Positions 1 to 64,000 of a DNA stretch of 64,000 nucleotides are shown here, piece after piece. Under the pieces are notes generated by a model that was not told the origin of the DNA, made no database searches, and was given only the letters and a program-made list of their open reading frames with translations. A program made the position numbers and the translations under genes. Location: positions 430,254-494,253 of the forward strand of contig JAUSBK010000001.1 of assembly GCA_030652115.1 (NCBI GenBank), read 5' to 3'. This stretch comes from Coriobacteriia bacterium (GTDB taxonomy: Bacteria; Actinomycetota; Coriobacteriia; Anaerosomatales; Anaerosomataceae). How positions within the stretch are numbered: position 1 is the first letter of the stretch; the number at the start of each line of letters is the position of its first letter.

Positions 1-731
1 TTGTAGTCGCGGGGATTGCGCAGCATATCGGAGCGGCGACGCAGTCGCGTGAGCGGCCCGACGCGAGCGGAGCTTACCGGGACCTCGGCGAACCGACCGC
101 CGGGCGTGGGCGTCACCGGGTCCGTGTCGAAGCGCCAACACGGCCGGCGCGGAGCGTTTCTGTAGTCGAACGAGTGCGTGGCGGTGTGCGCGACCGTGCC
201 GGCAGCAACGGAGCTGTCGATCGTCAGACCTGCGGCATCCATCGCCTCGCCGATGATGTCGAACGGCTGCGCGCAGAACCCTCCCGCCCGGTACGCCTGA
301 ACCGAGTACTGCGGGTCGACTTCCCGCACGATGGCGGCCATGGCCTCGGTCGCCGAGACCACCAGGTCGACGGCACGCTCGCGCCCGAGCGCGCGGAGCT
401 GATAGTAGCGGTAGGTGGGGAAGACCCACCTTCCCTCACCGAACCACACGGCGTCGACCCAGTGAGGGTGCATCTGCAGCTCGACGCGATGCCCACCTGC
501 GACCATCCGCTGGAGCTGGTCGCTCACGCGTCGCGCGTCTTCGGAGGCGCGCGGCTCCTCGAGCACGCGCAGCAGATAGGCGGCGTCCACGAAGAAGCAG
601 CCCGGAGCCCCAAGTTCGGCGAGCTCAGCGAGCAGGGCGTCGGTGGGTTCGAGCAGGCAGCGTTCGGGGGTGCCAGACCGGCCGAAGAAGAGCTCGTAGT
701 CAAAGGTGAGCACGACGCTGCGCTTGCTCAC
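1..731 (-). CDS. Polysaccharide deacetylase family protein (C-terminus cut off by window edge)
   Basis: The frame is open from a GTG at 731 to the window edge (243 codons). The GTG overlaps the stop of the upstream FemAB-like gene in a GTGA, so the two are translationally coupled. The protein starts VSKRSVVLTFDYELFFG, whose TFDYE is the NodB-type metal-binding aspartate motif, and has an HPHW motif at residues 88-91, typical of the subfamily with an H-x-H pair before the second conserved block. Established knowledge: the family removes N- or O-acetyl groups from cell-wall or extracellular polysaccharide. The pairing with an acyltransferase suggests a role in modifying envelope or exopolysaccharide. 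The C-terminal catalytic motifs lie outside the window, so activity cannot be judged. Confidence 0.8.
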   Translation of the reverse strand, partial: MSKRSVVLTFDYELFFGRSGTPERCLLEPTDALLAELAELGAPGCFFVDAAYLLRVLEEPRASEDARRVSDQLQRMVAGGHRVELQMHPHWVDAVWFGEGRWVFPTYRYYQLRALGRERAVDLVVSATEAMAAIVREVDPQYSVQAYRAGGFCAQPFDIIGEAMDAAGLTIDSSVAAGTVAHTATHSFDYRNAPRRPCWRFDTDPVTPTPGGRFAEVPVSSARVGPLTRLRRRSDMLRNPRDY

Positions 732-1750
732 CGCGTCTGCCCTACCTGATCGATGATGTCCGCCGCGTCTCCCCGCATGCGCCTCATCATCCCATACAGG
801 GCGTACTTCCATTCGTTCAGCGGCATCTTCCACAGGAATCTCTCGATGACCTCGCCGCCGAAGCGCGTCTTGAACTGCAAGAGCCCCGCGTACTTGCTGT
901 CGGGCTCGGGGTTCAGGCGAACGCCGACGAAGTCGTAGACGCCGGCGCCGTGCTGGTGGGCGCGGAGCATCGCCTCCCACTGCAGCAGGTTTGCGGCGCC
1001 TTGTGTGGGGGAGTCTGCGGTGCCGGCGAACAGACAGTGCGCGCCGAAGCGACTCCAGGGATTCACCACGCAGGCCTTGGGGGCACCGTCGAAGCGCGCG
1101 ACCCCGATGTCGAGTGCGTCGCCGAGGCCCTCGACCAGCGCCCGGAACTCGCTCAGGCCCGGGAAGGAGAGCCCGGAGCGAGCCATCGTGCCGGCACACA
1201 ACGCGTGCGCCTCATCCGCAAGGTGGGATCCCCATTCGGCGGACACGCCGAGTGACTTCGCTTTGCGGATGATGGCGCGGTTCCGCCCTGTGAGTCCGCC
1301 CCACAGTTCTTCCTCGGTGACTGACAGGTCGACGAGCACCGTGCCGAAGGGTGCCGAGGCGGCACCGGCGGGGGCGGTTCGGAAGAGCGCCATCGTCGCG
1401 GGCTGCGTGATGAAGTCGAATCCATCAGCCCTGCACTGGAGGACCGCACCTTCGAGGAATGCTCGCTCGGTCTGAAGATCGATCGGCCTGCTGGACCATA
1501 CGCCCCACTGGAACTGCAGCCAGCGAAGGCCCACCCTGCGTCGGCCAACGAACGGAACCGCGATATGCAGATCCGGCGTGGGCCGGGCCTCCAGCCATCC
1601 GAATTCGGCCCCCTGGCTTCCCAGCCAGGCCGGAGCCATGAAGATCGGCATATCGTCGGTCCACGTGGGCTCGGTGCGGGCGACGGCCATCGCGGGAAGG
1701 CCGGTGGTCGCAGGCGCCGTAGGTGCGGCGTCGCCGGGCGTCGCTGTCAT
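728..1750 (-). CDS. FemAB/GNAT-like acyltransferase
   Basis: This is a 340-residue protein if translation starts at the ATG at 1750, which has a GGAG element about 12 nt upstream. The frame stays open to a TTG at 1870. The central part resembles FemAB-related GNAT-fold transferases used in peptidoglycan bridging or exopolysaccharide biosynthesis: a VDLSVTEEELWGGLTGRNR segment followed by a basic RKAK patch, and a C-terminal half with YDFVGVRLNPEPDSKYAG and FKTRFGGE. In that family the donor is often an aminoacyl-tRNA or acyl group; the substrate here is unknown. The stop overlaps the start of the deacetylase by 4 nt, implying one operon. It is divergent from the riboswitch-controlled secreted protein. 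Confidence 0.7.
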   Translation of the reverse strand: MTATPGDAAPTAPATTGLPAMAVARTEPTWTDDMPIFMAPAWLGSQGAEFGWLEARPTPDLHIAVPFVGRRRVGLRWLQFQWGVWSSRPIDLQTERAFLEGAVLQCRADGFDFITQPATMALFRTAPAGAASAPFGTVLVDLSVTEEELWGGLTGRNRAIIRKAKSLGVSAEWGSHLADEAHALCAGTMARSGLSFPGLSEFRALVEGLGDALDIGVARFDGAPKACVVNPWSRFGAHCLFAGTADSPTQGAANLLQWEAMLRAHQHGAGVYDFVGVRLNPEPDSKYAGLLQFKTRFGGEVIERFLWKMPLNEWKYALYGMMRRMRGDAADIIDQVGQTR

Positions 1751-1885
1751 CCGATCTGTGCTCTCCACGCGACCCGATCCCCCCACATCCACCCCGCGTG
1801 CATGCTGTGGCGCCCGCGGCAAGTCTACCACCTCGGCATTCGGGAACCGGCCTGCGACCGCTCGTCGCAAAGGACCGCTGCAAGG

Positions 1886-1913
1886 TCAAGTGCGCTGCGG
1901 CCGGAGCCGATAA
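1886..1913 (+). promoter_or_regulatory. Candidate sigma-28 (FliA/WhiG-type) promoter
   Basis: GCCGATAA at 1906-1913 exactly matches the sigma-28 -10 consensus. Twelve nucleotides upstream lies TCAAGTGC (1886-1893), which matches TAAAGTTT at 5 of 8 positions. Transcription would begin near 1920, about 40 nt before the riboswitch aptamer. A sigma-70 reading (TTGAGT 1928, TAATAC 1948) has only a 14-nt spacer and is less convincing. Confidence 0.35.
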
Positions 1914-1954
1914 GAACAACGTGTGAGTTGAGTACTGAATAGCGGGCTAATACC

Positions 1955-2042
1955 CCGGAAAGGCAACTCCGCCGAAAGGCGGACGACGCAAAGTCACGGG
2001 CCTACAGGAAGCGGGCGCTTCCCACGGCAGCCGGACCGCCCA
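1955..2042 (+). promoter_or_regulatory. Cyclic-di-GMP-I (GEMM-I) riboswitch aptamer
   Basis: The stretch has the ordered landmarks of GEMM-I aptamers. A P2 stem, CCGCC-GAAA-GGCGG (1969-1982), is capped by the GAAA tetraloop that docks into P3. Next come the core GACGCAAAGTC (1984-1994), then ACGGGCCTA, a second stem (GGAAGCGGGCGCTTCC region) and the 3' core GGCAGCCGG (2026-2034), which closes P1. Established knowledge: GEMM-I binds c-di-GMP. It sits in the leader of a secreted carbohydrate-active-like protein, in a window with two HD-GYP proteins, so c-di-GMP control of an extracellular protein is a coherent reading. Confidence 0.88.
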
Positions 2043-2057
2043 GGAGGACGCTGGTCA

Positions 2058-2104
2058 CCGTCCCCGATTCCTGAGCGATCTTCCCGGGAGTCGGGGGCGG
2101 TTTG
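2058..2104 (+). terminator. Terminator-like hairpin forming the riboswitch expression platform
   Basis: Bases 2058-2071 pair with 2087-2100 in a 14-bp stem (G-U pairs only at two positions) around a 15-nt loop, followed by TTTGCGTTCT. It lies between the aptamer and the start codon at 2133. That position fits transcriptional attenuation, although the U-tract is weak. Whether ligand binding promotes or prevents the hairpin cannot be told from the sequence. Confidence 0.6.
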
Positions 2105-2132
2105 CGTTCTATCTGGGCAAAGGGGCAGCTCG

Positions 2133-4760
2133 ATGAGGTATCTCGCCAAGTCTTCTTTCCGTTCGGCAGTCGTCGCAGCACTCTCCGTAGCAGTACTCGC
2201 AGTCTCGATCGGCTTCTCGCCGATTTCCGCAGCAACCGAAGCGGCCGTCGCTGCCGAGGTCTCCGCAACCGCGAACGCCGGGTATCCCCGCCTCGTGGCC
2301 TGGTGGCCCGATGTCCACTCGCTCGCCGCCGAGGACATCGCCCGCTTCGACGCCGTCATCCTCTACGACTGGGCCGGCCCGCAAGCTCAGGCGATCAAGG
2401 CCGCCGACCCGGCAACCGAGATCTTCCTCTCGACCAGCGCGAGTGAGCTCACGATGTACACCGAGCTCAACCCCGAGTCGTGGAAGAACGCGAAGCTCGC
2501 TGCCGCCTCGGCGCGTTGGTCCGTCACGCAGCCCGGGTCGACGCTCACCTCGGCGATCACCGCTGCCACGACCACGATCGGCGTGGCCACAGCGGACTCC
2601 ACTCGCTTCCGGGTGGGCGACGTGCTTGCCATCGACGAGGAGTTCCTCGAGGTCCAGGCCGTCAACGCCGGAACGCCCGGAAGCCTCGTGGTCCGCCGCA
2701 ACGCGGTGGTCTCGGGCACGCGCCACGCGGCCGCCTCGCACGCGGCAGGGACGCGGGTCGCAGCGGTCGTTCGCGAGTTCCCGAACACGGTGCTCATGGA
2801 CCTCACCGACTCATGCCCGCTCGTGGATGTGGGCAACGGCCCCGAGAACTTCAACATGTACCTCGCCCGCGTCTCCGCCGCTTCGATCAGCGATCCGGTG
2901 TGGGACGGCATCTACTTCGACATGATCGAGAGCAACAAGAGCTGGGTGCTCGACGCGGCGTTCGCCCGGGCGTTCGACCTCACCCGCTCGAACGTGATCC
3001 CGGCCAACGCGGACGCCTTCAACGCGGCGTGGGCCGTCGGGGTCCGGACGTTCGAGTCGCGGATGCGGACGCTCGCGGGCGACCGGCCGGTGCTCACCAA
3101 CGGCGCGGATGCGAACTGGGACCTCGTCAACGGCACGTGCGTGGAGCGGTTCCCGGCAAAGACGACGACAACCGCTGAGTGGCGCTCGCGGGTGTTCGGG
3201 TCGCAGGTGCCGTACGCAGGCGCCAACTACTTCGCGGGTCTTTCGGGCCTCGGCCCCAACTTCTCGAACCTGATCACCTACGACCAGGAGACCGACCCGG
3301 CGGTGGCGCTCAACTCGGCCACGTGGAAGCCCGACTACCGCAAGATGCGCTTCGGGATCGCCACCGCGCTGCTCGGCGACGGTCTCTACAGCTACGACCT
3401 TGGGACCTGGAACCGCGGGGACGTTCCGCAGCTTCAGTGGTTCGACGAGTACGACAACGCCGGTGCCGGCGAGGGCTACCTCGGCTCGCCGCTCGGTGAT
3501 GCGCAGCGGGTGGGCATGGCCACGGCCTCGGCGGACCTCCTCAACGGCGACGGCGCGTTCAGCACCTCGACGCAGCTTGCGGCCTGGACGCTGAACTCGG
3601 CCGAGAGCGGCTATGCAGGCACGAAGTCGCTCGACAGCGGCGCGGCGCGCGTGGACGTGACGGGAGCGCTCGGCGAGGCGTGGAAGCTCACCTTCCTCCA
3701 TCCGGTGCAGGTGACCGCAGGCACACCGTACACGCTCACCTTCCGCATGAAGGCGGACCGTCCGGCCGACGTGCAGATCTTCGCGCAGATCTCGAGCAGC
3801 CCGTACACGATGCCGCTGAACTACGAGTGGGTCGAGGCGGACACCGAGTGGCGCACGTACTCGCTCACGACCACCTCGTCGAGCACGCTCTCCCCGAGCC
3901 TCCGGTTCGCGCTCGGCTCGGCCACGGGCACCGTGTGGATCGATGACGTGAAGCTGCAGACGGGAACCACGAGCGAGGTGTGGCGCCGCGACTTCGAGGG
4001 CGGCATCGCGCTCGTGAACGCGTCGGACAGCCCGGTCACGGTCGACCTCGGCGGCACCTTCAGCAAGATCGACGGCGCGCAGGACCGCACCGTGAACGAC
4101 GGCAGCCAGGTAACGAGCGTGACGCTGCCGGCGAAGGACGGGATCGTTCTTCTCCGCGAAGCGGCGCCCGCGCCCGTCGTTCCCGAGCCGGAGCCCGCGC
4201 CCGTGACTCCCGAGCCGGAGCCCGTCGTCCCGGCACCGGCCCCCGAGCCCAGCGTGCCCGCGACCGTGACCCCGACGATCCCCACCACCCCGCCGGCAAC
4301 CTCGGTTCCCGTGGCCAAGCCGACGAAGGTGTACCGCTTCTTGAACCGCACGAACGGCACGCACTTCCTGACCGCCTCGGCCGAGGAGCGGGACACGGTC
4401 ATTGCGAGCTGGTCGAACGTGTACGCCTACGAAGGCGTGGCGTTCTCCACCGTCCCGGCCAGCAACTCCCAGCCGCTGTACCGCTTCTACAACCTCGCGA
4501 GCGGGAGCCACTTCTACACCGCGAGTGCCGACGAGGCGAACATGATCATGGCGAAGTGGTCGAACGTGTACTCGTTCGACGGCCAGGCCTACAACGTCTC
4601 CCCGCAGCCGGTTCCGGGCTCGGCGCCGGTGTACCGCTTCTACAACCTCAAGAACGGCAGCCACTTCTACACGGCTTCCGAGGAGGAGAAGAGCGCGGTC
4701 ATCGCGAAGTGGTCCGGGACGTACCAGTACGAGGGCCCGGCGTTCTGGCTCGGCCAGTAG
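2133..4760 (+). CDS. Secreted GHL15-like putative glycosyl hydrolase with three DUF5648 repeats
   Basis: An 875-residue exported protein. Residues 1-33 form a signal peptide. About 50-470 resembles the hypothetical glycosyl hydrolase family GHL15 (PRLVAWWPDVHS near the start, YRKMRFGIATALLGDG later). About 480-610 looks like a carbohydrate-binding beta-sandwich. A Pro/Glu-rich linker (about 680-735) leads to three repeats of about 45 residues, each beginning YRF-N-x-x-x-G-xHF-TAS, the DUF5648 signature often found on secreted hydrolases. The leader holds a c-di-GMP-I riboswitch and a hairpin. I infer that it acts on a surface or matrix polysaccharide, possibly the one modified by the divergent deacetylase/FemAB genes. 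GHL15 is itself poorly characterised, so catalysis is not certain. Confidence 0.82.
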   Translation: MRYLAKSSFRSAVVAALSVAVLAVSIGFSPISAATEAAVAAEVSATANAGYPRLVAWWPDVHSLAAEDIARFDAVILYDWAGPQAQAIKAADPATEIFLSTSASELTMYTELNPESWKNAKLAAASARWSVTQPGSTLTSAITAATTTIGVATADSTRFRVGDVLAIDEEFLEVQAVNAGTPGSLVVRRNAVVSGTRHAAASHAAGTRVAAVVREFPNTVLMDLTDSCPLVDVGNGPENFNMYLARVSAASISDPVWDGIYFDMIESNKSWVLDAAFARAFDLTRSNVIPANADAFNAAWAVGVRTFESRMRTLAGDRPVLTNGADANWDLVNGTCVERFPAKTTTTAEWRSRVFGSQVPYAGANYFAGLSGLGPNFSNLITYDQETDPAVALNSATWKPDYRKMRFGIATALLGDGLYSYDLGTWNRGDVPQLQWFDEYDNAGAGEGYLGSPLGDAQRVGMATASADLLNGDGAFSTSTQLAAWTLNSAESGYAGTKSLDSGAARVDVTGALGEAWKLTFLHPVQVTAGTPYTLTFRMKADRPADVQIFAQISSSPYTMPLNYEWVEADTEWRTYSLTTTSSSTLSPSLRFALGSATGTVWIDDVKLQTGTTSEVWRRDFEGGIALVNASDSPVTVDLGGTFSKIDGAQDRTVNDGSQVTSVTLPAKDGIVLLREAAPAPVVPEPEPAPVTPEPEPVVPAPAPEPSVPATVTPTIPTTPPATSVPVAKPTKVYRFLNRTNGTHFLTASAEERDTVIASWSNVYAYEGVAFSTVPASNSQPLYRFYNLASGSHFYTASADEANMIMAKWSNVYSFDGQAYNVSPQPVPGSAPVYRFYNLKNGSHFYTASEEEKSAVIAKWSGTYQYEGPAFWLGQ

Positions 4761-4848
4761 TCCTCCTTCCGAACGTGCGTGCTGACAATGCCCCATGCGT
4801 GTGGGCATATCTACTACGCACACCATGATTCGGACCGGAGGTGTCGGC

Positions 4849-5571
4849 GTGGCCGCAGGACCATCGGACCTCCCCCTCTTGAAGCTTCGCGACCTCGTGA
4901 AGGTCTACGACACCGGCGAGGTGCCGTTCACCGCGCTCAAGGGCGTCGACCTCGACGTCTACTCGGGCGAGTTCGTCGGGCTGATCGGCAAGTCGGGGAG
5001 CGGCAAGACCACGCTCATCAACATGATCACCGGTATCGATCACCCCACCTCCGGTGAGGTGATCGTGGGCGACACGCCGGTACATGCACTCGGCGAGAAC
5101 GCGCTCGCCAAGTGGCGCGGCCGGAACATCGGCGTGGTCTTCCAGTTCTTCCAGCTTCTGCCGACCCTCACCATCCTCGAGAATGTCCTCCTGCCGATGG
5201 ACTTCTGTGCCACCTATCCCCTCAAGGAGCGGGTGCCGCGGGCAATGGATCTCCTCGAGCAAGTCGAGCTCGCCGATCAGGCGCACAAGCTGCCGGCAGC
5301 GCTCTCGGGTGGACAGCAGCAGCGTGCTGCGATCGCACGCGCGCTCGCGAACGATCCGCCGATCCTCGCTGCCGACGAGCCTACAGGCAACCTGGACTCC
5401 AAGACCGCCGAGGCGGTCTTCGGCCTGTTCGAGCGGCTCGTGGAACAGCACAAGACGATCATCATGGTGACGCACGACAACGACCTCGCGTCGCGCGTGC
5501 GGCGTGCGCTGCACGTGTCCGATGGGGAGATCGTCGAGGAGCTTATCCACCGCGAGCGGCACACGGGCTGA
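4849..5571 (+). CDS. ABC transporter ATP-binding protein (MacB/LolD type)
   Basis: A 240-residue ATPase with every motif intact: Walker A GKSGSGKT (47-54), Q-loop in [12 protein letters not shown], signature LSGGQQQR, Walker B with [11 protein letters not shown], and a switch histidine in VTHDN. The GTG at 4849 is preferred because GGAGG sits 7 nt upstream (4837-4841). The in-frame ATG at 4795 has no good ribosome site and would add an unconserved leader. The gene is followed after 4 nt by its FtsX-type permease, so this is a type VII (mechanotransmission) ABC system. Such systems move lipoproteins, antimicrobial peptides or signals rather than small solutes; the substrate is unknown. Confidence 0.92.
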
Positions 5572-5575
5572 AGAC

Positions 5576-7969
5576 ATGAGCCCGGTCGCACCCCGCTACC
5601 GCAAGATCCTGCGCGACCTTGCGTCGCACTGGTTCCGGACGTTCCTGGTCGTGGTGTCGATCGCCATCGGCATCATCGCCGTCGGCGTGATGCTCGGCGG
5701 TCGGGAGATCCTGCTGCGCGAGTTTCACGCAGACCACACCTCTTCAGTTCCAGCGAACGTCACCTACCGGACGTCCGGCTTTGACGATGAGGTGGTAGCG
5801 GCCGCAACGGAGCAGCCCGGGGTCGCAGAGGCTCAGGCCCGTCACAGCGTGATGCTGCGGTACCGATGGGCGGGCAGCGACGACGACCGCACGATCTCGA
5901 TCGAGGCGTTCAGGGACTTCGAAGATATCCGGGTCGGTACGGTGATTCCCGTGGGCGACGGCCACTGGCCGCCGGCTTCGGGCGAGATCGTGCTCGAAGC
6001 GGCTGCGAAGCAGGTGGACGATTACGCGATCGGCGATGTCCTCGAGATCGAGACCGCCGACGGGGAGACCGTCGAGCTGCGCGTGGCCGGATTCGCACAC
6101 GACATCAACGCCGTGCCGGCGCAGTTCGTGGGCTTCGAGACCGGCTACGTCTCCTTCGGCGCGATGCATGACTTTGGCGAGGAACTCGAGTACAACCAGC
6201 TGTCGCTGACCTTCGCCGACGAGGACATCACGTGGGAGGAGGCGTCTCGCCTCTCGGTCGATCTGCGTGAGGAGCTGTTCGACTCTCGAGGTGTACAGGT
6301 CTACTACACCGACGTCCCCGAGCCGGGAAGCCACTTCCTCGGCGACATCTTCAACGCGTTGTCGCTGTTGTTGCTCTTCCTTGGCGCGCTCGCGCTCGGC
6401 CTTTCGGCGTTCCTCGTGGTGAACACGGTCTCGGCGCTGATGTCGCAGCAGGTCAGGCAGGTCGGCATCATGAAGGCGGTGGGCGGGCGCGCGGGACAGC
6501 TGGAGCGGCTCTACACCGTCACGGTCATGATGTATGGCGTGCTTGCGTGCGCTGTCGGCCTGCCGCTGGCGGCGGCGGGCACGCGGTGGTTCAGCGACTT
6601 CGCCGCCGAGATACTGAACTTCCGTGTCACGAGCTATGCGCCGCCGACGTGGGTCGTGCTCGTAGAACTCGCCGTGGGCATGCTGGTGCCGCTGCTTGCC
6701 GCCGCGGGGCCGATCCGCAGGGGCGTGAAGATGAGCGTCGTGCGGGCGCTCAACGCCGGCAGCATGACCGGGGCGCACTTCGGTCACGGACTGGTCGACC
6801 GCGTCCTCGGGATGATCCGCGGACTGCCCCGGCCGGTGGCGCTCGCACTGCGCAACACGTTCCTGCGCAAGGGACGTCTCGCGCTCACGCTCTCCACACT
6901 CGTCCTCGCCTCGGCGGTGGTGATGGCCGTCTGGAGCGTGCAGGCCTCGATCGAGCGCACGATCGATGACCTCGAGACGTGGTGGAACTACAACGTGCAG
7001 ATCGAATTCGCGATGCCGCAAGACGCCGATGCGGTGCTCGAGGCCGCCGAAGACGTCGACGGCGTGACGGCTGCCGAATCGTGGCCGGTCTTCAGTGCGA
7101 CGCTCCTGCGCGACGATGGCGCCGAAGACGAGTCGTTCCACATCGTCGGCCTCGACCCTGAGACGGACTTCATCGGCCCTACGCTGGTAGAGGGCAGGTG
7201 GCTCGAGCCGGATGATACCGACGCGATCGTCATCAACACCGACGCCCAGAGCAGGGATGGTTCGTTCGCCCTCGGCGATGAGGTCACGCTGCGCGTCATG
7301 GGGCAGGGGTCCGACTGGCGGGTCGTCGGCGTGGTGAAGGGGCAGTTGGGCGGGGGGTCGCTCTTCTGCAACGAGGCCGAGCTCAACGATCTGCTCGGCG
7401 ATCCGGGCGTGACGCGGATTGCTGTTCGTGGCGAGTCAGGGGAGGCCGAGGCGGAGCGTGAGTTGCTGACCGCTGTGGAAGACAAGCTGACCGGGGCCGG
7501 ATTCCAGGTCACCTCGGCCGACACACGCTCCGAACTCTCCGGGCATGTTCGCGAGTGGCTGGGCATCCTCATAGCGTTTCTCGTGCTCATGGCGACCATG
7601 CTCGCGGCGGTGGGCGTGATCGGCCTCACGGGCACGATGACCATCAACGTCCTCGAGAGTACCCGGGAGATCGGCGTGATGCGGGCCACGGGCGCGCAGC
7701 ACAAGGCGATCTACCAGATCTTCGTGAGCGAGGGCGTGACCGTCGGCGTGATCGCATGGTTCTTCGGGACGTTGCTCGCGTACCCGATCAGTTACGGGCT
7801 CGTGCGGGCGCTCGAGGTGGCGATCGGCGTGCCGCTGAGCTACGTCTTCTCGTGGTCGGGCGTGGGGTCGTGGCTCGGGCTGATGCTGCTCATATCCGGC
7901 TTCGCCAGCATCGCGCCGGCCTTCCGCGCGTCGCAGGTGAGCGTCCGCGACGCCATCGCGTACGAGTAG
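5576..7969 (+). CDS. FtsX-like ABC transporter permease
   Basis: 797 residues from the ATG at 5576, 4 nt after the ATPase stop. An N-terminal membrane segment (about 20-42) is followed by a large extracytoplasmic domain, three membrane spans (about 265-390) forming the first FtsX domain, a further span near 440, a second extracytoplasmic domain and a C-terminal FtsX domain with three spans (about 665-790, containing ESTREIGVMRATGAQ). The duplicated FtsX layout matches single-chain permeases of Gram-positive peptide-resistance or export systems. It pairs with the preceding ATPase. An earlier in-frame ATG at 5504 lies inside the ATPase gene and is not supported. Confidence 0.92.
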   Translation: MSPVAPRYRKILRDLASHWFRTFLVVVSIAIGIIAVGVMLGGREILLREFHADHTSSVPANVTYRTSGFDDEVVAAATEQPGVAEAQARHSVMLRYRWAGSDDDRTISIEAFRDFEDIRVGTVIPVGDGHWPPASGEIVLEAAAKQVDDYAIGDVLEIETADGETVELRVAGFAHDINAVPAQFVGFETGYVSFGAMHDFGEELEYNQLSLTFADEDITWEEASRLSVDLREELFDSRGVQVYYTDVPEPGSHFLGDIFNALSLLLLFLGALALGLSAFLVVNTVSALMSQQVRQVGIMKAVGGRAGQLERLYTVTVMMYGVLACAVGLPLAAAGTRWFSDFAAEILNFRVTSYAPPTWVVLVELAVGMLVPLLAAAGPIRRGVKMSVVRALNAGSMTGAHFGHGLVDRVLGMIRGLPRPVALALRNTFLRKGRLALTLSTLVLASAVVMAVWSVQASIERTIDDLETWWNYNVQIEFAMPQDADAVLEAAEDVDGVTAAESWPVFSATLLRDDGAEDESFHIVGLDPETDFIGPTLVEGRWLEPDDTDAIVINTDAQSRDGSFALGDEVTLRVMGQGSDWRVVGVVKGQLGGGSLFCNEAELNDLLGDPGVTRIAVRGESGEAEAERELLTAVEDKLTGAGFQVTSADTRSELSGHVREWLGILIAFLVLMATMLAAVGVIGLTGTMTINVLESTREIGVMRATGAQHKAIYQIFVSEGVTVGVIAWFFGTLLAYPISYGLVRALEVAIGVPLSYVFSWSGVGSWLGLMLLISGFASIAPAFRASQVSVRDAIAYE

Positions 7970-8149
7970 CGCTCCCGGACCCTACTGCCCGAACTTCCTA
8001 GTACCTAACGCCATCAACCGATGGCCGTTCCACCCCTCCCGGGTGGCTACCCCATGTTCCCCGCAGGTGTGTCGAATCGCCCTATGCCTCGTCATGCAGT
8101 GCCTGCCGTTACTTGAAACAGGTGCGGACAGTGGCGAGGAGTACCGGCG

Positions 8150-8380
8150 ATGGATGTCTTGGCTTGGATCGTGTGGGGACTTGGCGGCGCGGTGTATGCT
8201 GCGACGCTCCTGCTCACGTCCCGGGCCGAGCGGCGCTTCATAGACGATCCTAACCGCTGGACCTCGAACGGCCGAGCGATTATCGTTCAGTCCCCTGAGC
8301 TGTTGCCGCGCACCACCCCTGCGCTGAGTCCCGGGCGTGACGACCTCCGAGCGCCCGGGCTCGCGCGCGAGGTGGCGTGA
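8150..8380 (+). CDS. Small single-span membrane protein
   Basis: A 76-residue frame, MDVLAWIVWGLGGAVYAATLL followed by a polar tail. GAGGAG lies 7-10 nt before the ATG. The N-terminal 25 residues form one membrane helix. The stop overlaps the start of the next gene (GTGATG), and that gene overlaps the HD-GYP gene, so it appears to be the first member of a three-gene operon. I recognise no family. The start context and coupling make it more likely real than chance in this GC-rich DNA. Confidence 0.55.
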   Translation: MDVLAWIVWGLGGAVYAATLLLTSRAERRFIDDPNRWTSNGRAIIVQSPELLPRTTPALSPGRDDLRAPGLAREVA

Positions 8381-8697
8381 TGCACAGGCGTTTCGCACGC
8401 ATCCTGGTAGCGGTGGCGCTCGCCACCCTCCTCGGCGGAACCGCAGCCGTGGGCGCACCTGCACCCACGGAATCGGCTCCCCAGACTACCGGGCACGTTG
8501 CGGTGAGGACGACCGTGCTGCCCACACTCGAGAGCACGTTCACTGAGGACGGTGTGGTCGTGCGGTCCAACGTCCCGTGGGTCGTGTCGGCCGAGACCTC
8601 CGCCGGCGATCGCATCGTGATCGAGGGCGAAGCGACAGCCGGCCAGCACGTCGCCCTGCCGGATGCCGCGGGCCCGATCGAGGTCTGCGCGCGATGA
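8380..8697 (+). CDS. Small exported protein of unknown function
   Basis: About 105 residues; translation can start at the GTG at 8377 or the adjacent ATG at 8380. A basic start (MHRRFAR) and the hydrophobic stretch ILVAVALATLLGGTAAVGA give a signal peptide with a likely cleavage near APA. The remainder (about 75 residues) looks like one small beta-rich domain with no recognised motif. It ends in an ATGA overlap with the HD-GYP gene, suggesting a periplasmic or cell-wall partner of that signalling protein. Function is unknown. Confidence 0.6.
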   Translation: MHRRFARILVAVALATLLGGTAAVGAPAPTESAPQTTGHVAVRTTVLPTLESTFTEDGVVVRSNVPWVVSAETSAGDRIVIEGEATAGQHVALPDAAGPIEVCAR

Positions 8698-9314
8698 AGC
8701 CAGCGAGCGCGAGCACCGCGCAATTCTCTTTGGCGGTCAGGCGGGTCGTCGCGCTCATCGACGACCGTCAGCCGGGGTACGCACGGCACGCGAACAGCGT
8801 GGCGCGCCTCACGCGGATGGTCGGCCTCCAGTTCAATCTCGGCAGCCGTGCGCTCGAGAGCCTGCGGCTTGCTGCGCTGCTCCATGACGCGGGTTCACTC
8901 CGGCTGCCGTTCGGTCACGTGGGATCGCGATGGCAGCTCGTGGCCGAGGAACGCCTTGTATGGGAGGCTCACCCGGCTGCTGGAGCGATGCTGGCGCGGA
9001 CGCTCGATCTGTCGCCCGAGGTCGAGCGCGCGGTGCTCGGTCATCACGAGCGGTGGGACGGCTCGGGTTATCCGTACGGGCTCTCGGGCACGCAGATACC
9101 GCTCATGGCCCGCATCCTCGGCGTGTGCGACAACTACGACGAGGCGCGCTCGGGGCACCTCGAGTTGGACTCGCAGCAGCTCACCGAGGCCGAGGCGCTC
9201 GCGCGCTTGCGCAGCGACGAACTGCGGCGCTTCGATCAGGACGTGGTGCTCGGGCTCGGCGACGCGCTCGGTCAGGAGCGCGAGATCAGCGCGCTGACCG
9301 GCGTGCTCGGCTAG
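8694..9314 (+). CDS. HD-GYP domain protein (short, soluble)
   Basis: 206 residues from the ATG at 8694 (ATGA overlap with the upstream gene). It is essentially a stand-alone HD-GYP domain: H64-D65 in LLHDAGS, the pair H117-H118 in GHHERWDGSGYPYG (GYP at 125-127), and a final VCDNYDE. Established knowledge: HD-GYP domains hydrolyse c-di-GMP or related nucleotides using a di- or tri-iron centre. The usual HDIGK motif reads HDAGS here, so a conserved lysine is missing and activity may be altered. It is probably cytoplasmic, transcribed with two small membrane/exported proteins. Confidence 0.82.
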   Translation: MKPASASTAQFSLAVRRVVALIDDRQPGYARHANSVARLTRMVGLQFNLGSRALESLRLAALLHDAGSLRLPFGHVGSRWQLVAEERLVWEAHPAAGAMLARTLDLSPEVERAVLGHHERWDGSGYPYGLSGTQIPLMARILGVCDNYDEARSGHLELDSQQLTEAEALARLRSDELRRFDQDVVLGLGDALGQEREISALTGVLG

Positions 9315-9970
9315 GGTGTTGCCAGGCCGCGGCGAATGGCCTCACTGACCGCCTGCGAGCGTGACTCCACGCCCAACTTCGAGTAGAGCGCATGCAGGTG
9401 GTTCTTCACGGTGCTTTCCGAGACGTGCAGTGTCTGCGCGATCTCGCGGTTCGACCGGCCCGCAACCAGGAGTTCGAGCACATCATGCTCGCGCTCGGTC
9501 GGCGTCGCATCGCGGGCAGGTCCCGGTCCGGTCGAGCGCGCCAGCCGGCGCATGCGCGAGAGCACGCCAGCGGAGAGCCTGGGGTCGAGCGCGGCCTCGC
9601 CAGCGGCGACGGTCGCCACCACGCGACGGACGTCTTCGGCGCTCTGGCCTGAGAGCGTGAGATAGCCGAGCGCGCCCGCCTCGAAGGCGTCGATGATGCC
9701 GGCGTCGGCCTCGGGTAACCCGACGATGATCACCTTCGAGTTCTCGAGCGCACTCACGCACGCCACGGGAGCGGCGGCCCCGCACTCCTCGCAGTGCACC
9801 ATATCAACGATCACGATGTCCGGCTCGAGCGTGGCGGCCCGCGCCACCCCTTCCTTCCAGTCCGCCGAGCGTCCAACGATCTCGACTCCCGGACTGGCGG
9901 CGAGTATGGCGCTCAGCCCCTCGAGGCACATCGTCTTCCGGCCGATCAGCAGAACGCGGGTTGCGGACAT
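9311..9970 (-). CDS. NarL/LuxR-type response regulator with atypical receiver
   Basis: A 219-residue protein with an N-terminal receiver-like fold and a C-terminal LuxR helix-turn-helix (about 155-208, PTEREHDVLELLVAGRSNRE and STVKNHLHALYSKLGV). The presumed phospho-acceptor D56 is present in IVIVDM. However, the acidic pair normally after strand 1 is replaced (VLLIGRKTM), and the conserved lysine near the end of the receiver reads GYLTLSG. This makes classical phosphorylation doubtful; a pseudo-receiver sensing a ligand or protein partner is possible. It starts 6 nt after the REC-PAS-GGDEF/EAL gene, so the two form an operon. Its 3' end meets the convergent HD-GYP gene. Confidence 0.88.
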   Translation of the reverse strand: MSATRVLLIGRKTMCLEGLSAILAASPGVEIVGRSADWKEGVARAATLEPDIVIVDMVHCEECGAAAPVACVSALENSKVIIVGLPEADAGIIDAFEAGALGYLTLSGQSAEDVRRVVATVAAGEAALDPRLSAGVLSRMRRLARSTGPGPARDATPTEREHDVLELLVAGRSNREIAQTLHVSESTVKNHLHALYSKLGVESRSQAVSEAIRRGLATP

Positions 9971-9976
9971 GTCGTC

Positions 9977-12013
9977 CTAGCCTTTCATTCGCAGCGATCG
10001 CGGCACTGTGCACAGGTTGCTTGCCGCCGGCGCGAGCATGGTCCCGGCCACCCGCGCCACGCCCAGCGTCTCCAGCGCTGCCAGCGCCGAGGAGTCCTCG
10101 ACACCCGTGACGGTCACGATGGAGCCGGCCTCGCGCCACTGCTCGAGCAGCTCGCGCACGTTCGGGCGCGGTTGGCCGGCCTCATCGAGAACTGCGGACA
10201 CGGGCAACTCTATCTCATCAGCGCCGAGGGCCGACGTACCGTTCGTCCCGAGCGACGAGAAGTCGATGCATGAGTGCACCAGGCGGATGGGGGAGCGTTG
10301 CGCCGCCTGAAGCCAGCCAGCGGGTGGGCGGATGCCGCCGGCGCTGCACATGGGGATCTCGAACAGCAGCTGGGCGGGGTCGACCGCAAGGCGGCTCGCT
10401 GCCAGTTCGGCTCGCTCGAAGATTGTGGGATCGAGGACGTCGGCGGTCGAAAGCTGCATCGAGCATGGTACACCCGCAGCGCGCGTGTGCTCGAGCGTGA
10501 GCTCCACGATACGCATGTTCACGCGGCGCGCTACACCGTGCTTCGCCGCGCCGAGGGCAAGTTCGTCGCCAGCGACCAGCCGCTCTTCGACGGCGTACGC
10601 GTAGCGGACCGCGCAGCGGGCCAGATGCCCGGCGGGAAGTGAGTAGACCGGGTTGAAGCTCATCGCCGGCGGCCCCTCGAGCGCTTCGATCAGGCGTCGT
10701 TCACTGTCACTCTTGGCATCGGCCGCAGGTGCAGTTCGGGCGGCCGCATGCAACAGCCGCACCTCGGGTATCACGTTGATCGCAACGTTCACGCTGAGTC
10801 GCATCTCGGGCGCTGCCGGCACGAGCGAGGACCGGGCTATCGCTGCGCACAGGGTGTCCGAGAGGTCGCTCGCCTCATCCCAGCCGAGTCCCTCGGCGAG
10901 CACCACGAACTCGGTTGCGCACAGCCGTGCCACGAGGTCCCCCGGGCGCACAGCATCGGTGATGGCGTGCGCGAGGTTCGCCACGGTGGCGTCGCCCACG
11001 TCGAAACCGTAGCGGTCGTTCACGCCTTTGAGGCTGTCACTGTCCACGAACAGCAGCGCGCAGTTCGAGCCCTTGCCCACATTGCGCAGGATCTCATCGA
11101 AGCGGCGGTCGAATACGTGTCGGGTGGGCAGATCGGTGAGGGGATCGTGTTCGGCCGCGTGGAGCAGGAGCTCCTTCTGCTGCTCCCGCTGCGTCACGTC
11201 GAGCGCCGCGAGCACGAAGCCGAGGCGGACCCCATCGGGGCTCTTGTACGGCAGGCCGGACACCTCGAACACGCGGTACGCGCCATCGTGTCTGGAGATG
11301 CGCATCGACGTGTGCATGGGATGGGGATCGCGCACGAGTGAGCCGAGGAAGGCCGCCGCCGCTGGGGCGTCCTCGGGATGCACGGCGGCAAGCAGTGCAG
11401 ACGCCTCCAGCTGTCCCGTGAACGTGCGCGACGTCTCGTTCGAGAAGTCCGGCTTGCCGCTCTCGTCGAGCGTGACGATGTGAACTGGGAGGTGGTCGAG
11501 CAGAGCGTGGTAGGAGTCACGCAGTGCGCGCGACTCGTCGAGTGCCGCCACCTTCTGGTCGAGCTTCCGCTCGATGCGGCCGCCATACCGATCGAGGATC
11601 GAGACGAGCCGCGCCTCGGTGAGCGCCGTGCGCCCCTCGGAGGAGTGGCTGCGCAGGACCTCGTTCACGGTCCTGATGAGCTCAGCCGGCTCGACCGGCT
11701 TGAGCAGGTACGCGTCCGCGCCCATTGCGGAGGCCAGCTGCAGATCGTCCGGGTGCGTGAAGCTCGCCGTGTGGAAGATGAAGGGCAGCCCCGCGAGTTC
11801 GGGGTCGCGCTTCAGCTCCAGGCACAGGCGGAAGCCGTCCATCACCGGCATCAGGCCGTCGGAGATCACCAGATCGAACGGCTCGGACTGCGCGCGCTTG
11901 AGGGCCTCGGCGCCGTCCGGCGTCTCGACCACCTCGTGCCCGGCGTGCGTGAGGATGACTCGAAGGAGATGTCGCGCCTCCGCCGAGTCGTCAGCAACGA
12001 GGATGCGCGCCAT
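9977..12013 (-). CDS. REC-PAS protein with degenerate GGDEF and EAL-like domains
   Basis: 678 residues. An intact receiver (about 1-125: acidic D8-D9, acceptor D52, lysine in YLLKPVEP) is followed by a PAS domain (about 170-275), a GGDEF-fold domain (about 285-430, starting DPLTDLPTRHVFD) and an EAL-like domain (about 455-675). The active-site GGDEF reads CATEF and no EAL motif is visible (the segment reads FNPVYSLPAGHL). Diguanylate cyclase and phosphodiesterase activity are therefore both unlikely. It may act as a c-di-GMP or protein effector controlled by phosphorylation. It is the first gene of an operon with the LuxR regulator and is divergent from the large histidine kinase, a possible partner. 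Confidence 0.87.
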   Translation of the reverse strand: MARILVADDSAEARHLLRVILTHAGHEVVETPDGAEALKRAQSEPFDLVISDGLMPVMDGFRLCLELKRDPELAGLPFIFHTASFTHPDDLQLASAMGADAYLLKPVEPAELIRTVNEVLRSHSSEGRTALTEARLVSILDRYGGRIERKLDQKVAALDESRALRDSYHALLDHLPVHIVTLDESGKPDFSNETSRTFTGQLEASALLAAVHPEDAPAAAAFLGSLVRDPHPMHTSMRISRHDGAYRVFEVSGLPYKSPDGVRLGFVLAALDVTQREQQKELLLHAAEHDPLTDLPTRHVFDRRFDEILRNVGKGSNCALLFVDSDSLKGVNDRYGFDVGDATVANLAHAITDAVRPGDLVARLCATEFVVLAEGLGWDEASDLSDTLCAAIARSSLVPAAPEMRLSVNVAINVIPEVRLLHAAARTAPAADAKSDSERRLIEALEGPPAMSFNPVYSLPAGHLARCAVRYAYAVEERLVAGDELALGAAKHGVARRVNMRIVELTLEHTRAAGVPCSMQLSTADVLDPTIFERAELAASRLAVDPAQLLFEIPMCSAGGIRPPAGWLQAAQRSPIRLVHSCIDFSSLGTNGTSALGADEIELPVSAVLDEAGQPRPNVRELLEQWREAGSIVTVTGVEDSSALAALETLGVARVAGTMLAPAASNLCTVPRSLRMKG

Positions 12014-12185
12014 CGTTGGACTCCTCTCGGTATCAGCATTCAGGCTACCCAGGGTTCCTACCCCGCTAGGGTGTATACCGTTCGTCGCATAGCTGGCTTT
12101 CGCAGGTGCGCTTATTGGGCATCATCACTCAGGACCCGTTCTGCGCCGATGCAGCACGCTTGATCGGTTTGAGGTGTCGGGAGAT

Positions 12186-14855
12186 ATGGTTCTCTCTCTT
12201 GTCCAGAATGTCGCGCTCGTGGCGATGCTGGTCGCCGTGCAGCGCTACCTCGCCCGCATGCTCGATGCGCATCCCCCGCTCGCGAGGGTGGCCTCGGGCA
12301 TCCTGTACGGCGCCGTGGCGATCGTCGGCATGCTCACGCCGTTCAACTTTGCGCCGGGTGTCTTCTACGACGGCCGCTCGATTATTCTGAGCCTGGCCGG
12401 CCTGTTCGGCGGTGCGCCGGTCGCGCTCATCGCTGTTGCGATAGCCGCCGGGTATCGCATCTTGCTCGGCGGGGTCGGCGTGGCTGCGGGCGTGGCGACC
12501 ATTGTGATCTCGGCACTGCTCGGCGTGGGGCTACGGCATCTGGTTCGCGGTCGCATCACGACGCTGCGCGGTCCGCATCTGCTGGCGCTCGGGGTGGCCG
12601 TACACGCCCTCATGCTGGCCGCGGGGAACCTCTTGCTGCCCGAGGGGGTGGCGCCGCAGGTCCTTCGTACGGTCGGGCCCCTCGTCATCACGATGTTCCC
12701 GGTCATCACCGCGATCACCGCGCGCATGATGATCGAGGAGCTGAAGGGCGAGCAGGCACGCGTTGACTTGCTGCAGGAGACCGAGCGCGTGCGCCTGGCG
12801 ATGCTGGCCGCCGATGAGGGCGCGTGGGACTACGATCCCATCAAGGACGAAGTACGCGTGTGCGCCGAGGCGGCAGCGTTGCTGGGGCGCGGCCAGCAGG
12901 CCTTCACCGCTACCGCCCAGGAGAGCATCGATCATATCCACCCCGACGACCGTTCGGCCGTACTCGAGCAGCGCGACGCACTGCTGCGCGATGGCTCGGA
13001 CGACTTTCAGGTGTACCAACGACTAAGGCTGCCGAACGAGGCCTACCGCTGGTTCTACGTGCTCGGCTCGGTCGTGGCGCGTGACGCCGAGGGACGGGCC
13101 ACGCGGGTGCTCGGCATCATCACCGACACCACACGGGCCCAGTCGGTCGCCGAGTCGCTGGAGCGGCGTGCCATCGAGGCCGAGCTTCTCGCCACGGCGA
13201 GCGCTCGCCTGCAGCGGAGCCTCGACCGCGATTCGGTGTTCGGTGTCGTGCATGACTACTTCCAGGCGCTGTTCCCGCGCGACGTCGTGATCGTCAACGA
13301 GGTGCAAGCGGGAGGCGACCAGCTCGTCATGCGCGAGGCACTCGGCGTGGGCGATGCGCTCTTCCGCAAAGCCGAGTCCTTCATGGGCTGGGCGGTCGCC
13401 GAGCGTCGATTCCCGGTGACGCCCGCGTATCGCGTGATTCTCGAGGCCGGCCGGATGGAGCGCATCGAAGGTGGACTTGCAGTGCTTGCCAAGGGCCAGC
13501 TGCCCGCTACCGTAAGCCGCTCGATCGAGCAGCTCCTCGGGGTGCGCGAGGTGTGGAGCATCGGCGTGGCGGACGCAGGGCGCGCCTATGCGGGCATCCA
13601 CGTGTTCATGCTCGAGAAGCGGCCGGAGATGCCCGCCGGCGTGGTTGAGTCCTTCGCGAGCCTCTGTTTCGTCACGCTCGCCGGGCTCGAGGCGCAGGCG
13701 CGGCTGGCCGAGAGCGAGGAGCGCTTCCGGACGCTCGTGGACACGGCACCTGAGGCGATCTTCGTCCAGACCGACTACGTGTTCGCGTACGTGAACAAGG
13801 CTGCGTGCACGCTCTACGGCGCCACGCGGGCCGCAGACCTCGTGGGCACCTCGGTGATGGACCGCTTCCGTGCCGACTATCACGAGGTGATCCATGAGCG
13901 GATCAGGGGCCTCAATGAGGAGCGCCAGTCGCAGCGTGCGATGGAGATGGTGCACGTGAGGCTCGACGGCTCCGAGGTCCCGGTCGAGGTGAGCGGTGCG
14001 CCCATCATCTACGAGGACCGGCCCGGCGCGGTCGTCTTCGTGCGTGATGTCACCGAGGCGAAGCAGGCGGCAGCCGAGATCAAGCGGCACCACGAGCATC
14101 TCGAGGAGCTCGTGGCCGAACGGACGCGCGAGTTGGAGGCCGCCAACGAGGGACTCGAACGCGCCACCCGGGCCAAGAGCGCGTTCCTCGCGCGGATGAG
14201 CCACGAGCTGCGCACGCCGCTGAACTCGATCATCGGCTTCTCGTCGCTGCTCGTGGAGGGGATGGCGGGTCCGCTCACCGACGAGCAGCAAGCGGAGATC
14301 GGGACGATCAACTCGGCGGGGCATCATCTGCTTTCGATCATCGGCGATCTGCTCGACCAGTCGCGCATCGAGGCCGACAGGGTGGTGGTCGACGCCGCCG
14401 AGTTCGCAGCCGGGGAGCTGCTCGGCGAGGTGGCCGGGATCCTCAAGCCACTCGCCGACCGGAGCGGCCTCGACGTGCAGGTGCGCACGCCTGATCGCCC
14501 TGTCGTCATGCTCTCCGATCGCGTGAAGGTGAAGCAGATCCTGCTCAACCTCGGCGGGAACGCCATCAAGTTCACCATCGAGGGCACCATCGAATTCGCT
14601 CTTACCGCCGACGACAGCTCGGTTGTCTTCACCGTCCGCGACACGGGCCGGGGGATCAGGCCGGAGCAGACCGACCGCATCTTCGAGTCGTTCACACAGG
14701 GCGACATTCCTGCCGACGAGGTGCTGGCCGGAACCGGTCTGGGCCTGAGCATCTCGCGCGAGTTCGCGCGCCTGCTCGGCGGCGACATCACGGTCACGAG
14801 CGAGCTCGGCGTGGGCTCCACGTTCACACTCACGTTGCCCCGCACCCGCGCGTAA
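12186..14855 (+). CDS. Multi-sensor hybrid-input histidine kinase (5TM-LYT, PAS, GAF-like, PAS)
   Basis: About 889 residues from the ATG at 12186, which has GAGGTG 9-15 nt upstream; a GTG at 12174 is the alternative. The N-terminus carries about five to six membrane helices of the LytS-type 5TM sensor. Then come a PAS domain (about 200-320), a GAF-like region (about 330-500), a second PAS (about 510-630), a coiled coil and the kinase core. H-box: SHELRTPLNSIIGF. N-box: ILLNLGGNAIKF. G1: DTGRGI. G2: GTGLGLSIS. It is a complete autokinase without a fused receiver. The divergent REC-PAS-GGDEF/EAL gene provides an intact receiver and is a candidate partner. The signal is unknown. Confidence 0.9.
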   Translation: MVLSLVQNVALVAMLVAVQRYLARMLDAHPPLARVASGILYGAVAIVGMLTPFNFAPGVFYDGRSIILSLAGLFGGAPVALIAVAIAAGYRILLGGVGVAAGVATIVISALLGVGLRHLVRGRITTLRGPHLLALGVAVHALMLAAGNLLLPEGVAPQVLRTVGPLVITMFPVITAITARMMIEELKGEQARVDLLQETERVRLAMLAADEGAWDYDPIKDEVRVCAEAAALLGRGQQAFTATAQESIDHIHPDDRSAVLEQRDALLRDGSDDFQVYQRLRLPNEAYRWFYVLGSVVARDAEGRATRVLGIITDTTRAQSVAESLERRAIEAELLATASARLQRSLDRDSVFGVVHDYFQALFPRDVVIVNEVQAGGDQLVMREALGVGDALFRKAESFMGWAVAERRFPVTPAYRVILEAGRMERIEGGLAVLAKGQLPATVSRSIEQLLGVREVWSIGVADAGRAYAGIHVFMLEKRPEMPAGVVESFASLCFVTLAGLEAQARLAESEERFRTLVDTAPEAIFVQTDYVFAYVNKAACTLYGATRAADLVGTSVMDRFRADYHEVIHERIRGLNEERQSQRAMEMVHVRLDGSEVPVEVSGAPIIYEDRPGAVVFVRDVTEAKQAAAEIKRHHEHLEELVAERTRELEAANEGLERATRAKSAFLARMSHELRTPLNSIIGFSSLLVEGMAGPLTDEQQAEIGTINSAGHHLLSIIGDLLDQSRIEADRVVVDAAEFAAGELLGEVAGILKPLADRSGLDVQVRTPDRPVVMLSDRVKVKQILLNLGGNAIKFTIEGTIEFALTADDSSVVFTVRDTGRGIRPEQTDRIFESFTQGDIPADEVLAGTGLGLSISREFARLLGGDITVTSELGVGSTFTLTLPRTRA

Positions 14856-14948
14856 GCGGTAAGGTGTTCACGGGCGACGGCACCGCACGAGACAGACCGC
14901 TCACCGCTCGCCCCTGGGTCTCACCCGTCGCGCGATACGAGGGAAGCT

Positions 14949-15650
14949 ATGGCATTCGTGCGCTTCGAGGACGTCCGCAAGGTCTACCACGTCGGCGAGG
15001 TCGACATCCACGCCGCTGACGGCGTGACGTTCGACGTCGAGCAAGGAGAGCTCACCGTGATCGTCGGGCCGAGCGGCGCCGGCAAGACGACGGTTCTCAA
15101 CATGCTCGGCGGGATGGACACCGCCACCTCGGGCACGATCCTGCTCGAGAACGACGAAGTAAGCGCGTACTCGCCTCGGAGGCTCACCGAGTACCGTCGC
15201 TACGACGTGGGCTTCGTCTTCCAGTTCTACAACCTGGTACCCAACCTCACGGCGCTTGAGAACGTGGAGCTCGCGGCACAGATCTGTCGCGACCCGCTCG
15301 ATCCCGCCGAGACGCTTCGCGAGGTGGGCCTCGGCCACCGCCTGGACAACTTCCCCGCACAGCTCTCCGGCGGCGAGCAGCAGCGTGTCGCGATCGCGCG
15401 GGCGCTGGCGAAGAACCCACGGCTGCTGCTGTGCGACGAACCCACCGGTGCGCTGGACGACGCCACCGGCAAGCAGATACTCAAGCTGCTGCAGGACACC
15501 GCGCGCGCACGCGGCCGCACGGTCATAATCATCACCCACAACCACGCGTTCACGGCGATGGCTGACCGGGTGATCCAGATCAGCAACGGTCGAGTCGTCG
15601 ACATGCGCGCGAACGCCGCGCCCGTCTCGGCCGACGAGATCGAGTGGTAG
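14949..15650 (+). CDS. ABC transporter ATP-binding protein (second FtsX-type module)
   Basis: A 233-residue ATPase with Walker A GPSGAGKTT (about 39-47), Q-loop VFQFYNLVPNLTALE, signature LSGGEQQR, Walker B with LLLCDEPTGALD, and the switch histidine in ITHNH. GAGGGAAG precedes the ATG. The 3' end overlaps the next gene, a very large FtsX-type permease, by 7 nt. It is a paralogue of the ATPase at 4849-5571; both belong to the MacB/LolD-like group. Substrate unknown. Confidence 0.93.
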   Translation: MAFVRFEDVRKVYHVGEVDIHAADGVTFDVEQGELTVIVGPSGAGKTTVLNMLGGMDTATSGTILLENDEVSAYSPRRLTEYRRYDVGFVFQFYNLVPNLTALENVELAAQICRDPLDPAETLREVGLGHRLDNFPAQLSGGEQQRVAIARALAKNPRLLLCDEPTGALDDATGKQILKLLQDTARARGRTVIIITHNHAFTAMADRVIQISNGRVVDMRANAAPVSADEIEW

Positions 15651-18600
15651 GCGCAGGAGTGCGCTTCGCGTTCAACAAGGAGATCGTCCGCTCGATCACC
15701 CACTCGTGGACCCGGTTCATCGCCATCTTCGCGATCGTGGCGCTCGGTGCGGGCTTCTACGCGGGGCTGCGCATGTGCGCGCCGGACATGCGCATCACCA
15801 TCGATCGCTACCTCGACGACACGGCGTTCATGGACGCGCACCTCATCTCCACGCTCGGCTTCTCGGATGCCGATGTAGCGGCGGTCGGCCGTGTGGAGGG
15901 CGTGGATGCGATCATGCCGTCGCACGTCGCGGACGCGACGGCGAGCACCGGTGACGCGAGTGTCACCGTGCGGATCCACTCGCTCGATATCGAAGCGGCC
16001 GCGGCGAGTGACACCACAGACGGCGAACGCGCCCTCTCGGCGGACCCGGGCTACCTCAACCGCCCGATCCTCGTGGAGGGGCGGTGGCCGGAGCGTTCGG
16101 GCGAATGCGTGATAGACCGGACCAGGGTCTACTCCAGCGGGCCGCAGATCGACGACACGTTGCTCCTTACGGCCGGCACGATGCCGCTCGAGGACACGTT
16201 CGCGCGTACGGACTTCAGGATCGTGGGCGTCGTCGACTCCTCGTATTACCTGCGGTTCACACGCGGAACCACCACGCTGAACGACGGCAATATCGACCGG
16301 TTCATCTACATCCCTGAAGCCGACTTCGCCGACCCCGACACCTACACCGACCTCTTCCTCACGGTCGACGGCGCGGCCGCGCTTTCCACCTTCTCGTCCG
16401 ACTACGACGAGCTCGTGGAGCCAGTGGCGCTCGCGCTATCGGACATCGCGCCCGAGCGCACTGCTGCGAGGCTCGCCGAGGTCAAGCTGAGCGCGCAGGA
16501 CACGCTCGACGAGAAGCGTGCCGAGTACGACGAGGCCCGCGCTACCGCGGACGCCGAATTCGCATCCGGAGCTGCCGACCTGGACGCCGCCGCCGCGGAG
16601 ATCGCCTCCTCGGAGACGCAGCTCGCGTCCGCGCGCCGGCAGTACGACGCCGGCGTGGCCGAGCTCGCAGCGCAACGCAGGGCCTTCGAGACGCAGACCT
16701 CGGCCGGCCAGGCGCAGATCGACGCCGGGTGGGCCGAACTGGCGACGCAGCGCGCGCAGCTCGATGCGCTGGCGGCTGCACTCCCGCTCCTCCAGCAGCA
16801 GGTCGCCGCCGCGCAGGCCGCGGTCACCGACCTGCAGCTCGCCTACGACGCAGCGCTCGCCGAGGAGGCGCTCGGCCACGCCACGTCGCCGACCTCCGCC
16901 GAGCTGCTGGTGCAGCTCACGGCCGCGCAGTCGCAGCTGGTCGCCGCACAGACCGCGTACGCCACGCAGGTGGCCACCTACGACGCCGGGACGGCCGCGC
17001 TCGCTGCCGGGGAGCAGGAGCTGAACGCCCGGCAGGCCGAGCTCGATGCGGCCAGGGCTTCTGCCGAGGCGCAGTTCGCCGCAGGGCGCGCCAGACTCGC
17101 GGCCGCGAAGCGTCGGATCGACGAGGGGTACGCAGCGCTCGCCGAGGGCGCGCAGACGCTCGCCGAAGGTCAGGCCGACTACGAGCGACAGAAGGCGGAC
17201 GCCGAGGCGGAGCTTGCTGACGCGCTTGCCCGGCTCGACGATGCGCAGGCCGAGATCGACGGCCTCGAGCGTCCCGACTGGTACGTGCTCGGCCGGGGTA
17301 CGAATCTCGGCTACGCGAGCGTGGCCGGGGATGCTGATGGCATCGATGCGATCTCACTCGTGTTCCCGCTCATCTTCTTCCTCGTGGCGGCACTCGTGTC
17401 GCTCACCACCATGACCCGCATGGTGGAAGACGAGCGCACGCTCATCGGGACCTACAAGGCGCTCGGGTACGGTAACGGCCGAATCGCCCTCAAGTACCTG
17501 GTGTACGCCGGCATCGCGAGCGTATTCGGCAGCATCTCGGGCATTCTCATCGGCTCGCAGGTCCTGCCGGACACCGTCTGGAACGCCTATACGACCGTCT
17601 ACACGGCGCCCCCGGCGGCCACTCCGATCGACGTGCCGCTCGCGTTGCTGGCGGGTCTGGCCTCGGTGAGCATCACGCTGATCGCGACCTTCGTCGCGGT
17701 CGAGGCCACCCTGCGCGAGGGGCCCGCGACGCTCATGTTGCCGCGCGCTCCGAAGCCCGGAAAGCGCATCTTGCTCGAGCGGATCAAGCCGCTGTGGTCC
17801 CGGATGTCGTTCTCCCGAAAGGTCACCGCTCGCAACCTCTTCCGCTACAAGAGGCGCCTGCTCATGACGGTGATCGGTATCGCCGGCTGCACTGCGCTGC
17901 TGCTCACCGGCTTCGGCCTCAAGGACTCCATCAACGACATCCTCGATATCCAGTACGGGGAGATCTCGCACTACACGACTATCGTGGGCTTCGATCCGGG
18001 GACGCTCGAATCCACCGCGACCGCGGGCACCCGTGACCTCCGGGACGCGCTCGAGGACCAGGCCGTCTTCACCGACTATCTGGTCGTGAACGTCGAGGGC
18101 ATGCAGATCACCAACGCCGCCGATCCACCGACGGCGGCCTCTGCGAGCGACGGCGGGACCGCCGTCCCCCGGGGCTTCGGCAACGAGGGACCCGACGAGA
18201 TGTCGATACACGGGTACGTCTGCGCGCCGCGTGAGCCAGGTCGCTTCGGCGACTTCATCTCGCTGCGCGAACGTCGAGGTGGCGACGGGCTTGCGCTCGA
18301 CGACTCCGGCGCGGTCATCACCGAAAAGATCGCCGACAAGCTCGGGCTCGAGGTCGGCGACGAGGTGCGCATCGAACGCCTCGATGAGAACGGCAACACG
18401 GTCGCCGGCTCGGCTGCGGTCTTCCCGGTCTCGGGCATCACCGAGCACTACGTGTCCCACTACGTTTACGTGATGCCCGCGCTCTACGAGCGCACGGCGG
18501 GTAAGCCGCCGGTCTACAACGAGGCGCTCACCATGGCGGTGGCGCGCGATGCCGGGGAGCGAGACGAGCTGTCGCAGGCGCTGCTCGAGCTGGATGGCGT

Positions 18601-19060
18601 GACCACCGTGCAGTACAACGACGACATCACCGAGTCGTTCGACGAGATGCTCACGGGTGTCGACTCGGTGGTGCTCATCCTCATACTCGCCGCCGGCATG
18701 CTCGCGTTCATCGTGTTGTACAACCTCACCAACATCAACGTCACCGAACGAAAGCGCGAGATCGCGACCATCAAGGTGCTCGGCTTCTTCGATCCCGAGG
18801 TGAACGCGTACATCTACCGCGAGACCGCGGCACTCGCGATGCTCGGCTGCGGGCTCGGTCTGCTGCTCGGCATCGGGCTGGAGGCGTTCGTGATCTCCAC
18901 GGTCGAGATCGACGTCGTGATGTTCGGCCGCACCATCCATGCGGCGAGCTACCTGTACTCTGCGGCGCTCACGCTGCTGTTCGCGGTAGTGGTGAACCTC
19001 GCCATGGCGCCAAAGCTGCGCCGCATCGACATGGTGGAGTCGCTGAAGTCGGTGGAGTGA
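15644..19060 (+). CDS. Giant FtsX-like ABC permease with long coiled-coil insertion
   Basis: 1138 residues. A first membrane span (about 20-42) and an extracytoplasmic domain are followed by an Ala/Glu/Gln-rich coiled coil from about 285 to 545 (heptad-like LAAQRRAFETQ and similar units). The first three-helix FtsX unit begins near 570 (SLVFPLIFFLVAALVSL), followed by a second extracytoplasmic domain and the second FtsX unit at the C-terminus (about 1010-1130). This resembles the large permeases of Firmicutes and Actinobacteria whose coiled coils extend outward to the wall or a partner. The last 69 coding bases plus three following bases recur exactly at 21451-21522. The GTG at 15644 overlaps the ATPase; a GTG at 15659 is possible. 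Confidence 0.92.
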   Translation: MVGAGVRFAFNKEIVRSITHSWTRFIAIFAIVALGAGFYAGLRMCAPDMRITIDRYLDDTAFMDAHLISTLGFSDADVAAVGRVEGVDAIMPSHVADATASTGDASVTVRIHSLDIEAAAASDTTDGERALSADPGYLNRPILVEGRWPERSGECVIDRTRVYSSGPQIDDTLLLTAGTMPLEDTFARTDFRIVGVVDSSYYLRFTRGTTTLNDGNIDRFIYIPEADFADPDTYTDLFLTVDGAAALSTFSSDYDELVEPVALALSDIAPERTAARLAEVKLSAQDTLDEKRAEYDEARATADAEFASGAADLDAAAAEIASSETQLASARRQYDAGVAELAAQRRAFETQTSAGQAQIDAGWAELATQRAQLDALAAALPLLQQQVAAAQAAVTDLQLAYDAALAEEALGHATSPTSAELLVQLTAAQSQLVAAQTAYATQVATYDAGTAALAAGEQELNARQAELDAARASAEAQFAAGRARLAAAKRRIDEGYAALAEGAQTLAEGQADYERQKADAEAELADALARLDDAQAEIDGLERPDWYVLGRGTNLGYASVAGDADGIDAISLVFPLIFFLVAALVSLTTMTRMVEDERTLIGTYKALGYGNGRIALKYLVYAGIASVFGSISGILIGSQVLPDTVWNAYTTVYTAPPAATPIDVPLALLAGLASVSITLIATFVAVEATLREGPATLMLPRAPKPGKRILLERIKPLWSRMSFSRKVTARNLFRYKRRLLMTVIGIAGCTALLLTGFGLKDSINDILDIQYGEISHYTTIVGFDPGTLESTATAGTRDLRDALEDQAVFTDYLVVNVEGMQITNAADPPTAASASDGGTAVPRGFGNEGPDEMSIHGYVCAPREPGRFGDFISLRERRGGDGLALDDSGAVITEKIADKLGLEVGDEVRIERLDENGNTVAGSAAVFPVSGITEHYVSHYVYVMPALYERTAGKPPVYNEALTMAVARDAGERDELSQALLELDGVTTVQYNDDITESFDEMLTGVDSVVLILILAAGMLAFIVLYNLTNINVTERKREIATIKVLGFFDPEVNAYIYRETAALAMLGCGLGLLLGIGLEAFVISTVEIDVVMFGRTIHAASYLYSAALTLLFAVVVNLAMAPKLRRIDMVESLKSVE

Positions 19061-19063
19061 GGC
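18992..19063 (+). repeat. 72-bp direct repeat, copy 1 (3' end of ABC permease gene)
   Basis: These 72 bases, beginning GTGAACCTCGCCATGG and running through the TGA stop of the permease plus three further bases, are identical at every position to 21451-21522. The copies lie 2459 bp apart in the same orientation. Confidence 0.97.
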
Positions 19064-19411
19064 TCGCGGCCGCATGGGGATAACCGCGTCCCTGTTGTCG
19101 ACGCAAAGCCGCAGGTCAGCCGAGTGATGATACCTCCGTGTAACCACCCATCCACGCTATCCACAGGCCGAGCCAGCGAACCGGGTCGAGCCCGTCTGGC
19201 GTCGGTTCACTTTGGCCTAACCTCGGCTACACGCGCTCCTAACCCGGGTTTTGCAGCAGTTCAACCACCTGACGTGCGCGCGCGACCACAATGACCACGG
19301 ACACTCGTCCGAGGGGGGTGGTAGCGGAAGACCATGGCGCGCGGAACCTTCACCCGACTGGACTGACACGACGACGGCCCTTGCGCCGTCCCAACCCAAG
19401 GGGCACTCGAA
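19061..19411 (+). other. 350-bp intergenic region upstream of alkaline phosphatase
   Basis: No credible coding frame is seen. The downstream half holds the PHO-box-like 11-bp repeats annotated separately. The stretch from 19280 to the start codon is an untranslated leader with a GGGG-containing ribosome site near 19401. An isolated GACGCAAAGCC at 19100-19110 recalls a c-di-GMP riboswitch core but lacks the rest of the fold. Confidence 0.6.
19205..19265 (+). promoter_or_regulatory. PHO-box-like array of 11-bp direct repeats
   Basis: Hexamers GTTCAC (19205), CCTAAC (19216), CTACAC (19227) and CCTAAC (19238) recur at an exact 11-bp period. A weaker TTCAAC lies at 19260, two periods further on. 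Established knowledge: actinobacterial PhoP binds 11-bp direct repeats related to GTTCACC. The array lies 150-200 bp upstream of a secreted alkaline phosphatase, the classical PhoP target. No PhoR/PhoP gene is in the window. Confidence 0.62.
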
Positions 19412-20791
19412 ATGAATCTCGCACGTACGATGAAGCGCGCGTCCGCGGCCCTTGTAGTTGTCGCGCTGACCGCTTCGATCGCGACGCCGGCCATCGCGAA
19501 GCCGGCAGGCGACAGCGGCGAGCGACAGAACTCGAAGGTCAAGAACATCATCGTGATGATCTCCGACGGCATGGGCTACAACCAGATGCTCGCCGGTGAC
19601 TACTACCTCTACGGCCAGGCCGGCCGAAGCTTCGCGGGCATGCCGTTCAAGTCCGCCATGAGCACGTACGCGCTCGGCGACTCGTACGATCCCGCCGCCG
19701 CCTGGGCCTCGTTCGACTACGTGATGCAGAACCCCACCGACTCTTCGGCGGCCGCCACCGCGATGTCGACGGGCATGAAGACCTACAACGGCGCCATCGG
19801 CGTGGATGTCGACGGCCAGCCGATCGAGCACATGATGCAGGCCGCCGAGGCCGAGGGCATGGCCACGGGCGTGGTCTCAAGCGTCGAGTTCTCGCACGCC
19901 ACCCCCGCAGGCTTCGTCGCGCACAACGTGAGCCGCAACAACTACGTGGCCATCGCCGATGAGATGGTCCGCAGCTCGGCAACCGATGTGATCATGGGCG
20001 CGGGAAGCCCGTGGTACTACGACAGCGGCGCCGCGCGGTCAGCCGCAAGCTACAAGTACATCGGTCTGGACGCCTGGAACGCGCTCGCGACCGGCACGCC
20101 GTGTGCGGACGCTGACGGCGACGGCACGGGTGACGCGTGGACCCTCATCCAGTCGCGCGACGAGTTCCTCGCGCTTGCCGAGGGCGAGACGCCGGAGCGC
20201 GTGTGCGGCGTCCCGCAGACCTACACCACGCTTCAGCAGGCTCGTCCGGGCGACGGCTCGGCGGCTGCGTACGCCGTAGCCTTCACGCCCGGTGTGCCCA
20301 CGCTCACCGAGATGACAGAGGGCGCGCTCAACGTGCTCGACAACGATGAGGACGGATTCGTCCTCATGATCGAGGGTGGCGCAGTGGACTGGGCCGGCCA
20401 TGCCAACCAGAGCGGTCGTATGCTCGAGGAGCAGGCCGACTTCGTAGCCGCCTTCCAGGCCGTCAACACCTGGGTCGAGGAGAACTCCAACTGGGGCGAG
20501 ACGCTGCTGATCGTGACCGGCGACCACGAGACCGGCTACCTCACCGGCCCCGGCTCGGGTCAGTTCGCCTCCGGTCCGGTGTGGATACCCGTTGTGAACC
20601 TGGGCGTCGCCACAATGCCGGGAGTGCAGTGGAACTCCGGTGACCACACGAACGCCCTCATCCCGTTCTTCGCCAAGGGTTCCGCAGCACGCCAGTTCAA
20701 GGTGGAGTCCGATGAGGTCGATCCGGTTCGCGGACGCTACATCGACAACACCGAGATCGCCGAGGTGTGCTTCGGGCTGATCGAGCAGTAG
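19412..20791 (+). CDS. Secreted alkaline phosphatase
   Basis: 459 residues with a signal peptide (1-29, ending TPAIAKP). Family signatures are intact: metal ligand in VMISDGMG, nucleophile serine in NPTDSSAAATAMSTG, metal ligands in MIEGGAVDWAGHAN and VTGDHETG, and the late histidine in NSGDHTN. Established knowledge: PhoA-family enzymes hydrolyse phosphomonoesters outside the membrane using two zinc ions and magnesium. PHO-box-like repeats lie upstream and a hairpin terminator follows, so it appears to be a monocistronic phosphate-starvation gene. The neighbouring sixA has its own ribosome site. Confidence 0.95.
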   Translation: MNLARTMKRASAALVVVALTASIATPAIAKPAGDSGERQNSKVKNIIVMISDGMGYNQMLAGDYYLYGQAGRSFAGMPFKSAMSTYALGDSYDPAAAWASFDYVMQNPTDSSAAATAMSTGMKTYNGAIGVDVDGQPIEHMMQAAEAEGMATGVVSSVEFSHATPAGFVAHNVSRNNYVAIADEMVRSSATDVIMGAGSPWYYDSGAARSAASYKYIGLDAWNALATGTPCADADGDGTGDAWTLIQSRDEFLALAEGETPERVCGVPQTYTTLQQARPGDGSAAAYAVAFTPGVPTLTEMTEGALNVLDNDEDGFVLMIEGGAVDWAGHANQSGRMLEEQADFVAAFQAVNTWVEENSNWGETLLIVTGDHETGYLTGPGSGQFASGPVWIPVVNLGVATMPGVQWNSGDHTNALIPFFAKGSAARQFKVESDEVDPVRGRYIDNTEIAEVCFGLIEQ

Positions 20792-20805
20792 CGGATGATC
20801 CGCCG

Positions 20806-20836
20806 GCCAGCCGGACTCCTGAGCAGTCCGGCTGGC
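20806..20836 (+). terminator. Hairpin terminator after alkaline phosphatase
   Basis: GCCAGCCGGACT (20806-20817) pairs perfectly with AGTCCGGCTGGC (20825-20836) around a 7-nt loop, 15 nt after the stop codon. There is no long T-tract, as is common in high-GC genomes. Confidence 0.75.
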
Positions 20837-20928
20837 TACACCTCCAGGCGCGGGTCCGGCCCCTGCGGGGCGGGGCCCGCGCCGCGGAGTAGGGCACAAA
20901 GTGTCGTGATGAACCGAGGAGTGCCGTC

Positions 20929-21408
20929 ATGAACCTGTACATGCTGCGGCATGGGCCTGCGCTCAGCCGCGAGGAATGGAGTGGCCCGGACGACTTGAGA
21001 CCGCTGTCCGCCGACGGGATGAGGGCCGTCGCTGACGTAGCGGCTCGCATCGAAGCCCTGGGCATCGGCACCGAGGTCGTCCTCACCAGCCCCTACGAGC
21101 GCGCGCTTCGTACCGCGACGATGATCTGCGACGTACTGGGCGATGGGCTGCTGCCCGTTCCTGACAGGCGCCTTGAGCCGCTTGCGTTCAACGCCCCCGC
21201 GCTCGCGGAGATGCTGGAGCCGTACATCGACGCGACGGCCGTGATGCTGGTCGGGCATGAGCCGTCGATGTCGGTGGTGCTCTCGCAGATCGTAGGCGGC
21301 GGGCAGTTCGTTCTCCGCAAGGCGGGGCTTGCGCGCGTGAAGCTGGACCCGGGGTCGCTTCGGCGCGGTGTACTGGAGTGGCTCGCGCCCCCACGGCTCT
21401 GGCGCTAG
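20929..21408 (+). CDS. sixA: Phosphohistidine phosphatase SixA-like protein
   Basis: 159 residues of the histidine phosphatase superfamily. The catalytic LRHGPA (6-11), the arginine in TSPYERALRTA, and the second histidine in VGHEPSMS are present, at SixA length. Established knowledge: SixA-type enzymes dephosphorylate phosphohistidine, for example on HPt or PTS proteins. GAGGAG precedes the ATG. It lies between the two copies of the 72-bp direct repeat. The substrate here is not identifiable. Confidence 0.85.
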   Translation: MNLYMLRHGPALSREEWSGPDDLRPLSADGMRAVADVAARIEALGIGTEVVLTSPYERALRTATMICDVLGDGLLPVPDRRLEPLAFNAPALAEMLEPYIDATAVMLVGHEPSMSVVLSQIVGGGQFVLRKAGLARVKLDPGSLRRGVLEWLAPPRLWR

Positions 21409-21450
21409 CGCGCCTCCCGCACGCCCGACCCCCTGCGCCGCGCCCGCACC

Positions 21451-21522
21451 GTGAACCTCGCCATGGCGCCAAAGCTGCGCCGCATCGACATGGTGGAGTC
21501 GCTGAAGTCGGTGGAGTGAGGC
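21451..21522 (+). repeat. 72-bp direct repeat, copy 2 (orphan ABC permease gene end)
   Basis: An exact copy of 18992-19063, here without the rest of the permease gene. It would encode only VNLAMAPKLRRIDMVESL and the last four residues before the stop. The preceding 40 bases show no further similarity. Either it is a remnant of a deleted paralogous permease, or it is a duplication generated when the intervening 2.4 kb (phosphatase and sixA) was inserted. Confidence 0.95.
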
Positions 21523-21570
21523 GGAAACGGGCATCAAACAGGGAGGATGGGCCACGTAAGGGGAGCTACA

Positions 21571-24312
21571 GTGGGCCGACGCCAGGATCTCGACGGGACT
21601 ATGCGCGGACAGCCGGACGCGGTGCCGGGACTTGCCGCCCTCGTCGACGTGCCGATGCTCCAGTCGATGATGGATGACTTCAACACGATCACCCACATCC
21701 CGATGGCGCTCATCGATCTGGACGGGGCGGTGGTCGTCGGGGCGGGGTGGCAGGAGGCGTGCACTCACTTCCACCGGGTGAACGAGCAGACACGCGCCCA
21801 CTGCGTGGCGAGCGACACCGTCCTCACCGCCGAGATTCCCGTCGGTGAGGTGAAGCTCTACAAGTGCCGGAACGGGATGTGGGATGCGGCCACCCCGATC
21901 TTCGTCGGGAACCGACGGGTGGGCAACCTGTTCACCGGGCAGTTCTTCTTCGAGGACGAGACCGTCGACCTCGTGTTCTTTCGCGAACAGGCGCGTCGGT
22001 ACGGGTTCAGCGAGCCAGAGTACATCGCGGCGATCGAATCCGTTTCCCGACTGAGCCGCGAGACCGTGGAGACAGGGCTCCGGTTCCTCACGAACCTCTC
22101 AAGCATGATCTCGCAGCTGAGCTACACCAACGTCGAGCGCGCGCATGCCGAGGCCGAGTTGCAGGAGGCGCTCGACACCCAGGTCCGGTCGGCGCGGCAG
22201 CTGGTCACCGAACGTGGCGTCTTGCAGGCGATCATGGAGAACACCGAGACGTGTCTCGCGTACCTGGATACCGAGTTCAATTTCGTGGCGGTGAACTCCG
22301 CCTACGCGCGTGGCTCGGGGCACGAAGCGAACGAGCTGATAGGCAAGGGTCACTTCGAGCTCTTCCCGAACGAGGAGAATGAGGCGATCTTCCGCCGTGC
22401 GCGGGACTCCGGCGAGGCCGCGGAGTGCCGCGCCAAGCCTTTCGAGTTTCCCGGTCAGCCCTGGCGCGGCATCACGTACTGGGACTGGAGCCTCAGCCCC
22501 GTCAAGGACGACAGCGGTGCACTGCAGGGGTTCGCGTTCTCGCTGCGTGATGTGACCCACAGCGTCCGTGAGCACGCCTTCAGTGACGCGATCAACCGGC
22601 TGAACGACGTGATCCACTCCGATCTCGACACCGGCAAGATCCTGGCGCAGATTCTCCCTGAACTCGCCACCGCGATCGGCTCCGAGTTCGTCTCGGCGGC
22701 TCTCCTCGGAACCGACGGACGATGGAGGCTGGCCGAGGTGTACGGTCTGCCCGAGTCTCTGAAGAGCGCAACGTACTCCGACGAGGAGTTTCCGACCGCC
22801 ACGCTGGTAGCTCGTTCGGGCTCTCCCGCGGCGATCCGCATCGAGCCGTCCACGCCGAGGTCCACGCTGGCGGAGTCGCTCGGTGTCCAGTCGGCGCTTG
22901 TCGCGCCACTCTCGGTTCCCGGACTCACGATGGGCGCACTCTCCTTCGGCTATCTCACGGGCCCCGGCGAGTTCGACGACTACGCAGTCGACTTCGCTGC
23001 GAAGATCGCGGCCTCGTTGTCGCTCGCGCTCAACAACGCGCGGCTCTTCCACGAGGCACGGCATGCGGCCAGACTCTCCGAGACGCTCGCTACGGTCAAC
23101 GAGATCCTCCTTTCCGCGCTCACGGCCGAGAATGTGCTGGCGCGACTTGTCGGGGAGGTCTCCGAGGTCGCGGGCGCGGACAAGTCATTGGTGATCGACG
23201 TGCGCGGGGGCGATTTTGCGATCACCCATGTCAGGAACGTGTCCGATGATCTGGTGGGCGTCCCGAAGCCCGCGTCGTTCTACCCGGCGTTCGCACTCGC
23301 CGCCACGCGGAGGGCGCCCGTCCTCGTCGAGGACAACTGGAACGACCCACGAACGAACAAGGAGTTCGTCGTGCCGCGCGAGATGCGCGCCTTCCAGCTG
23401 CTTCCGCTGATGACCCAGGGTCAGGTCACCAACGTCCTCGCACTCGCATACGCGAGCCCGCAGACCTTCGACGAAGACGATTACCGTTCCGCGGAACGGA
23501 TGAGTGCCGCCATGTCGGTTGCGCTCAACAACGCCCGGCTGTACGAGAACGAGCACCTCATCGCCGACCGCCTGCAGGAGGCGCTGCTCGCCCTTCCCGG
23601 CAGCGTGCCGGGCGTCGAGTTTGCACACGCGTACGACGCGGCTACCGGTGCCTCCCGTGTGGGCGGGGACTTCTACGATGTCTTCCCGCTCGACAGCGAC
23701 CACGTCGGCATAACAATCGGGGACGTGGCGGGCAAGGGCCTGAACGCCGCCGTGCTTACGTCGCTGGCAAAGAACACGATCCGTGCGCACGCCAACGAAC
23801 CTGGCAAGGCTCCCGATCGAATCCTCACCCTCGCCAACAACGTGGTCTTTCGGGCGACCCCGGCCGAGTCGTTCGTGACTCTCTTCTTCGGCATCCTGGA
23901 CATCCGGGACGGGCGGCTGCTCTATGCGAGCGCTGGTCATCCTGCGGCGGCGGTGATCGTTCCCTCGGGAGCGCTGACCCTGCTGTCCAACACGGGGCCG
24001 ATCCTGGGGGCGTTCGAAGGGGTCGTGTTCGGAGAGGCCGAAGTGCGGCTGGGCCCCGATGACGTACTCTTCCTCTATACCGATGGTCTGACCGAGGCAC
24101 GAAGCGGCGATGACTTCTTTGGAGAGGAGCGGCTCCACAAGCTCCTTGCTACGATGCACGGCCGAGAGCCACGCGAGATGATCGACGGCGTGCTGACCAC
24201 CGTGCTCGCCTTCAGCGGCGGCAAGCTTCGCGACGACCTGGCACTCCTGGCCGTACGGCGGCATCGGAACCCGATGTCGGATTCTGGTACGGTAGTCCCC
24301 GCGCGGGATTAG
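21571..24312 (+). CDS. PocR-PAS-GAF-GAF-PP2C (SpoIIE-type) phosphatase
   Basis: 913 residues from the GTG at 21571, preferred over the ATG at 21547 because GGGGAG lies 6 nt upstream. Domains in order: PocR ligand-sensing domain (about 20-190), PAS (about 220-330), two GAF domains (about 355-490 and 505-655), and a SpoIIE/RsbU-type PP2C phosphatase (about 680-900). The phosphatase has GGDFYDV, GDVAGKGLNAA, and the late aspartate pattern FLYTDGLTEA and KLRDDLALLAVR. Established knowledge: such phosphatases usually dephosphorylate anti-sigma-factor antagonists (partner switching). No anti-sigma/antagonist pair is adjacent, so the target is unknown. Confidence 0.92.
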   Translation: MGRRQDLDGTMRGQPDAVPGLAALVDVPMLQSMMDDFNTITHIPMALIDLDGAVVVGAGWQEACTHFHRVNEQTRAHCVASDTVLTAEIPVGEVKLYKCRNGMWDAATPIFVGNRRVGNLFTGQFFFEDETVDLVFFREQARRYGFSEPEYIAAIESVSRLSRETVETGLRFLTNLSSMISQLSYTNVERAHAEAELQEALDTQVRSARQLVTERGVLQAIMENTETCLAYLDTEFNFVAVNSAYARGSGHEANELIGKGHFELFPNEENEAIFRRARDSGEAAECRAKPFEFPGQPWRGITYWDWSLSPVKDDSGALQGFAFSLRDVTHSVREHAFSDAINRLNDVIHSDLDTGKILAQILPELATAIGSEFVSAALLGTDGRWRLAEVYGLPESLKSATYSDEEFPTATLVARSGSPAAIRIEPSTPRSTLAESLGVQSALVAPLSVPGLTMGALSFGYLTGPGEFDDYAVDFAAKIAASLSLALNNARLFHEARHAARLSETLATVNEILLSALTAENVLARLVGEVSEVAGADKSLVIDVRGGDFAITHVRNVSDDLVGVPKPASFYPAFALAATRRAPVLVEDNWNDPRTNKEFVVPREMRAFQLLPLMTQGQVTNVLALAYASPQTFDEDDYRSAERMSAAMSVALNNARLYENEHLIADRLQEALLALPGSVPGVEFAHAYDAATGASRVGGDFYDVFPLDSDHVGITIGDVAGKGLNAAVLTSLAKNTIRAHANEPGKAPDRILTLANNVVFRATPAESFVTLFFGILDIRDGRLLYASAGHPAAAVIVPSGALTLLSNTGPILGAFEGVVFGEAEVRLGPDDVLFLYTDGLTEARSGDDFFGEERLHKLLATMHGREPREMIDGVLTTVLAFSGGKLRDDLALLAVRRHRNPMSDSGTVVPARD

Positions 24313-24340
24313 CCTGGGGATCGAGGATCGGGGACTCAAG

Positions 24341-25948
<1,608 letters not shown>

Positions 25949-25952
25949 CGGC

Positions 25953-26168
25953 ATGGCGGGGACTGAATACGCACACGAGCTCGGGCACATGCTTGAGGCG
26001 TCGACCTCGTCTGAAGAGCGCGTGACGCTCTGCAAGCTGCTTGCCGCGACGGGCGTGCCTGACGCGCAAGGCTACCTGCTCGATGCGCTCGCCGAAGAGA
26101 GCGATGAGCGCGTTATCGCCGCGATCAAAGAGGCGCTCGGCACCCTCGGCGATCAGTTCTTCGACTAG
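25953..26168 (+). CDS. Small helical protein downstream of pckA (HEAT-like)
   Basis: 71 residues from the ATG at 25953, 4 nt after the pckA stop, with GGGGTGACGG as ribosome site. The sequence (ERVTLCKLLAATGVPDAQ, then LLDALAEESDERVIAAIKEA) predicts three or four helices resembling one and a half HEAT repeats, suggesting a protein-protein contact module. No assigned function. Conserved spacing to pckA in other genomes would test functional linkage. Confidence 0.65.
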   Translation: MAGTEYAHELGHMLEASTSSEERVTLCKLLAATGVPDAQGYLLDALAEESDERVIAAIKEALGTLGDQFFD

Positions 26169-26171
26169 CGC

Positions 26172-26780
26172 TCAACGAGCGGTCGTCGGCGCCGTCACCG
26201 CCCGGCGGAGCCGTCCGAACAGCTGCCCCTCCGCCCACTCGCGGCTTACGAAGTAGCCCAAGAGCAGCCCGCCGACGATGTCGATCGAGTAGTGGCCGCG
26301 CGAGAACAGCATCGTCACGATCACCACGCCGAGGAGCCACGCCTGCACGGTGCGCAGGCGTGGCGTACGTCCGGCGTCGGTGAACAGCACGATCAGCAAC
26401 GCGAGCGCGGTGTGGCCCGAGGGGAACAGGGTGTTCACGAACAGCGGGAACGGGATGGCCGATCCGTCGCGGGCGGCCGCAAGCGGCGTGAGCACGAGCA
26501 TCGGGGCGCGCAGCAGGTACATGAGCGCGAACACGCACAGGTACTCGGGCAGCCGGTCGGGTGCCGTGCGGACCACGTGCGCGAGGAACAGTGCCAGCAT
26601 CACGGTCATCGCGATCAGCGTGACGTAGCTCGCAGCCGGTGTGTGCGGCAGCCAGTCGTAGAACAGGTCCGGAGCGGACGGACGATCGGGGAACCTGAGC
26701 GCGATGAACCGGCTCGCCGCTTCGCTTGCCACGGCCGCGGAGAGGCCGAGCGCGATCGCGATCGGCCACCGACGGCTCAC
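26172..26780 (-). CDS. PAP2-family (sphingomyelin-synthase-like) membrane phosphatase
   Basis: 202 residues from a GTG at 26780 that overlaps the kbl stop (GTGA). About six membrane helices are predicted. The second phosphatase signature is PSGHT in [14 protein letters not shown]; the third is [12 protein letters not shown]. The first (KX6RP) signature is not obvious, as in the PAP2_C/SMS-like branch. Such enzymes hydrolyse or transfer lipid phosphates. It is the last gene of the slipin-tdh-kbl operon; a link with threonine breakdown is not apparent, so co-transcription may be incidental. Confidence 0.82.
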
Positions 26781-27985
26781 GCGCCTATCACGCCCATCCT
26801 TGTCCCCACGCGGATGAAGGCCTCCACCGCGGCGTCGAGCTGCGCGTCGGTGTGCGCAGCCGAGACCTGCACGCGGATGCGCGCGGCGCCCTTCGGCACG
26901 ACCGGGTAGCTGAAGCCGATGACGTAGATGCCCTCGTGGAGGAGCGCGTCGGCCATCTGATGTGATAGCGCCTCGTCGTAGAGCATCACCGGCACGATCG
27001 GGTGCTCGCCGGGCCGGATGTCGAAGCCGGCCTCGGTCATCCGTGCGCGGAATGTGCGCGTGCTTCGCTCGAGCCGGTCGCGCAACTCCGTGGTCTCGGA
27101 GAGGAGCCCGAGCACCGCCACCGTGGTGGCCGCCACCACCGGCGCGAGCGTGTTGGAGAACAGGTAGGGGCGGCTCTTCTGCCGCAGCCATTCCACGATC
27201 TCGGCGCGCCCGCTCACGCACCCGCCCGACGCGCCACCGAGCGCCTTGCCGAAGGTGGTAGTGATCACGTCCACGCGGTTGGCCACGCCGCAGAGCTCGG
27301 GCGTACCCCGGCCGGTGGGTCCGACGAACCCGGTGGCGTGGCTGTCGTCCACCATCACGAGCGCGTCGTAGCGATCGGCCAGGTCGCAGATGGCTGCAAG
27401 ATCGGCGATGTCGCCGTCCATCGAGAACACGCCGTCGGTGGCGATCACGCGATACCGCGCGTCGTGCGCCTCGGCGAGCTTCGCCTCGAGATCAGCCATG
27501 TCCGAGTGCTGGTAGATGAGCCGCCGCGCCTTGGTGAGCCGCACGCCGTCGATCATGGAGGCGTGGTTGAGCGCATCGGCAAGGATCGCATCCTCAGGGC
27601 CGAACAACGGCTCGAAGTAGCCGCCGTTGGCGTCGAAGCACGACGAGTAGAGGATCGTGTCATCCGTGCCGAGGAACTGCGAGATTCGGTACTCGAGCTC
27701 TTTGTGCACGGCGAAGGTGCCGCAGATGAAACGCACCGAGCTCGTACCGAATCCCCAGCGGTCGAGCGCTGCGTGCGCGGCGGCCACCACGCGGGGGTCG
27801 TCGGCGAGACCGAGGTAGTTGTTGGCGCAGAAGTTGACCACCTCGAGCGGCTCGTTCTCGCCGGGCATGGCGACCCGGATCACGGGTCCCTGCGGTGAGA
27901 CGATCACCCGCTCGGTCTTGTAGAGGCTCGCATCATGCAGTCCCGCGATCTCAGCCTGCAGCGCTTCGCGCATCGTACCGAACAT
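26777..27985 (-). CDS. kbl: Glycine C-acetyltransferase (2-amino-3-ketobutyrate CoA ligase)
   Basis: 402 residues of the alpha-oxoamine synthase family with the PLP lysine in [13 protein letters not shown], substrate loop [11 protein letters not shown] and the glycine-rich [12 protein letters not shown]. It cleaves 2-amino-3-oxobutyrate with CoA to glycine and acetyl-CoA. The upstream gene on the same strand, 24 nt away, is threonine 3-dehydrogenase, which makes its substrate. The two therefore form the standard threonine-to-glycine pathway. The stop overlaps the PAP2 gene. Confidence 0.96.
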
Positions 27986-28009
27986 CGTGTGCCTCCCGCC
28001 CCCGTGCCT

Positions 28010-29071
28010 CTAGCACTCCCCGTCGTCGGCTCCTGGCGCCACTTCGAGGACTACCTTGCCGCTCTCGCCGCTGATCATGGCCGCGAAGCCCGCCTCGTAC
28101 TCCTCGAAGGGCAGTTCGTGCGTGATGACGGGTGCGATGTCGAGGCCGCTCTGCAGCATCGTCTGCATCTTGTACCAGGTCTCCCAGATCTCCCGTCCGT
28201 AGATGCCCTTGATCGTGAGGCCGCGGAAGACCACTTCGTCCCAGTCGATTCTGACCGGCCCGGGCGCGATGCCGAGAAGCGCGATGCGCCCGCCGTTGTA
28301 CATGCTCTCGAGCATCGACTCGAACGCCTCGCCGTTGCCGCTCATCTCGAATCCGACGTCGAAGCCGACCATGCCGAGCTCGTGCATCGCGTCGGGGATC
28401 GACTCGCGCGTGACGTTCACCGTGCGCGTGGCACCCATCTTCGCCGCGAGCGCGAGCCGGTAGTCGTTCACGTCGCTGATCACGATGTTGCGCGCGCCCA
28501 CATGTCGCGCGATTGCCACCGCGATGATCCCGATGGGACCCGCGCCGGTGATGAGCACGTCCTCACCCACGAGGTCGAACGACAGGGTGGCATGCGTCGC
28601 GTTGCCGAACGGATCGAAGATCGCTGCGATGCGCGATGGGATGCACTCGGCCACGTGCCACGCGTTCGTGGCCGGGATCACCAGGTACTCGGCGAAGCAG
28701 CCGTCGCGATTCACGCCCACGCCTACCGTGTTGGTGCACAGGTGACGCCTGCCCGCGCGGCAGCTGCGGCACACGCCGCACACGATGTGGCCTTCGCCCG
28801 AGACGCGCTCGCCGAGCGCAAAGCCGCTCACGCCGTCGCCGATCTCGGCGATGTGGCCCACGAACTCGTGTCCGAGGATCTGCGGCGGGTGGATCGTCTT
28901 GCGCGCCCACGCGTTCCACTCGTAGATGTGCACGTCGGTGCCGCAGATCGCCACTTTCTCGATGGCGATCTTGAGTTCGCCCGGCCCCACGCCCGGCACG
29001 GGCACCTCGACGAGTTTGACCCCCGGTTCGGGGCCGGGCTTCACGATCGCCTTCATCGTGCGCTGTGGCAT
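28010..29071 (-). CDS. tdh: L-threonine 3-dehydrogenase
   Basis: 353 residues of the zinc-containing medium-chain dehydrogenase family. Catalytic zinc site [16 protein letters not shown] with its following glutamate, structural-zinc cysteine cluster [15 protein letters not shown], and NAD-binding GAGPIG are present. It oxidises L-threonine to 2-amino-3-oxobutyrate with NAD+. It lies 4 nt after the slipin gene and 24 nt before kbl, whose product uses this intermediate. Confidence 0.97.
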
Positions 29072-29075
29072 CGAG

Positions 29076-29867
29076 CTACTCCTCGGCGGCTGGCGTGGGG
29101 ACGTCGGCCTTGAACTTGTCCGCGAGCGTACCGGCGAGGGACACGAACTCGCTCGGCATCATCACGATCGTGGTGGTGTTCTGCTCGGCACCCACCTCGG
29201 TGATCATCTGCATGCGGCGGAGTTCGAGCGACATCGGGTTGGCCGCCATGAGCGCGGAGGCCTCGGTGAGCTTCTTGGACGCCTCGAACTCGGCGTCTGC
29301 CTTGATGAGGCGCGCTCGCTTCTCGCGCATGGCCTGTGCTTCCTGCGCCATCGCTCGCTGCATGCCCTCGGGTAGCTCCACGTCCTTCATCTCGACCATC
29401 TCGACTTTGATGCCCCACGGGTCGGTGGCCTTGTCCACCACGTCCTGCAGGATCTTCGAGATCTGGTCGCGCTCGCGAAGGATCTCGTCCAGATCGTGCT
29501 GGCCGATGATGTTGCGCATGCTCGTGAGTGCGATCTGATAGGTGGCTGCGTAGTAGTTGGCCACGTTCACGACCGACGCGACCGGGTCCATGATCTTGAA
29601 CCACAGCACTGCGTTCACCTTGATAGTGACCGAGTCCTTGGTGATGGTCTCCTGCCGCTCCACGTCCACCGTGTTCGTGCGGAGGTCGACCTTGCGCTGT
29701 GTCTCGATGCCGAGCGGGATGAGCCAGTACAGGCCGGGACCCTTCAGCCCCTTGAGCCGCCCGAGCCGGAACACGACCGCCCGTTCGTACTCGTTGGCGA
29801 TGCGCAGGCCGGAGATCAGTATGCCGATGACGGTCAACACGACCGGAACCGCGATTTCCCAGAACAC
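29076..29867 (-). CDS. SPFH/stomatin-like protein (slipin)
   Basis: 263 residues from a GTG at 29867 preceded by GAGAGGAG. One N-terminal hydrophobic hairpin ([19 protein letters not shown]) is followed by the SPFH domain ([16 protein letters not shown]) and a C-terminal coiled coil ([21 protein letters not shown]). Slipins scaffold membrane microdomains and are often paired with a NfeD-like protein, which is absent here. It heads the operon slipin-tdh-kbl-PAP2; the tight 4-nt spacing to tdh makes co-transcription very likely although the functional reason is unclear. Confidence 0.93.
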
Positions 29868-29935
29868 GCAGACTCCTCTCGACAGCGCCGGACCTCATGC
29901 CCGACGCGTTTTCACATGTGATGCACAAAACGGGC

Positions 29936-30433
29936 CTATGCGATGCCCTCTGCGTCAACGGATGCAGTGCCGCCGTCGGCTACATCGCCGGTCCAGCGGG
30001 TCCCGTCCCAGTAGCGCTGTTCGTGCCGCCCGACAGGATCCGCGTACCATCCGGCCGGCACCGCCGCCTGCTGTGGTGGCGTGTATGCCACGGGCGTCCC
30101 ACCGAGCCGGCTCTCGAGTTCGCGGACGCGCTTCTTCAGCGCCGCCTTAATGGCGAACCCGTAGGCACCCTCCATCGGGTCGAGCTCTCCGCCGTAGACG
30201 CCGGGCATCAGTGCAGCCCCCGCCATCCAGGCCTCGATGTGCACGTTGCCATCGGGAAGGATCTCGGTCTTGATGAATTGCGGAGACGTCAGCGCGCCCG
30301 TGCCCTTGCGCCAGACCATCTCGCCGCGTTCGTCGCGGTACTCCAAGCCGTCGCTGGTCAGGTACTCGGTGATGATGCGCTGCGCGTCATCGGCCGAGCG
30401 CCCCGTGTTGAGCGTGTTCATGTACCTGGACAT
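29936..30433 (-). CDS. DUF2510-containing protein
   Basis: 165 residues. The N-terminal 110 residues are a small alpha/beta domain of unknown type (MNTLNTGRSADDAQRIITEY and GVYGGELDPMEGAYGFAIK). A helical segment with RVRELESRLGG leads to a C-terminal DUF2510 motif, PAGWYADPVGRHEQRYWDG (about 126-145). DUF2510 is found mostly in Actinobacteria, often in membrane-associated proteins, and its role is unknown. There is no membrane segment. It is probably monocistronic. Confidence 0.8.
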   Translation of the reverse strand: MSRYMNTLNTGRSADDAQRIITEYLTSDGLEYRDERGEMVWRKGTGALTSPQFIKTEILPDGNVHIEAWMAGAALMPGVYGGELDPMEGAYGFAIKAALKKRVRELESRLGGTPVAYTPPQQAAVPAGWYADPVGRHEQRYWDGTRWTGDVADGGTASVDAEGIA

Positions 30434-30634
30434 CGTATCTCCCCTCGATATGGACCCCGCCTAGACGATACCCGAACGGGCGTCTGGGGAACTGCGATGA
30501 AGCGCACCCGGACGTAACCCCGGTCGCGTCACATCGTGAGTGTGTCCACCCGGGCAGATGCGGATTCGGCGGACCGGCGCTCGGGTACCCATCTGAGAGA
30601 GAACGACATCCGTGAACGAGGGGGGAGATGTGGT

Positions 30635-30922
30635 ATGGCGACCTACATCATGTTGTCGCGACTGACCGACCAGGGTGCGCGGACCGTGAAGGAGCATCCG
30701 GGACACATCCTTGAGGTGAACGACGAGCTCGCAGCCATGGGCGTGAAGGTCGTCCAGCAGTTCGCCACACTGGGACGCGTGGACTTCGTGAACATCGTTG
30801 AGGCACCGGACACCGAGACCGTGACGCGTGCTTCGCTTGAGTTGGGAGCGCGTGGCTCGATCCGGATCGAGACGCTCCCGGCCATGCCGGTCACCGACCT
30901 CATCGGAATGCTCAAAGGCTAG
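30635..30922 (+). CDS. GYD-domain protein
   Basis: 95 residues from the ATG at 30635, preceded by GGGGGAG. It matches the GYD family throughout: MATYIMLSRLTDQGARTVKE, then a ferredoxin-like alpha/beta pattern ending RIETLPAMPVTDLIGML. The family is small, cytoplasmic and functionally uncharacterised, related in fold to dimeric alpha-beta barrel proteins. It is followed after 97 nt by the TPM-domain gene; a shared transcript is possible. Confidence 0.85.
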   Translation: MATYIMLSRLTDQGARTVKEHPGHILEVNDELAAMGVKVVQQFATLGRVDFVNIVEAPDTETVTRASLELGARGSIRIETLPAMPVTDLIGMLKG

Positions 30923-31019
30923 TGTGCCCGCGCCGTTCCGGCGACGGCGCCGATGGGTACCAATCGAGCAACACGCACGGTACGATGCGTGTATTCCCCG
31001 GCGGCGGAGGTGGTCCGGC

Positions 31020-33065
31020 TTGCGGCAACGACAGCGCTTCCTGTGTACGACCTGCATGCTCCTGGTGGTGTGGCTGGCAACGGCCACGGTGGCGCTTGCG
31101 GCGCCGCCGCTCAAGCTCGACGCGGGTCTTCTCACCGACGACGCGCGCGTGCTCGGCGATTCTGCCGACAGCGTTGAAGAGGCGCTCGAGCAGCTCGAGA
31201 GCGACCACAGCGTTCAGCTGTTCGTGGTCTTCGTCGAGACGTTCGACTCCTACGACGCCCAGGATTGGGCTCACGAGACTGCGGAGATCAACGGTCTCGG
31301 CATGAACGACATCCTCCTTGCTGTCGCGGTCACGGACCGCGAATACGCGTGGTCGGTGGACGCGGACTTCCCACTGAGCGATAGCGAACTCAGCGAGGTG
31401 GCCGCCGACGACATCGAGCCCGCCCTCAGCGACGATGATTGGGCCGGTGCGGCGATCGCCGCAGCCGAGGGGTACGCGGACGCGCTCGACGCGCAGGCCG
31501 CCGACGATGGCGTGGTGACGACCACGACCGACGGCGACAGTGGCGGCGGTTCGCTGTGGTGCTGCCTGCTACCGGGCATTCTGGCGGCAGCGCTCGCTGC
31601 GGCCGCCGCATTCTTCTTCAAGCACAAGAAGGGCGGCAAGGGCGCTGGCACGGGCGGCGCGCAGGGCGAGCCCAGCACCAAGGAGCTCGAGACCACTGCC
31701 GGTAAGCTGCTCGTGGATGTCGATGAGGCGCTCCGCGCCTCCGAGCAGGAGCTCGGCTTTGCGGAGGCCGAGTTCGGCGATGCCGCGATCAAGGAGTATC
31801 GTGCGGCGCTCGACGAATCCAAGACGGAGGTCGCCGAGGCGTTCCGCATCCAGCAGCAGGTATTCGACTCCGAGCCGGAGGACGAGGCCACGCGTCGCGG
31901 CATGCTGCAGAAGATCATCGCGCTCGCGGGTGCAGCAGATGCCCGGCTCGACGAGAAGGCCGACGGCTTCTCGCACTTGCGCGACCTGGCGGGACGCGCC
32001 GATGAGGTCATCGCTGCGCTCGGCGATCGGCTCGCGAAGGTCGAGGCTGGGCTGCCCGAAGCGAAGGACAAGCTCGCGCAGCTCAAGACCCGGTATCTGG
32101 AGAGCGCGCTGGGCGATGTGGCCGACGACGACACTGAGGCCGCTGCGCTCATCGAGGCAGCGCGCAAGGCGACGGGCGAGGGAGCCGAAGCAAGCGCAAA
32201 GGGCGACCGCAACGCCGCAGCGCTCGCGGCCCGCTCGGCCGAGAACGCGACCGCAACCGCGGAGCAGCTGCTCGCGGCGATTGCGGCGGCCGGCGAGAAT
32301 CTGAAGTCCGCGGAGGCTGCGCTCGGCGACGAGTGCACGCGGCTCGAGGGTGCGGCTGCCGGCGCGGAGGCGGCCGACGCGGCCCGCTACGCGGCAATCG
32401 TGGCGGCGGCCCGCTCGGCAGCGGCTGCGGCACGCGGCGCGCTCGGCTCACCGCCGTTCGACCCGCCCGCTCACCTCGCCAAGGTCCGGGAGGTTGCTGG
32501 CCAGCTCGACGCAGCGCTTGCGGAAGCGCGCGATGCGGCGCAGAAGGCCGAGGCGGCACGCGCATCCGCGCAGGCGGCGTTCACCACCGCGCGTGACCGC
32601 ATCCAGTCGGCCGAGTCGTATATCGGCACCCGCGGCGGCGCCGTGGGCACGCAGGCGCGCTCGAGCCTCGCCGAAGCACGGAGCCGTCTGCAGAAGGGCG
32701 AGCAGCTCCTCGCCACCGATCCTGCAGCGGCGCTTGCCGAAGCTCAGGCGGCGCAGCAGTACGCCGAATCCGCGCTCCGCTACGCGCAGGGAGATGCCGC
32801 GCCATCGGGCGGCGGCGGGATGCCGGTGATCGTTCCGGGCCCGACCTACTCGGGCGGTTCTTCGGCTGCATCCGGCGGCGGCTCCTCAGGGTGGGGCAGC
32901 TCGTCATCGTCGAGCGGTTTTGGCGGCTCGACGCGAAGGAGCGGCGGGAGCGGCTTCTCGAGCTCGAGCCGGTCGTCGTCGAGCTCCTCGAGCTCGCGGC
33001 GGAGCAGCAGCAGTAGTAGCAGCAGGTCTTCAGGCGGTCGCCGCGGAGGCGGCGGGCGCTTCTAA
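31020..33065 (+). CDS. TPM-domain membrane protein with coiled coil and Ser/Gly-rich tail
   Basis: 681 residues from a TTG at 31020, chosen because GGAGG lies 8 nt upstream and a signal peptide (LRQRQRFLCTTCMLLVVWLA) begins there. After the signal peptide comes a TPM domain (about 30-160, VEEALEQLESDHSVQLFVVF). A membrane helix at about 180-200 (LPGILAAALAAAAAFFF), a long Ala-rich helical region (about 220-585) and a tail of Ser/Arg/Gly repeats follow. TPM domains (YgcG/Psb32) are linked to membrane-protein turnover or assembly. It is followed after 56 nt by a PspA/IM30 gene, so both probably serve envelope maintenance. Confidence 0.88.
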   Translation: MRQRQRFLCTTCMLLVVWLATATVALAAPPLKLDAGLLTDDARVLGDSADSVEEALEQLESDHSVQLFVVFVETFDSYDAQDWAHETAEINGLGMNDILLAVAVTDREYAWSVDADFPLSDSELSEVAADDIEPALSDDDWAGAAIAAAEGYADALDAQAADDGVVTTTTDGDSGGGSLWCCLLPGILAAALAAAAAFFFKHKKGGKGAGTGGAQGEPSTKELETTAGKLLVDVDEALRASEQELGFAEAEFGDAAIKEYRAALDESKTEVAEAFRIQQQVFDSEPEDEATRRGMLQKIIALAGAADARLDEKADGFSHLRDLAGRADEVIAALGDRLAKVEAGLPEAKDKLAQLKTRYLESALGDVADDDTEAAALIEAARKATGEGAEASAKGDRNAAALAARSAENATATAEQLLAAIAAAGENLKSAEAALGDECTRLEGAAAGAEAADAARYAAIVAAARSAAAAARGALGSPPFDPPAHLAKVREVAGQLDAALAEARDAAQKAEAARASAQAAFTTARDRIQSAESYIGTRGGAVGTQARSSLAEARSRLQKGEQLLATDPAAALAEAQAAQQYAESALRYAQGDAAPSGGGGMPVIVPGPTYSGGSSAASGGGSSGWGSSSSSSGFGGSTRRSGGSGFSSSSRSSSSSSSSRRSSSSSSSRSSGGRRGGGGRF

Positions 33066-33121
33066 AGACAGGAGTCAACGGGGCATCGCCCCGCGACCAT
33101 TGAGCGAAAGGGAGGACGAAG

Positions 33122-33841
33122 ATGGGATCACAGCAGTCCATTCTCGGCAGGATCGCGCAGCTTGCGAAGGCGAACATCAACGCGCTGATCGACTCGGCCG
33201 AGGACCCGCAGGTCATGCTCGACCAGATGATCCGCGACTACACCAATGGCATCGCAGAGGCCGAAGCCGCCGTGGCGCAGACCATCGGCGGGCTGCGCAT
33301 GATGGAAGACGACGTGCGCGAGGACGAGGCCGCCGCTGCCGAGTGGGGCGGCAAGGCCAAGGCCGCGAGCGCCAAGGCCGATGAGATGCGGGCCGCCGGT
33401 CAGACCGCCGACGCCGACAAGTTCGACAACCTCGCGCGCGTGGCGCTCAAGAAGCAGATCGACTTCGAGGCGGAGGTCGCCACACTCAAGCCCACGATCG
33501 TGTCGCAGACCGAGGTCGTGGACAAGCTCAAGGCCGGCCTCGACAGCATGAGGGGCAAGCTGGACGAGCTCAAGGCCAAGCGCGACGAGCTCGTTTCTCG
33601 CGCGCGCATCGCCGACGCCCAGGGCCAGGTGCAGGATGCGATCAAGTCGATCGACATCACCGACCCCACGAGCGAGCTGGGCCGCTTCGAGGACAAGATC
33701 CGCCGCGAAGAGGCCAAGGTCCGCGGTGCCGCCGAGCTGGCCGAATCCTCCCTCGACGCACAGTTCGAGGACCTCGAGGACGCGGAGTCCGACGCCGAGA
33801 TCGAGGCACGCCTGGCGGGCCTGAAAGGCACCGGCGCGTAG
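33122..33841 (+). CDS. pspA: PspA/IM30 family protein (bacterial ESCRT-III homologue)
   Basis: 239 residues, almost entirely helical, with the family pattern: amphipathic N-terminus (SILGRIAQLAKANINALID), PQVMLDQMIRDY, and long coiled-coil hairpin helices ending near 230. Established knowledge: PspA proteins bind stressed membranes and form ESCRT-III-like assemblies. It is preceded by AAGGGAGG and follows the TPM-domain gene by 56 nt; a strong hairpin terminator follows. The pair resembles TPM-PspA associations and suggests an inducible envelope-stress unit. Confidence 0.93.
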   Translation: MGSQQSILGRIAQLAKANINALIDSAEDPQVMLDQMIRDYTNGIAEAEAAVAQTIGGLRMMEDDVREDEAAAAEWGGKAKAASAKADEMRAAGQTADADKFDNLARVALKKQIDFEAEVATLKPTIVSQTEVVDKLKAGLDSMRGKLDELKAKRDELVSRARIADAQGQVQDAIKSIDITDPTSELGRFEDKIRREEAKVRGAAELAESSLDAQFEDLEDAESDAEIEARLAGLKGTGA

Positions 33842-33863
33842 GCGCATCACCGATTCGCCACAC

Positions 33864-33898
33864 ACACCCCGGTCGTCCGTCTCGGACGGCCGGGGTGT
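33864..33898 (+). terminator. Strong hairpin terminator after pspA
   Basis: Bases 33864-33878 pair with 33884-33898 over 15 bp (one G-U) around the loop GTCTC, followed by TTGCTCTCT. It closes the TPM-PspA unit. Confidence 0.85.
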
Positions 33899-33937
33899 TG
33901 CTCTCTCAGCGGGTCCGAAGGCTGGTATGCTCTGCCG

Positions 33938-34498
33938 ATGACCGCCGAGCGCACCCTCGTCGTCGGGGACCGCAGCATCCCGTATTCGGTCCTCAGAAGC
34001 GACCGCCGCAGCATCGCCGTGACCGTCTCTCGTGACGGCCAGGTTCGCGTGCGGGTTCCCCGGTGGCTGCCTGACCGCGACGTCGTCCGGTTCGTGAGCG
34101 ACCGCGCCGCGTGGGTCGTACGCAAGCAGGCCGAGGCCACGGAGCGCGCCGCGCGGTCGGCTGGCCCACTCACCGCCGAGGAGCTCGCGAGGGCCCGGAT
34201 GCTCTTCGCCGAGCGGTTCGACGCGTGCTGGGCGGTGTTCGCGGGGCCCGGAGAACGCAAGCCGCAGCTTCGCGTCCGCAGCATGCGCAGCCGTTGGGGG
34301 AGCCTCGCCCCGTCCGGGGCGATCACGCTCAACGCGCATCTCGTACGGCTCCCCGAGACGTGCCTGGACTACGTGATCTTCCACGAGCTCTGTCACCTGC
34401 GCGTTCGGGGGCACAACGCTGCCTTCTACGCCGAGGTCGCACGCTACGTGCCCGCGTGGCGTGCGCGCAGGGCGGAGCTGCATCGCCACCCGTTGTGA
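33938..34498 (+). CDS. YgjP-type (DUF45/SprT-like) metallopeptidase
   Basis: 186 residues of the YgjP family: a beta-rich N-terminal domain, the basic signature RVRSMRSRWGSLAPSGAITL, and the zinc motif HELCH at 149-153 with a third histidine in GHN. It is cytoplasmic, with no signal peptide. The family is often annotated as M48-related, but its substrates are not well established. It ends 63 nt before the KimA-like permease and may share its transcript. Confidence 0.88.
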   Translation: MTAERTLVVGDRSIPYSVLRSDRRSIAVTVSRDGQVRVRVPRWLPDRDVVRFVSDRAAWVVRKQAEATERAARSAGPLTAEELARARMLFAERFDACWAVFAGPGERKPQLRVRSMRSRWGSLAPSGAITLNAHLVRLPETCLDYVIFHELCHLRVRGHNAAFYAEVARYVPAWRARRAELHRHPL

Positions 34499-34561
34499 GC
34501 CGCGCGCCGGCTTGGAGTACCCTGGAGCCGACGACCCGACACGTCACGCACAAGGAGCCCG

Positions 34562-36448
34562 ATGGCACGCACCCTCAAGACCTTCCTGCTCGGCGATCCG
34601 CTGCACAACCGCGAGGCGATGCACCAGCGCCTGAGCAATCCAGTCGCGCTCGCGGTCTTCTCGAGTGACGCGCTCTCGTCGGTGGCCTACGCGCCGGGCG
34701 AGATCATGCTCATGCTGGCGCTTGCCGGCACGGCCGCGCTCAGCCTCACCCTGCCGATCGCGATAGCCATCGGCGTGCTGCTGATCGTGGTGGTGTTGTC
34801 CTACCGGCAGACGATCCGCGAGTATCCGGGCGGCGGCGGCTCCTACATCGTGGCCAAGGAGAACCTCGGCACTATTCCGGGACTCGTGGCGGGAGCGTCG
34901 CTCCTGGTGGACTACATCCTCACCGTGGCCGTGTCGATCTCGGCGGCGGTCGCCGCCATCACCTCGGCGCAACCGCAGCTGCTCAAGTACACCGTGCCGA
35001 TGGCGATCGCCTTCGTTCTACTGCTCGCGATCGCGAACCTGCGGGGCGTGAAGGAGTCCGGCGCGATCTTCGCGGGCCCCACCTTCATCTTCATCCTGCT
35101 GATCGGCTTCATGGTGGTCGCGGGGCTCGTGCGCTTCGCGACCGGCAACGGCTTCAGCGTTCCCGTGCCTCACGAGCCGATCGAGGCGATACAGTCGCTC
35201 GGCCTGTTCCTGGTGCTCAAAGCGTTCGCTTCGGGATGCACCGCCATGACCGGCGTGGAGGCGATCGCCAACGGCGTCCAGGCCTTCAAGCTGCCCGAGG
35301 CTGAGAACGCCTCCAAGACGCTCACCTGGATGGCGGGCATCCTGCTCTTCCTGTTCATCGGCGTGGCGCTGCTCTCCACGCTCGCCGGCGTGCAGCCCTC
35401 CGAGACCGAGACGGTCATCAGCCAACTCTCGCGCGAGATGTTCGGCACGGGGTGGCTCTACTACGTGATATCCGCGAGCGTGGCGGCCATCCTCGTGCTC
35501 GCCGCCAACACCGCGTATGCGGACTTCCCGCGCCTGTCGTCGTTCGTGGCGAGCGACGACTTCCTGCCGCACCAGCTGCGGGACCGTGGCCACCGGCTCG
35601 TCTACAGCAACGGGATCATCCTGCTCACGCTTGCGGCGATCGGCCTCTTGGTAGGCTTCGGCGGCATCACCACCAAGCTCATCCCGCTCTACGCCGTGGG
35701 CGTGTTCAGCTCCTTCACGCTCTCGCAGGCCGGCATGGTGGTGCACCACCTGCGCATCCGCGAGGAGGGCTGGCAGCGCTCGATGGTGATCAACGCCGCG
35801 GGCGCGATCACTACCGGCGTCGTGACCGCTGTGATCGCGATCGCCAAGTTCACGCACGGCGCGTGGATCGTGCTCATCCTCATCCCGCTCATCGTGGCGT
35901 ACTTCCTGTGGGTGCGGCAGCAGTACGATCGCGTGCGCCGCGAACTGGCGATCCGCCCCGAGGAGTTCGCCGACCTCGACTGGCAGTCGTACAACCGGAT
36001 GCACAACCATGTGATCGTGCTCGTGAAGGACATCGACCGCAGGCTCATCCGTGCGTTGCGCTACGCCAAGTCTCTCGAGGCCGACAGGCTCGAGGCGGTG
36101 TACGTCGACATCACGGGGAACACGGGCGCCTTCGAGCGTCGCTGGGACAAGGCCGGTTTCGGCGTGCGGCTCACCGTGATCGAGTCGCCCTACCGGGAGA
36201 TCGTCGCGCCGATCCTCGACTTCATCCGCGCGGTGCCGAGGCCCACGAACGATCACGTCGTGACCGTCGTCTTGCCCGAGTACGCGCCCGAGAACGTCGG
36301 CGATGCGATCCTGCACGACCAGACGTCCTTCATCCTGAAGCAGCAGCTCTTCGGCGAGCCGGGCGTGATCATGACCGACGTGCCGTACCACATCAATGAG
36401 CCATGCACGCCTGGCGGGGCGAGCTGCCCGCTGCCGAGGCAGGAGTAG
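34562..36448 (+). CDS. APC-superfamily permease, KimA-like potassium transporter
   Basis: 628 residues with about 12 membrane helices (roughly 30-455) and a cytosolic C-terminal domain of about 170 residues. The N-terminal segment NPVALAVFSSDALSSVAYAPGE is characteristic of the KimA/YdaO branch, and REYPGGGGSYIVAKENLG follows in helix 3. Established knowledge: KimA is a high-affinity K+/H+ symporter regulated by c-di-AMP through its cytosolic domain. The nearby TrkA pair supports a potassium role. Mycobacteria have a similar permease beside ceoB/ceoC, so the intervening island probably split a conserved locus. The structured repeat begins about 25 bp after the stop. Confidence 0.88.
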   Translation: MARTLKTFLLGDPLHNREAMHQRLSNPVALAVFSSDALSSVAYAPGEIMLMLALAGTAALSLTLPIAIAIGVLLIVVVLSYRQTIREYPGGGGSYIVAKENLGTIPGLVAGASLLVDYILTVAVSISAAVAAITSAQPQLLKYTVPMAIAFVLLLAIANLRGVKESGAIFAGPTFIFILLIGFMVVAGLVRFATGNGFSVPVPHEPIEAIQSLGLFLVLKAFASGCTAMTGVEAIANGVQAFKLPEAENASKTLTWMAGILLFLFIGVALLSTLAGVQPSETETVISQLSREMFGTGWLYYVISASVAAILVLAANTAYADFPRLSSFVASDDFLPHQLRDRGHRLVYSNGIILLTLAAIGLLVGFGGITTKLIPLYAVGVFSSFTLSQAGMVVHHLRIREEGWQRSMVINAAGAITTGVVTAVIAIAKFTHGAWIVLILIPLIVAYFLWVRQQYDRVRRELAIRPEEFADLDWQSYNRMHNHVIVLVKDIDRRLIRALRYAKSLEADRLEAVYVDITGNTGAFERRWDKAGFGVRLTVIESPYREIVAPILDFIRAVPRPTNDHVVTVVLPEYAPENVGDAILHDQTSFILKQQLFGEPGVIMTDVPYHINEPCTPGGASCPLPRQE

Positions 36449-36472
36449 GCGAGGCGTACTTCCGAGGGCCGC

Positions 36473-36599
36473 GTGGGCGTGCGGGAGTCCCGCGCTGCGT
36501 AGTCCTCGCCGGGGGCCCTCGGCGCCTCGGAGGACATGCCTCCTCGGCGCCTCCCCCGGCTGCGGAGTGACTCCGCGCAGAACTCCTGCACGACCGCGC
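36473..36599 (+). repeat. Structured repeat, left copy of the inverted pair flanking the island
   Basis: About 127 bp that reappear as the reverse complement at 40918-41042. The central 100 bp differ by only two substitutions, with a few indels at the edges. The element is internally palindromic: GGAGG-acatg-CCTCC at the centre, GGCGCC on both sides, GCCGGGG/CCCCGGC further out, and a GCGGAGT-G-ACTCCGC palindrome near one end. No transposase is present, so it resembles a MITE or REP-like element rather than an insertion sequence. Confidence 0.85.
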
Positions 36600-36703
36600 C
36601 GAAAACGGTGTGCGTCTCACTCGATCGAAGGCACGACCGTGAGGGTGTTGAGTCCCGCGAAGGCGGTCGCCGACTGCTCCAAGTTCAGGAACGCAGTGAG
36701 CCG

Positions 36704-36808
36704 TTAACGGTATCACGTGGGCACGTAGTGATTCATTGTTCTCACGCAGGGTGATGACATCATGAGTCATTAACGATATCATTCTGGCGCACTACGATTC
36801 ATTCTTTC
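36704..36808 (+). promoter_or_regulatory. Imperfect direct repeats upstream of the Fic gene
   Basis: Two units of about 40 bp, 36704-36743 and 36770-36808, start TTAACGrTATCA and share GATTCATT and TTcTC blocks, with a 66-bp period. Between them lies ATGAC-7nt-GTCAT (36754-36770). The AT-rich composition and repeats suggest operator sites for an autoregulator. A precise -35/-10 pair is not obvious. Confidence 0.45.
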
Positions 36809-36824
36809 GGCGACGGGGGGAGCC

Positions 36825-37874
36825 ATGCGCGGCTCGTTTGCACCGGGTCGGCTCGAGAACACGATGATCCCGATGTCGACCGTGCGGTCCATTGGCAGGC
36901 TCTGCGAGTACAAGGGCCGCCAACAGCTCTGTGAGCGCCAATCGCCGCAACTGCTGGAAGCCCTTCGAGACATCGCTCGGGTCCAGAGCATCGAATCCTC
37001 CAGCCGCATCGAGGGCGTCGTCGCCGATGAGGGACGCGTTGCGGAACTAGTGGCAGAAGCCGCGGCCCCGAGGAATCGGTCGGAGCAGGAGATCGCGGGT
37101 TACCGCGACGCGCTCGCAACGGTTCACGCCAACGCGTCGGGCATGCGCGTCACGACCGGACTCATCCTCGAGCTCCACAGAGACCTGTACCGCTTCACGC
37201 CCAATCCTGGCGGTGCTTGGAAGGCGGCGCCCAACGACATCGTGGACGTGCTCGCTGATGGCACCCACCGTCTTCGATTCGCGCCGGTGGCGCCAGCTGT
37301 CGTCGAGGCGGCGATGACCGAGCTCGTCGACGGCTACCAGCGTGTCTCGGCGCAGGGCACCGTGGATCCGCTGATCAGTGTCCCCGCCTTCGTGTTCGAC
37401 TTCCTATGCATCCATCCGTTCGCGGACGGCAACGGTAGGCTCTCGCGGATCCTGAGTCTTCTGATGCTCCATCAGACCGGGTTCGAGGTGGGCCGCTACA
37501 TCAGCCTCGAGCGGATCATCGAAGACACCAAGGACACCTACTACGAGTCGCTCGAGGCATCCTCGGCAGGATGGCACGAAGGCGAGCACGATCTCCTGCC
37601 GTGGCTGCAGTACTCGCACGGCGTGCTGCTGGCAGCGTACCTCGAGTTCGAGGAGCGCGTCGGCAGGGTGGGTACTGGGCGCGGCGCGAAGCGGCAGATG
37701 GTTATCGACTGCATCCGCCACATGCCCGAAACGTTCCGTTACGCCGATGTGGAGCGTGCGTGTCCCGGCGTGAGCCGTCCGACGATCGTGCGCGTGCTTG
37801 GGGAGCTCCGCGACAAAGGTGAGATCCGCTGCGCCAAGGGCGGACGTGACGCCACCTGGGAGCGGATCTCGTGA
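36825..37874 (+). CDS. Fic-family AMPylator-like protein with N-terminal inhibitory motif
   Basis: 349 residues. GGGGGGAG precedes the ATG. The catalytic loop HPFADGNGRLSR (197-208) matches HxFx(D/E)GNGRxxR exactly. An inhibitory-helix motif SSRIEG (59-64, fitting (S/T)xxxE(G/N)) precedes the Fic core, making this a class II, self-inhibited Fic. The C-terminus (about 285-349) carries a winged-helix-like segment (FRYADVERACPGVSRPTIVR), so it may bind DNA or its own upstream repeats. Fic enzymes usually transfer AMP to hydroxyl side chains of target proteins. It is the first gene of the island; the target is unknown. Confidence 0.92.
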   Translation: MRGSFAPGRLENTMIPMSTVRSIGRLCEYKGRQQLCERQSPQLLEALRDIARVQSIESSSRIEGVVADEGRVAELVAEAAAPRNRSEQEIAGYRDALATVHANASGMRVTTGLILELHRDLYRFTPNPGGAWKAAPNDIVDVLADGTHRLRFAPVAPAVVEAAMTELVDGYQRVSAQGTVDPLISVPAFVFDFLCIHPFADGNGRLSRILSLLMLHQTGFEVGRYISLERIIEDTKDTYYESLEASSAGWHEGEHDLLPWLQYSHGVLLAAYLEFEERVGRVGTGRGAKRQMVIDCIRHMPETFRYADVERACPGVSRPTIVRVLGELRDKGEIRCAKGGRDATWERIS

Positions 37875-37955
37875 ACGAGGCTTGGGCGAGACTGGCGGCA
37901 TCCAATTGGATGAGGCCGATGGTGTGCCTTGTCACAACGGGTGGCTGAGGGAGAC

Positions 37956-38243
37956 ATGGGCCTGACGCTTCCCGGATATGTTGCGATTGCCTCACTCATC
38001 GTGATGGGGATAGCGCACGTGCTGATCGCGGTGCGCTTCGGCTACTTGCATCCGATGTCTCAGAAGTACCTGCGGATCAGTCTCCCGCTTGTGCTGGGGG
38101 TCATTCTCCTGGGCTCGATCGAGGCGAGATCCTGGCAGTGGGGGCGAACGGTCATCTACGGAGCGCCTTGGATCGTGACGCTCGTCGGAGGCGGGGCGTG
38201 GATCGTGCTTGTCGGTGCAGCCCCAATGATTCGCCGTCGCTGA
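37956..38243 (+). CDS. Small three-helix membrane protein
   Basis: 95 residues from the ATG at 37956, which has GAGGGAG 3-9 nt upstream. Three hydrophobic helices are predicted: GYVAIASLIVMGIAHVLIAV, ISLPLVLGVILLGSIEA, and IVTLVGGGAWIVLVGAAPMI, with a basic end. No family recognised. The last 77 bp of the gene and about 37 bp beyond recur at 40809-40922, where only the C-terminal coding part remains, so the gene was duplicated inside the island. Membrane proteins beside Fic and TA-like genes could be effectors or simply cargo. Confidence 0.62.
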   Translation: MGLTLPGYVAIASLIVMGIAHVLIAVRFGYLHPMSQKYLRISLPLVLGVILLGSIEARSWQWGRTVIYGAPWIVTLVGGGAWIVLVGAAPMIRRR

Positions 38244-38280
38244 GCCGCCAAGAGGCGCCCGTTTGTCCTTCGAGCGGACG
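38167..38280 (+). repeat. Direct repeat within the island, copy 1
   Basis: About 114 bp spanning the 3' end of the small membrane protein gene and its downstream region. It matches 40809-40922 at roughly 85%, including a block of about 26 identical bases around GGGCGTGGATCGTGCTTG. Same orientation, 2.6 kb apart. Confidence 0.85.
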
Positions 38281-38416
38281 AGCCGACGGCGGGCGCGGCG
38301 AACAACCTGCTCAGGCCAGAAGTGGCGTGTCTGTCCAGGACCAGCAGGGCACTCCTGCGACCGACCAACGTACACCCCGAACGACTTCAGGCTCTCCGCC
38401 TTCTCATGTTCGTGAG

Positions 38417-38467
38417 TTGCTTCTCGTGTTTCCTGAGAGTATGGTGTTTCCCATGTGGGACACATGG
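38417..38467 (+). promoter_or_regulatory. Promoter and palindromic operator of the AbiEi-like gene
   Basis: TTGCTT (38417-38422), a 17-nt spacer and TATGGT (38440-38445) form a good sigma-70-type promoter. A perfect palindrome CCATGTG-GGA-CACATGG (38451-38467) lies over the expected transcription start, followed by AGGAGG 5 nt before the ATG at 38482. An operator at +1 is what a self-repressing antitoxin would use; AbiEi antitoxins are known to bind inverted repeats at their own promoters. Confidence 0.7.
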
Positions 38468-38481
38468 CACCAGGAGGAAAC

Positions 38482-39582
38482 ATGCCCCTGCAGTACGAGA
38501 AGCACTCCAGACTCGAGCGTGCACTTCGCGATCTCTTCCCGGATCAGCCGATTGAGCTTCATCCGGAGAATCGCAGGCATGCTACGGCAGGCCGCGCTGA
38601 CGTCGAAGCACGCGTAGGTGATCTGTACCTGCTGATCGAGATCGTCGATCAAACGAGCACCGCACAGCTCAAGGACGCCGCCGGGCTGCTTTGCATGCGG
38701 CAGGGCGAGCGGAGCGACGCTCTCGCCGTTCTCGCCGCGCCCTACTTCAGTCCTGCGAAGCAGGAGCTGCTTCGGGCGGCCAGCATCGCCTTTCTCGACT
38801 ATGCGGGCAACGCGTGGATCAGCGCCCCCGGGGTCCACATCGACCGGCGGGGGTTCCTCAACCCAGACAAGGAGACGCGCGAGCACAGGGACCTGTTCTC
38901 AGACAAGGCCTCTCTCGTGTTGCGGACGCTCTTGATGGCGGAATCGCCGATCGGCATCCGGCAGATCGCCGAGCTCGTGGGTTCGTGCGATGAGCGGATC
39001 ACTCTGACACCGGGCTACGTATCGAAGGTGGTCCAGGAGCTCGAGCGTCGTGGGTACGCTGCGCGGAGGAGCGAGGGAATCGTCCTGCGTCACGGCCCCG
39101 AGCTGCTCGGCGATTGGGTGGCAGCGCACCGCTCGAGGAGACCACGTGACGTCCGCATGTACTTCATCACCGCACCCAATGCCGAGTCGGTCATCGCGCC
39201 TGTTGCCGACGTCCTTGCGGCGAGGCGGATCGATCACGTCTTCACAGGTCACGCTGGCGCGAGCGTCGTCGATCCCTACGCCGCTTTCGATGCTGTGGAC
39301 CTCTACGTCCGTGAGGTTGACTCCGCGCGCGGTGCGCTCGAGGACTTCGGCGCCCGGCCGGTAGACCGGGGCGGCAACGTGAACCTGCTGGTGCCCTACT
39401 ACAGGACCTCGGCGTTCTATGGGAGTCAGGTGGCAAGGGTCGGTGAGACGACGGTCAGGGTTGCATCCGACATCCAGCTCTACCTGGATCTCTACGATGC
39501 CCCTGTGCGTGGGCGCGAGCAGGCCGAGCACCTCTACGACCGTCGCCTGCGGCCCTTGCTCGAGAGGGATGACCGATTGTGA
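38482..39582 (+). CDS. AbiEi-like type IV antitoxin / transcriptional regulator
   Basis: 366 residues from the ATG at 38482 (AGGAGG 5 nt upstream). The N-terminal part (about 1-120, LERALRDLFPDQPIEL and RADVEARVGDLYLLIEIVDQ) looks like a nuclease-fold domain that may be inactive. A winged helix follows (about 150-205, IRQIAELVGSCDERITLTPG then YVSKVVQELERRGY). The C-terminal domain ends with SDIQLYLDLYDAPVRGREQA, a pattern I associate with AbiEi-family antitoxins. The stop overlaps the nucleotidyltransferase gene by 4 nt (GTGA). With the palindromic operator it fits an autoregulated type IV toxin-antitoxin pair. Confidence 0.75.
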   Translation: MPLQYEKHSRLERALRDLFPDQPIELHPENRRHATAGRADVEARVGDLYLLIEIVDQTSTAQLKDAAGLLCMRQGERSDALAVLAAPYFSPAKQELLRAASIAFLDYAGNAWISAPGVHIDRRGFLNPDKETREHRDLFSDKASLVLRTLLMAESPIGIRQIAELVGSCDERITLTPGYVSKVVQELERRGYAARRSEGIVLRHGPELLGDWVAAHRSRRPRDVRMYFITAPNAESVIAPVADVLAARRIDHVFTGHAGASVVDPYAAFDAVDLYVREVDSARGALEDFGARPVDRGGNVNLLVPYYRTSAFYGSQVARVGETTVRVASDIQLYLDLYDAPVRGREQAEHLYDRRLRPLLERDDRL

Positions 39583-40415
39583 GCGGCCTCGACCCGGTCC
39601 TTCGGCGCGGCCTGAGCGCGATCGAGCCGTATCTGGATGAGGTCGTGCTTGCTGGCGGATGGGTGCCCCACATCTACGAGCTGCTCTATGACGCGACCGC
39701 ATCGGGCCGCTCGCCGAGGACACGTGACATCGACCTCGCCGTTCGGCGGACCGTGCCTCTCAAGGGCCGGAGCATCGACGAGCTGCTCACGGCTGCCGAG
39801 TTCGAGTGCCGGTTCCATTCACTCGACACGCCGCCGGTGACCAAGTATGTGGCGACCACCACCGAGGGGGAGGTTGAGATCGAGTTCATCACCGATGCGC
39901 CGGGCGCGGCCGAAGGCGCGGTCCAGGTCCAGTCCGACCTGACGGCACAAGGGCTGCACTACGTCGGCATCATGCTCGAGGACCCATGGGCGGTCGATCT
40001 TGGCGCGCTCACCGGCGAGGCAGCTGACCATACCGTCTTGGTACCGCGGCCGGGGGCATTCGTGTTCCACAAGGCGCTGGCGTTCAGGGACCGCCGCGAC
40101 CGCCTCAAGCGCGAGAAGGACCTCTACTATGTCTTCTTCGTGCTCGACGCCTTCCCGGCGTGGAGAGAGATGATCGCCGCTGAGTTCACGAGGTTCGCCG
40201 CAGTCCAGACCGCGTGGTTCAAGAAGGCGCATCGCAACCTGTCATCGCTGTTCGACAGTCCCGATTCGGCCGGGGTTGCCGCGCTTGTCAATCAACGCCC
40301 TCAGACAGCGTTTCCCGGCATGGCGGACGAGCAGTTCCGTCAGTATGCATTCTCTGTCATGAGCGATCTCGTCAGCATGATGAGCGCGGCGTCGCAGGAC
40401 TCGCTCGAGTGCTGA
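39579..40415 (+). CDS. Nucleotidyltransferase-fold protein (AbiEii/GSU2403-like putative toxin)
   Basis: 278 residues from a GTG overlapping the upstream stop. Catalytic signatures of the pol-beta nucleotidyltransferase fold are visible: AGGWVPH (25-31) and TRDIDLAV with carboxylates D50 and D52; a third may be E93 or D-containing segments in VEIEFITD. The rest is helical, with FVFHKALAFRDRRDRLKREKD. In AbiE/MenT systems such enzymes transfer nucleotides to tRNA or other targets and arrest growth when unrestrained. Coupling to an AbiEi-like antitoxin supports this, but the exact family is uncertain. Confidence 0.78.
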   Translation: MSGLDPVLRRGLSAIEPYLDEVVLAGGWVPHIYELLYDATASGRSPRTRDIDLAVRRTVPLKGRSIDELLTAAEFECRFHSLDTPPVTKYVATTTEGEVEIEFITDAPGAAEGAVQVQSDLTAQGLHYVGIMLEDPWAVDLGALTGEAADHTVLVPRPGAFVFHKALAFRDRRDRLKREKDLYYVFFVLDAFPAWREMIAAEFTRFAAVQTAWFKKAHRNLSSLFDSPDSAGVAALVNQRPQTAFPGMADEQFRQYAFSVMSDLVSMMSAASQDSLEC

Positions 40416-40527
40416 GGTGCGACCGGCACCTTCCGCCGGGCGGCTTCGTCCCTTGCCTCGCGCGGTCTTGCTCACCAGGGCACTACATCGTATGGCGGCG
40501 ACTATCTCCACTAGAAGGAGCGACAGC

Positions 40528-40751
40528 GTGGATCCGATCTCCGAGTACCTCTCGTCATCGCCGTTGGCATGGGGCTGTTCCTGATGCTAGTTGGAGTCAT
40601 CGCTCTCGTCAGCGCAGAGACGCTGGCGAACATTCAGGTGCGGTTCGGTGCTGGCGAGGGGGAGAGGGCGTTCCAGAAGTGGATCGCCAGGGCTGTTGGA
40701 GTGGTGTTTATCATTCTGGGTCTATCCCGTCTGGCAACTCACTTTCTCTGA
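40528..40751 (+). pseudogene. Frameshifted small membrane protein gene
   Basis: A good start exists at the GTG at 40528 (GAAGGAG upstream; MDPISEY follows) but that frame stops near 40582. The downstream frame (LVIAVGMGLFLMLVGVIAL, then SAETLANIQVRF, and VGVVFIILGLSRLATHFL, ending 40751) encodes two membrane helices. It is open into this start region only if one base is added near 40548-40552. I infer a single-base deletion, or a sequencing error, in a gene of about 74 codons. If intact it would be a two-helix membrane protein of unknown function. Alternatively a short 60-residue form starts at the ATG at 40569, which lacks a ribosome site. Confidence 0.55.
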
Positions 40752-40796
40752 GTCGTTGCACGGTCCGCTGCGTCGTGACACTCAGCTAACGACGTG

Positions 40797-40886
40797 GTCT
40801 ACCGTTACCTTGGGACCGTGACGCTCGTCGGATGCAGGGCGTGGATCGTGCTTGTCGGTGCAGCCGCGATTGTCCGCTGTCGCTGA
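40797..40886 (+). pseudogene. C-terminal fragment of a paralogue of the three-helix membrane protein
   Basis: Read in frame from 40797 it gives VYRYLGTVTLVGCRAWIVLV then GAAAIVRCR and a stop. This aligns with the last 30 residues of the intact protein at 37956-38243 (IVTLVGGGAWIVLVGAAPMIRRR). The N-terminal two-thirds is missing. DNA similarity continues past the stop to about 40922. Confidence 0.8.
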
Positions 40887-40922
40887 GTCCGCGAGAAGCA
40901 CCCGTTTGCCCCGAGCGCGGAC
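40809..40922 (+). repeat. Direct repeat within the island, copy 2
   Basis: The counterpart of 38167-38280, about 85% identical, ending at the edge of the right structured repeat. It carries the decayed 3' end of the small membrane protein gene. Confidence 0.85.
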
Positions 40923-41042
40923 GTGCGGGGTTCTGCGCGGAGTCACTCCGCAGCCGGGGAAGGCGCCGAGGAGGCATGTCCTCCGAGGCGCCGCGGGCCC
41001 CCGGCGAGGACTACGCAGCGCGGGACTCCGCACGCCCGCGCC
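40918..41042 (-). repeat. Structured repeat, right copy of the inverted pair flanking the island
   Basis: The reverse complement of 36473-36599, with two substitutions in the central 100 bp. It ends about 10 bp from the 3' end of the first trkA gene. Both copies thus sit at the 3' ends of the potassium genes and face each other across 4.3 kb. Confidence 0.85.
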
Positions 41043-41051
41043 AGTCCCACC

Positions 41052-41753
41052 CTAGTGCTGCCCCGGCTCCTCGTCCGCCTCGGCCTCCCGCTTGATTCCC
41101 AGCGCGCTCAGAACCGCAACGTCATCCAGCGCTCCCTGGGCGAGCAGCAGCAGCTGATCGCCGGCCTCGAGCACCGTCTCGCCGCGGGCCGCGCGCACGC
41201 CACCTTCGGCGGCAAGCACCGCCATCACGGTGATGTTCGCGGGAAGCGCAACCTCGGCAAGCGTCTGGCCCACCGCTGTTGCGTCGGCGGGTAGGCGCAC
41301 CTCGTCGACCGCCACATCGTCGGCGCGCAGGTCGAGGAGCGGGATCACGTCGCCGAAGACCAGGTCGCGGCCGATGAGGCCGTAGAGCATCGCGGGAGAT
41401 GAGACGGCAACGTCCACGCCCCACGCCTTGTCGAAGAGCCACTCGTTGCGCGGGTGGTTCACGCGCGCGTAGACCGTGCCGCCCTCGAGCACCTTGGTGA
41501 GCATGGCCACCACGAGGTTGTCCTCGTCGTCGCCTGTGACCGCGATGACCATCTCGGCATCGCCGGTCCCCGCGCTCTCGAGCACCGAGGGCTCGCACGC
41601 GTCGCCGGTCAGGGTCTCCACTTCGGGCAGCGCCGCGCGCAGGTACTCGACCCGCTCGGCGCGCTGTTCGATCAGCGTGACCGCGTGCTTCTTGTACAGC
41701 CGCTCGGCGAGGTACTCTCCGGTCTTGCCGCCGCCGACGATGACGACCTTCAT
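41052..41753 (-). CDS. trkA: TrkA-family potassium uptake regulator (CeoB/CeoC-like)
   Basis: 233 residues: an N-terminal RCK/TrkA-N Rossmann domain starting MKVVIVGGGKTGEYLAERL (GxGxxG-like, acidic end of strand 2 in VTLIEQR) and a C-terminal TrkA-C domain (about 145-215). Established knowledge: such proteins bind NAD(H) or ATP and gate K+ transporters at the membrane. It lies 10 nt after a second TrkA gene, so the two are co-transcribed. Compared with the partner its C-terminus is longer, ending in an acidic tail. Confidence 0.93.
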   Translation of the reverse strand: MKVVIVGGGKTGEYLAERLYKKHAVTLIEQRAERVEYLRAALPEVETLTGDACEPSVLESAGTGDAEMVIAVTGDDEDNLVVAMLTKVLEGGTVYARVNHPRNEWLFDKAWGVDVAVSSPAMLYGLIGRDLVFGDVIPLLDLRADDVAVDEVRLPADATAVGQTLAEVALPANITVMAVLAAEGGVRAARGETVLEAGDQLLLLAQGALDDVAVLSALGIKREAEADEEPGQH

Positions 41754-41763
41754 CTTCGGCCTC

Positions 41764-42414
41764 CTATTCCAGCCCCAGGAGCTTCTTGAGCTCCGGGAGC
41801 GCGTCGCGGGTCACGGTGATCTTCAGGCGGTCGCCCTTGTGAAGCTCGGTCCGCGGCTCGGGCAGCATGGCCACGCCGTCGCGGACGAGCGTGGTCACGT
41901 GGAACTTGCCGGGGTAGGCCACGTCGTTGATGGTGCGACCGGTGAGATGCGTGGTGGCCTCGGCAGTGATGACCACGACCTCGCCGCCGCCGAAGGTCGC
42001 CACGGTCTTGAGGTCCGGCTCGAGGATGCTTGCGAGCAGCATGTTGCTCGACCAGTTCACGCTCGAGATCGTGGGGATGCCGAAGCGCTTGTAGATGACC
42101 GCGCGCCGCGGGTCGTAGATGCGCGCCACCACGCACGGCACGTTGAAGCGCTCGCGCGCGACGCGTGCGCTCACGATGTTGGAGTTGTCGCCGCTCGTGA
42201 CCGCCGCGTAGGCGTCGGCTTTCTCGATGCCTGCCTTCACCAACGTGTCGCGGTCGAAGACCTCGCCGGCGATGCGCCGTCCGCGGATGTCGGCCCCCGC
42301 GATGGAGAACGACTTCTCGCTGCGGTCGATGACCGCGACCGAGTGACCGCGCTCCTCGAGCATCGATGCGAGGTACCGCCCGACGCGCCCGTACCCTCCG
42401 ATGACGACGTGCAT
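41764..42414 (-). CDS. trkA: TrkA-family potassium uptake regulator (second subunit)
   Basis: 216 residues from the ATG at 42414, preferred because CAGGAG lies 6 nt upstream; an ATG at 42471 would add an unconserved 19 residues. Rossmann start MHVVIGGYGRVGRYLASML with acidic D in VAVIDRSE, then a TrkA-C domain (about 135-216). It pairs with the following trkA gene, as ceoB/ceoC do in mycobacteria, to regulate potassium transport. The KimA-like permease across the island is the likely transporter in this neighbourhood. Confidence 0.93.
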   Translation of the reverse strand: MHVVIGGYGRVGRYLASMLEERGHSVAVIDRSEKSFSIAGADIRGRRIAGEVFDRDTLVKAGIEKADAYAAVTSGDNSNIVSARVARERFNVPCVVARIYDPRRAVIYKRFGIPTISSVNWSSNMLLASILEPDLKTVATFGGGEVVVITAEATTHLTGRTINDVAYPGKFHVTTLVRDGVAMLPEPRTELHKGDRLKITVTRDALPELKKLLGLE

Positions 42415-42524
42415 GCGCAGCTCCTGAAAGCCGAGGCGGGTCTCCCCGCCAACCGAGGTGTGGGTACTCATGCTAGTACCTCTCACCCGCCGAGGCCACA
42501 CCGCACGACCCCTCGGCCGGCGTC

Positions 42525-43469
<945 letters not shown>

Positions 43470-43475
43470 GCCCGA

Positions 43476-43612
43476 TCACTCGTCCTTCCACCCGCCGGCC
43501 GCCATGAGTTCGGCGTGCGTGCCCTGCTCGACGATTGCGCCCTCGTTCATCACCAGGATGAGGCCCGCATCCCGAATCGTCGAGAGGCGATGCGCAGCTC
43601 GTGCGGCCGTGC
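43476..43612 (-). pseudogene. Orphan C-terminal fragment of an ABC exporter gene
   Basis: The minus-strand frame ends AHRLSTIRDAGLILVMNEGA, then IVEQGTHAELMAAGGWKDE and a stop. This matches the C-terminal region of the intact exporter at 44974-46983, and DNA similarity to about 45037-45172 is high. An 8-bp deletion after GATGCGC shifts the frame upstream, and nothing further of the gene remains. It is a decayed copy left 1.4 kb from the intact gene, across the HD-GYP gene. Confidence 0.85.
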
Positions 43613-43700
43613 ATGAGCTCGCTCTCGATCTTCCCCGGGCTGTTGCGGGTATATCCACCCAGGGGCAGGGGGCCGCAGCTGCAGGCGAGGGGAGCTGCCG

Positions 43701-44960
43701 GTGGATCCATCGCGTGCACAACTGCTCGAGCGGTTCAAGCGTCTCGGGTTCGTCTTCGTCATGGTGCCCGCGCTTATCGTGGCCGCCGTGGTCGTGGTCG
43801 GCATCCGGCAGGTCCAGATCATGAGTTATGGCCGCATGATCGCGTCGGGCCTGAACGGAATCGGTGTCGCCAGCATGGGCCAGGGCGACTCGATCACGGA
43901 CCCGGTGGTGCAGGAGCACTTCGAGACCAACTTCTATTCGCTCGTGGACCAGGGCTCCTTCGTCTGCATCACGCTGGTCTCGGTCGACGGAGAAGTGTAT
44001 GCGACCACCGCCGAGGAGGGGTGTCAGCTCACCGCGCGCGGGCTTGCCGAGGTCGACCAGGTGCTCCCCAAGGATGCCCCGTACAACGCCATCGTGCACG
44101 AGGAGGAGGTCGACGCGCTTCTGGTCGTGGCACCGCTTCGGCTGACACCTGACGATGAGCCGTACGGCGCGGTCATCGGGGCGCGTCCCTACTCGCTCAT
44201 CGGGCCGTTCATGAACGGCGTCTCGACTGCCATCGCGGTGGTGGTGCTCTCAGGAGCCATGCTCACGTACACCCTGCTGAGACTCTTCATCCGAAAGGCA
44301 GAGCAGGAGATCGATATCCAGGCGCGGCATATCGATGTGCTCAGTCAGCGGCTGAGTGCCTCTCTGCGTGATGCAGAGCAGCAGAGCGTAGGCACGCTCC
44401 AGGCGCTCGTGGCGGCGGTCGACGCCAAGGACAGCTACACCGCGCGCCATTCCTTGAACGTCGCCGACTACGCGGTCGCCCTTGCCAAACACATGGGCCG
44501 AGACGACCTGGTTCCGCAGCTCGAACGAGCGGGGCTGCTGCACGACGTGGGCAAGATCGGTGTCCCCGAAACGCTCCTGGCGAAACCGGCGGCACTCACG
44601 CGGGAGGAGTACGCGTCAGTCAAGGAACACTCGGCCGTCGGCGCCGATATCATCACCATGATCCCGTTCCTCGCCGATATCGTCCCCATCGTTCGCCACC
44701 ATCACGAGCACCTGGACGGCTCGGGATATCCGGACGGGATCACTGGCGACGAGATCCCACTGCCTGCCCGGGTCCTTGCGGTAGCCGATGCGTTCGACGC
44801 GATGACGACCGTGCGGCCGTACCGCAAAGCGATGCGTCCGGCAGTGGCGGTCGCCGAGATGGTGGCGTGCAGCGGCACCCAGTTCGACGGCAACGTCGTC
44901 GAGGCGCTGGCCGAAGCGATGGCCGACGGTCTGCTGAGATTCAGGGGTGACACCGCGTAG
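43701..44960 (+). CDS. Membrane-bound HD-GYP phosphodiesterase with extracytoplasmic sensor
   Basis: 419 residues from a GTG preceded by GGGGAG. Two membrane helices (about 18-38 and 176-196) bracket an extracytoplasmic domain of about 135 residues. A short coiled coil follows, then a complete HD-GYP domain (about 230-410): HDVGKIGVPE, HHHEHLDGSGYPDG and VADAFDAMTTVRPYR. Unlike the protein at 8694, all catalytic motifs are canonical, so c-di-GMP hydrolysis to pGpG or GMP is expected. It lies between an ABC-exporter remnant and the intact exporter, convergent with the latter. Confidence 0.93.
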   Translation: MDPSRAQLLERFKRLGFVFVMVPALIVAAVVVVGIRQVQIMSYGRMIASGLNGIGVASMGQGDSITDPVVQEHFETNFYSLVDQGSFVCITLVSVDGEVYATTAEEGCQLTARGLAEVDQVLPKDAPYNAIVHEEEVDALLVVAPLRLTPDDEPYGAVIGARPYSLIGPFMNGVSTAIAVVVLSGAMLTYTLLRLFIRKAEQEIDIQARHIDVLSQRLSASLRDAEQQSVGTLQALVAAVDAKDSYTARHSLNVADYAVALAKHMGRDDLVPQLERAGLLHDVGKIGVPETLLAKPAALTREEYASVKEHSAVGADIITMIPFLADIVPIVRHHHEHLDGSGYPDGITGDEIPLPARVLAVADAFDAMTTVRPYRKAMRPAVAVAEMVACSGTQFDGNVVEALAEAMADGLLRFRGDTA

Positions 44961-44973
44961 AGGCCGGGGCTGC

Positions 44974-46983
44974 CTACACCGCTTCGTCGAACGCCTCCGA
45001 GAACTGGCTGTTGTACAGGTCGGCGTAGAAGCCATCGGCCGCCATGAGCTCGTCGTGCGTGCCCTGCTCGACGATCGCGCCTTCGTTCATAACCAGGATG
45101 AGACCTGCGTCACGGATGGTCGAAAGGCGATGCGCGATCACGAAGCTCGTGCGGCCTTGCATGAGCCGCGTCATCGCCGCCTGGATCAGCGACTCGGTGC
45201 GCGTATCGACCGAGCTCGTCGCCTCGTCGAGGATGAGGATCGGCGGGTCGGCCACGAACGCGCGCGCGATCGTGAGCAGCTGCCGCTGTCCCTGCGAGAT
45301 GTTCGAGCTGTCGTCGTTGAGTTCGGTCTCATAGCCCTCGGTGAGCGTGCGCACGAAGTGGTCCACGTGCGCCGCGCGCGCGGCCGTCATGATCTCCTCG
45401 TCGGTCGCGTCTTCGCGGCCGTAGGCGAGGTTCTCGCGGATCGTGCCCTTGAACAGCCACGTGTCCTGCAGCACCATACCGAAGGTATGGCGGAGCTCGT
45501 CGCGGGTCATGTCGCGCGTGTCCACGCCGTCGATCAAGATCGCGCCGCCGTCGAGCTCGTAGAAGCGCATGAGCAGGTTCACAAGCGTGGTCTTGCCCGC
45601 GCCGGTGGGGCCGACGATCGCGACCGTCTGGCCGGGAAGCGCCTCGAGCGATAGGTCCTCGATGAGTGGCTTGTCCACCGAATAGCTGAACTTCATGTGC
45701 TTGAACTCAACGTGGCCCTTCGGCTCGGTCAGGTGGACCGGCGTCGTGGTCTCGGCGATCTCCTCGGGTGCGTCGAGCAGCTCGAAGACGCGCTCGGCGG
45801 ACGCCACTGCCGACTGCAGGACGTTGGCTGCCGAAGCGGTCTGCACGATCGGCTGGGTGAACTGGCGCGAGTACTGGATGAACGCCTGCACGTCGCCGAG
45901 GCTGAGCGTGCCGTTTGCGACCTTGAGGCCACCGATCACGGCCACGCCCACGTAGTTGAGGTTGTTGAGGAAGTGGAGCGACGGCTGGATCGTGCCCGAG
46001 ATGAACTGCGCGCGGAACGACGCCTGGTACAGACCCTCGTTCTCGCGGTCGAACACCTCGACCGCCTCGGCCTGACGGCCGAAGACCTTCACCACGCCGT
46101 GGCCGGAGAACATCTCCTCAACGTGGCCGTTCAGCGTGCCCGTGCGCTCCCACTGCGCCGCGAACTGCTTCTGCGAACGCTTGGCGATGAACATGGTCAC
46201 CACCACCGAAAACGGGATCACCAGCAGCGACAGTCCGGCGAGAAGCGGGCTGATCCACAGCATCATGCCGAGCACGCCGATGATGGTCAGCACCGAGGTG
46301 ACGATCTGGGCCGCCTGCTGCTGGAGCGTCTGCGCGATGTTGTCGATGTCGTTGGTCACACGCGACAGCGTGTCGCCGCGCGAGTTGTCGTCGAAGTACT
46401 TGAGCGGCAGGCGCGCGAGTTTCTCGTCGACTTCTTTGCGAAGGCCGTAGATGGTCTTCTGCGTGATGCCAGCCATCAGATACCCCTGGCCCCAACTGAA
46501 GAGGGCCGAGAGCAGGTAGATTCCGGCGAGCAAGAGCAGCCACTTGGCTACGAGGTCGAAGTCCACGCCCTCGCCGATCGTGATCGACATGCCCGAGATC
46601 ATGTCGGCAAGGTTCTCCTCACCTGCGGCGCGCAGCATCTCGACCGCCTGGTCCTGCGTGGTGCCCGGCGGCAGCTGCTCGGCCATGGCTTTGCCGATCA
46701 CGCCTTCGAACAGCACGTTCGTGGCCGTGCCGAGAATCCGCGGCCCCGCCACGCTGCAGGCCACGCTTGCCGTGGTGAGCAGGAGCACGATCACGAGCAT
46801 GGCGGTGTGCGGCTTGAGATAGCCGCCGAGCCGCTTCAGCGAGCCCTTGAAGTCCTTCGTCTTCGCCCCGGCTGTCATCAGCCCGTGGCCGCCCGGGCCC
46901 ATCATCGGGCCGCCGGCACCCGGTCCGCGACCGGGACCGGCTGCGGGAGCAGGCGCCGCGTTCGGCTTCGTGTTCTCGCTCAT
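44974..46983 (-). CDS. ABC exporter subunit with consensus catalytic site (TM288/LmrD-like)
   Basis: 669 residues. A Gly/Pro-rich cytosolic start (1-45) is followed by six membrane helices (about 55-365) and the ATPase (about 400-660). Walker A GPTGAGKTT, Walker B ILILDEATSSVD with the catalytic glutamate, and switch AHRLSTI are intact, but the signature reads ISQGQ rather than LSGGQ. The partner at 46980 has the complementary defects, so the two should form a heterodimer with one degenerate and one working ATP site. ATGA overlap with the partner gene; controlled by the MarR gene upstream. Confidence 0.93.
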   Translation of the reverse strand: MSENTKPNAAPAPAAGPGRGPGAGGPMMGPGGHGLMTAGAKTKDFKGSLKRLGGYLKPHTAMLVIVLLLTTASVACSVAGPRILGTATNVLFEGVIGKAMAEQLPPGTTQDQAVEMLRAAGEENLADMISGMSITIGEGVDFDLVAKWLLLLAGIYLLSALFSWGQGYLMAGITQKTIYGLRKEVDEKLARLPLKYFDDNSRGDTLSRVTNDIDNIAQTLQQQAAQIVTSVLTIIGVLGMMLWISPLLAGLSLLVIPFSVVVTMFIAKRSQKQFAAQWERTGTLNGHVEEMFSGHGVVKVFGRQAEAVEVFDRENEGLYQASFRAQFISGTIQPSLHFLNNLNYVGVAVIGGLKVANGTLSLGDVQAFIQYSRQFTQPIVQTASAANVLQSAVASAERVFELLDAPEEIAETTTPVHLTEPKGHVEFKHMKFSYSVDKPLIEDLSLEALPGQTVAIVGPTGAGKTTLVNLLMRFYELDGGAILIDGVDTRDMTRDELRHTFGMVLQDTWLFKGTIRENLAYGREDATDEEIMTAARAAHVDHFVRTLTEGYETELNDDSSNISQGQRQLLTIARAFVADPPILILDEATSSVDTRTESLIQAAMTRLMQGRTSFVIAHRLSTIRDAGLILVMNEGAIVEQGTHDELMAADGFYADLYNSQFSEAFDEAV

Positions 46984-48707
46984 GCGACCTCCTCCTCGGT
47001 CAGCTGGCTTCGGACGATCTCCAGGTACGTCGGGCAGGTCGCCATGAGTTCGCTATGCGTGCCCATGCCGACGATGGTCCCCTCATCGAGCACGACGATC
47101 CGGTCGGCGTGCATGATCGTGCTCACGCGCTGAGCGACGATGATCACGGTCGCTTCGGCAGTGTCGTGCGCGAGCGCTGCGCGCAAAGCCGCGTCGGTCT
47201 TGAAGTCGAGCGCCGAGAAGCTGTCGTCGAATACGTAGATCTCGGGGCGCTTCACGAGTGCGCGGGCGATGGCCAGACGCTGGCGCTGGCCGCCCGAGAC
47301 GTTGCTGCCGCCCTGGGTGATCGGCGACTCCAGCCCGTCTTCCATCGCCGAGACGAACGCCTTGCCCTGCGCGACCTCGAGCGCGTGCCACAGCTCGTCG
47401 TCGGTGGCCTCCTCGCGTCCGTAGCGCAGGTTGCTCGCGACCGTGCCGCTGAACAGGAACGCCTTCTGCGGGATGAAGCCGACCCGGCTCCACAGCTCGG
47501 CCTGGGTCATGTCGCGCACGTCCACACCGTCCACGAGCAGCGTGCCGCCGGTGACGTCGTAGAAGCGCGGGATGAGGTTGATGAGGGTTGACTTGCCGCT
47601 GCCCGTGCTGCCGACGATCGCCGTGGTCTGTCCCGGCTGCGCGGTGAAGGAGATGCTGCAGAGCACGGGGTCCTCGGCGCCAGGGTAGCGGAACTCCACG
47701 TTGCGGAAGTCCACCACGCCACGGGTCTCGGCCGGCGTGACCGGCTCGGCCGGGTCGCAGATCTTCGGCTCGGTGTCGAGCACCTCGTTGATGCGGTCGG
47801 CGGATGCCTGCGCGCGCGGCACCATGACGAACATGATCGCGGCCATCATGACCGACATGAGGATCTGCATGATGTACGTGAGAAACGCGGTGAGGTTGCC
47901 GATGGGCATTGCGCCGCTGTCGATGCGCAGGCCGCCGAACCACATCGTGGCCACCAGCGAGAGGTTGAAGATCGCCATCACCGCGGGCATCACCATGGCG
48001 AACAGGCGGCCGACCCCGAGCATCGTCTCCGAGAGCTCCCGGTTGGCGCCGTCGAAACGTGCCTCCTCGAAGTCGCTTCGCACGAACGCGCGGATCACCC
48101 GGATGCCCGAGAGCTTCTCGCGCATCACCTGGTTCACCCGGTCGATGCGCGACTGCATGCTTCTGAACATCGGCATGGCGTTGCGCATGATGAAGCCCAG
48201 CATGAGGGCGAGCACGGGGATCACGACCACGATGAGCAGCGAGAGCGGTGCATCCTGCCGAACGGCCATGATGATGCCGCCGATGGCCATGAACGGCGCC
48301 ATGATCATGATGTTCAGGCCGATGACGACGAGCATCTGGATCTGCTGCACGTCGTTTGTCGTGCGGGTGATGAGCGACGGCGCGCCGAAGACGTTCAGTT
48401 CGGCGAGAGAGAAGCTCTGAACCTTGTGGAAGACCGCGTGGCGCAGGTCGCGTCCAAAGGCCATCGCCGTTCGAGATCCCCAGTAGACCGAGATGATCGA
48501 GACCACGCCGAGAACGAGGGTGACGGCCAGCATGATCGTGCCCTCGCGAAGGATGAAGTCCGTGTCGCCCTTGGCCACACCGTCGTTGATGATGTTCGCG
48601 TTCAGATCGGGCAGGTAGAGGTTCGCGATCGCCTGGATGAGCACGAGTGTCGATACCAGGGCGATCTGCTTCCAGTAGGGCTTGAGATAGCGGAAGATCC
48701 GCATCAT
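46980..48707 (-). CDS. ABC exporter subunit with degenerate catalytic site (TM287/LmrC-like)
   Basis: 575 residues: six membrane helices (about 15-310) and an ATPase. Walker A GSTGSGKST and signature VSGGQRQR are normal, but the catalytic glutamate after Walker B is aspartate (YVFDDSFSALD) and the switch histidine is glutamine (VAQRVSTI). Exactly this E-to-D and H-to-Q combination marks the degenerate half of heterodimeric multidrug exporters such as TM287/288 and LmrCD. It overlaps both neighbours by 4 nt, giving a marR-exporter-exporter operon. The substrate is probably a hydrophobic drug or a lipid-like compound. Confidence 0.93.
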   Translation of the reverse strand: MMRIFRYLKPYWKQIALVSTLVLIQAIANLYLPDLNANIINDGVAKGDTDFILREGTIMLAVTLVLGVVSIISVYWGSRTAMAFGRDLRHAVFHKVQSFSLAELNVFGAPSLITRTTNDVQQIQMLVVIGLNIMIMAPFMAIGGIIMAVRQDAPLSLLIVVVIPVLALMLGFIMRNAMPMFRSMQSRIDRVNQVMREKLSGIRVIRAFVRSDFEEARFDGANRELSETMLGVGRLFAMVMPAVMAIFNLSLVATMWFGGLRIDSGAMPIGNLTAFLTYIMQILMSVMMAAIMFVMVPRAQASADRINEVLDTEPKICDPAEPVTPAETRGVVDFRNVEFRYPGAEDPVLCSISFTAQPGQTTAIVGSTGSGKSTLINLIPRFYDVTGGTLLVDGVDVRDMTQAELWSRVGFIPQKAFLFSGTVASNLRYGREEATDDELWHALEVAQGKAFVSAMEDGLESPITQGGSNVSGGQRQRLAIARALVKRPEIYVFDDSFSALDFKTDAALRAALAHDTAEATVIIVAQRVSTIMHADRIVVLDEGTIVGMGTHSELMATCPTYLEIVRSQLTEEEVA

Positions 48708-49228
48708 TGCGGCCCCTCCTCTGCGTGTCCGGGGTGGACCCAGGCGCCCACGCCACGCTGCTTGAGGACGGCCTCCACATGATCGTTCACCGCGCCGAGG
48801 ATGCGCGCGAACTCCCGCTTATCGGCATCGGGCATCGAGCCCATGCTGACGTTCAGCATGTCCACGAAGCCCGCGTGCATCTCATCCGCGAGCGCGCGGC
48901 CAGCCTCGGTGAGGTACACGCGCGAGACGCGCGAGTCGGCTTCGTCCGGCCGGCGCTCGATCACCTCGGCGCCCTCCATCCGCTGCAGCATGGTGGTCAC
49001 GGTCGGCCGGGAGACGTGCAGCATCTCCGCCAGGTCACTTTGGCTCATGCCGTCGCGGTGGGCGAGCGCCTGCAGGCAGCCCGCCTGCGCCGGATGCATG
49101 CTCTCCTCGGCGAAAGTCGCCATCAGCAGGCGCCGATGGAGCATCATCGCACGCTTGAACGCGCGGAACGCTTCCATCGTAGTGGCGTCGACCTCTTCGG
49201 GGCCGAACTCGAACACAGGGTGGGTCAC
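48704..49228 (-). CDS. MarR-family transcriptional regulator
   Basis: 174 residues with the MarR winged helix (about 60-130: MSQSDLAEMLHVSRPTVTTM and RPDEADSRVSRVYLTEAG, the basic wing). It is the first gene of the operon with the two exporter subunits (4-nt overlap), and inverted repeats in its promoter provide likely operators. By analogy it represses the exporter until a small-molecule ligand binds. Confidence 0.93.
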   Translation of the reverse strand: MTHPVFEFGPEEVDATTMEAFRAFKRAMMLHRRLLMATFAEESMHPAQAGCLQALAHRDGMSQSDLAEMLHVSRPTVTTMLQRMEGAEVIERRPDEADSRVSRVYLTEAGRALADEMHAGFVDMLNVSMGSMPDADKREFARILGAVNDHVEAVLKQRGVGAWVHPGHAEEGPQ

Positions 49229-49252
49229 GGGATCACTCCCTTGCGGTGATTG

Positions 49253-49296
49253 TTAGCGACCGAAAGATTAGCAGACTAATGGTTAGGTCGCTAATC
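49253..49296 (-). promoter_or_regulatory. Inverted-repeat operators upstream of the MarR operon
   Basis: TTAGCGACC (49253-49261) is the inverse of GGTCGCTAA (49286-49294). Nested inside is ATTAG-CAGA-CTAAT (49267-49280), and GATTAG/CTAATC recurs at the right arm. The arrangement, 25-70 bp before the MarR start, is typical of MarR-dimer sites. Confidence 0.7.
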
Positions 49297-49387
49297 TAAT
49301 GCACCGGAACGTCGAATGCAAGGTTCTCGCGAGGAGCCGGTGCGCTACACTCGGACGTGGCCCGATCGGGTGAAAGGGGCGGAGCGC

Positions 49388-49831
49388 ATGAACAAGGACC
49401 TCATCGGCTCGGAGATCACCGCCGCGATGCGTGCACACGACAAGCCGCGGCTGTCGATCCTGCGTCAGGTGAAGAACGAGATCGACATCAAGGAGAAGGA
49501 GTCGCAGCGAGACGTCACTGATGAGGAGGTCATCGCCGCGCTCAAGAAGGTGCTCAAGCAGACGGGCGAGACGCTCGAAGGGTCGATCAAGGTGGGCACC
49601 GACGACGCGCGGACGGCGCTGCTCGCCGGGCAGGTGGCCATCCTCGAGGGCTACCTGCCGGCGCAGGTGACCGGCGACGCGCTCGCGCAGGTCGTCGAGT
49701 GCGTGATCGCCGACGGCGGCTTTACTGAGAAGCGCGACATGGGCCGGGTCATCGCCGCCGCGGCCGCCCGATGCGGCGGCAACTGCGACAAGGCCGAGCT
49801 TGCCCGCGTCGCCGGATCGAAGCTGGGCTGA
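49388..49831 (+). CDS. GatB/YqeY domain protein
   Basis: 147 residues from the ATG at 49388 with GGGGCGGAG upstream. It matches the stand-alone YqeY family over its whole length: LIGSEITAAMRAHDKPRLSI, EKESQRDVTDEEVIAALKKV, ILEGYLPAQ, and a final helical region. The family is related to the tail domain of GatB (tRNA amidotransferase), but the function of free-standing forms is not established. It is followed 5 nt later by a VOC protein gene. Confidence 0.93.
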   Translation: MNKDLIGSEITAAMRAHDKPRLSILRQVKNEIDIKEKESQRDVTDEEVIAALKKVLKQTGETLEGSIKVGTDDARTALLAGQVAILEGYLPAQVTGDALAQVVECVIADGGFTEKRDMGRVIAAAAARCGGNCDKAELARVAGSKLG

Positions 49832-49836
49832 GCGCC

Positions 49837-50214
49837 ATGGACCTCACGCCGCACCACATCGGCATCGTCGTGAGCGACCTCGAGCGCTCGAAGGCGTTCT
49901 ACCGCACGCTCGGCTTCGAGCAGGCCGCCGAGCGCGTGGGCGAGGACAAGACGCTCTCGTTTCTCCGGCTCGGCGCGATCCAGTTGGAGCTCTTCTGGTA
50001 TCGCGAGCCGGTGCCGGCTGCCGAGGTGCCTTCGCGGGTCCTCGGCTTCAAACACCTCGCGCTCGAGACGCACGACATCGACGCGGCGTTCGCAGAACTC
50101 CGCTCGGCGGGTGTACTGCCCGAGGATGCGGCCATCCGCGAGATCCCGCCAGACTGGCGGCTCCTGTTCTTCAACGACCCCGACGGGGTCGAGATCGAGA
50201 TCAAGCAGGCGTAA
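49837..50214 (+). CDS. VOC/glyoxalase-family protein
   Basis: 125 residues from the ATG at 49837. Two beta-alpha-beta-beta-beta modules are visible: LTPHHIGIVVSDLERSKAFY at the start and GFKHLALETHDIDAAFAELR in the middle. Likely metal ligands are H7, E-containing LELFWYR, H70 and the C-terminal glutamate in DGVEIEI. The family includes glyoxalases, dioxygenases and resistance proteins; the substrate cannot be assigned. Close spacing to the YqeY gene suggests co-transcription. Confidence 0.88.
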   Translation: MDLTPHHIGIVVSDLERSKAFYRTLGFEQAAERVGEDKTLSFLRLGAIQLELFWYREPVPAAEVPSRVLGFKHLALETHDIDAAFAELRSAGVLPEDAAIREIPPDWRLLFFNDPDGVEIEIKQA

Positions 50215-50256
50215 CGTCGGCGGCCGCGCAAGCGCGGGCGCCCGGAAGGGAACGTG

Positions 50257-51042
50257 ATGCGGGTGAAGCGGATTCTTGGTGTGCTCCTGATCGTACTTGT
50301 TGTGGCGGCCGCGCTGGCGGGCTGCACTGACGAGACCACTCCGGATGAGTCAGGGACCACCGGCACCGAGGCGGAGCCAAACGAGCAGCCCGCAGGCGAG
50401 TGGGCCTCGACGCTTCCGATGGAGCCGGGCTACGCCTGGGACATCGCCATGTACCCCGGTGGCGGCACCCTGCCGGTCGCGCTTCCCGTGGCCGGCCCGT
50501 GGACGCTCGAGGCGGGCGCCGACTGGGCGGTGAGCACCACCGAGATCGTGGACCCCGCAGACGTTGATGGCATCGACGCTTTCACCGACTACGACTACGT
50601 GGTGAAGGCGTCCGACGCCACTGCGACCTACTTCTATCCGCGTCAGGTGACCGGCGAGTGGATGCTCCAGCTCGGCAAGATCACCCTGACCGGCGACCAG
50701 GCCACGGCTGAGCCCTACGCCAACCCGCTCAAGTTCTGGCCGGTCGACTTCGAGGTTGGGGAGACCTTCGTGGTCTCGGACACCGGCAGCTTCGGCATCA
50801 ACGCCACCGTGCTCGCCAAGAGCGCGGTGACGACCCCGGCCGGCACGATCGACGAGGCGTACCTGGTGCGGTTCGACTACACGCCGCTCGCCGAGGGCGC
50901 GATGGAGGGCACCCAGTACTACATCCTGTCGCCCGAGGTCGGCTTCGTGGCGCTCTTCAGCGTCGCGGCCGGCGATGAGGCGACCGGCTTCACGGCGCTC
51001 GACTCCGCGCAGGTGCTCGTGACGATGCCCGAGAAGCGATAG
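50257..51042 (+). CDS. Lipoprotein of unknown function
   Basis: 261 residues from the ATG at 50257 (GGAAGGGAAC upstream; a GTG directly before it could also be used). The signal peptide ends in a lipobox, AALAGC, then a low-complexity Thr/Glu/Pro linker to about residue 50. The mature domain (about 55-260) is beta-rich, with YPGGGTLPVALPVAGPW and repeated Tyr/Phe-containing strands, and no recognised family. It is likely anchored to the outer face of the cytoplasmic membrane. It may share a transcript with the nitroreductase 23 nt downstream. Confidence 0.78.
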   Translation: MRVKRILGVLLIVLVVAAALAGCTDETTPDESGTTGTEAEPNEQPAGEWASTLPMEPGYAWDIAMYPGGGTLPVALPVAGPWTLEAGADWAVSTTEIVDPADVDGIDAFTDYDYVVKASDATATYFYPRQVTGEWMLQLGKITLTGDQATAEPYANPLKFWPVDFEVGETFVVSDTGSFGINATVLAKSAVTTPAGTIDEAYLVRFDYTPLAEGAMEGTQYYILSPEVGFVALFSVAAGDEATGFTALDSAQVLVTMPEKR

Positions 51043-51065
51043 CGCTCCAGCCGATCGGAGGAACC

Positions 51066-51830
51066 ATGCTGAACCCCACGCTCGAGCTCATCGAGCGGCG
51101 CCGTTCCACGCGCGTCTACGATCCAGCGCCGCTTGCCGCCGAGGAGCGCGAGGCTATCCTGCACGCCGCACTGCGGGCGCCCACCGCCGGCGGCATGGTG
51201 CTCTACACGATTCTCGAGGTCGAGGACCAGGCGCTGAAAGACCGCCTGGCGATCACCTGCGATGATCAGCCGTTCATCGCCAAGGCCCCGTGGGTCCTGG
51301 TCTTCGTCGCTGACTACCAGAAGTGGCTCGACCTGTTCGAAGCGAGCGGGTGCTTCGAGATCGACGACATCGCGCCTCGCAGGTCCCCGGGCGCAGGCGA
51401 CCTGCTGCTCGCATGTTCCGACGCGCTGATCGCCGCGCAGACCGCCGTGATCGCCGCCGAGTCGCTCGGCATCGGGTCGTGCTACATCGGCGACGTTCTG
51501 GAAAACGGCGAGATCCACGCCGAGCTGCTCGGCCTGCCGGCTTACACGCTGCCGATCGCGATGGTGTGCTTCGGCCGGCCGCTCAAGGAGCAGGAGCCGA
51601 TCGAGCACTTCGGCAGGCACCTCGTGCATCGGGACCGCTATCGACGCCTGGAGGCGTCGGAACTCGCCGAGGTGGCCACGGACCTGGAGCGCCTCCACGC
51701 GCCTCACGGGCTTCCTCCTGGCGTCACGAGCTATCCGCAGGCGGTGTACCGGCGCAAGTTCACGCCCGCCTACATGGATGAGATGAACCGGTCGGTCGCC
51801 TGGTGGCTGGAGCGCTGGCAGGGCCGATAG
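51066..51830 (+). CDS. Nitroreductase-family flavoprotein
   Basis: 254 residues. FMN-contact motif ERRRSTRVYDPAP (10-22), the substrate-side LRAPTAGGMVLY, and the second phosphate-binding region SLGIGSCYIGDVLENG are typical of the family. A C-terminal extension of about 60 residues (VTSYPQAVYRRKFTPAYMDE) is longer than in the minimal fold. Members reduce nitro compounds, enones or related substrates with NAD(P)H. It has GGAGG upstream of the ATG. Confidence 0.92.
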   Translation: MLNPTLELIERRRSTRVYDPAPLAAEEREAILHAALRAPTAGGMVLYTILEVEDQALKDRLAITCDDQPFIAKAPWVLVFVADYQKWLDLFEASGCFEIDDIAPRRSPGAGDLLLACSDALIAAQTAVIAAESLGIGSCYIGDVLENGEIHAELLGLPAYTLPIAMVCFGRPLKEQEPIEHFGRHLVHRDRYRRLEASELAEVATDLERLHAPHGLPPGVTSYPQAVYRRKFTPAYMDEMNRSVAWWLERWQGR

Positions 51831-51841
51831 GCAAGGGCGCG

Positions 51842-52336
51842 CTACCCGATCGTCTCGGGCAGAGGGCGGGCGTCGGCGAACCACTCGCCTTCGAAGTCGC
51901 CCTCGGCGATACGGTCGATCGGCAGGCGCAGGTAGCGCCCGCGCGCCTCGACTGCCACGGTGCCGTCGTCGAGCAGGATCTCGCCGGTGCCCTCGAACAG
52001 GCGTCCCGAGTCCTTGGTGATGCGGGCGTGCGCCACCACGTCGCCGTCGAGCGGCACGGGCTTGCGATAGCGGACGGTAAGCTCGACGGTGACGCCCCAG
52101 GCGCTGGGATCGGTCAGGTTGATGGCGCGTCCGATCGCCTCGTCGAGGATGGTGGAAGCGAGCCCCCCGTGGAGTCTGCCGGGATACCCCTGATGTTCGG
52201 TGCGGGGCCTGAAGACCCCCACGAGCTCCCCGTTGTCGAGCTCGAAGAATCGGGCGTGCAGCCCGGCTGTGTTCTCGATGCCGCACACCATGCACATGCG
52301 GCTGACGTTCTGTGCGGCGCGTACCGTTGGGGCCAT
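51842..52336 (-). CDS. PaaI-type hotdog thioesterase
   Basis: 164 residues from the ATG at 52336, which has GGAAGG at the right distance; the ATG at 52342 abuts that site. The hotdog fold shows YPGRLHGGLASTILDEAIGR, with the HGG catalytic loop and the acidic D/E typical of the PaaI branch, and an N-terminal CMVCGIENTAGL, a small Cys-containing start often seen in these proteins. Expected to hydrolyse an acyl-CoA thioester. Convergent with the nitroreductase. Confidence 0.9.
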   Translation of the reverse strand: MAPTVRAAQNVSRMCMVCGIENTAGLHARFFELDNGELVGVFRPRTEHQGYPGRLHGGLASTILDEAIGRAINLTDPSAWGVTVELTVRYRKPVPLDGDVVAHARITKDSGRLFEGTGEILLDDGTVAVEARGRYLRLPIDRIAEGDFEGEWFADARPLPETIG

Positions 52337-52440
52337 GGCCATCCTTCCGCTCGGGGCGTCTCATTGTAGTCTGACTGCATGGTGCGTCGGTGCCGCCGTG
52401 GGGACATACTCGAGGGGACGCCGAGTATCGGGGGTCGAGA

Positions 52441-52908
52441 ATGCACGAGGAGTACATGCGGCGAGCCATCGCGCTCAGCCGCGAGAAGATGCGCGAGGAC
52501 GAGGGTGGGCCGTTTGCGGCCATCGTCGTGCGCGACGGCGCCATCGTCGGCGAGGGGTGGAACCAGGTCACGGGCCACAACGACCCGACCGCGCACGCCG
52601 AGATCGTGGCCATCCGTGAGGCTTGCCGCACGCTCGGCACCTTCTCGCTCGAGGGCTGCGTCATCTACACGAGTTGTGAGCCGTGCCCGATGTGTCTTTC
52701 GGCGATCCACTGGGCGCACATCGATTCTGTCTTCTACGCCAATACCGCCGACGATGCTGCAGCCATCGGCTTCGACGATGCGCGGCTCTACCACGAGCTC
52801 GCGCTCTCGCCCGACGAGCGCACATTGCCGATGGCGCGCCTGCTCGCGGGCGAGGCCATCGAGGTGTTTCGCGAGTGGGCGGCGGATCCCGACCGGGTGC
52901 CGTACTGA
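52441..52908 (+). CDS. guaD: Guanine deaminase (cytidine-deaminase fold)
   Basis: 155 residues. Zinc site HAE (52-54) and CEPC (79-82) in TSCEPCPMC, and a C-terminal DPDRVPY. The short length and terminal tyrosine agree with GuaD, which converts guanine to xanthine and ammonia, more than with TadA. The residues that distinguish it from related nucleobase deaminases were not checked further. The stop overlaps the rlmA-like start by one base (TGATG), so the two are coupled. Confidence 0.85.
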   Translation: MHEEYMRRAIALSREKMREDEGGPFAAIVVRDGAIVGEGWNQVTGHNDPTAHAEIVAIREACRTLGTFSLEGCVIYTSCEPCPMCLSAIHWAHIDSVFYANTADDAAAIGFDDARLYHELALSPDERTLPMARLLAGEAIEVFREWAADPDRVPY

Positions 52909-53750
52909 TGGCCGACTGGCACGCACTCCTCGCCTGCCCGCACTGCGGTGGAGCCCTTGCGGAGACGGCCGGCGCACTCGTCTGCACGCAGGGCCACTCG
53001 TTCGACATCGCGCGGCAAGGCTACGTGAACCTGCTGCCCGGTGGCGCCCGGGCGGACACCGCCGATACCCCGGAGATGGTGGCCGCTCGCGTGGACTTCC
53101 TCGCGCGGGGCCATTTTACGGCGCTCGACGAGGCGCTCGCCGAGGCGGCCGAGAGGGCCGCCGCAGACGTCGCGGGCTGCGTCGTGGATGTGGGAGCCGG
53201 GACGGGCGAGCACCTGGCGGCCGTGCTCGAGCGGCTGCCGGAGCGCACGGGTCTGGCGCTCGACATCTCGAAGCACGCAGCGCGGCGGGCCGCCAGGGCG
53301 CACGACCGTATCGGCGCGGTGGTCTGCGACGCGTGGGCGGCGCTGCCGCTGCGCGACGGGATCGCCGCGGTGGTGATGAGCGTGTTCTCGCCTCGCAACG
53401 CTGCCGAGTTCGCGCGGGTTCTCGCGCCCGACGGTGCGCTCATCGTGGCCGCACCGAACCCCGAGCATCTTGCGGGGCTCGTCGGCCCACTCGGCATGGT
53501 GAGCGTGGACGAGCGCAAGGAGGAGCGGCTGGAGGCGACGCTCGGCGGGCACTTCCACCGCGCTGACGGCACGCGCGTGTTGCGCGAACTGCAGCTTTCG
53601 CGAGATGACGCGCTCGCCGCGGCGCTCATGGGGCCGAGTGCGCACCATCTTGATCCCGACGAGACCGTCCGAAAGCTGGCCGCACTCGGCGAGCCGCTGG
53701 CGGTCACGCTGTCGGTCACGGTGAGTACGTGGAGACCGAAAGGAGCGTAG
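52908..53750 (+). CDS. rlmA: RlmA-like 23S rRNA (guanine-N1) methyltransferase
   Basis: 280 residues. An N-terminal zinc-binding module has C10, C13, C26 and H30 (LACPHCGGAL...VCTQGHSFD). It is followed by QGYVNLLPGG, a RlmA/TlrB signature, and a Rossmann methyltransferase with VVDVGAGTGEH. Members methylate N1 of G745 or G748 in 23S rRNA; the TlrB branch confers macrolide resistance, but the branch cannot be told by eye. Coupled to guaD; the M28 peptidase follows 3 nt later. Confidence 0.87.
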   Translation: MADWHALLACPHCGGALAETAGALVCTQGHSFDIARQGYVNLLPGGARADTADTPEMVAARVDFLARGHFTALDEALAEAAERAAADVAGCVVDVGAGTGEHLAAVLERLPERTGLALDISKHAARRAARAHDRIGAVVCDAWAALPLRDGIAAVVMSVFSPRNAAEFARVLAPDGALIVAAPNPEHLAGLVGPLGMVSVDERKEERLEATLGGHFHRADGTRVLRELQLSRDDALAAALMGPSAHHLDPDETVRKLAALGEPLAVTLSVTVSTWRPKGA

Positions 53751-53753
53751 CCG

Positions 53754-54980
53754 ATGGACGATCCTGCCCGCGACGCAACTGCCCGGGTGGCGGAGCACCT
53801 GCGGCTCCTCACGACGTTTCCCGACCGCCACGTGGGCGGCGAGGGCAATCGTGCGGCCACGTCGCTCTTCGCCGACGAGATGGCCTCTTTGGGACTCGAC
53901 GTTCGGCGCGTCCCGATGACGTGCGTCGAGTGGGTGCCGGGGTCCGCGTGGCTCGAGGTCGGGGGTCAGCACCCTGCCGTGCATGTCGGACCATACTCGC
54001 TGCCGTGCGAACTCGAAGCGCCGTTCGTGGCGGTCTCGAGCATCGAGGAGCTGGAGAGCGAGGTGGTGCGTGGCGCTGTGGTGCTTCTCCACGGCCAGGT
54101 TGCGACGGGCCAGGTCATGCCGCGCAACTTCACCTTCTACAATCCCGACAGCCATCGGCGCGTCTATCAGGCGCTCGACACGTTCGCGCCTGCTGCCGTC
54201 GTGGCCGCGACAGGCCGTGACCCTGAGATGGTGGGGAGCCAGTACCCGTTCCCGCTGTTCGAGGACGGCGACTTGGACATCCCGAACGCCTACATCACCG
54301 ACGTCGAGGGCGCGCAGTTGGTGGCTCTCGGCGAAACTCGTGCCCGGCTGCGCATCGCATCGCAGCGGCTGCCGGCGACTGCCGAGCATGTGGTGGCCAC
54401 GCTCCCGGGCACCGGGGACGGCCGCATTGTAGTGACCGCTCACATCGACAGCCGACGCGGTTCACCCGGTGCGCTCGACAACGCCACCGGGGTGGCCACG
54501 CTGCTCGAGGTCGCGCGGCTGCTGTCGGAGGACTACGCCGGCGAGGCCGCCATCGAGTTCGTGCCGTTCAACGGCGAGGACGACTACGCCAACCCCGGCG
54601 AGCTGCAATGGATCGCCGAGAACGACGGCCGCTTTGGCGAGATCGCGCTCGGCATCAACATCGATGACTCCAGCCAGCACGACGCGGTCAACCACGTCTC
54701 GTTCTACGGGTGCCCGGAAGGGGTTGAGGGCGCGGTCCGCTCGGCCATGGGGCCGTACCCTGAGATCGCCGAAGGCCCGCAATGGTTCCAGGGCGACCAC
54801 GCCATCCTCGGCATCTACGGGCGTCCGGCCATCGCGGTCGCCTCGGCCGAGATGATGTCGTTCATGGCGAACTACGCGCACACCGAGGGCGACGTGCTCG
54901 AGCTCGCGGATCCCGCGCTCGTGGCGAGGACCGCCGCGTTCATCGCCGATGTCGTCCGTCACGTTTCACCCTTGGCCTAG
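53754..54980 (+). CDS. M28-family zinc aminopeptidase-like protein
   Basis: 408 residues. The metal ligands expected for M28 are visible: H in VTAHIDSR, D in GALDNATG, catalytic E in FNGEDDY, D in INIDDSS, and the last histidine in YAHTEGDVLE. A PA-like insert occupies roughly 90-200. There is no signal peptide, so it is predicted cytoplasmic, unlike many M28 enzymes. Substrate unknown; probably a peptide or acylated amino acid. Confidence 0.88.
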   Translation: MDDPARDATARVAEHLRLLTTFPDRHVGGEGNRAATSLFADEMASLGLDVRRVPMTCVEWVPGSAWLEVGGQHPAVHVGPYSLPCELEAPFVAVSSIEELESEVVRGAVVLLHGQVATGQVMPRNFTFYNPDSHRRVYQALDTFAPAAVVAATGRDPEMVGSQYPFPLFEDGDLDIPNAYITDVEGAQLVALGETRARLRIASQRLPATAEHVVATLPGTGDGRIVVTAHIDSRRGSPGALDNATGVATLLEVARLLSEDYAGEAAIEFVPFNGEDDYANPGELQWIAENDGRFGEIALGINIDDSSQHDAVNHVSFYGCPEGVEGAVRSAMGPYPEIAEGPQWFQGDHAILGIYGRPAIAVASAEMMSFMANYAHTEGDVLELADPALVARTAAFIADVVRHVSPLA

Positions 54981-55101
54981 CCCCGCGACCCAGGTCCAAC
55001 TATCGAGAAGTACTTCGCGTTCTGTGATACCGGACACGGTATTGCGACCTGCGTATCTCTACGATACTCGCACGCACCCCTTCCGGCAGAGGAGGCCAGC
55101 G

Positions 55102-55656
55102 ATGGCGGGATGTCCGAGCAGCGCGTACTGCGTGTTCTACAAGACGATCGAGCCGAGCATCGTTAAGCGCGTCCGGTACGCGTCGATCTACTCGTACTGC
55201 AGAGGCGGCGAGCACGCCGTCTGCGCGCTCTACGACAAGGTCGCGACCGGTCTGCCCGTCATGCACAATCTCATGCCCGACGGGTCGATCGGCGAGTATC
55301 TCGATGAGGACCGTGCGGTGGTGCACCGCTTCCTGGTGATCGAAGACTCGCCTGTCTTCGCCGCATTGGCCGCGAGCGTGATCTCCTCGCACTTCACCGG
55401 CGCCCAGATAGTCCGCAAGTCAACATACGACGATGCCGCCGAGGAACTCGCTGATGGTATGTTCTCAGCGGTGGTCTGCGGGTTCGGCCTTGGCGGGGAG
55501 CGCACTGCGCACGACGTACGACGGATCACGACGGCTCCGCTGGTGGTCCTCACCGGGCGGCCCGGCAAGATCGATCCCCCGTCGGGATCCCGCGTGGTAC
55601 ACAAGGGCGCCGGCCCCGAGGCGCTGGCCTCCGCGCTCCGGGCGTGTCTGGCCTAG
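55102..55656 (+). CDS. Cys-rich N-terminus fused to a pseudo-receiver domain
   Basis: 184 residues from the ATG at 55102 (GAGGAGG upstream). The first 75 residues contain four cysteines (C4, C10, C33, C41) that could bind a metal or iron-sulfur cluster. Residues about 78-184 have a receiver-like fold: FLVIEDSP retains an acidic pair and VVHKGA the lysine, but the phospho-acceptor position reads AVVCGFGLGG with no aspartate. I infer a non-phosphorylated regulator, perhaps redox or metal responsive. No output domain is present. Confidence 0.68.
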   Translation: MAGCPSSAYCVFYKTIEPSIVKRVRYASIYSYCRGGEHAVCALYDKVATGLPVMHNLMPDGSIGEYLDEDRAVVHRFLVIEDSPVFAALAASVISSHFTGAQIVRKSTYDDAAEELADGMFSAVVCGFGLGGERTAHDVRRITTAPLVVLTGRPGKIDPPSGSRVVHKGAGPEALASALRACLA

Positions 55657-55671
55657 GCAAGCCGCAACAGA

Positions 55672-55699
55672 CGAGGGCGCCGCATGTGCGGCGCCCTCG
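55672..55699. terminator. Bidirectional hairpin terminator
   Basis: CGAGGGCGCCGC (55672-55683) pairs with GCGGCGCCCTCG (55688-55699) around ATGT. It lies between the convergent pseudo-receiver and DEAD-box helicase genes. Confidence 0.8.
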
Positions 55700-55721
55700 G
55701 TGAGTTCGGGAGTCTCGCGTG

Positions 55722-56936
55722 CTACCGCCGCCGGCGACCGCGGCTCCGGCTCGAGCTGAACACCGTGCGAACCGCGCGTGTGGCGGCGCGATCCGGGTTG
55801 GGGACGAGCCGCTGCTGCGAGTAGTCGAAGCCCTCGGCGTCGTGCGTCTCGAGCACGGTGCCGATCTTCGTCTCGATATCGCGGAGCTGCTCGTGCTCCT
55901 CGGGGGCGAGGAGCGAGACAGCCGTGCCGCTCTTGCCGGCGCGGGCGGTCCTGCCGATGCGGTGGACGTAGTCATCCGGCGAGTTCGGGATGTCGTAGTT
56001 CACCACATGGCTCACATCGTCGATGTCGATGCCGCGCGCGACCACGTCGGTGGCCACGAGCACGCGACAGCGGCCGGTCTTGAGGTTGTCGAGCGCGCTC
56101 TGGCGCTGGCTCTGCGAGCGGTCGCCGTGGATGGCGGCGCTCTTGATCCCGGCCTGATGCAGCACCTTAGCCACGCGGTCCGCGCGGTGCTTGGTGCGGG
56201 TGAAGACGATCACGCGGTCGAGGTTCTGCTCGTTGATGAGGTGCACCAGGAGCTGACCCTTCTGCTGGCCGCCGACCGGGTACACGCGCTGGTCGATGAG
56301 CTCGATCGGTGTTGCCGAAGGAGCGACCTCCACGCGGATCGGGTCGTGCAGCGTGGAGCTCACGATGCGCATGACGTCCGAGGACATCGTGGCCGAGAAG
56401 AGCAGGTTCTGCCGCTCGGGCGGGATGGTCGCGATTATCTTGCGGACCTGCGGCCAGAAGCCCATGTCGAGCATCCGGTCGGCCTCGTCGAGGACGAGGA
56501 TCTCCACGTTGGAGAGGTTCGCGATCCTGCGCTCCATGAGATCGAGCAGGCGGCCGGGGGTGGCCACGAGCAGATCCACGCCGCGCTTGAGCGCCTTGGT
56601 CTGCGGCTCGTAGCCGACGCCGCCGTACACGACCGCGACACGATGCTTCGTGAACTTGGTCACCTGTATGGCCACTTCTTCGATCTGCTGTGCGAGTTCG
56701 CGCGTGGGGGTGACCACGAGCGCTCGGGGTCCGCCGGGCTTGCTCTCGAGACGCTGCAGAAGCGGCAGCACGAAGGCGGCGGTCTTGCCGGTGCCCGTCT
56801 GGGCGCAGCCCACGACGTCACGGCCTTCAAGCACCATTGGGATTGCATCACGCTGGATGGGGGTCGGGCTGGTGTAGCCCATCGCCGTCACGGCCTCGAG
56901 AAGGCGTGGCGAAAGACCCAGATTGTCGAAACTCAA
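55722..56936 (-). CDS. DEAD-box ATP-dependent RNA helicase
   Basis: 404 residues from a TTG at 56936 with AAGGAG 7 nt upstream. All helicase motifs are present: Q-motif FDNLGLSPRLLEAV, I AQTGTGKTAAF, Ia PTRELAQQ, II DEAD (VLDEADRML), III SAT, IV VIFTRTK, V ATDVVARGIDI and VI HRIGRTARAG. A short basic tail (RSRGRRRR) follows. Similar to RhlE/CsdA-type enzymes that remodel mRNA or assemble ribosomes. The leader can fold into a long hairpin touching the ribosome site, suggesting post-transcriptional control. Confidence 0.95.
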   Translation of the reverse strand: MSFDNLGLSPRLLEAVTAMGYTSPTPIQRDAIPMVLEGRDVVGCAQTGTGKTAAFVLPLLQRLESKPGGPRALVVTPTRELAQQIEEVAIQVTKFTKHRVAVVYGGVGYEPQTKALKRGVDLLVATPGRLLDLMERRIANLSNVEILVLDEADRMLDMGFWPQVRKIIATIPPERQNLLFSATMSSDVMRIVSSTLHDPIRVEVAPSATPIELIDQRVYPVGGQQKGQLLVHLINEQNLDRVIVFTRTKHRADRVAKVLHQAGIKSAAIHGDRSQSQRQSALDNLKTGRCRVLVATDVVARGIDIDDVSHVVNYDIPNSPDDYVHRIGRTARAGKSGTAVSLLAPEEHEQLRDIETKIGTVLETHDAEGFDYSQQRLVPNPDRAATRAVRTVFSSSRSRGRRRR

Positions 56937-56942
56937 GTATGA

Positions 56943-57011
56943 GCTCCTTCCTCGTGCGCCATGTCAGGTCGCACTGCGGCAGACGCAGTCGTTCCGACAC
57001 ATCACGAGGAA
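56943..57011 (-). promoter_or_regulatory. Long hairpin in the DEAD-box helicase leader
   Basis: TTCCTCGTG (56948-56956) is the exact inverse of CACGAGGAA (57003-57011), closing a 46-nt loop that has its own internal pairing (GACTGCGTCTGCCGCAGT region). In the mRNA the proximal arm abuts the Shine-Dalgarno AAGGAG, so folding could hinder translation initiation, as in cold-inducible helicase mRNAs. Confidence 0.5.
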
Positions 57012-57210
57012 GCGAGGAGGGACAACCGAGTCTTAGATTGAGCGCCCACAATGGGGCGGACGCGTTACTCGGCGCATTATAGCTGCTCACAGGCCAGAAA
57101 GCGAATCGACCGTCCGCGCGGATCGTGTAGGCCGCATGCAGGTGCTCGCGTAGAATATGCATGAGGCACGCCGTGTGGGGTATGAGAAGCATGAACCGAG
57201 GAGGAGCGCC

Positions 57211-57540
57211 GTGCCCGACAACACCGTGAGCGTTCGCATGTTCGGCTGTCTTCACACGCTGCGCAAAGAGCGCGGCCTTCCTACCACCGCCGATGTCCCG
57301 ATCGCCGAGGCGGGTGTCACCGCCGCTGGCCTCGCCGAGCAGCTGGATCTCCCGCTCGACATGATCGAGGGCGTCTTCTGCAACCGGACCGTGTACCCGA
57401 TGAGCTACCCGATCCGGCCCGGCGACCGCGTTGCATTCGTGCCCAAGGGCACGCCCGGTCCGCATCGGTTCTACCTCGGCCTGTACGCGGCGGGCCAGGA
57501 AGAGGGCGCATCCGACGCGCCGCCTACCGATGGGGACTGA
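57211..57540 (+). CDS. MoaD/ThiS-like ubiquitin-fold protein with C-terminal extension
   Basis: 109 residues from a GTG preceded by GAGGAGG. The beta-grasp pattern (VSVRMFGCLHTLRKERG; LPLDMIEGVFCNRTVYPM; IRPGDRVAFVPKGTPG) resembles MoaD/ThiS proteins. However, the usual terminal Gly-Gly is not at the end; KGTPG is followed by about 25 extra residues. It lies 119 nt before the aldehyde oxidoreductase gene. It may be a scaffold or insertion factor rather than a sulfur carrier, or may require trimming. Confidence 0.7.
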   Translation: MPDNTVSVRMFGCLHTLRKERGLPTTADVPIAEAGVTAAGLAEQLDLPLDMIEGVFCNRTVYPMSYPIRPGDRVAFVPKGTPGPHRFYLGLYAAGQEEGASDAPPTDGD

Positions 57541-57659
57541 CTCGGCCGCTGCGCACCGAGGCAAAGGCACTGAATAGGGGGATTAACTGGGAGGTGGACC
57601 ACCACGGCGCATGCTCTCCGGCCAGTGAGCAGCGCCGTGAACAACGAAGGGAGCGGCAT

Positions 57660-59435
57660 ATGCGGGACATCGTGCGTGTCAACATGGCTACCGGCGCCAT
57701 CACTCGGGAACCACTTCCCGATGGATGGGCGCGCTACGGTGGCCGGGCGCTGACCTCCGCGCTCGTGTTCAAGGAGGTACCGGCCGACTCGGATCCTCTG
57801 GGCCCAGACAACAAGCTCGTCTTTGCGCCCGGCCTCCTCGGTGGCACGTCCGCTCCGAACGGCGGGCGGTTGTCCGTGGGTGCGAAGAGCCCGCTGACCG
57901 GCGGTCTGAAAGAGGCGAACGTCGGTGGTCAGGCGGCGCACGCCCTCGCTAAGCAGGGCATCGCCGCTCTGGTCATCGAGGGTAAGCCTGCTGACGCTGC
58001 GGCTCGCTACCTGCTCGTGCTCGAGGCCGATGGAGCGATGAAGCTCGAGCGTATGGACGCATGGGCGGGTCTCGGCAACTACGCTACCGCCGATGCGATC
58101 AAGGAAACCCGTCCGGCCGATGACCGGTATGCGACCATCACCAACGGGCCGGCCGGTGAGATGCTTCTCAAGGCGGCCGCGATCGCCGTGTCAGATCCGA
58201 AGATGTACCCGAACCGCTTCGCCGGTCGCGGTGGCCTCGGCGCCGTCATGGGCAGCAAAGGCCTCAAGGCGATCGTCGTGTCGGACAAGGGTCTCCCGTA
58301 CGTTGAGCATGCGGACAAGGATGCCTTCAACGCCGCGGTGAAGAAGTTCGCGAACGCGCTGACCACGCACGCCGTGTCGGGTCAGGCGCTGCCGACGTAT
58401 GGCACGAATGTCCTTGCCAACATCATCAACGAGGCTGGCGGCTATCCCACGCGCAACTTCTCGGCCGGTCAGTTCGAGGGCGTTGAGAACATCTCCGGAG
58501 AGACGATGCGGGAGATGACCCTGGAGCGCGGCGGCAACGTCAAGCACGGGTGCCACACCGGTTGTGTGATCCAGTGCTCGCGCTACTGGTACGACAAGGA
58601 TGGCCACTACAAGACCAAGGGTATGGAGTACGAGAACGTCTGGTCACTCGGCGCCGACTGCGGTATCGATGACCTTGACGCCATCGGCGACCTCGACCGC
58701 GAGGTCAGCGACCTGGGACTCGACGCCATCGAGATGGGCGCAACGCTCGCCGTCTACATGGACTCCGGCAAGATCGCATTCGGGGACGGCGCTGCCGCTC
58801 TCGCCGCGATCAAAGAGATCTGGACCGGCACCGAGTTGGGCAAGACCCTCGGCCAGGGTGCCGAAGTGACCGGCAAGGCGTTCGGCGTGAAGAACATCCC
58901 GGTCGTGAAGCACCAGGCGCTGCCGGCGTACGACCCGCGCCCGATCCAGGGCATCGGCGTCACGTACGCCACGTCTACGCAGGGCGCCGATCACACCGCC
59001 GGCTACTCGATCACCGCAAACGTGCTCGCTGTCGGCGGCAGCGTCGATCCGCTGAAGCCGGAGGGACAGGCGGCGCTTTCGCAGGGCTTGCAGATCGCGA
59101 CCGGAATGCTCGACGCATTCGGTCTGTGCATCTTCGTCGCGTTCCCGGTCCTCGACATGCCCGAGGCCTTCGAGGCAATCTTCGAATTGGCCGAGGCGCA
59201 CACGGGACTCAAGTGGGATGCGGATGCGCTCATGCAGGTCGGCAAGGAGACGCTGACCTACGAGCGGCTCTTCAACGAGCATGCGGGCTTCACGAACGCC
59301 GACGACCGCCTGCCGAAGTACTTCTACGAAGAGAAGCTCCCGCCGCACAACGTGGTCTTCACGGTCACGGACGAGGAACTCGACAGCGTGCACGACTTCG
59401 TGCCGGCTGTTGCTGCTTCACTCGGCATCAAGTAG
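57660..59435 (+). CDS. Aldehyde:ferredoxin oxidoreductase family tungsten/molybdenum enzyme
   Basis: 591 residues from the ATG at 57660 (GGGAG upstream). N-terminal AOR domain: the pterin-binding GGRLSVGAKSPLTGG and NRFAGRGGLGAVMGSKGLKA segments are conserved. The [4Fe-4S] site uses C298, C302 and C306 (CHTGCVIQC, spacing CX3CX3C) and C490 (DAFGLC). The CX3CX3C spacing occurs in a distinct AOR subgroup rather than in the archetypal CX2CX3C enzymes. Expected reaction: oxidation of aldehydes or other low-potential substrates, coupled to ferredoxin. Flanked by MoaD-like genes and a ThiF-like E1, which probably supply its cofactor. No ferredoxin gene is adjacent. Confidence 0.95.
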   Translation: MRDIVRVNMATGAITREPLPDGWARYGGRALTSALVFKEVPADSDPLGPDNKLVFAPGLLGGTSAPNGGRLSVGAKSPLTGGLKEANVGGQAAHALAKQGIAALVIEGKPADAAARYLLVLEADGAMKLERMDAWAGLGNYATADAIKETRPADDRYATITNGPAGEMLLKAAAIAVSDPKMYPNRFAGRGGLGAVMGSKGLKAIVVSDKGLPYVEHADKDAFNAAVKKFANALTTHAVSGQALPTYGTNVLANIINEAGGYPTRNFSAGQFEGVENISGETMREMTLERGGNVKHGCHTGCVIQCSRYWYDKDGHYKTKGMEYENVWSLGADCGIDDLDAIGDLDREVSDLGLDAIEMGATLAVYMDSGKIAFGDGAAALAAIKEIWTGTELGKTLGQGAEVTGKAFGVKNIPVVKHQALPAYDPRPIQGIGVTYATSTQGADHTAGYSITANVLAVGGSVDPLKPEGQAALSQGLQIATGMLDAFGLCIFVAFPVLDMPEAFEAIFELAEAHTGLKWDADALMQVGKETLTYERLFNEHAGFTNADDRLPKYFYEEKLPPHNVVFTVTDEELDSVHDFVPAVAASLGIK

Positions 59436-59445
59436 GCAAGTGGCA

Positions 59446-59500
59446 CAAGTACGCGCCCCGTGGCATCGTGAGTCCAGCGGTGTCACGGGGCGCGTACGCG
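59446..59500 (+). promoter_or_regulatory. Strong intercistronic hairpin after the oxidoreductase gene
   Basis: GTACGCGCCCCGTG (59449-59462) pairs perfectly with CACGGGGCGCGTAC (59484-59497); three further pairs narrow the loop to 15 nt. It ends 17 nt before the GTG of the next gene and lacks a T-tract. It is probably a processing or stability element that sets expression of the downstream genes relative to the enzyme. Confidence 0.65.
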
Positions 59501-59514
59501 CCGGGGAGGTTCAC

Positions 59515-59754
59515 GTGAAGGTCGACGTGGTGCTCTTCGCCCATCTGGCCACCTTCCAGCCCGACGGCAAAGGGGGCAGGCATTCGCGTGCTTTCGACCT
59601 CGCGGAAGGCACCATCATCGCCGAGGTCGTGGAGATGATAGGCTTGCCTGACGAGCCCCGCGTGGTCTTCGTGAACAGCCGCCATGCGCCGGAAGACCAG
59701 GAACTCTTCGAGGGAGACCGGCTTGCGATCTTCCCGCCTGTAGCCGGAGGTTAG
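59515..59754 (+). CDS. MoaD/ThiS-like sulfur-carrier protein
   Basis: 79 residues from the GTG at 59515 (GGGGAGG upstream). The beta-grasp fold ends in PPVAGG, with the terminal Gly-Gly needed for adenylation and thiocarboxylation. The E1-like gene follows 1 nt after its stop. Established knowledge: MoaD/ThiS proteins donate sulfur for the molybdopterin dithiolene or thiamine. Here the neighbouring tungsten/molybdenum enzyme points to pyranopterin cofactor assembly. Confidence 0.85.
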   Translation: MKVDVVLFAHLATFQPDGKGGRHSRAFDLAEGTIIAEVVEMIGLPDEPRVVFVNSRHAPEDQELFEGDRLAIFPPVAGG

Positions 59755-59755
59755 T

Positions 59756-60352
59756 GTGATGCCCGAGTGGGACACCGACCCACGTCTTGCGGACAAGCGT
59801 GTGGCGATCATCGGCTGTGGGGGGCTCGGCAGCAATGTGGCCGGGATGCTCGTGCGTGCCGGGGTGGGCCACCTCCTGCTCATCGACTTCGACACTGTTA
59901 CTCAGTCGAACCTCAACCGCCAGTTCTTCTTCGCCGACCAGGTGGGCATGCTCAAGACGGACGCGCTTGCACTCAACCTCCGCCGGATCCGTCCGGACGT
60001 CGAGCTCGTGCTCCATCCCGAGCGGCTGACGACTGCAACACTCGTGTCAGCCATCCGCGATACCGATGTGGCGATCGAGGCGGTCGATGCCGCCGACACC
60101 AAGGCGACGATAACCGCGGCATTCATGGACCACCTTCCGCTCATGCCGCTGGTGACCGCATCGGGGATCGCGGGGTGCGGCTCGGCGAACACGATCGTCA
60201 CCGAGCGTCTCGCCGAAAGGCTCTACCTCGTCGGCGATCTCACAAGCGATGTGAGCGTCGGCCTGCCGCTGTACGCCACGCGTGTGATGGTGGCTGCGGC
60301 TGCGCAGGCGCACATGGCGCTCAGACTGCTTCTCGGCGAGAGCGAACCGTAG
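59756..60352 (+). CDS. ThiF/MoeB/HesA-family E1-like adenylyltransferase
   Basis: 198 residues (GTG at 59756 or ATG at 59759; GGAGG precedes both). The ATP-binding core is complete: VAIIGCGGLGSNVAGMLVRA, then DFDTVTQSNLNRQFFF with the R-finger arginine, and the catalytic aspartate in EAVDAADTK. It is short for the family and lacks the CXXC zinc pairs and rhodanese tail of MoeB. It should adenylate the Gly-Gly tail of the MoaD-like protein encoded directly upstream. Last gene of the oxidoreductase operon. Confidence 0.9.
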   Translation: MMPEWDTDPRLADKRVAIIGCGGLGSNVAGMLVRAGVGHLLLIDFDTVTQSNLNRQFFFADQVGMLKTDALALNLRRIRPDVELVLHPERLTTATLVSAIRDTDVAIEAVDAADTKATITAAFMDHLPLMPLVTASGIAGCGSANTIVTERLAERLYLVGDLTSDVSVGLPLYATRVMVAAAAQAHMALRLLLGESEP

Positions 60353-60385
60353 GTCGCCATCCACGGCTCAGAACGGCAGGAACAC

Positions 60386-60418
60386 GAGCAGGGCCCCGCA
60401 TCGCGCGGAGCCCTGCTC
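60386..60418. terminator. Bidirectional hairpin terminator
   Basis: GAGCAGGGC (60386-60394) pairs with GCCCTGCTC (60410-60418); the loop can pair further. It lies between the convergent E1-like and rhodanese lipoprotein genes. Confidence 0.75.
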
Positions 60419-60441
60419 CATACTCTGCTTGGATCGTCGGG

Positions 60442-61461
60442 CTACTGGACGGTGGGATAACCGGGGACCGTGGCCGGATCGAAGCCGGTGAGGCCTCCCA
60501 TGCCGGCGTCGTTGGTCCAGCCGCTCATGCCGAACTTCATGTTGGAGGCGTCGTAGCCCATGAGGATCAGGAACATAGTGGCTTCTCCACCGGTGTGGCC
60601 GGTGTAGCAGTAGATGATGATCTTCTTGCTGGGATCGACCTTGTCGAGGTTGTCGGCGATGTCGGTCCACAGGATGTTGATGGCTCCATCGATGTGGCCC
60701 TTGGCGTAGTCCTCGGGCTTGCGCACCGAGATGATCTGATAGTCCGAGTCCTTGGCCTGCACGATGCTGTAAACGTCCTCGGGGGCGATCGTGGGGGCGG
60801 CGTCGCTGGCGAAGTACGCCTTGGCCTGTCCCTTGATGGCCTCGGCCACGTCGGCGTACTCGTCGTCGAGCTCCGGTGCCTCGAACGGGCCAGCAGCCTC
60901 GGTGGGCGTGCTGACGGTGGGATAGCCCGCGCCGGCCTTACCGGGGATGTCCACGCCAACGATAGCCTTGTCGGCTATCCAGCCGGCCATGCCGAACTTC
61001 AGAGTGTATGCATCGTAGCCGAGCATGTTCCAAACCATGTTCGTCATCGAGGCGGTGTGACCCGTGTAGCACACGACGACGATCTTCTTGGTGTCGTCGA
61101 GCTTCGCGAGGCTCTCGTCATCCGCGGTCGTCTTGAACGGTATGTTGATCGAGCCTTCGATGTGACCGAGGGCGTAGTGCTCGGCCGAACGGATGTCGAC
61201 GATCTGATAATCCGGATCCTTGTCGGTCACGATCTTCAGCAGGTCAGCTCCCGCGATGGTGGGAACCGGCTCGTTCTTGAAGTACTCGTTCGCCGCCTCG
61301 ATCATGGCGGCTCTCATGTCGGCGGACGGCTCGCTCGCTGTGGTCTCCTCGGCGACCTCTTCCTCGACCGCCGGCTCTTCAGTGGCGCACCCCGGCACGG
61401 CCACCAGGCCGAGCACGAGGACTGCGGCCAGAAGGGCGGTCATCCAGCGCTTGTAACTCAT
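60442..61461 (-). CDS. Lipoprotein with two rhodanese domains
   Basis: 339 residues. The signal peptide ends in a lipobox (VAVPGC), then an acidic linker (EEPAVEEEVAEE). Two rhodanese domains (about 70-175 and 225-335) each contain the active-site loop CYTGHT with its catalytic cysteine. CYTGHT loops are typical of extracytoplasmic rhodaneses in sulfur-metabolising bacteria. AGGAGG lies before the ATG. The sensor gene lies 58 nt upstream on the same strand. It probably handles sulfane sulfur outside the cell membrane. Confidence 0.92.
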   Translation of the reverse strand: MSYKRWMTALLAAVLVLGLVAVPGCATEEPAVEEEVAEETTASEPSADMRAAMIEAANEYFKNEPVPTIAGADLLKIVTDKDPDYQIVDIRSAEHYALGHIEGSINIPFKTTADDESLAKLDDTKKIVVVCYTGHTASMTNMVWNMLGYDAYTLKFGMAGWIADKAIVGVDIPGKAGAGYPTVSTPTEAAGPFEAPELDDEYADVAEAIKGQAKAYFASDAAPTIAPEDVYSIVQAKDSDYQIISVRKPEDYAKGHIDGAINILWTDIADNLDKVDPSKKIIIYCYTGHTGGEATMFLILMGYDASNMKFGMSGWTNDAGMGGLTGFDPATVPGYPTVQ

Positions 61462-61519
61462 GGTGGATCCTCCTGTTCGTGCAGTCTGCGGCGAGATGGT
61501 CGCCGCGGCCCCTGTGCGG

Positions 61520-62428
61520 TCAGTCCCTGTTGGAGAGTTGCTTGAGTGTTACCGACACGAGCGAGATGAAGTTCGCGAAGAACGTCTCGAACGATCCGAT
61601 CTCATCGGTCGTCCCATCTGGCTGGAAGACGGCTTCGAAGTCGCCGCCGGCCAGGCGCACCGAGATGTCCTGCATGTGCTCGGTCATGCGCGCCAGGCGC
61701 TTCAGCACAAGGGTGTCGATGAGTGCGCCGATGGTCAGCGCAGCGGCGACGAGCGTCAGGGCGACGGCCAGGAGCGTCCGCGCGAGCGCGGTTGCCGACT
61801 GATCGGCCTGAACAGAGAGGTCCTTGACCGCGTAGACGATGCCGATCGGCTCGGTACCGCCGGCATAGACCGGAAACGCTGCGTGTGCCGAGCTCCAGCC
61901 ACTGTCGTCCGAGCGGATTCCCCAGTAGGCGCTGTCTTCCGGTGTGCTGTGGCACGCGTTCCAGCAGGCGCCGTTCGTCATCCCGATGAGCGCGCCTTCG
62001 TCGGTGAGATCGGACGGGGTGGCCTCGAACTGCATGTCGCCAATCACTGCGGAATCGGTGTTCGCCAGTAGCGCATAGGCGCTGTCTTCGTCCCACAGCG
62101 AAGGCTGGTCGATCGACTCCCGCGCATGGATGTACGCGCCTTCGTCAACGGCGTCCTCGTACACGAACAGTGCGTACTCGACGCCCGTGACCGACTTCAT
62201 CTCCTTGAGCACCTGTTGCGCGCGCGAGGGCTCCGCGATGGGGTGGAATCCGTCCGGTGGTGAGAACTGCTCCCAGGCGACGAGCCCCTGGGCGGCAGTC
62301 CCGCTGGCCGACTCCGTGAGACTGTCGGCGTAGGACTGGTGCAGGAACATCATCAGCACCACAGCGCCGAGCAGGTTGACGATGACCACACTCGCAAGTA
62401 TGCGGGTACGGATTGAGAGATTCTTCAT
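61520..62428 (-). CDS. HAMP-domain membrane sensor with CX3CH haem-type motif and no output domain
   Basis: 302 residues from the ATG at 62428 (GGGGG upstream). Membrane helices at about 9-30 and 214-238 bracket an extracytoplasmic domain of about 180 residues that contains C155-W-N-A-C159-H160, a CX3CH version of the covalent haem motif. A HAMP linker follows (LKRLARMTEHMQDISVRLAG) and the protein ends at 302, without a kinase, methyl-accepting or cyclase domain. Periplasmic c-type haem sensors of this layout are known in Geobacter chemoreceptors. It sits between a small-protein gene and the rhodanese lipoprotein on one strand. Confidence 0.82.
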   Translation of the reverse strand: MKNLSIRTRILASVVIVNLLGAVVLMMFLHQSYADSLTESASGTAAQGLVAWEQFSPPDGFHPIAEPSRAQQVLKEMKSVTGVEYALFVYEDAVDEGAYIHARESIDQPSLWDEDSAYALLANTDSAVIGDMQFEATPSDLTDEGALIGMTNGACWNACHSTPEDSAYWGIRSDDSGWSSAHAAFPVYAGGTEPIGIVYAVKDLSVQADQSATALARTLLAVALTLVAAALTIGALIDTLVLKRLARMTEHMQDISVRLAGGDFEAVFQPDGTTDEIGSFETFFANFISLVSVTLKQLSNRD

Positions 62429-62521
62429 GCGGTGCTGCCCCCTTGCCGGTCGTCTTGATCTGCACTCCATGGCCAGCGCGCCTGCGCGGAGCATCTCCTG
62501 CTCGCCGGGGCGCACCGCGCG

Positions 62522-62722
62522 CTACAGTCTGATGCCGAGGACCTCCTCGGCGGCCTTGCGCAGCAACTCGATCTTCGTAGAGTCGTCGGGGTCGTCGGGC
62601 TTGATGAGTGAGATGATGAATCCTGATCTCATGGCGATCGCACCCCGGGTCTTGAAGACATCGAGGTGGTTGCTCCGTATGTGCTGCTCGATCTTCTCTG
62701 CGTAGTCGTACAGAATGCCCAT
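62522..62722 (-). CDS. Small conserved-looking protein of unknown function
   Basis: 66 residues from the ATG at 62722 (GGGGGTG upstream; an earlier in-frame ATG at 62746 is possible). MGILYDYAEKIEQHIRSNHL, then KTRGAIAMRSGFIISLI and KIELLRKAAEEVLGI suggest helix-strand-helix. No membrane segment or family recognised. It precedes the HAMP sensor by 93 nt on the same strand, possibly as a signalling partner replacing the absent output domain. Confidence 0.6.
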   Translation of the reverse strand: MGILYDYAEKIEQHIRSNHLDVFKTRGAIAMRSGFIISLIKPDDPDDSTKIELLRKAAEEVLGIRL

Positions 62723-62870
62723 GTTGCTCACACCCCCTTGCGACATTATCTTCATGTTCGGCAAGTTTTGCACTCCTCATGAGAGCGAAGAGAGATTTGG
62801 CCGGGCCAGATGCGTGTCTGCGGGTTCCGTCTGTCTGTGTTCGAGACGCCGCTCGTGCTACGGTGCCCGC

Positions 62871-64000
62871 ATGATCACCACGTTCCGATACGCGGCTACC
62901 TGCCCCAAGGGCGTCGAGCCGCTTCTTGCGGCCGAGCTGCGCGCACTCGGTGTCGCCGAGGTGCGCGAGACGCGTGCGGCGGTGACCTTTACGGGTCCTG
63001 TTGAGGCCGGGTACCGGGCGTGCCTCTGGTCGAGGCTCGCCGCCCGGGTGCTCATCAACCTCGCCGAGTTCCCCGCGGCTACCGCAGACGAGCTGTACGC
63101 GGGAGTTGCGGCCCTTCCGTGGGAGGAGCACCTCGCTGCTGACGGGACGCTCGCGATCGACGTCGTCGGCGCGACCTCCGGGCTCACGCACACACGCTTC
63201 ACGGCGCAGAAGGCGAAGGATGCGATCGTCGACCGGCTGCGCGAACGGACCGGGAACCGGCCCTCCGTGGAGTTCGAGCGACCGGACCTGCGCGTGAATC
63301 TGCGTCTGGCGCGTGAGCGAGCGATTCTCTCGATCGACCTCTCGGGCGAACCGCTCCACGAACGCGGCTATCGCACGCCGGGCGAGCAGGCCGAGGCGCC
63401 ACTCAAGGAGAACCTGGCGGCGGCGGTGCTCGTGCGCGCCGGGTGGCCTGAAGTCGCCGCGGCCGGCGGCGCGCTCGTAGACCCGATGTGCGGCTCGGGC
63501 ACGCTTCTGGTGGAAGGCGCGCTCATGGCCGCCGACCAGGCTCCGGGGCTCCTGCGCGAGTACTGGGGATTCACGGGCTGGCTCGGCCATGACGCCGACG
63601 CGTGGCACGGGCTGCTCGACGAGGCCGACGACCGTGCCGAGGCCGGCCGCGACCGGTTGCCGGTGATCGCCGGCTTCGACGAGGACGCGAGCGCCATTGC
63701 GCTTGCGCTCGCATGCGCGAAGCGCGCGGGCTTCGGCGCCGCCATCACCGTGGAGCAGCGTGAACTCAGGTCGCTCAGGGCGCCCGCCGGCGCACGGCCG
63801 GGGCTCCTCGTGACCAACCCGCCGTACGGCGTTCGCCTCGGCGAGAGCGAGGCGCTGGTGCCCCTCTACGCCACGCTCGGCGAGCGGCTGCTCGCGGAGT
63901 TCGACGGGTGGCAGGCTGCGATCCTCACGAGTGACGAGTCGCTTGCGCGCGCGACCGGCTTGCGGAGCTCGGTGGCGCACACCCTCTACAACGGCACGAT
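62871..64000 (+). CDS. RlmL-like THUMP-domain RNA methyltransferase (C-terminus cut off by window edge)
   Basis: The frame is open from the ATG at 62871 to the edge (376 codons visible). An N-terminal ferredoxin-like/THUMP region (about 1-160, FRYAATCPKGVEPLLAAELR, with the late RPDLRVNLRLAR) leads to a Rossmann methyltransferase: VDPMCGSGTLLVEGAL for SAM binding and TNPPYGVRLGE as the NPPY catalytic motif. This is the RlmL/Trm14 layout, methylating guanine N2 in 23S rRNA or tRNA; the exact target cannot be fixed from the fragment. Confidence 0.92.
   Translation, partial: MITTFRYAATCPKGVEPLLAAELRALGVAEVRETRAAVTFTGPVEAGYRACLWSRLAARVLINLAEFPAATADELYAGVAALPWEEHLAADGTLAIDVVGATSGLTHTRFTAQKAKDAIVDRLRERTGNRPSVEFERPDLRVNLRLARERAILSIDLSGEPLHERGYRTPGEQAEAPLKENLAAAVLVRAGWPEVAAAGGALVDPMCGSGTLLVEGALMAADQAPGLLREYWGFTGWLGHDADAWHGLLDEADDRAEAGRDRLPVIAGFDEDASAIALALACAKRAGFGAAITVEQRELRSLRAPAGARPGLLVTNPPYGVRLGESEALVPLYATLGERLLAEFDGWQAAILTSDESLARATGLRSSVAHTLYNGT

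Follow-up and report, generated by a model that had tools for sequence, protein, structure and literature searches.

Is a secreted protein of the GHL15 family under the direct control of c-di-GMP in this member of the Coriobacteriia, and if so, through what arrangement of promoter, aptamer, and expression platform? The question was raised by an initial annotation of the DNA analyzed here (a stretch of 64,000 nucleotides, hereafter the window), which placed a c-di-GMP-I (GEMM-I) aptamer directly before a gene for such a protein. The source genome assembly comprises 2.38 Mb in 14 contigs. The features of the window on which the analysis, computational throughout, draws are as follows:

728-1870, minus strand: divergent FemAB-family gene (Pfam), near the end of an exopolysaccharide-type cluster
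1886-1913, plus strand: predicted WhiG/FliA (sigma28)-type promoter (exact pattern match)
1944-1956, plus strand: putative anti-Shine-Dalgarno (anti-SD) strand (duplex energy and covariation across the order)
1952-2043, plus strand: c-di-GMP-I (GEMM-I) aptamer (Rfam)
2038-2051 with 2104-2118, plus strand: predicted basal extension of hairpin B (minimum free energy fold of the full leader)
2057-2073 with 2085-2101, plus strand: 17-pair stem of hairpin B, without a canonical U-tract (sequence)
2119-2125, plus strand: Shine-Dalgarno (SD) sequence AAAGGGG (sequence)
2133-4760, plus strand: secreted GHL15, CBM_4_9, and DUF5648 protein of 875 aa (Pfam; apparent signal peptide)
4795-5571, plus strand: MacB-like ABC ATPase (Pfam), 34 bp past the GHL15 gene
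5576-7969, plus strand: FtsX/MacB-type permease (Pfam)

The aptamer and the GHL15 gene

A scan of the whole 64-kb window with Rfam 15 was repeated on positions 1900-2140, where the initial annotation had proposed a GEMM-I covariance search. RF01051 was the sole Rfam match in the window, at 56.2 bits relative to a cut-off of 35 (E 2.7e-8 for 64 kb) and over the full model (positions 1-87), and its score was significant in the shorter interval. In the Rfam alignment, P2 carries a GNRA tetraloop (CCGCC-GAAA-GGCGG), corresponding to the GAAA-capped stem described initially, and the predicted ligand-contact bases (G1962, A1990, and C2039) are all canonical; these are the probable counterparts of G20, A47, and C92 of Vc2. 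The identities of those Vc2 contacts have been published (PMC4744006). Collectively, these observations indicate that this is almost certainly a genuine c-di-GMP-I riboswitch aptamer, as had been claimed, and that the riboswitch is a newly found member of an already known class. Recognition of another ligand (3'3'-cGAMP or a variant) might be suggested by two related GHL15 leaders that were reported under the c-di-GMP-I-GGC variant model and not RF01051. However, RF01051 is the best family for the window and the positions of G20, A47, and C92 are canonical, which makes another ligand exceedingly improbable.

The gene directly downstream encodes a protein with an apparent N-terminal signal peptide, as judged from its sequence, followed by GHL15 (residues 232-459), CBM_4_9 (481-586), and DUF5648 (732-872) domains, all of which score above Pfam cut-offs (38.2 bits for GHL15, PF14885, relative to a cut-off of 27). 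The claimed pairing of an aptamer with a secreted GHL15/DUF5648 protein was therefore borne out. GHL15 is one of the GHL1-GHL15 families of predicted glycosidases, and we found no characterized member. At least 97% of 35 aligned relatives retain each of the acidic residues E170, D258, D263, E338, D438, and E439, a pattern that is consistent with an active glycosidase; an AlphaFold2 model of GHL15 was poor (mean pLDDT of 41 from 5 sequences). We judge it an even matter whether the enzyme acts on polysaccharide. At about a dozen places in the source genome, the C-terminal regions of proteins match the DUF5648 part of the window protein, which suggests that DUF5648-like C-termini share a role at the surface or in export across the genus.

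The ABC ATPase is probably co-transcribed with the GHL15 gene. Near a riboswitch-associated GHL15 gene from another family (genome G047), counterparts of the ATPase and the permease were identified at 75% and 49% identity, respectively, with two opposite-strand genes standing between the GHL15 gene and the transporter. Divergent from the leader, a cluster that runs on past the window edge encodes FemAB, a deacetylase-like protein, an asparagine-synthase/amidotransferase, glycosyltransferases, and a polymerase-like membrane protein. The initial annotation had described a divergent deacetylase/FemAB operon, of which FemAB was confirmed; the gene next to it is deacetylase-like by its TFDYEL motif, with no Pfam match at E 0.001. 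Two further proteins are encoded near the riboswitch, one HD-GYP-like (8577-9314) and one of response regulator-PAS-GGDEF-EAL architecture whose motifs are degenerate (CATEF in place of GGDEF; 9977-12013).

The leader at the GHL15 gene could be a decayed or horizontally copied element without function, given that its aptamer scores below most aptamers of its relatives and that its P1 and anti-SD strands differ from those of the other aptamer copy in the genome. However, the promoter, core, hairpin, SD sequence, and start spacing are all intact, and in another family an aptamer likewise precedes GHL15 close to a homologous ABC transporter. We consider loss of function very unlikely.

Promoter and expression platform

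The predicted promoter comprises a -35 element TCAAG (1886-1890), one change from TAAAG, a 15-nt spacer, and a -10 element GCCGATAA (1906-1913). Most aptamers of the order are preceded by the pattern T(A/C)AAG-N15-GCCGATA or by one closely resembling it. The exact pattern occurs seven times in the source genome when compared to once for the reversed pattern, and one of the seven sites probably reflects chance. Two of them belong to the two c-di-GMP-I leaders of the genome, and the others mainly to two prepilin genes and a PilB-like operon. Among 10 relatives, such sites were followed by pilus genes in several cases, and unrelated sites were also detected. The source genome encodes one FliA_WhiG sigma factor above the cut-off (275.9 bits), and flagellin was not found in 27 genomes. 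These patterns suggest that the window promoter is very probably of the WhiG/FliA type.

In Rubrobacter, WhiG has been reported to drive type IV pili under the control of RsiG and c-di-GMP; the main text of that report does not mention Coriobacteriia (PMC8325347). A search of the source genome for the RsiG motif returned four matches when compared to two in the reversed control, which is background level, and none was in a convincing small protein or near the whiG-like gene.

Leaders of the order typically comprise the aptamer, a long hairpin, and an AGGGG-type SD sequence, with AGGGG(C/T) upstream of the start codon in most of them. Across these leaders, the segment that immediately precedes the aptamer is complementary to the SD/start region. 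In the window, the duplex joins GGGCT (1944-1948) to AGCTC (2127-2131) and CCCC (1953-1956) to GGGG (2122-2125), at -15.5 kcal/mol with its own SD/start region when compared to a mean of -11.8 kcal/mol with the SD regions of other genomes. Folds of the full leader enclose the aptamer and hairpin within the anti-SD helix. Among 43 leaders of the main (HExxH) target described below, cognate pairing averaged -17.2 kcal/mol, relative to -14.3 kcal/mol when SD regions were permuted. None of 20,000 permutations reached the cognate value, whether the full set of 43 leaders or a single leader for each of 25 genera was used (p<5e-5 for the latter), and a single leader for each of 11 families gave p=0.0014, in a test that removes effects of relatedness only in part and in which a few SD positions, being picked automatically, may be wrong. 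Pairing was weaker in the other two GHL15 leaders, at -13.3 kcal/mol (G047) and -10.1 kcal/mol (G046), the latter being no better than mismatched pairs.

The 14-bp terminator-like hairpin of the initial annotation exists as a hairpin and is longer (17 pairs), but it is not a canonical terminator: its tail, TTTGCGTT, has 4 T of 8 and fails the intrinsic-terminator rule of the tool used. Its basal extension, in which GCCCAG pairs with CTGGGC, overlaps the 3' end of the aptamer and stops just 5' of the SD sequence. Ligand binding could conceivably turn hairpin B into a terminator (transcriptional OFF, as in C. difficile Cd1) if a U-poor tail were enough at high GC. The hairpin and its tail sit where a terminator would, a few relatives have TTTT tails, GCCC (2038-2041) in the basal stem could compete with P1, and class I switches of C. 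difficile terminate transcription (PMC6366702). Arguing against termination, the plus strand of the window has no terminator-like site, none of 47 related leaders has at least 5 T within the 8 nt 3' of the stem, and the pairing with the SD sequence coevolves. Termination thus appears unlikely, and the hairpin was rejected as a terminator in the leading view since the tails lack U-tracts.

Translational control, with the SD sequence sequestered by the segment that precedes the aptamer, is favored, because SD pairing coevolves and the leaders lack U-tracts, and on this comparative evidence we consider it likely. Separately, GAUGUGCG recurs 3' of hairpin B in most leaders, and in many an AUG occurs shortly after GGAGG. 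This upstream AUG was rejected as a start because it does not keep a constant reading frame with the gene.

An order-wide cassette and its targets

The aptamer was detected in 56 of the 69 genomes of the order, compared to 24 of 329 genomes sampled elsewhere in the class. The first downstream gene was read for all 63 aptamers, comprising 61 further sites and the two of the source genome, the second of which is on contig 3. A small secreted HExxH protein follows 45 of the 63, including one (G033) recognized by position. The member in the source genome is as follows:

Contig 3 (locus L032), 5295-5876, minus strand: HExxH protein with the same leader type, as at 44 other loci

The other targets are GHL15 proteins (window, G046, and G047), GH26 proteins (G030, G031, G032, and G052), GH5-like proteins (G050 and G051), beta-helix proteins (G018, with CWB2 domains by Pfam, and G026, a look-alike by sequence), subtilases (G040 and G049), an HD/GGDEF protein (G022), and a few others. 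Eight genomes have an aptamer and no HExxH gene (G026, G030, G031, G046, G047, G049, G051, and G052), and in each the aptamer precedes another secreted hydrolase or hydrolase-like protein, which we report as a descriptive pattern. In G022 (contig C15, 63338-63430), the aptamer lies 380 nt before a GAF/HD/GGDEF protein, which makes feedback on c-di-GMP turnover possible. Two aptamer-HExxH units stand in tandem in G043 (contig C111, 37081 and 38127; locus L036).

GHL15 scored above the Pfam cut-off in 3 of 398 genomes of the class. A search of related genomes, as had been proposed, identified the riboswitch before GHL15 in two of them, such that an aptamer precedes three of the five GHL15-like genes of the order (window, G046, and G047); a second GHL15-like copy in G046 and the G030 gene lack one. 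Outside the Coriobacteriia, none of 34 loci encoding GHL15 relatives (mostly Anaerolineae) has a c-di-GMP-I match at gathering score. From these distributions, riboswitch control of GHL15 is, by all appearances, a lineage-specific recruitment. A general association of GHL15 with the riboswitch was rejected on the basis of the same 34 loci. GHL15 was also rejected as the main or ancestral target, given its share of the aptamers (3 of 63) and of the class genomes; as read from the downstream genes, it is one minority, swapped target of an order-wide cassette. We regard the combination of a WhiG-type promoter, a probable SD-sequestering platform, and hydrolase targets exchanged between lineages as a variant that is new, and no paper describing it was found in a limited literature search.

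The HExxH protein was identified in 50 of 398 class genomes, all within the order. It ends in HE(I/V)WHIIDWRDNG-IDWGENVPP, the HExxH residues are invariant among members, and no meaningful Pfam match was found in the four members scanned. Its C-terminal domain was modeled at pLDDT 94-97, and fold matches were weak, with selecase-type minimal metallopeptidases first (best E 0.03). An LPFTG surface protein gene lies near 28 of the 31 HExxH loci with at least 5 kb downstream, and a sortase-like gene was identified by pattern at 21 of the 31; neighbors in the source genome include a Pfam sortase and SdrD_B/SpaA proteins. These observations suggest that the HExxH protein, itself undescribed, may be a small protease.

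Sign of regulation and relation to known systems

In C. difficile, PPEP-1 is a secreted metalloprotease under a class I riboswitch that frees two anchored adhesins (PMC11477304), and the working class I switches of that organism are uniformly OFF (PMC6366702). Because of the likeness to PPEP-1 and this uniformity, we lean toward high c-di-GMP turning the gene OFF. Vc1, in turn, has the opposite sign to the C. difficile class I switches (PMC4744006), and a review cited here warns against extrapolation. The sign is not settled by folding: when P1 was forced, mean pairing of the SD sequence with the 5' strand was no higher (0.73 versus 0.78 free) and in the window was nearly unchanged (0.47 versus 0.48 free), with increases in some leaders and decreases in others. 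Moreover, the base of hairpin B in the window uses C2039, a predicted ligand contact, which counts against our preferred explanation.

The converse, in which ligand-stabilized P1 takes the C-rich strand from the SD sequence and switches translation ON, would exploit the ability of CCCC (1953-1956) to serve either P1 or the SD sequence. It would agree with the lowered SD pairing under forced P1 in several leaders (e.g., G009 and G010) and with Vc1, through which c-di-GMP turns on the gene for a secreted protein that binds chitin (PMC4744006). Nevertheless, forced P1 raises SD pairing elsewhere, such as in the second leader of the source genome, and a surface-releasing protease would be better suited to low c-di-GMP, as is PPEP-1; we view an ON switch as improbable.

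Retaining the OFF reading, we find it reasonably probable that the riboswitch lies in a WhiG/FliA-type transcript comprising the leader, the gene for the secreted glycosidase-like GHL15 protein, and probably the ABC transporter, and that high c-di-GMP switches translation OFF. The SD/start region would be paired with the segment preceding the aptamer, with hairpin B bridging the gap, and binding of c-di-GMP would stabilize P1 and the SD helix. When c-di-GMP falls, the enzyme would be made and would act on extracellular polysaccharide, perhaps that of the neighboring cluster. Across the order, the same cassette would place secreted hydrolases, mainly the small HExxH protein, under the promoter type of type IV pili. 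Neither the promoter, the probable co-transcription of the transporter, nor the cassette featured in the initial annotation.

More tentatively, the portable leader cassette may be a surface-release switch, in which one sigma factor serves both pili and release enzymes while c-di-GMP silences the enzymes alone. Lineages would have exchanged one enzyme for another, with a mini-metallopeptidase directed at sortase-anchored proteins in some and polysaccharide hydrolases, GHL15 among them, in others, in convergence with C. difficile PPEP-1. If the HExxH protein cleaves the adjoining sortase-anchored proteins, the PPEP-1 strategy evolved twice, and the swapping of targets is a natural experiment in the reuse of a regulatory cassette. 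The locus also provides a testable context for GHL15, and it would place c-di-GMP control in RNA leaders of a WhiG-type pilus regulon, for which Rubrobacter and Streptomyces use an anti-sigma protein.

The closest likeness is to C. difficile ppep-1 (CD2830; adhesins CD2831/CD3246), where a c-di-GMP-I aptamer also precedes a secreted enzyme and where, as for the main target of the order, a secreted HExxH protein stands beside LPxTG surface proteins (PMC11477304). In C. difficile, the switch terminates transcription and the substrates are themselves under class II riboswitches (PMC11477304), whereas a WhiG-type promoter, apparent SD sequestration, and a small HExxH family without a Pfam match characterize the order, with GHL15 as the target in the window. 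V. cholerae Vc1-gbpA likewise has a c-di-GMP-I riboswitch before a secreted carbohydrate-active protein (PMC4744006). The placing of such a riboswitch before a protein of this kind is thus not without precedent. Vc1-gbpA differs in its positive sign and in that neither a terminator nor an anti-SD is apparent, and GbpA is chitin-binding and not a GHL15 protein (PMC4744006). Lastly, the Rubrobacter RsiG-(c-di-GMP)-WhiG system shares WhiG-type promoters (TAAA / GCCGATAA) on pilus genes, a non-sporulating actinobacterial host, and c-di-GMP; there the signal acts via the anti-sigma factor RsiG, whereas here an RNA switch would lie inside part of the regulon (PMC8325347).

Follow-up and report, generated by a model that had tools for sequence, protein, structure and literature searches.

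A HAMP-ended receptor with a CX3CH Cache domain and a conserved 66-residue partner candidate in Anaerosomatales

The receptor gene and its ending

In the window (the whole stretch of 64,000 nucleotides analyzed here), a receptor gene lies between the genes for a tandem rhodanese and for a 66-residue protein, with the following features:

60442–61461, minus strand: tandem rhodanese P0002 (PF00581, two stretches); a neighbor only, outside the conserved operon
61520–62428, minus strand: CX3CH-Cache-HAMP receptor P0001 (302 amino acids, exact open reading frame coordinates); the chain stops just past HAMP
61595–61708, minus strand: HAMP of P0001, residues 241–278, a sub-threshold Pfam match; 24 residues follow DEIG
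61892–61975, minus strand: insert, residues 152–179 as delimited by the model strands 146–151 and 180–188; absent from the Cache relatives without the motif, where the alignment shows a gap of 23 columns
61949–61966, minus strand: CX3CH motif C155-W-N-A-C159-H160, in 18/18 family members; W169 and H182 invariant in 17/17
62429–62521, minus strand: gap of 93 nt where most sister loci have a giant multihaem cytochrome gene; no significant trace of it
62522–62722, minus strand: P0003, the 66-residue three-helix partner candidate; start set by the family alignment, the gene caller's start being 11 codons upstream

P0001 begins with a basic N-terminus and a first transmembrane segment (TM1), continues through an extracytoplasmic domain of ∼170 residues into a second one (TM2), and stops after HAMP. 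Because the Pfam HAMP match (PF00672) to residues 241–278 scored 17 bits (E 0.0076), below the 25-bit cut-off, this domain was assigned via the family alignment and the fold match to WalK. The AF2 model of P0001 (mean pLDDT 79; residues 164–169 below 50) showed five strands together with a long first helix and a short helical stretch at the motif; over residues 1–302 it matched the integrative model of WalK (Z 9.6, rmsd 5.0, 240 aligned). The second PDB row was 3cwf, a crystal structure (Z 9.1); 12 chains in all scored Z 8 or above, the nearest entries being WalK, CitA, and other extracytoplasmic Cache/PAS sensors. NCBIfam yielded weak matches to sensor proteins, chiefly across TM2–HAMP, the Pfam search of P0001 gave no Cache match, and the search of PDB sequences with the receptor family gave none at E ≤ 1.

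No output domain was found in P0001 by Pfam and NCBIfam searches. A fused histidine kinase, MCP, or GGDEF domain is absent throughout the family, 22–27 residues following DEIG in all 17 complete receptors. The initial annotation had described a HAMP sensor without an output domain, which agrees with the open reading frame, with the order TM1, extracytoplasmic domain, TM2, and HAMP, and with the lack of any domain thereafter. It had also considered that a frameshift near 61520 might hide a downstream domain. This is ruled out, because 58 nt separate the P0001 stop from the rhodanese start and because the chain stops at an equivalent position in each of the 17 complete receptors.

The CX3CH site and its Cache domain

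When 69 genomes of the order and 30 of other orders of the class were compared, 24 of the 99 (the window's own and those of relatives) contained a match to P0001 at E ≤ 1e-5. The CX3CH form was present in 18 of these 24, own genome included, all of them from one bacterial order; 17 of the proteins are complete, and the remaining one (L045), which is cut by a contig end, is left out of alignment A1. Identity of the other complete CX3CH receptors to P0001 was 35–52%. The remaining matches include HAMP-ended double-Cache proteins of ∼400 residues without the motif, and a 931-residue protein (L024) in which a Cache relative is combined with what looks, by its sequence, like PAS-GGDEF-EAL. The receptor was not found in any of the 30 genomes from other orders, and a search across 396 genomes of the phylum returned one match, the window's own. 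Two scans of genome contigs, in which records near the window's genome were possibly left out, returned no relative.

The C-WNA-C-H site that had been noticed at the outset in the extracytoplasmic domain is located at residues 155–160 and was recovered in 18 of 18 family members. C155, C159, H160, W169, and H182 are invariant in the 17 complete receptors, each of which contains exactly two cysteines, both within CX3CH. As the motif occurs in 18/18 and no other cysteine in 17/17 complete proteins, it is not due to chance. CX3CH has been classed among the atypical c-haem motifs for ImcH homologues (PMC6295460), and one genome survey scored it as a haem motif (PMC10734462). As judged from sequence, it is probable that P0001 carries a covalent c-type haem. 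A site without haem, acting as thiol/disulfide switch or metal site, would accord with the two sole cysteines residing in an inserted loop and with a spacing that departs from CXXCH. This reading is improbable, considering the invariant histidine right after the second cysteine, the invariant W169 and H182, the steady linkage to multihaem genes (see below), and the precedent in the ImcH homologues.

In the P0001 model, the strands span residues 84–90, 118–123, 146–151, 180–188, and 194–203, and the insert of ∼25 residues, modeled as a low-confidence loop, lies between the third and the fourth; it carries CX3CH, W169, and the W173 position. A Cache fold whose strands 3 and 4 are separated by an insert with the haem motif also characterizes sCache_heme (DUF3365/Tll0287, PF11845), the one family of covalent-haem Cache domains described in a February 2026 preprint, where CXXCH is nearly strict (99%) and a HAMP-ended member, from Pseudomonas azotoformans, is known (PMC12889525). 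The present receptors differ from this family in their spacing, which is CX3CH in 18 of 18. P0001 did not match the PF11845 profile at E ≤ 5, and none of the 39 listed PF11845 matches in the order overlaps a CX3CH receptor gene. When the Cache core of the CX3CH receptors was compared with DUF3365 by hhalign, probabilities were within 0.29–0.7 (0.65, 0.29, 0.3, and 0.7 in four comparisons), versus 96.5 for two DUF3365 groups compared with each other as positive control. Membership of P0001 in DUF3365 was thus rejected on motif spacing, profile, and core similarity. The negative hhalign result speaks to close kinship only; a distant common Cache ancestry is possible, because DUF3365 versus the double-Cache group also gave 0.7.

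In contrast, the CX3CH Cache core matched the membrane-proximal Cache of the double-Cache receptors with an hhalign probability of 99.6 (E 7.9e-25), and with 99.7 when the insert columns were removed. Two of the latter (L046 and L048) match PF14827 (dCache_3). The HAMP-ended dCache_3 receptors of the order (L046, L048, and L051) share with P0001 the homologous membrane-proximal Cache, TM2, and HAMP, and differ in having two Cache modules and no CX3CH; in L046 and L048, the small partner is present too, and 22–23 residues follow DEIG. Because the tests for the known haem-Cache (motif, profile, and core similarity) failed, the P0001 family looks like an independent one, and the simplest reading is that a loop was inserted independently at the same place, between strands 3 and 4, as in sCache_heme. 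Alternatively, the loop may have been borrowed from DUF3365 or from the neighboring cytochrome; it is too short to tell by comparison.

Canonical DUF3365 haem-Cache proteins (e.g., L188, L197, and L200) occur in 31 of the 69 genomes of the order, and all 15 inspected have CXXCH; the window's own genome has no PF11845 match. The 2026 preprint gives DUF3365 haem-Cache as rare or absent in Actinomycetota (PMC12889525).

The small protein and the cytochrome operon

The neighborhoods of the receptor genes, called with our own codon-usage script rather than a standard gene finder, have a recurring order. In the sister loci, the gene for the 66-residue protein is transcribed first, followed by that for a giant cytochrome (joined in four loci by that for another one, with 9 CXXCH) and finally by that for the CX3CH receptor; only in L042 and L043 is the small gene located between cytochrome and receptor. 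The giant cytochromes not cut by a contig end comprise 736–1146 residues and contain 9–19 CXXCH, most having CX4CH sites also. Such a gene was present within the fetched neighborhood of 16 of the 18 receptors (cut by a contig end in 4). In one of the other two genomes (G033) the receptor contig begins ∼460 bases before the gene, and cytochrome and small protein are encoded on another contig. This leaves the window as the sole intact receptor neighborhood without a giant cytochrome.

The operon with a giant cytochrome would also suit an electron-transfer membrane cytochrome that has merely retained a HAMP-like stalk, and stand-alone haem-Cache proteins appear redox-like (PMC12889525). This is nonetheless quite unlikely: 17 of the 35 invariant columns of the receptor family alignment fall in residues 241–302, that is, in HAMP and tail, and a Cache relative forms part of the above-mentioned 931-residue PAS-GGDEF-EAL-like protein L024.

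With regard to the window itself, the cytochrome gene is lost from this genome, and receptor and partner are kept. No remnant of a multihaem gene was found in the whole window at E ≤ 0.01 (the best, with 0.078, in 61462–62900), and the N-terminal 320 residues of one giant cytochrome had no match in the own genome at E ≤ 1e-10. Cytochrome c maturation genes, which the initial annotation had proposed to look for, are represented in the own genome by 6 PF01578 and 4 ResB matches (one of them weak). CXXCH-coding patterns, not checked for frame, numbered 395 + 108 = 503 versus 92 + 64 = 156 for the reversed pattern. The genome thus probably encodes c-type cytochromes. For two cultured Anaerosomatales strains, 18 and 17 multihaem cytochromes are reported, one of the strains depending on Fe(III) (PMC9686372).

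A profile of the small family identified 38 sites in 26 of the 69 genomes of the order; the 30 genomes from elsewhere in the class had none, and the single match in 296 genomes of the phylum was the window's own. All 18 genomes with the haem receptor possess the small family versus 8 of the 51 others (Fisher p 9e-11, uncorrected for shared ancestry). Small gene and receptor were in one fetched operon in 14 of these 18. In G029 and G033, the small gene is next to the cytochrome, on a contig other than that of the receptor; in G047 and G053, whose receptor contigs end early, the small gene is solo at another place.

A HAMP receptor follows the small gene at 27 of the 38 sites; at 3 others the contig ends after the cytochrome, and the remaining 8 are solo. 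Haem-Cache receptors account for 14 of the 27, double-Cache receptors for 3, helical-looking receptors of ∼345 residues for 9, and a minimal one of 146 residues for 1. Thirteen of the 14 haem-Cache sites have the giant cytochrome, either between the two genes (11) or upstream of both (2); the exception is the window. Two receptors of the 27 are cut by contig ends: the assignment at L137 to the helical type is by resemblance only, and that at L143 is accompanied by a match to the A3 profile (E 1e-27). For L127 and L133, the small gene was positioned from profile-search coordinates. The helical receptors continue for 60-odd residues after HAMP without a recognized domain; when P0001 and 10 further receptors were searched with Pfam HAMP, 5 scored above the cut-off, all helical, and 6 below. 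As the receptor types differ, the association of the small protein is with HAMP receptors generally.

A tree of the small proteins (31 of the 38 sites) separated the partners of the helical receptors as one clade (100/100). The haem partners, among which L141 and L146 were counted although their contigs stop at the cytochrome, required 4 changes versus 10.5 in shuffles, and all types together 8 versus 15.3. Partners of double-Cache receptors (3 changes) and solo proteins (6) were scattered as in the shuffles. The small protein is likely to be a direct partner of the receptor, as far as gene neighborhoods and co-occurrence can tell. Signaling through a separate partner, as proposed in the initial annotation, gains support from this context, with the 66-residue protein, next to a HAMP receptor at 27 of 38 sites, as the conserved candidate.

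The double-Cache receptors L047, L049, L051, and L052 have tails of 25–44 residues and no small gene. All four adjoin a gene of the response-regulator cluster, and three also one of the kinase cluster (Pfam-confirmed for L051 only). This suggests that double-Cache receptors ending at HAMP work with one of two alternatives, the small protein or a kinase pair. L047, L051, and L052 are in apparent operons with the kinase- and regulator-cluster genes (Pfam for L051) and are candidates for a system of three parts in which the receptor is separate.

P0003 was modeled, at high confidence, as three helices (pLDDT 96.4). No recognized domain was found by Pfam among 15 members of the family, the two matches (best E 0.052) being to one member each. 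A search of PDB sequences with the family returned two designed TIM barrels (E 0.0003–0.0004; each repeat alone 15) and weaker matches. The best structural rows were N-terminal subdomains of H-NOX proteins (Z 6.5, rmsd 2.5, 61 aligned; best Foldseek E 0.23), which resemble the small protein in the three-helix arrangement across the whole 66-residue chain, at a Z below 8 that may reflect a common arrangement of helices; the haem-binding C-terminal half of H-NOX is missing from it. In sequence, the small protein showed no homology to H-NOX (hhalign probability 1.1 against an alignment of 10 H-NOX sequences), and the modeled likeness in fold is kept as a lead without weight for function. A DNA-binding protein is unlikely as well: a designed DNA-binding protein reached Z 5.0, natural helix-turn-helix proteins at most 4.4, and the mean net charge of 31 members is −2.1.

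Two further sites of the small family deserve mention. A second copy in the own genome (L125:5846–6130; G000, contig 11) has no HAMP receptor beside it; its neighbors encode an NYN-domain protein and a protein that matches DUF2680 weakly, at a score below the cut-off. At L126:5960–6400, the small partner gene precedes that of the 146-residue protein, which is arranged as TM-loop-TM-HAMP and has almost no sensor domain.

Proposed signaling, divergence of the window copy, and neighboring genes

These data are compatible with a c-haem receptor for redox state or NO that signals through a separate three-helix protein, a reading, covering haem and direct partner with either cue, to which we assign a probability of roughly 0.5 from the sequence comparisons. 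The receptor would be membrane-bound and probably dimeric, with one covalent c-type haem on the inserted CX3CH loop of its extracytoplasmic Cache, H160 serving as the proximal ligand and H182 as candidate distal ligand. A change in the redox or ligand state of the haem would shift the Cache, move TM2, and re-pack HAMP, and thereby alter the contact with the separate, soluble 66-residue protein, which would take the place of a fused output domain and act further in its turn. In the relatives, the pair may report on, or control, the large multihaem cytochrome encoded with it; in the lineage of the window, the cytochrome gene would have been lost, and receptor and partner retained.

An extracytoplasmic c-haem sensor on a membrane signaling protein is known from the Geobacter chemoreceptors GSU0582 and GSU0935 and from Desulfovibrio DcrA (PMC8396549). 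These have an output part of their own, for chemotaxis, whereas P0001 stops at HAMP, its small partner candidate being encoded separately; moreover, GSU0582 and GSU0935 are assigned to the CXXCH family in PMC12889525. For the Geobacter sensors, a redox-linked change in haem ligation was proposed to drive signaling (PMC8396549 and PMC3460858).

Redox state as the specific cue of the proposed receptor is a tentative choice. The same receptor may instead respond to a diatomic gas, NO, binding to the haem, a proposal that we hold to be similarly doubtful. The HAMP-ended haem-Cache protein of P. azotoformans, the one such protein tested in print, releases NO slowly, like known NO sensors, and behaves as an NO rather than a redox sensor (PMC12889525); binding of NO and CO is also known for the haem sensors of Geobacter (PMC8396549). 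On the other hand, the usual operon partner of the CX3CH receptors is a multihaem cytochrome, and the invariant H182 could occupy the sixth haem site.

Whether the findings combine into a new two-gene module, that is, receptors without a recognized output domain after HAMP, equipped with interchangeable sensors and served by one dedicated cytoplasmic three-helix partner that replaces a kinase or MCP domain, plus a second, independent covalent-haem Cache with a CX3CH loop at the strand 3–strand 4 site of sCache_heme, appears to us evenly balanced. A literature search, limited in coverage, returned no description of the receptor–small protein module. If true, an independent haem-Cache in another lineage, with another spacing at the same site, would mark the loop between strands 3 and 4 as a place where a cofactor can be installed repeatedly; the small partner would answer how HAMP-ended receptors pass on their signal; and the link to giant multihaem cytochromes would provide a handle on how bacteria of this order may sense their own electron transfer.

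The window copy has diverged markedly, and mostly at the input end. Identity of its Cache to those of three sisters from the same family (L029, L031, and L035) was 35–41%, versus 56–63% among the three; for TM2–HAMP the values were 58–67% versus 64–71%, and for the small protein 65–70% versus 75–79%. The end branch of the window receptor measured 0.95 versus a median of 0.35, and it lacks K91, E151, W173, and A211, which are otherwise invariant (leave-one-out count without the near-copies L030 and L043); three of the four are in the Cache, E151 and W173 near the motif. These same figures would fit a pair that, in the window genome only, has been decaying as a relic since the cytochrome was lost. 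We regard this as rather unlikely, because the reading frame is intact, because CX3CH, W169, and H182 are kept, and because TM2–HAMP and the partner are near the sister values. Furthermore, L041 (branch 1.0, 5 departures) and L044 (0.73, 4 departures), both from other families, have diverged as much and retain the cytochrome; fast change is therefore not peculiar to its loss. That the input domain was released or retuned after cytochrome loss, with the signaling end kept, is suggestive only.

The tandem rhodanese and the 66-residue protein are both encoded on the strand of the sensor, as initially stated (the designation of the former as lipoprotein being from sequence alone), and a redox or sulfur sensor had been considered on this basis. 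The redox part is favored by the 9–19-CXXCH cytochrome beside the relatives and by the own cytochrome c assembly matches; the sulfur part is not supported, the rhodanese being an incidental neighbor. Of the 69 order genomes, 12 have a rhodanese match (the window's own genome is among them, and one match is a fragment containing a stop); no homologue was among the genes called in the other 26 fetched loci around the receptor and its relatives, which led to its rejection as a functional partner for the family, and in G010 the rhodanese is ∼30 kb from the sensor. Given the gap of 58 nt, co-transcription with the receptor in the window genome is possible. In four sister loci of the same family, a helicase-like gene adjoins the sensor; the window has a block of genes in between that is absent there, comprising what we take, by their sequences, to be MoaD-like, aldehyde:ferredoxin-oxidoreductase (AOR)-like, ThiS/MoaD-like, and MoeB/ThiF-like genes (57211–60352, plus strand) and the rhodanese gene itself. 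A 184-residue protein (55102–55656, plus strand; cluster c8) has kept its place beside the helicase-like gene in five neighborhoods.
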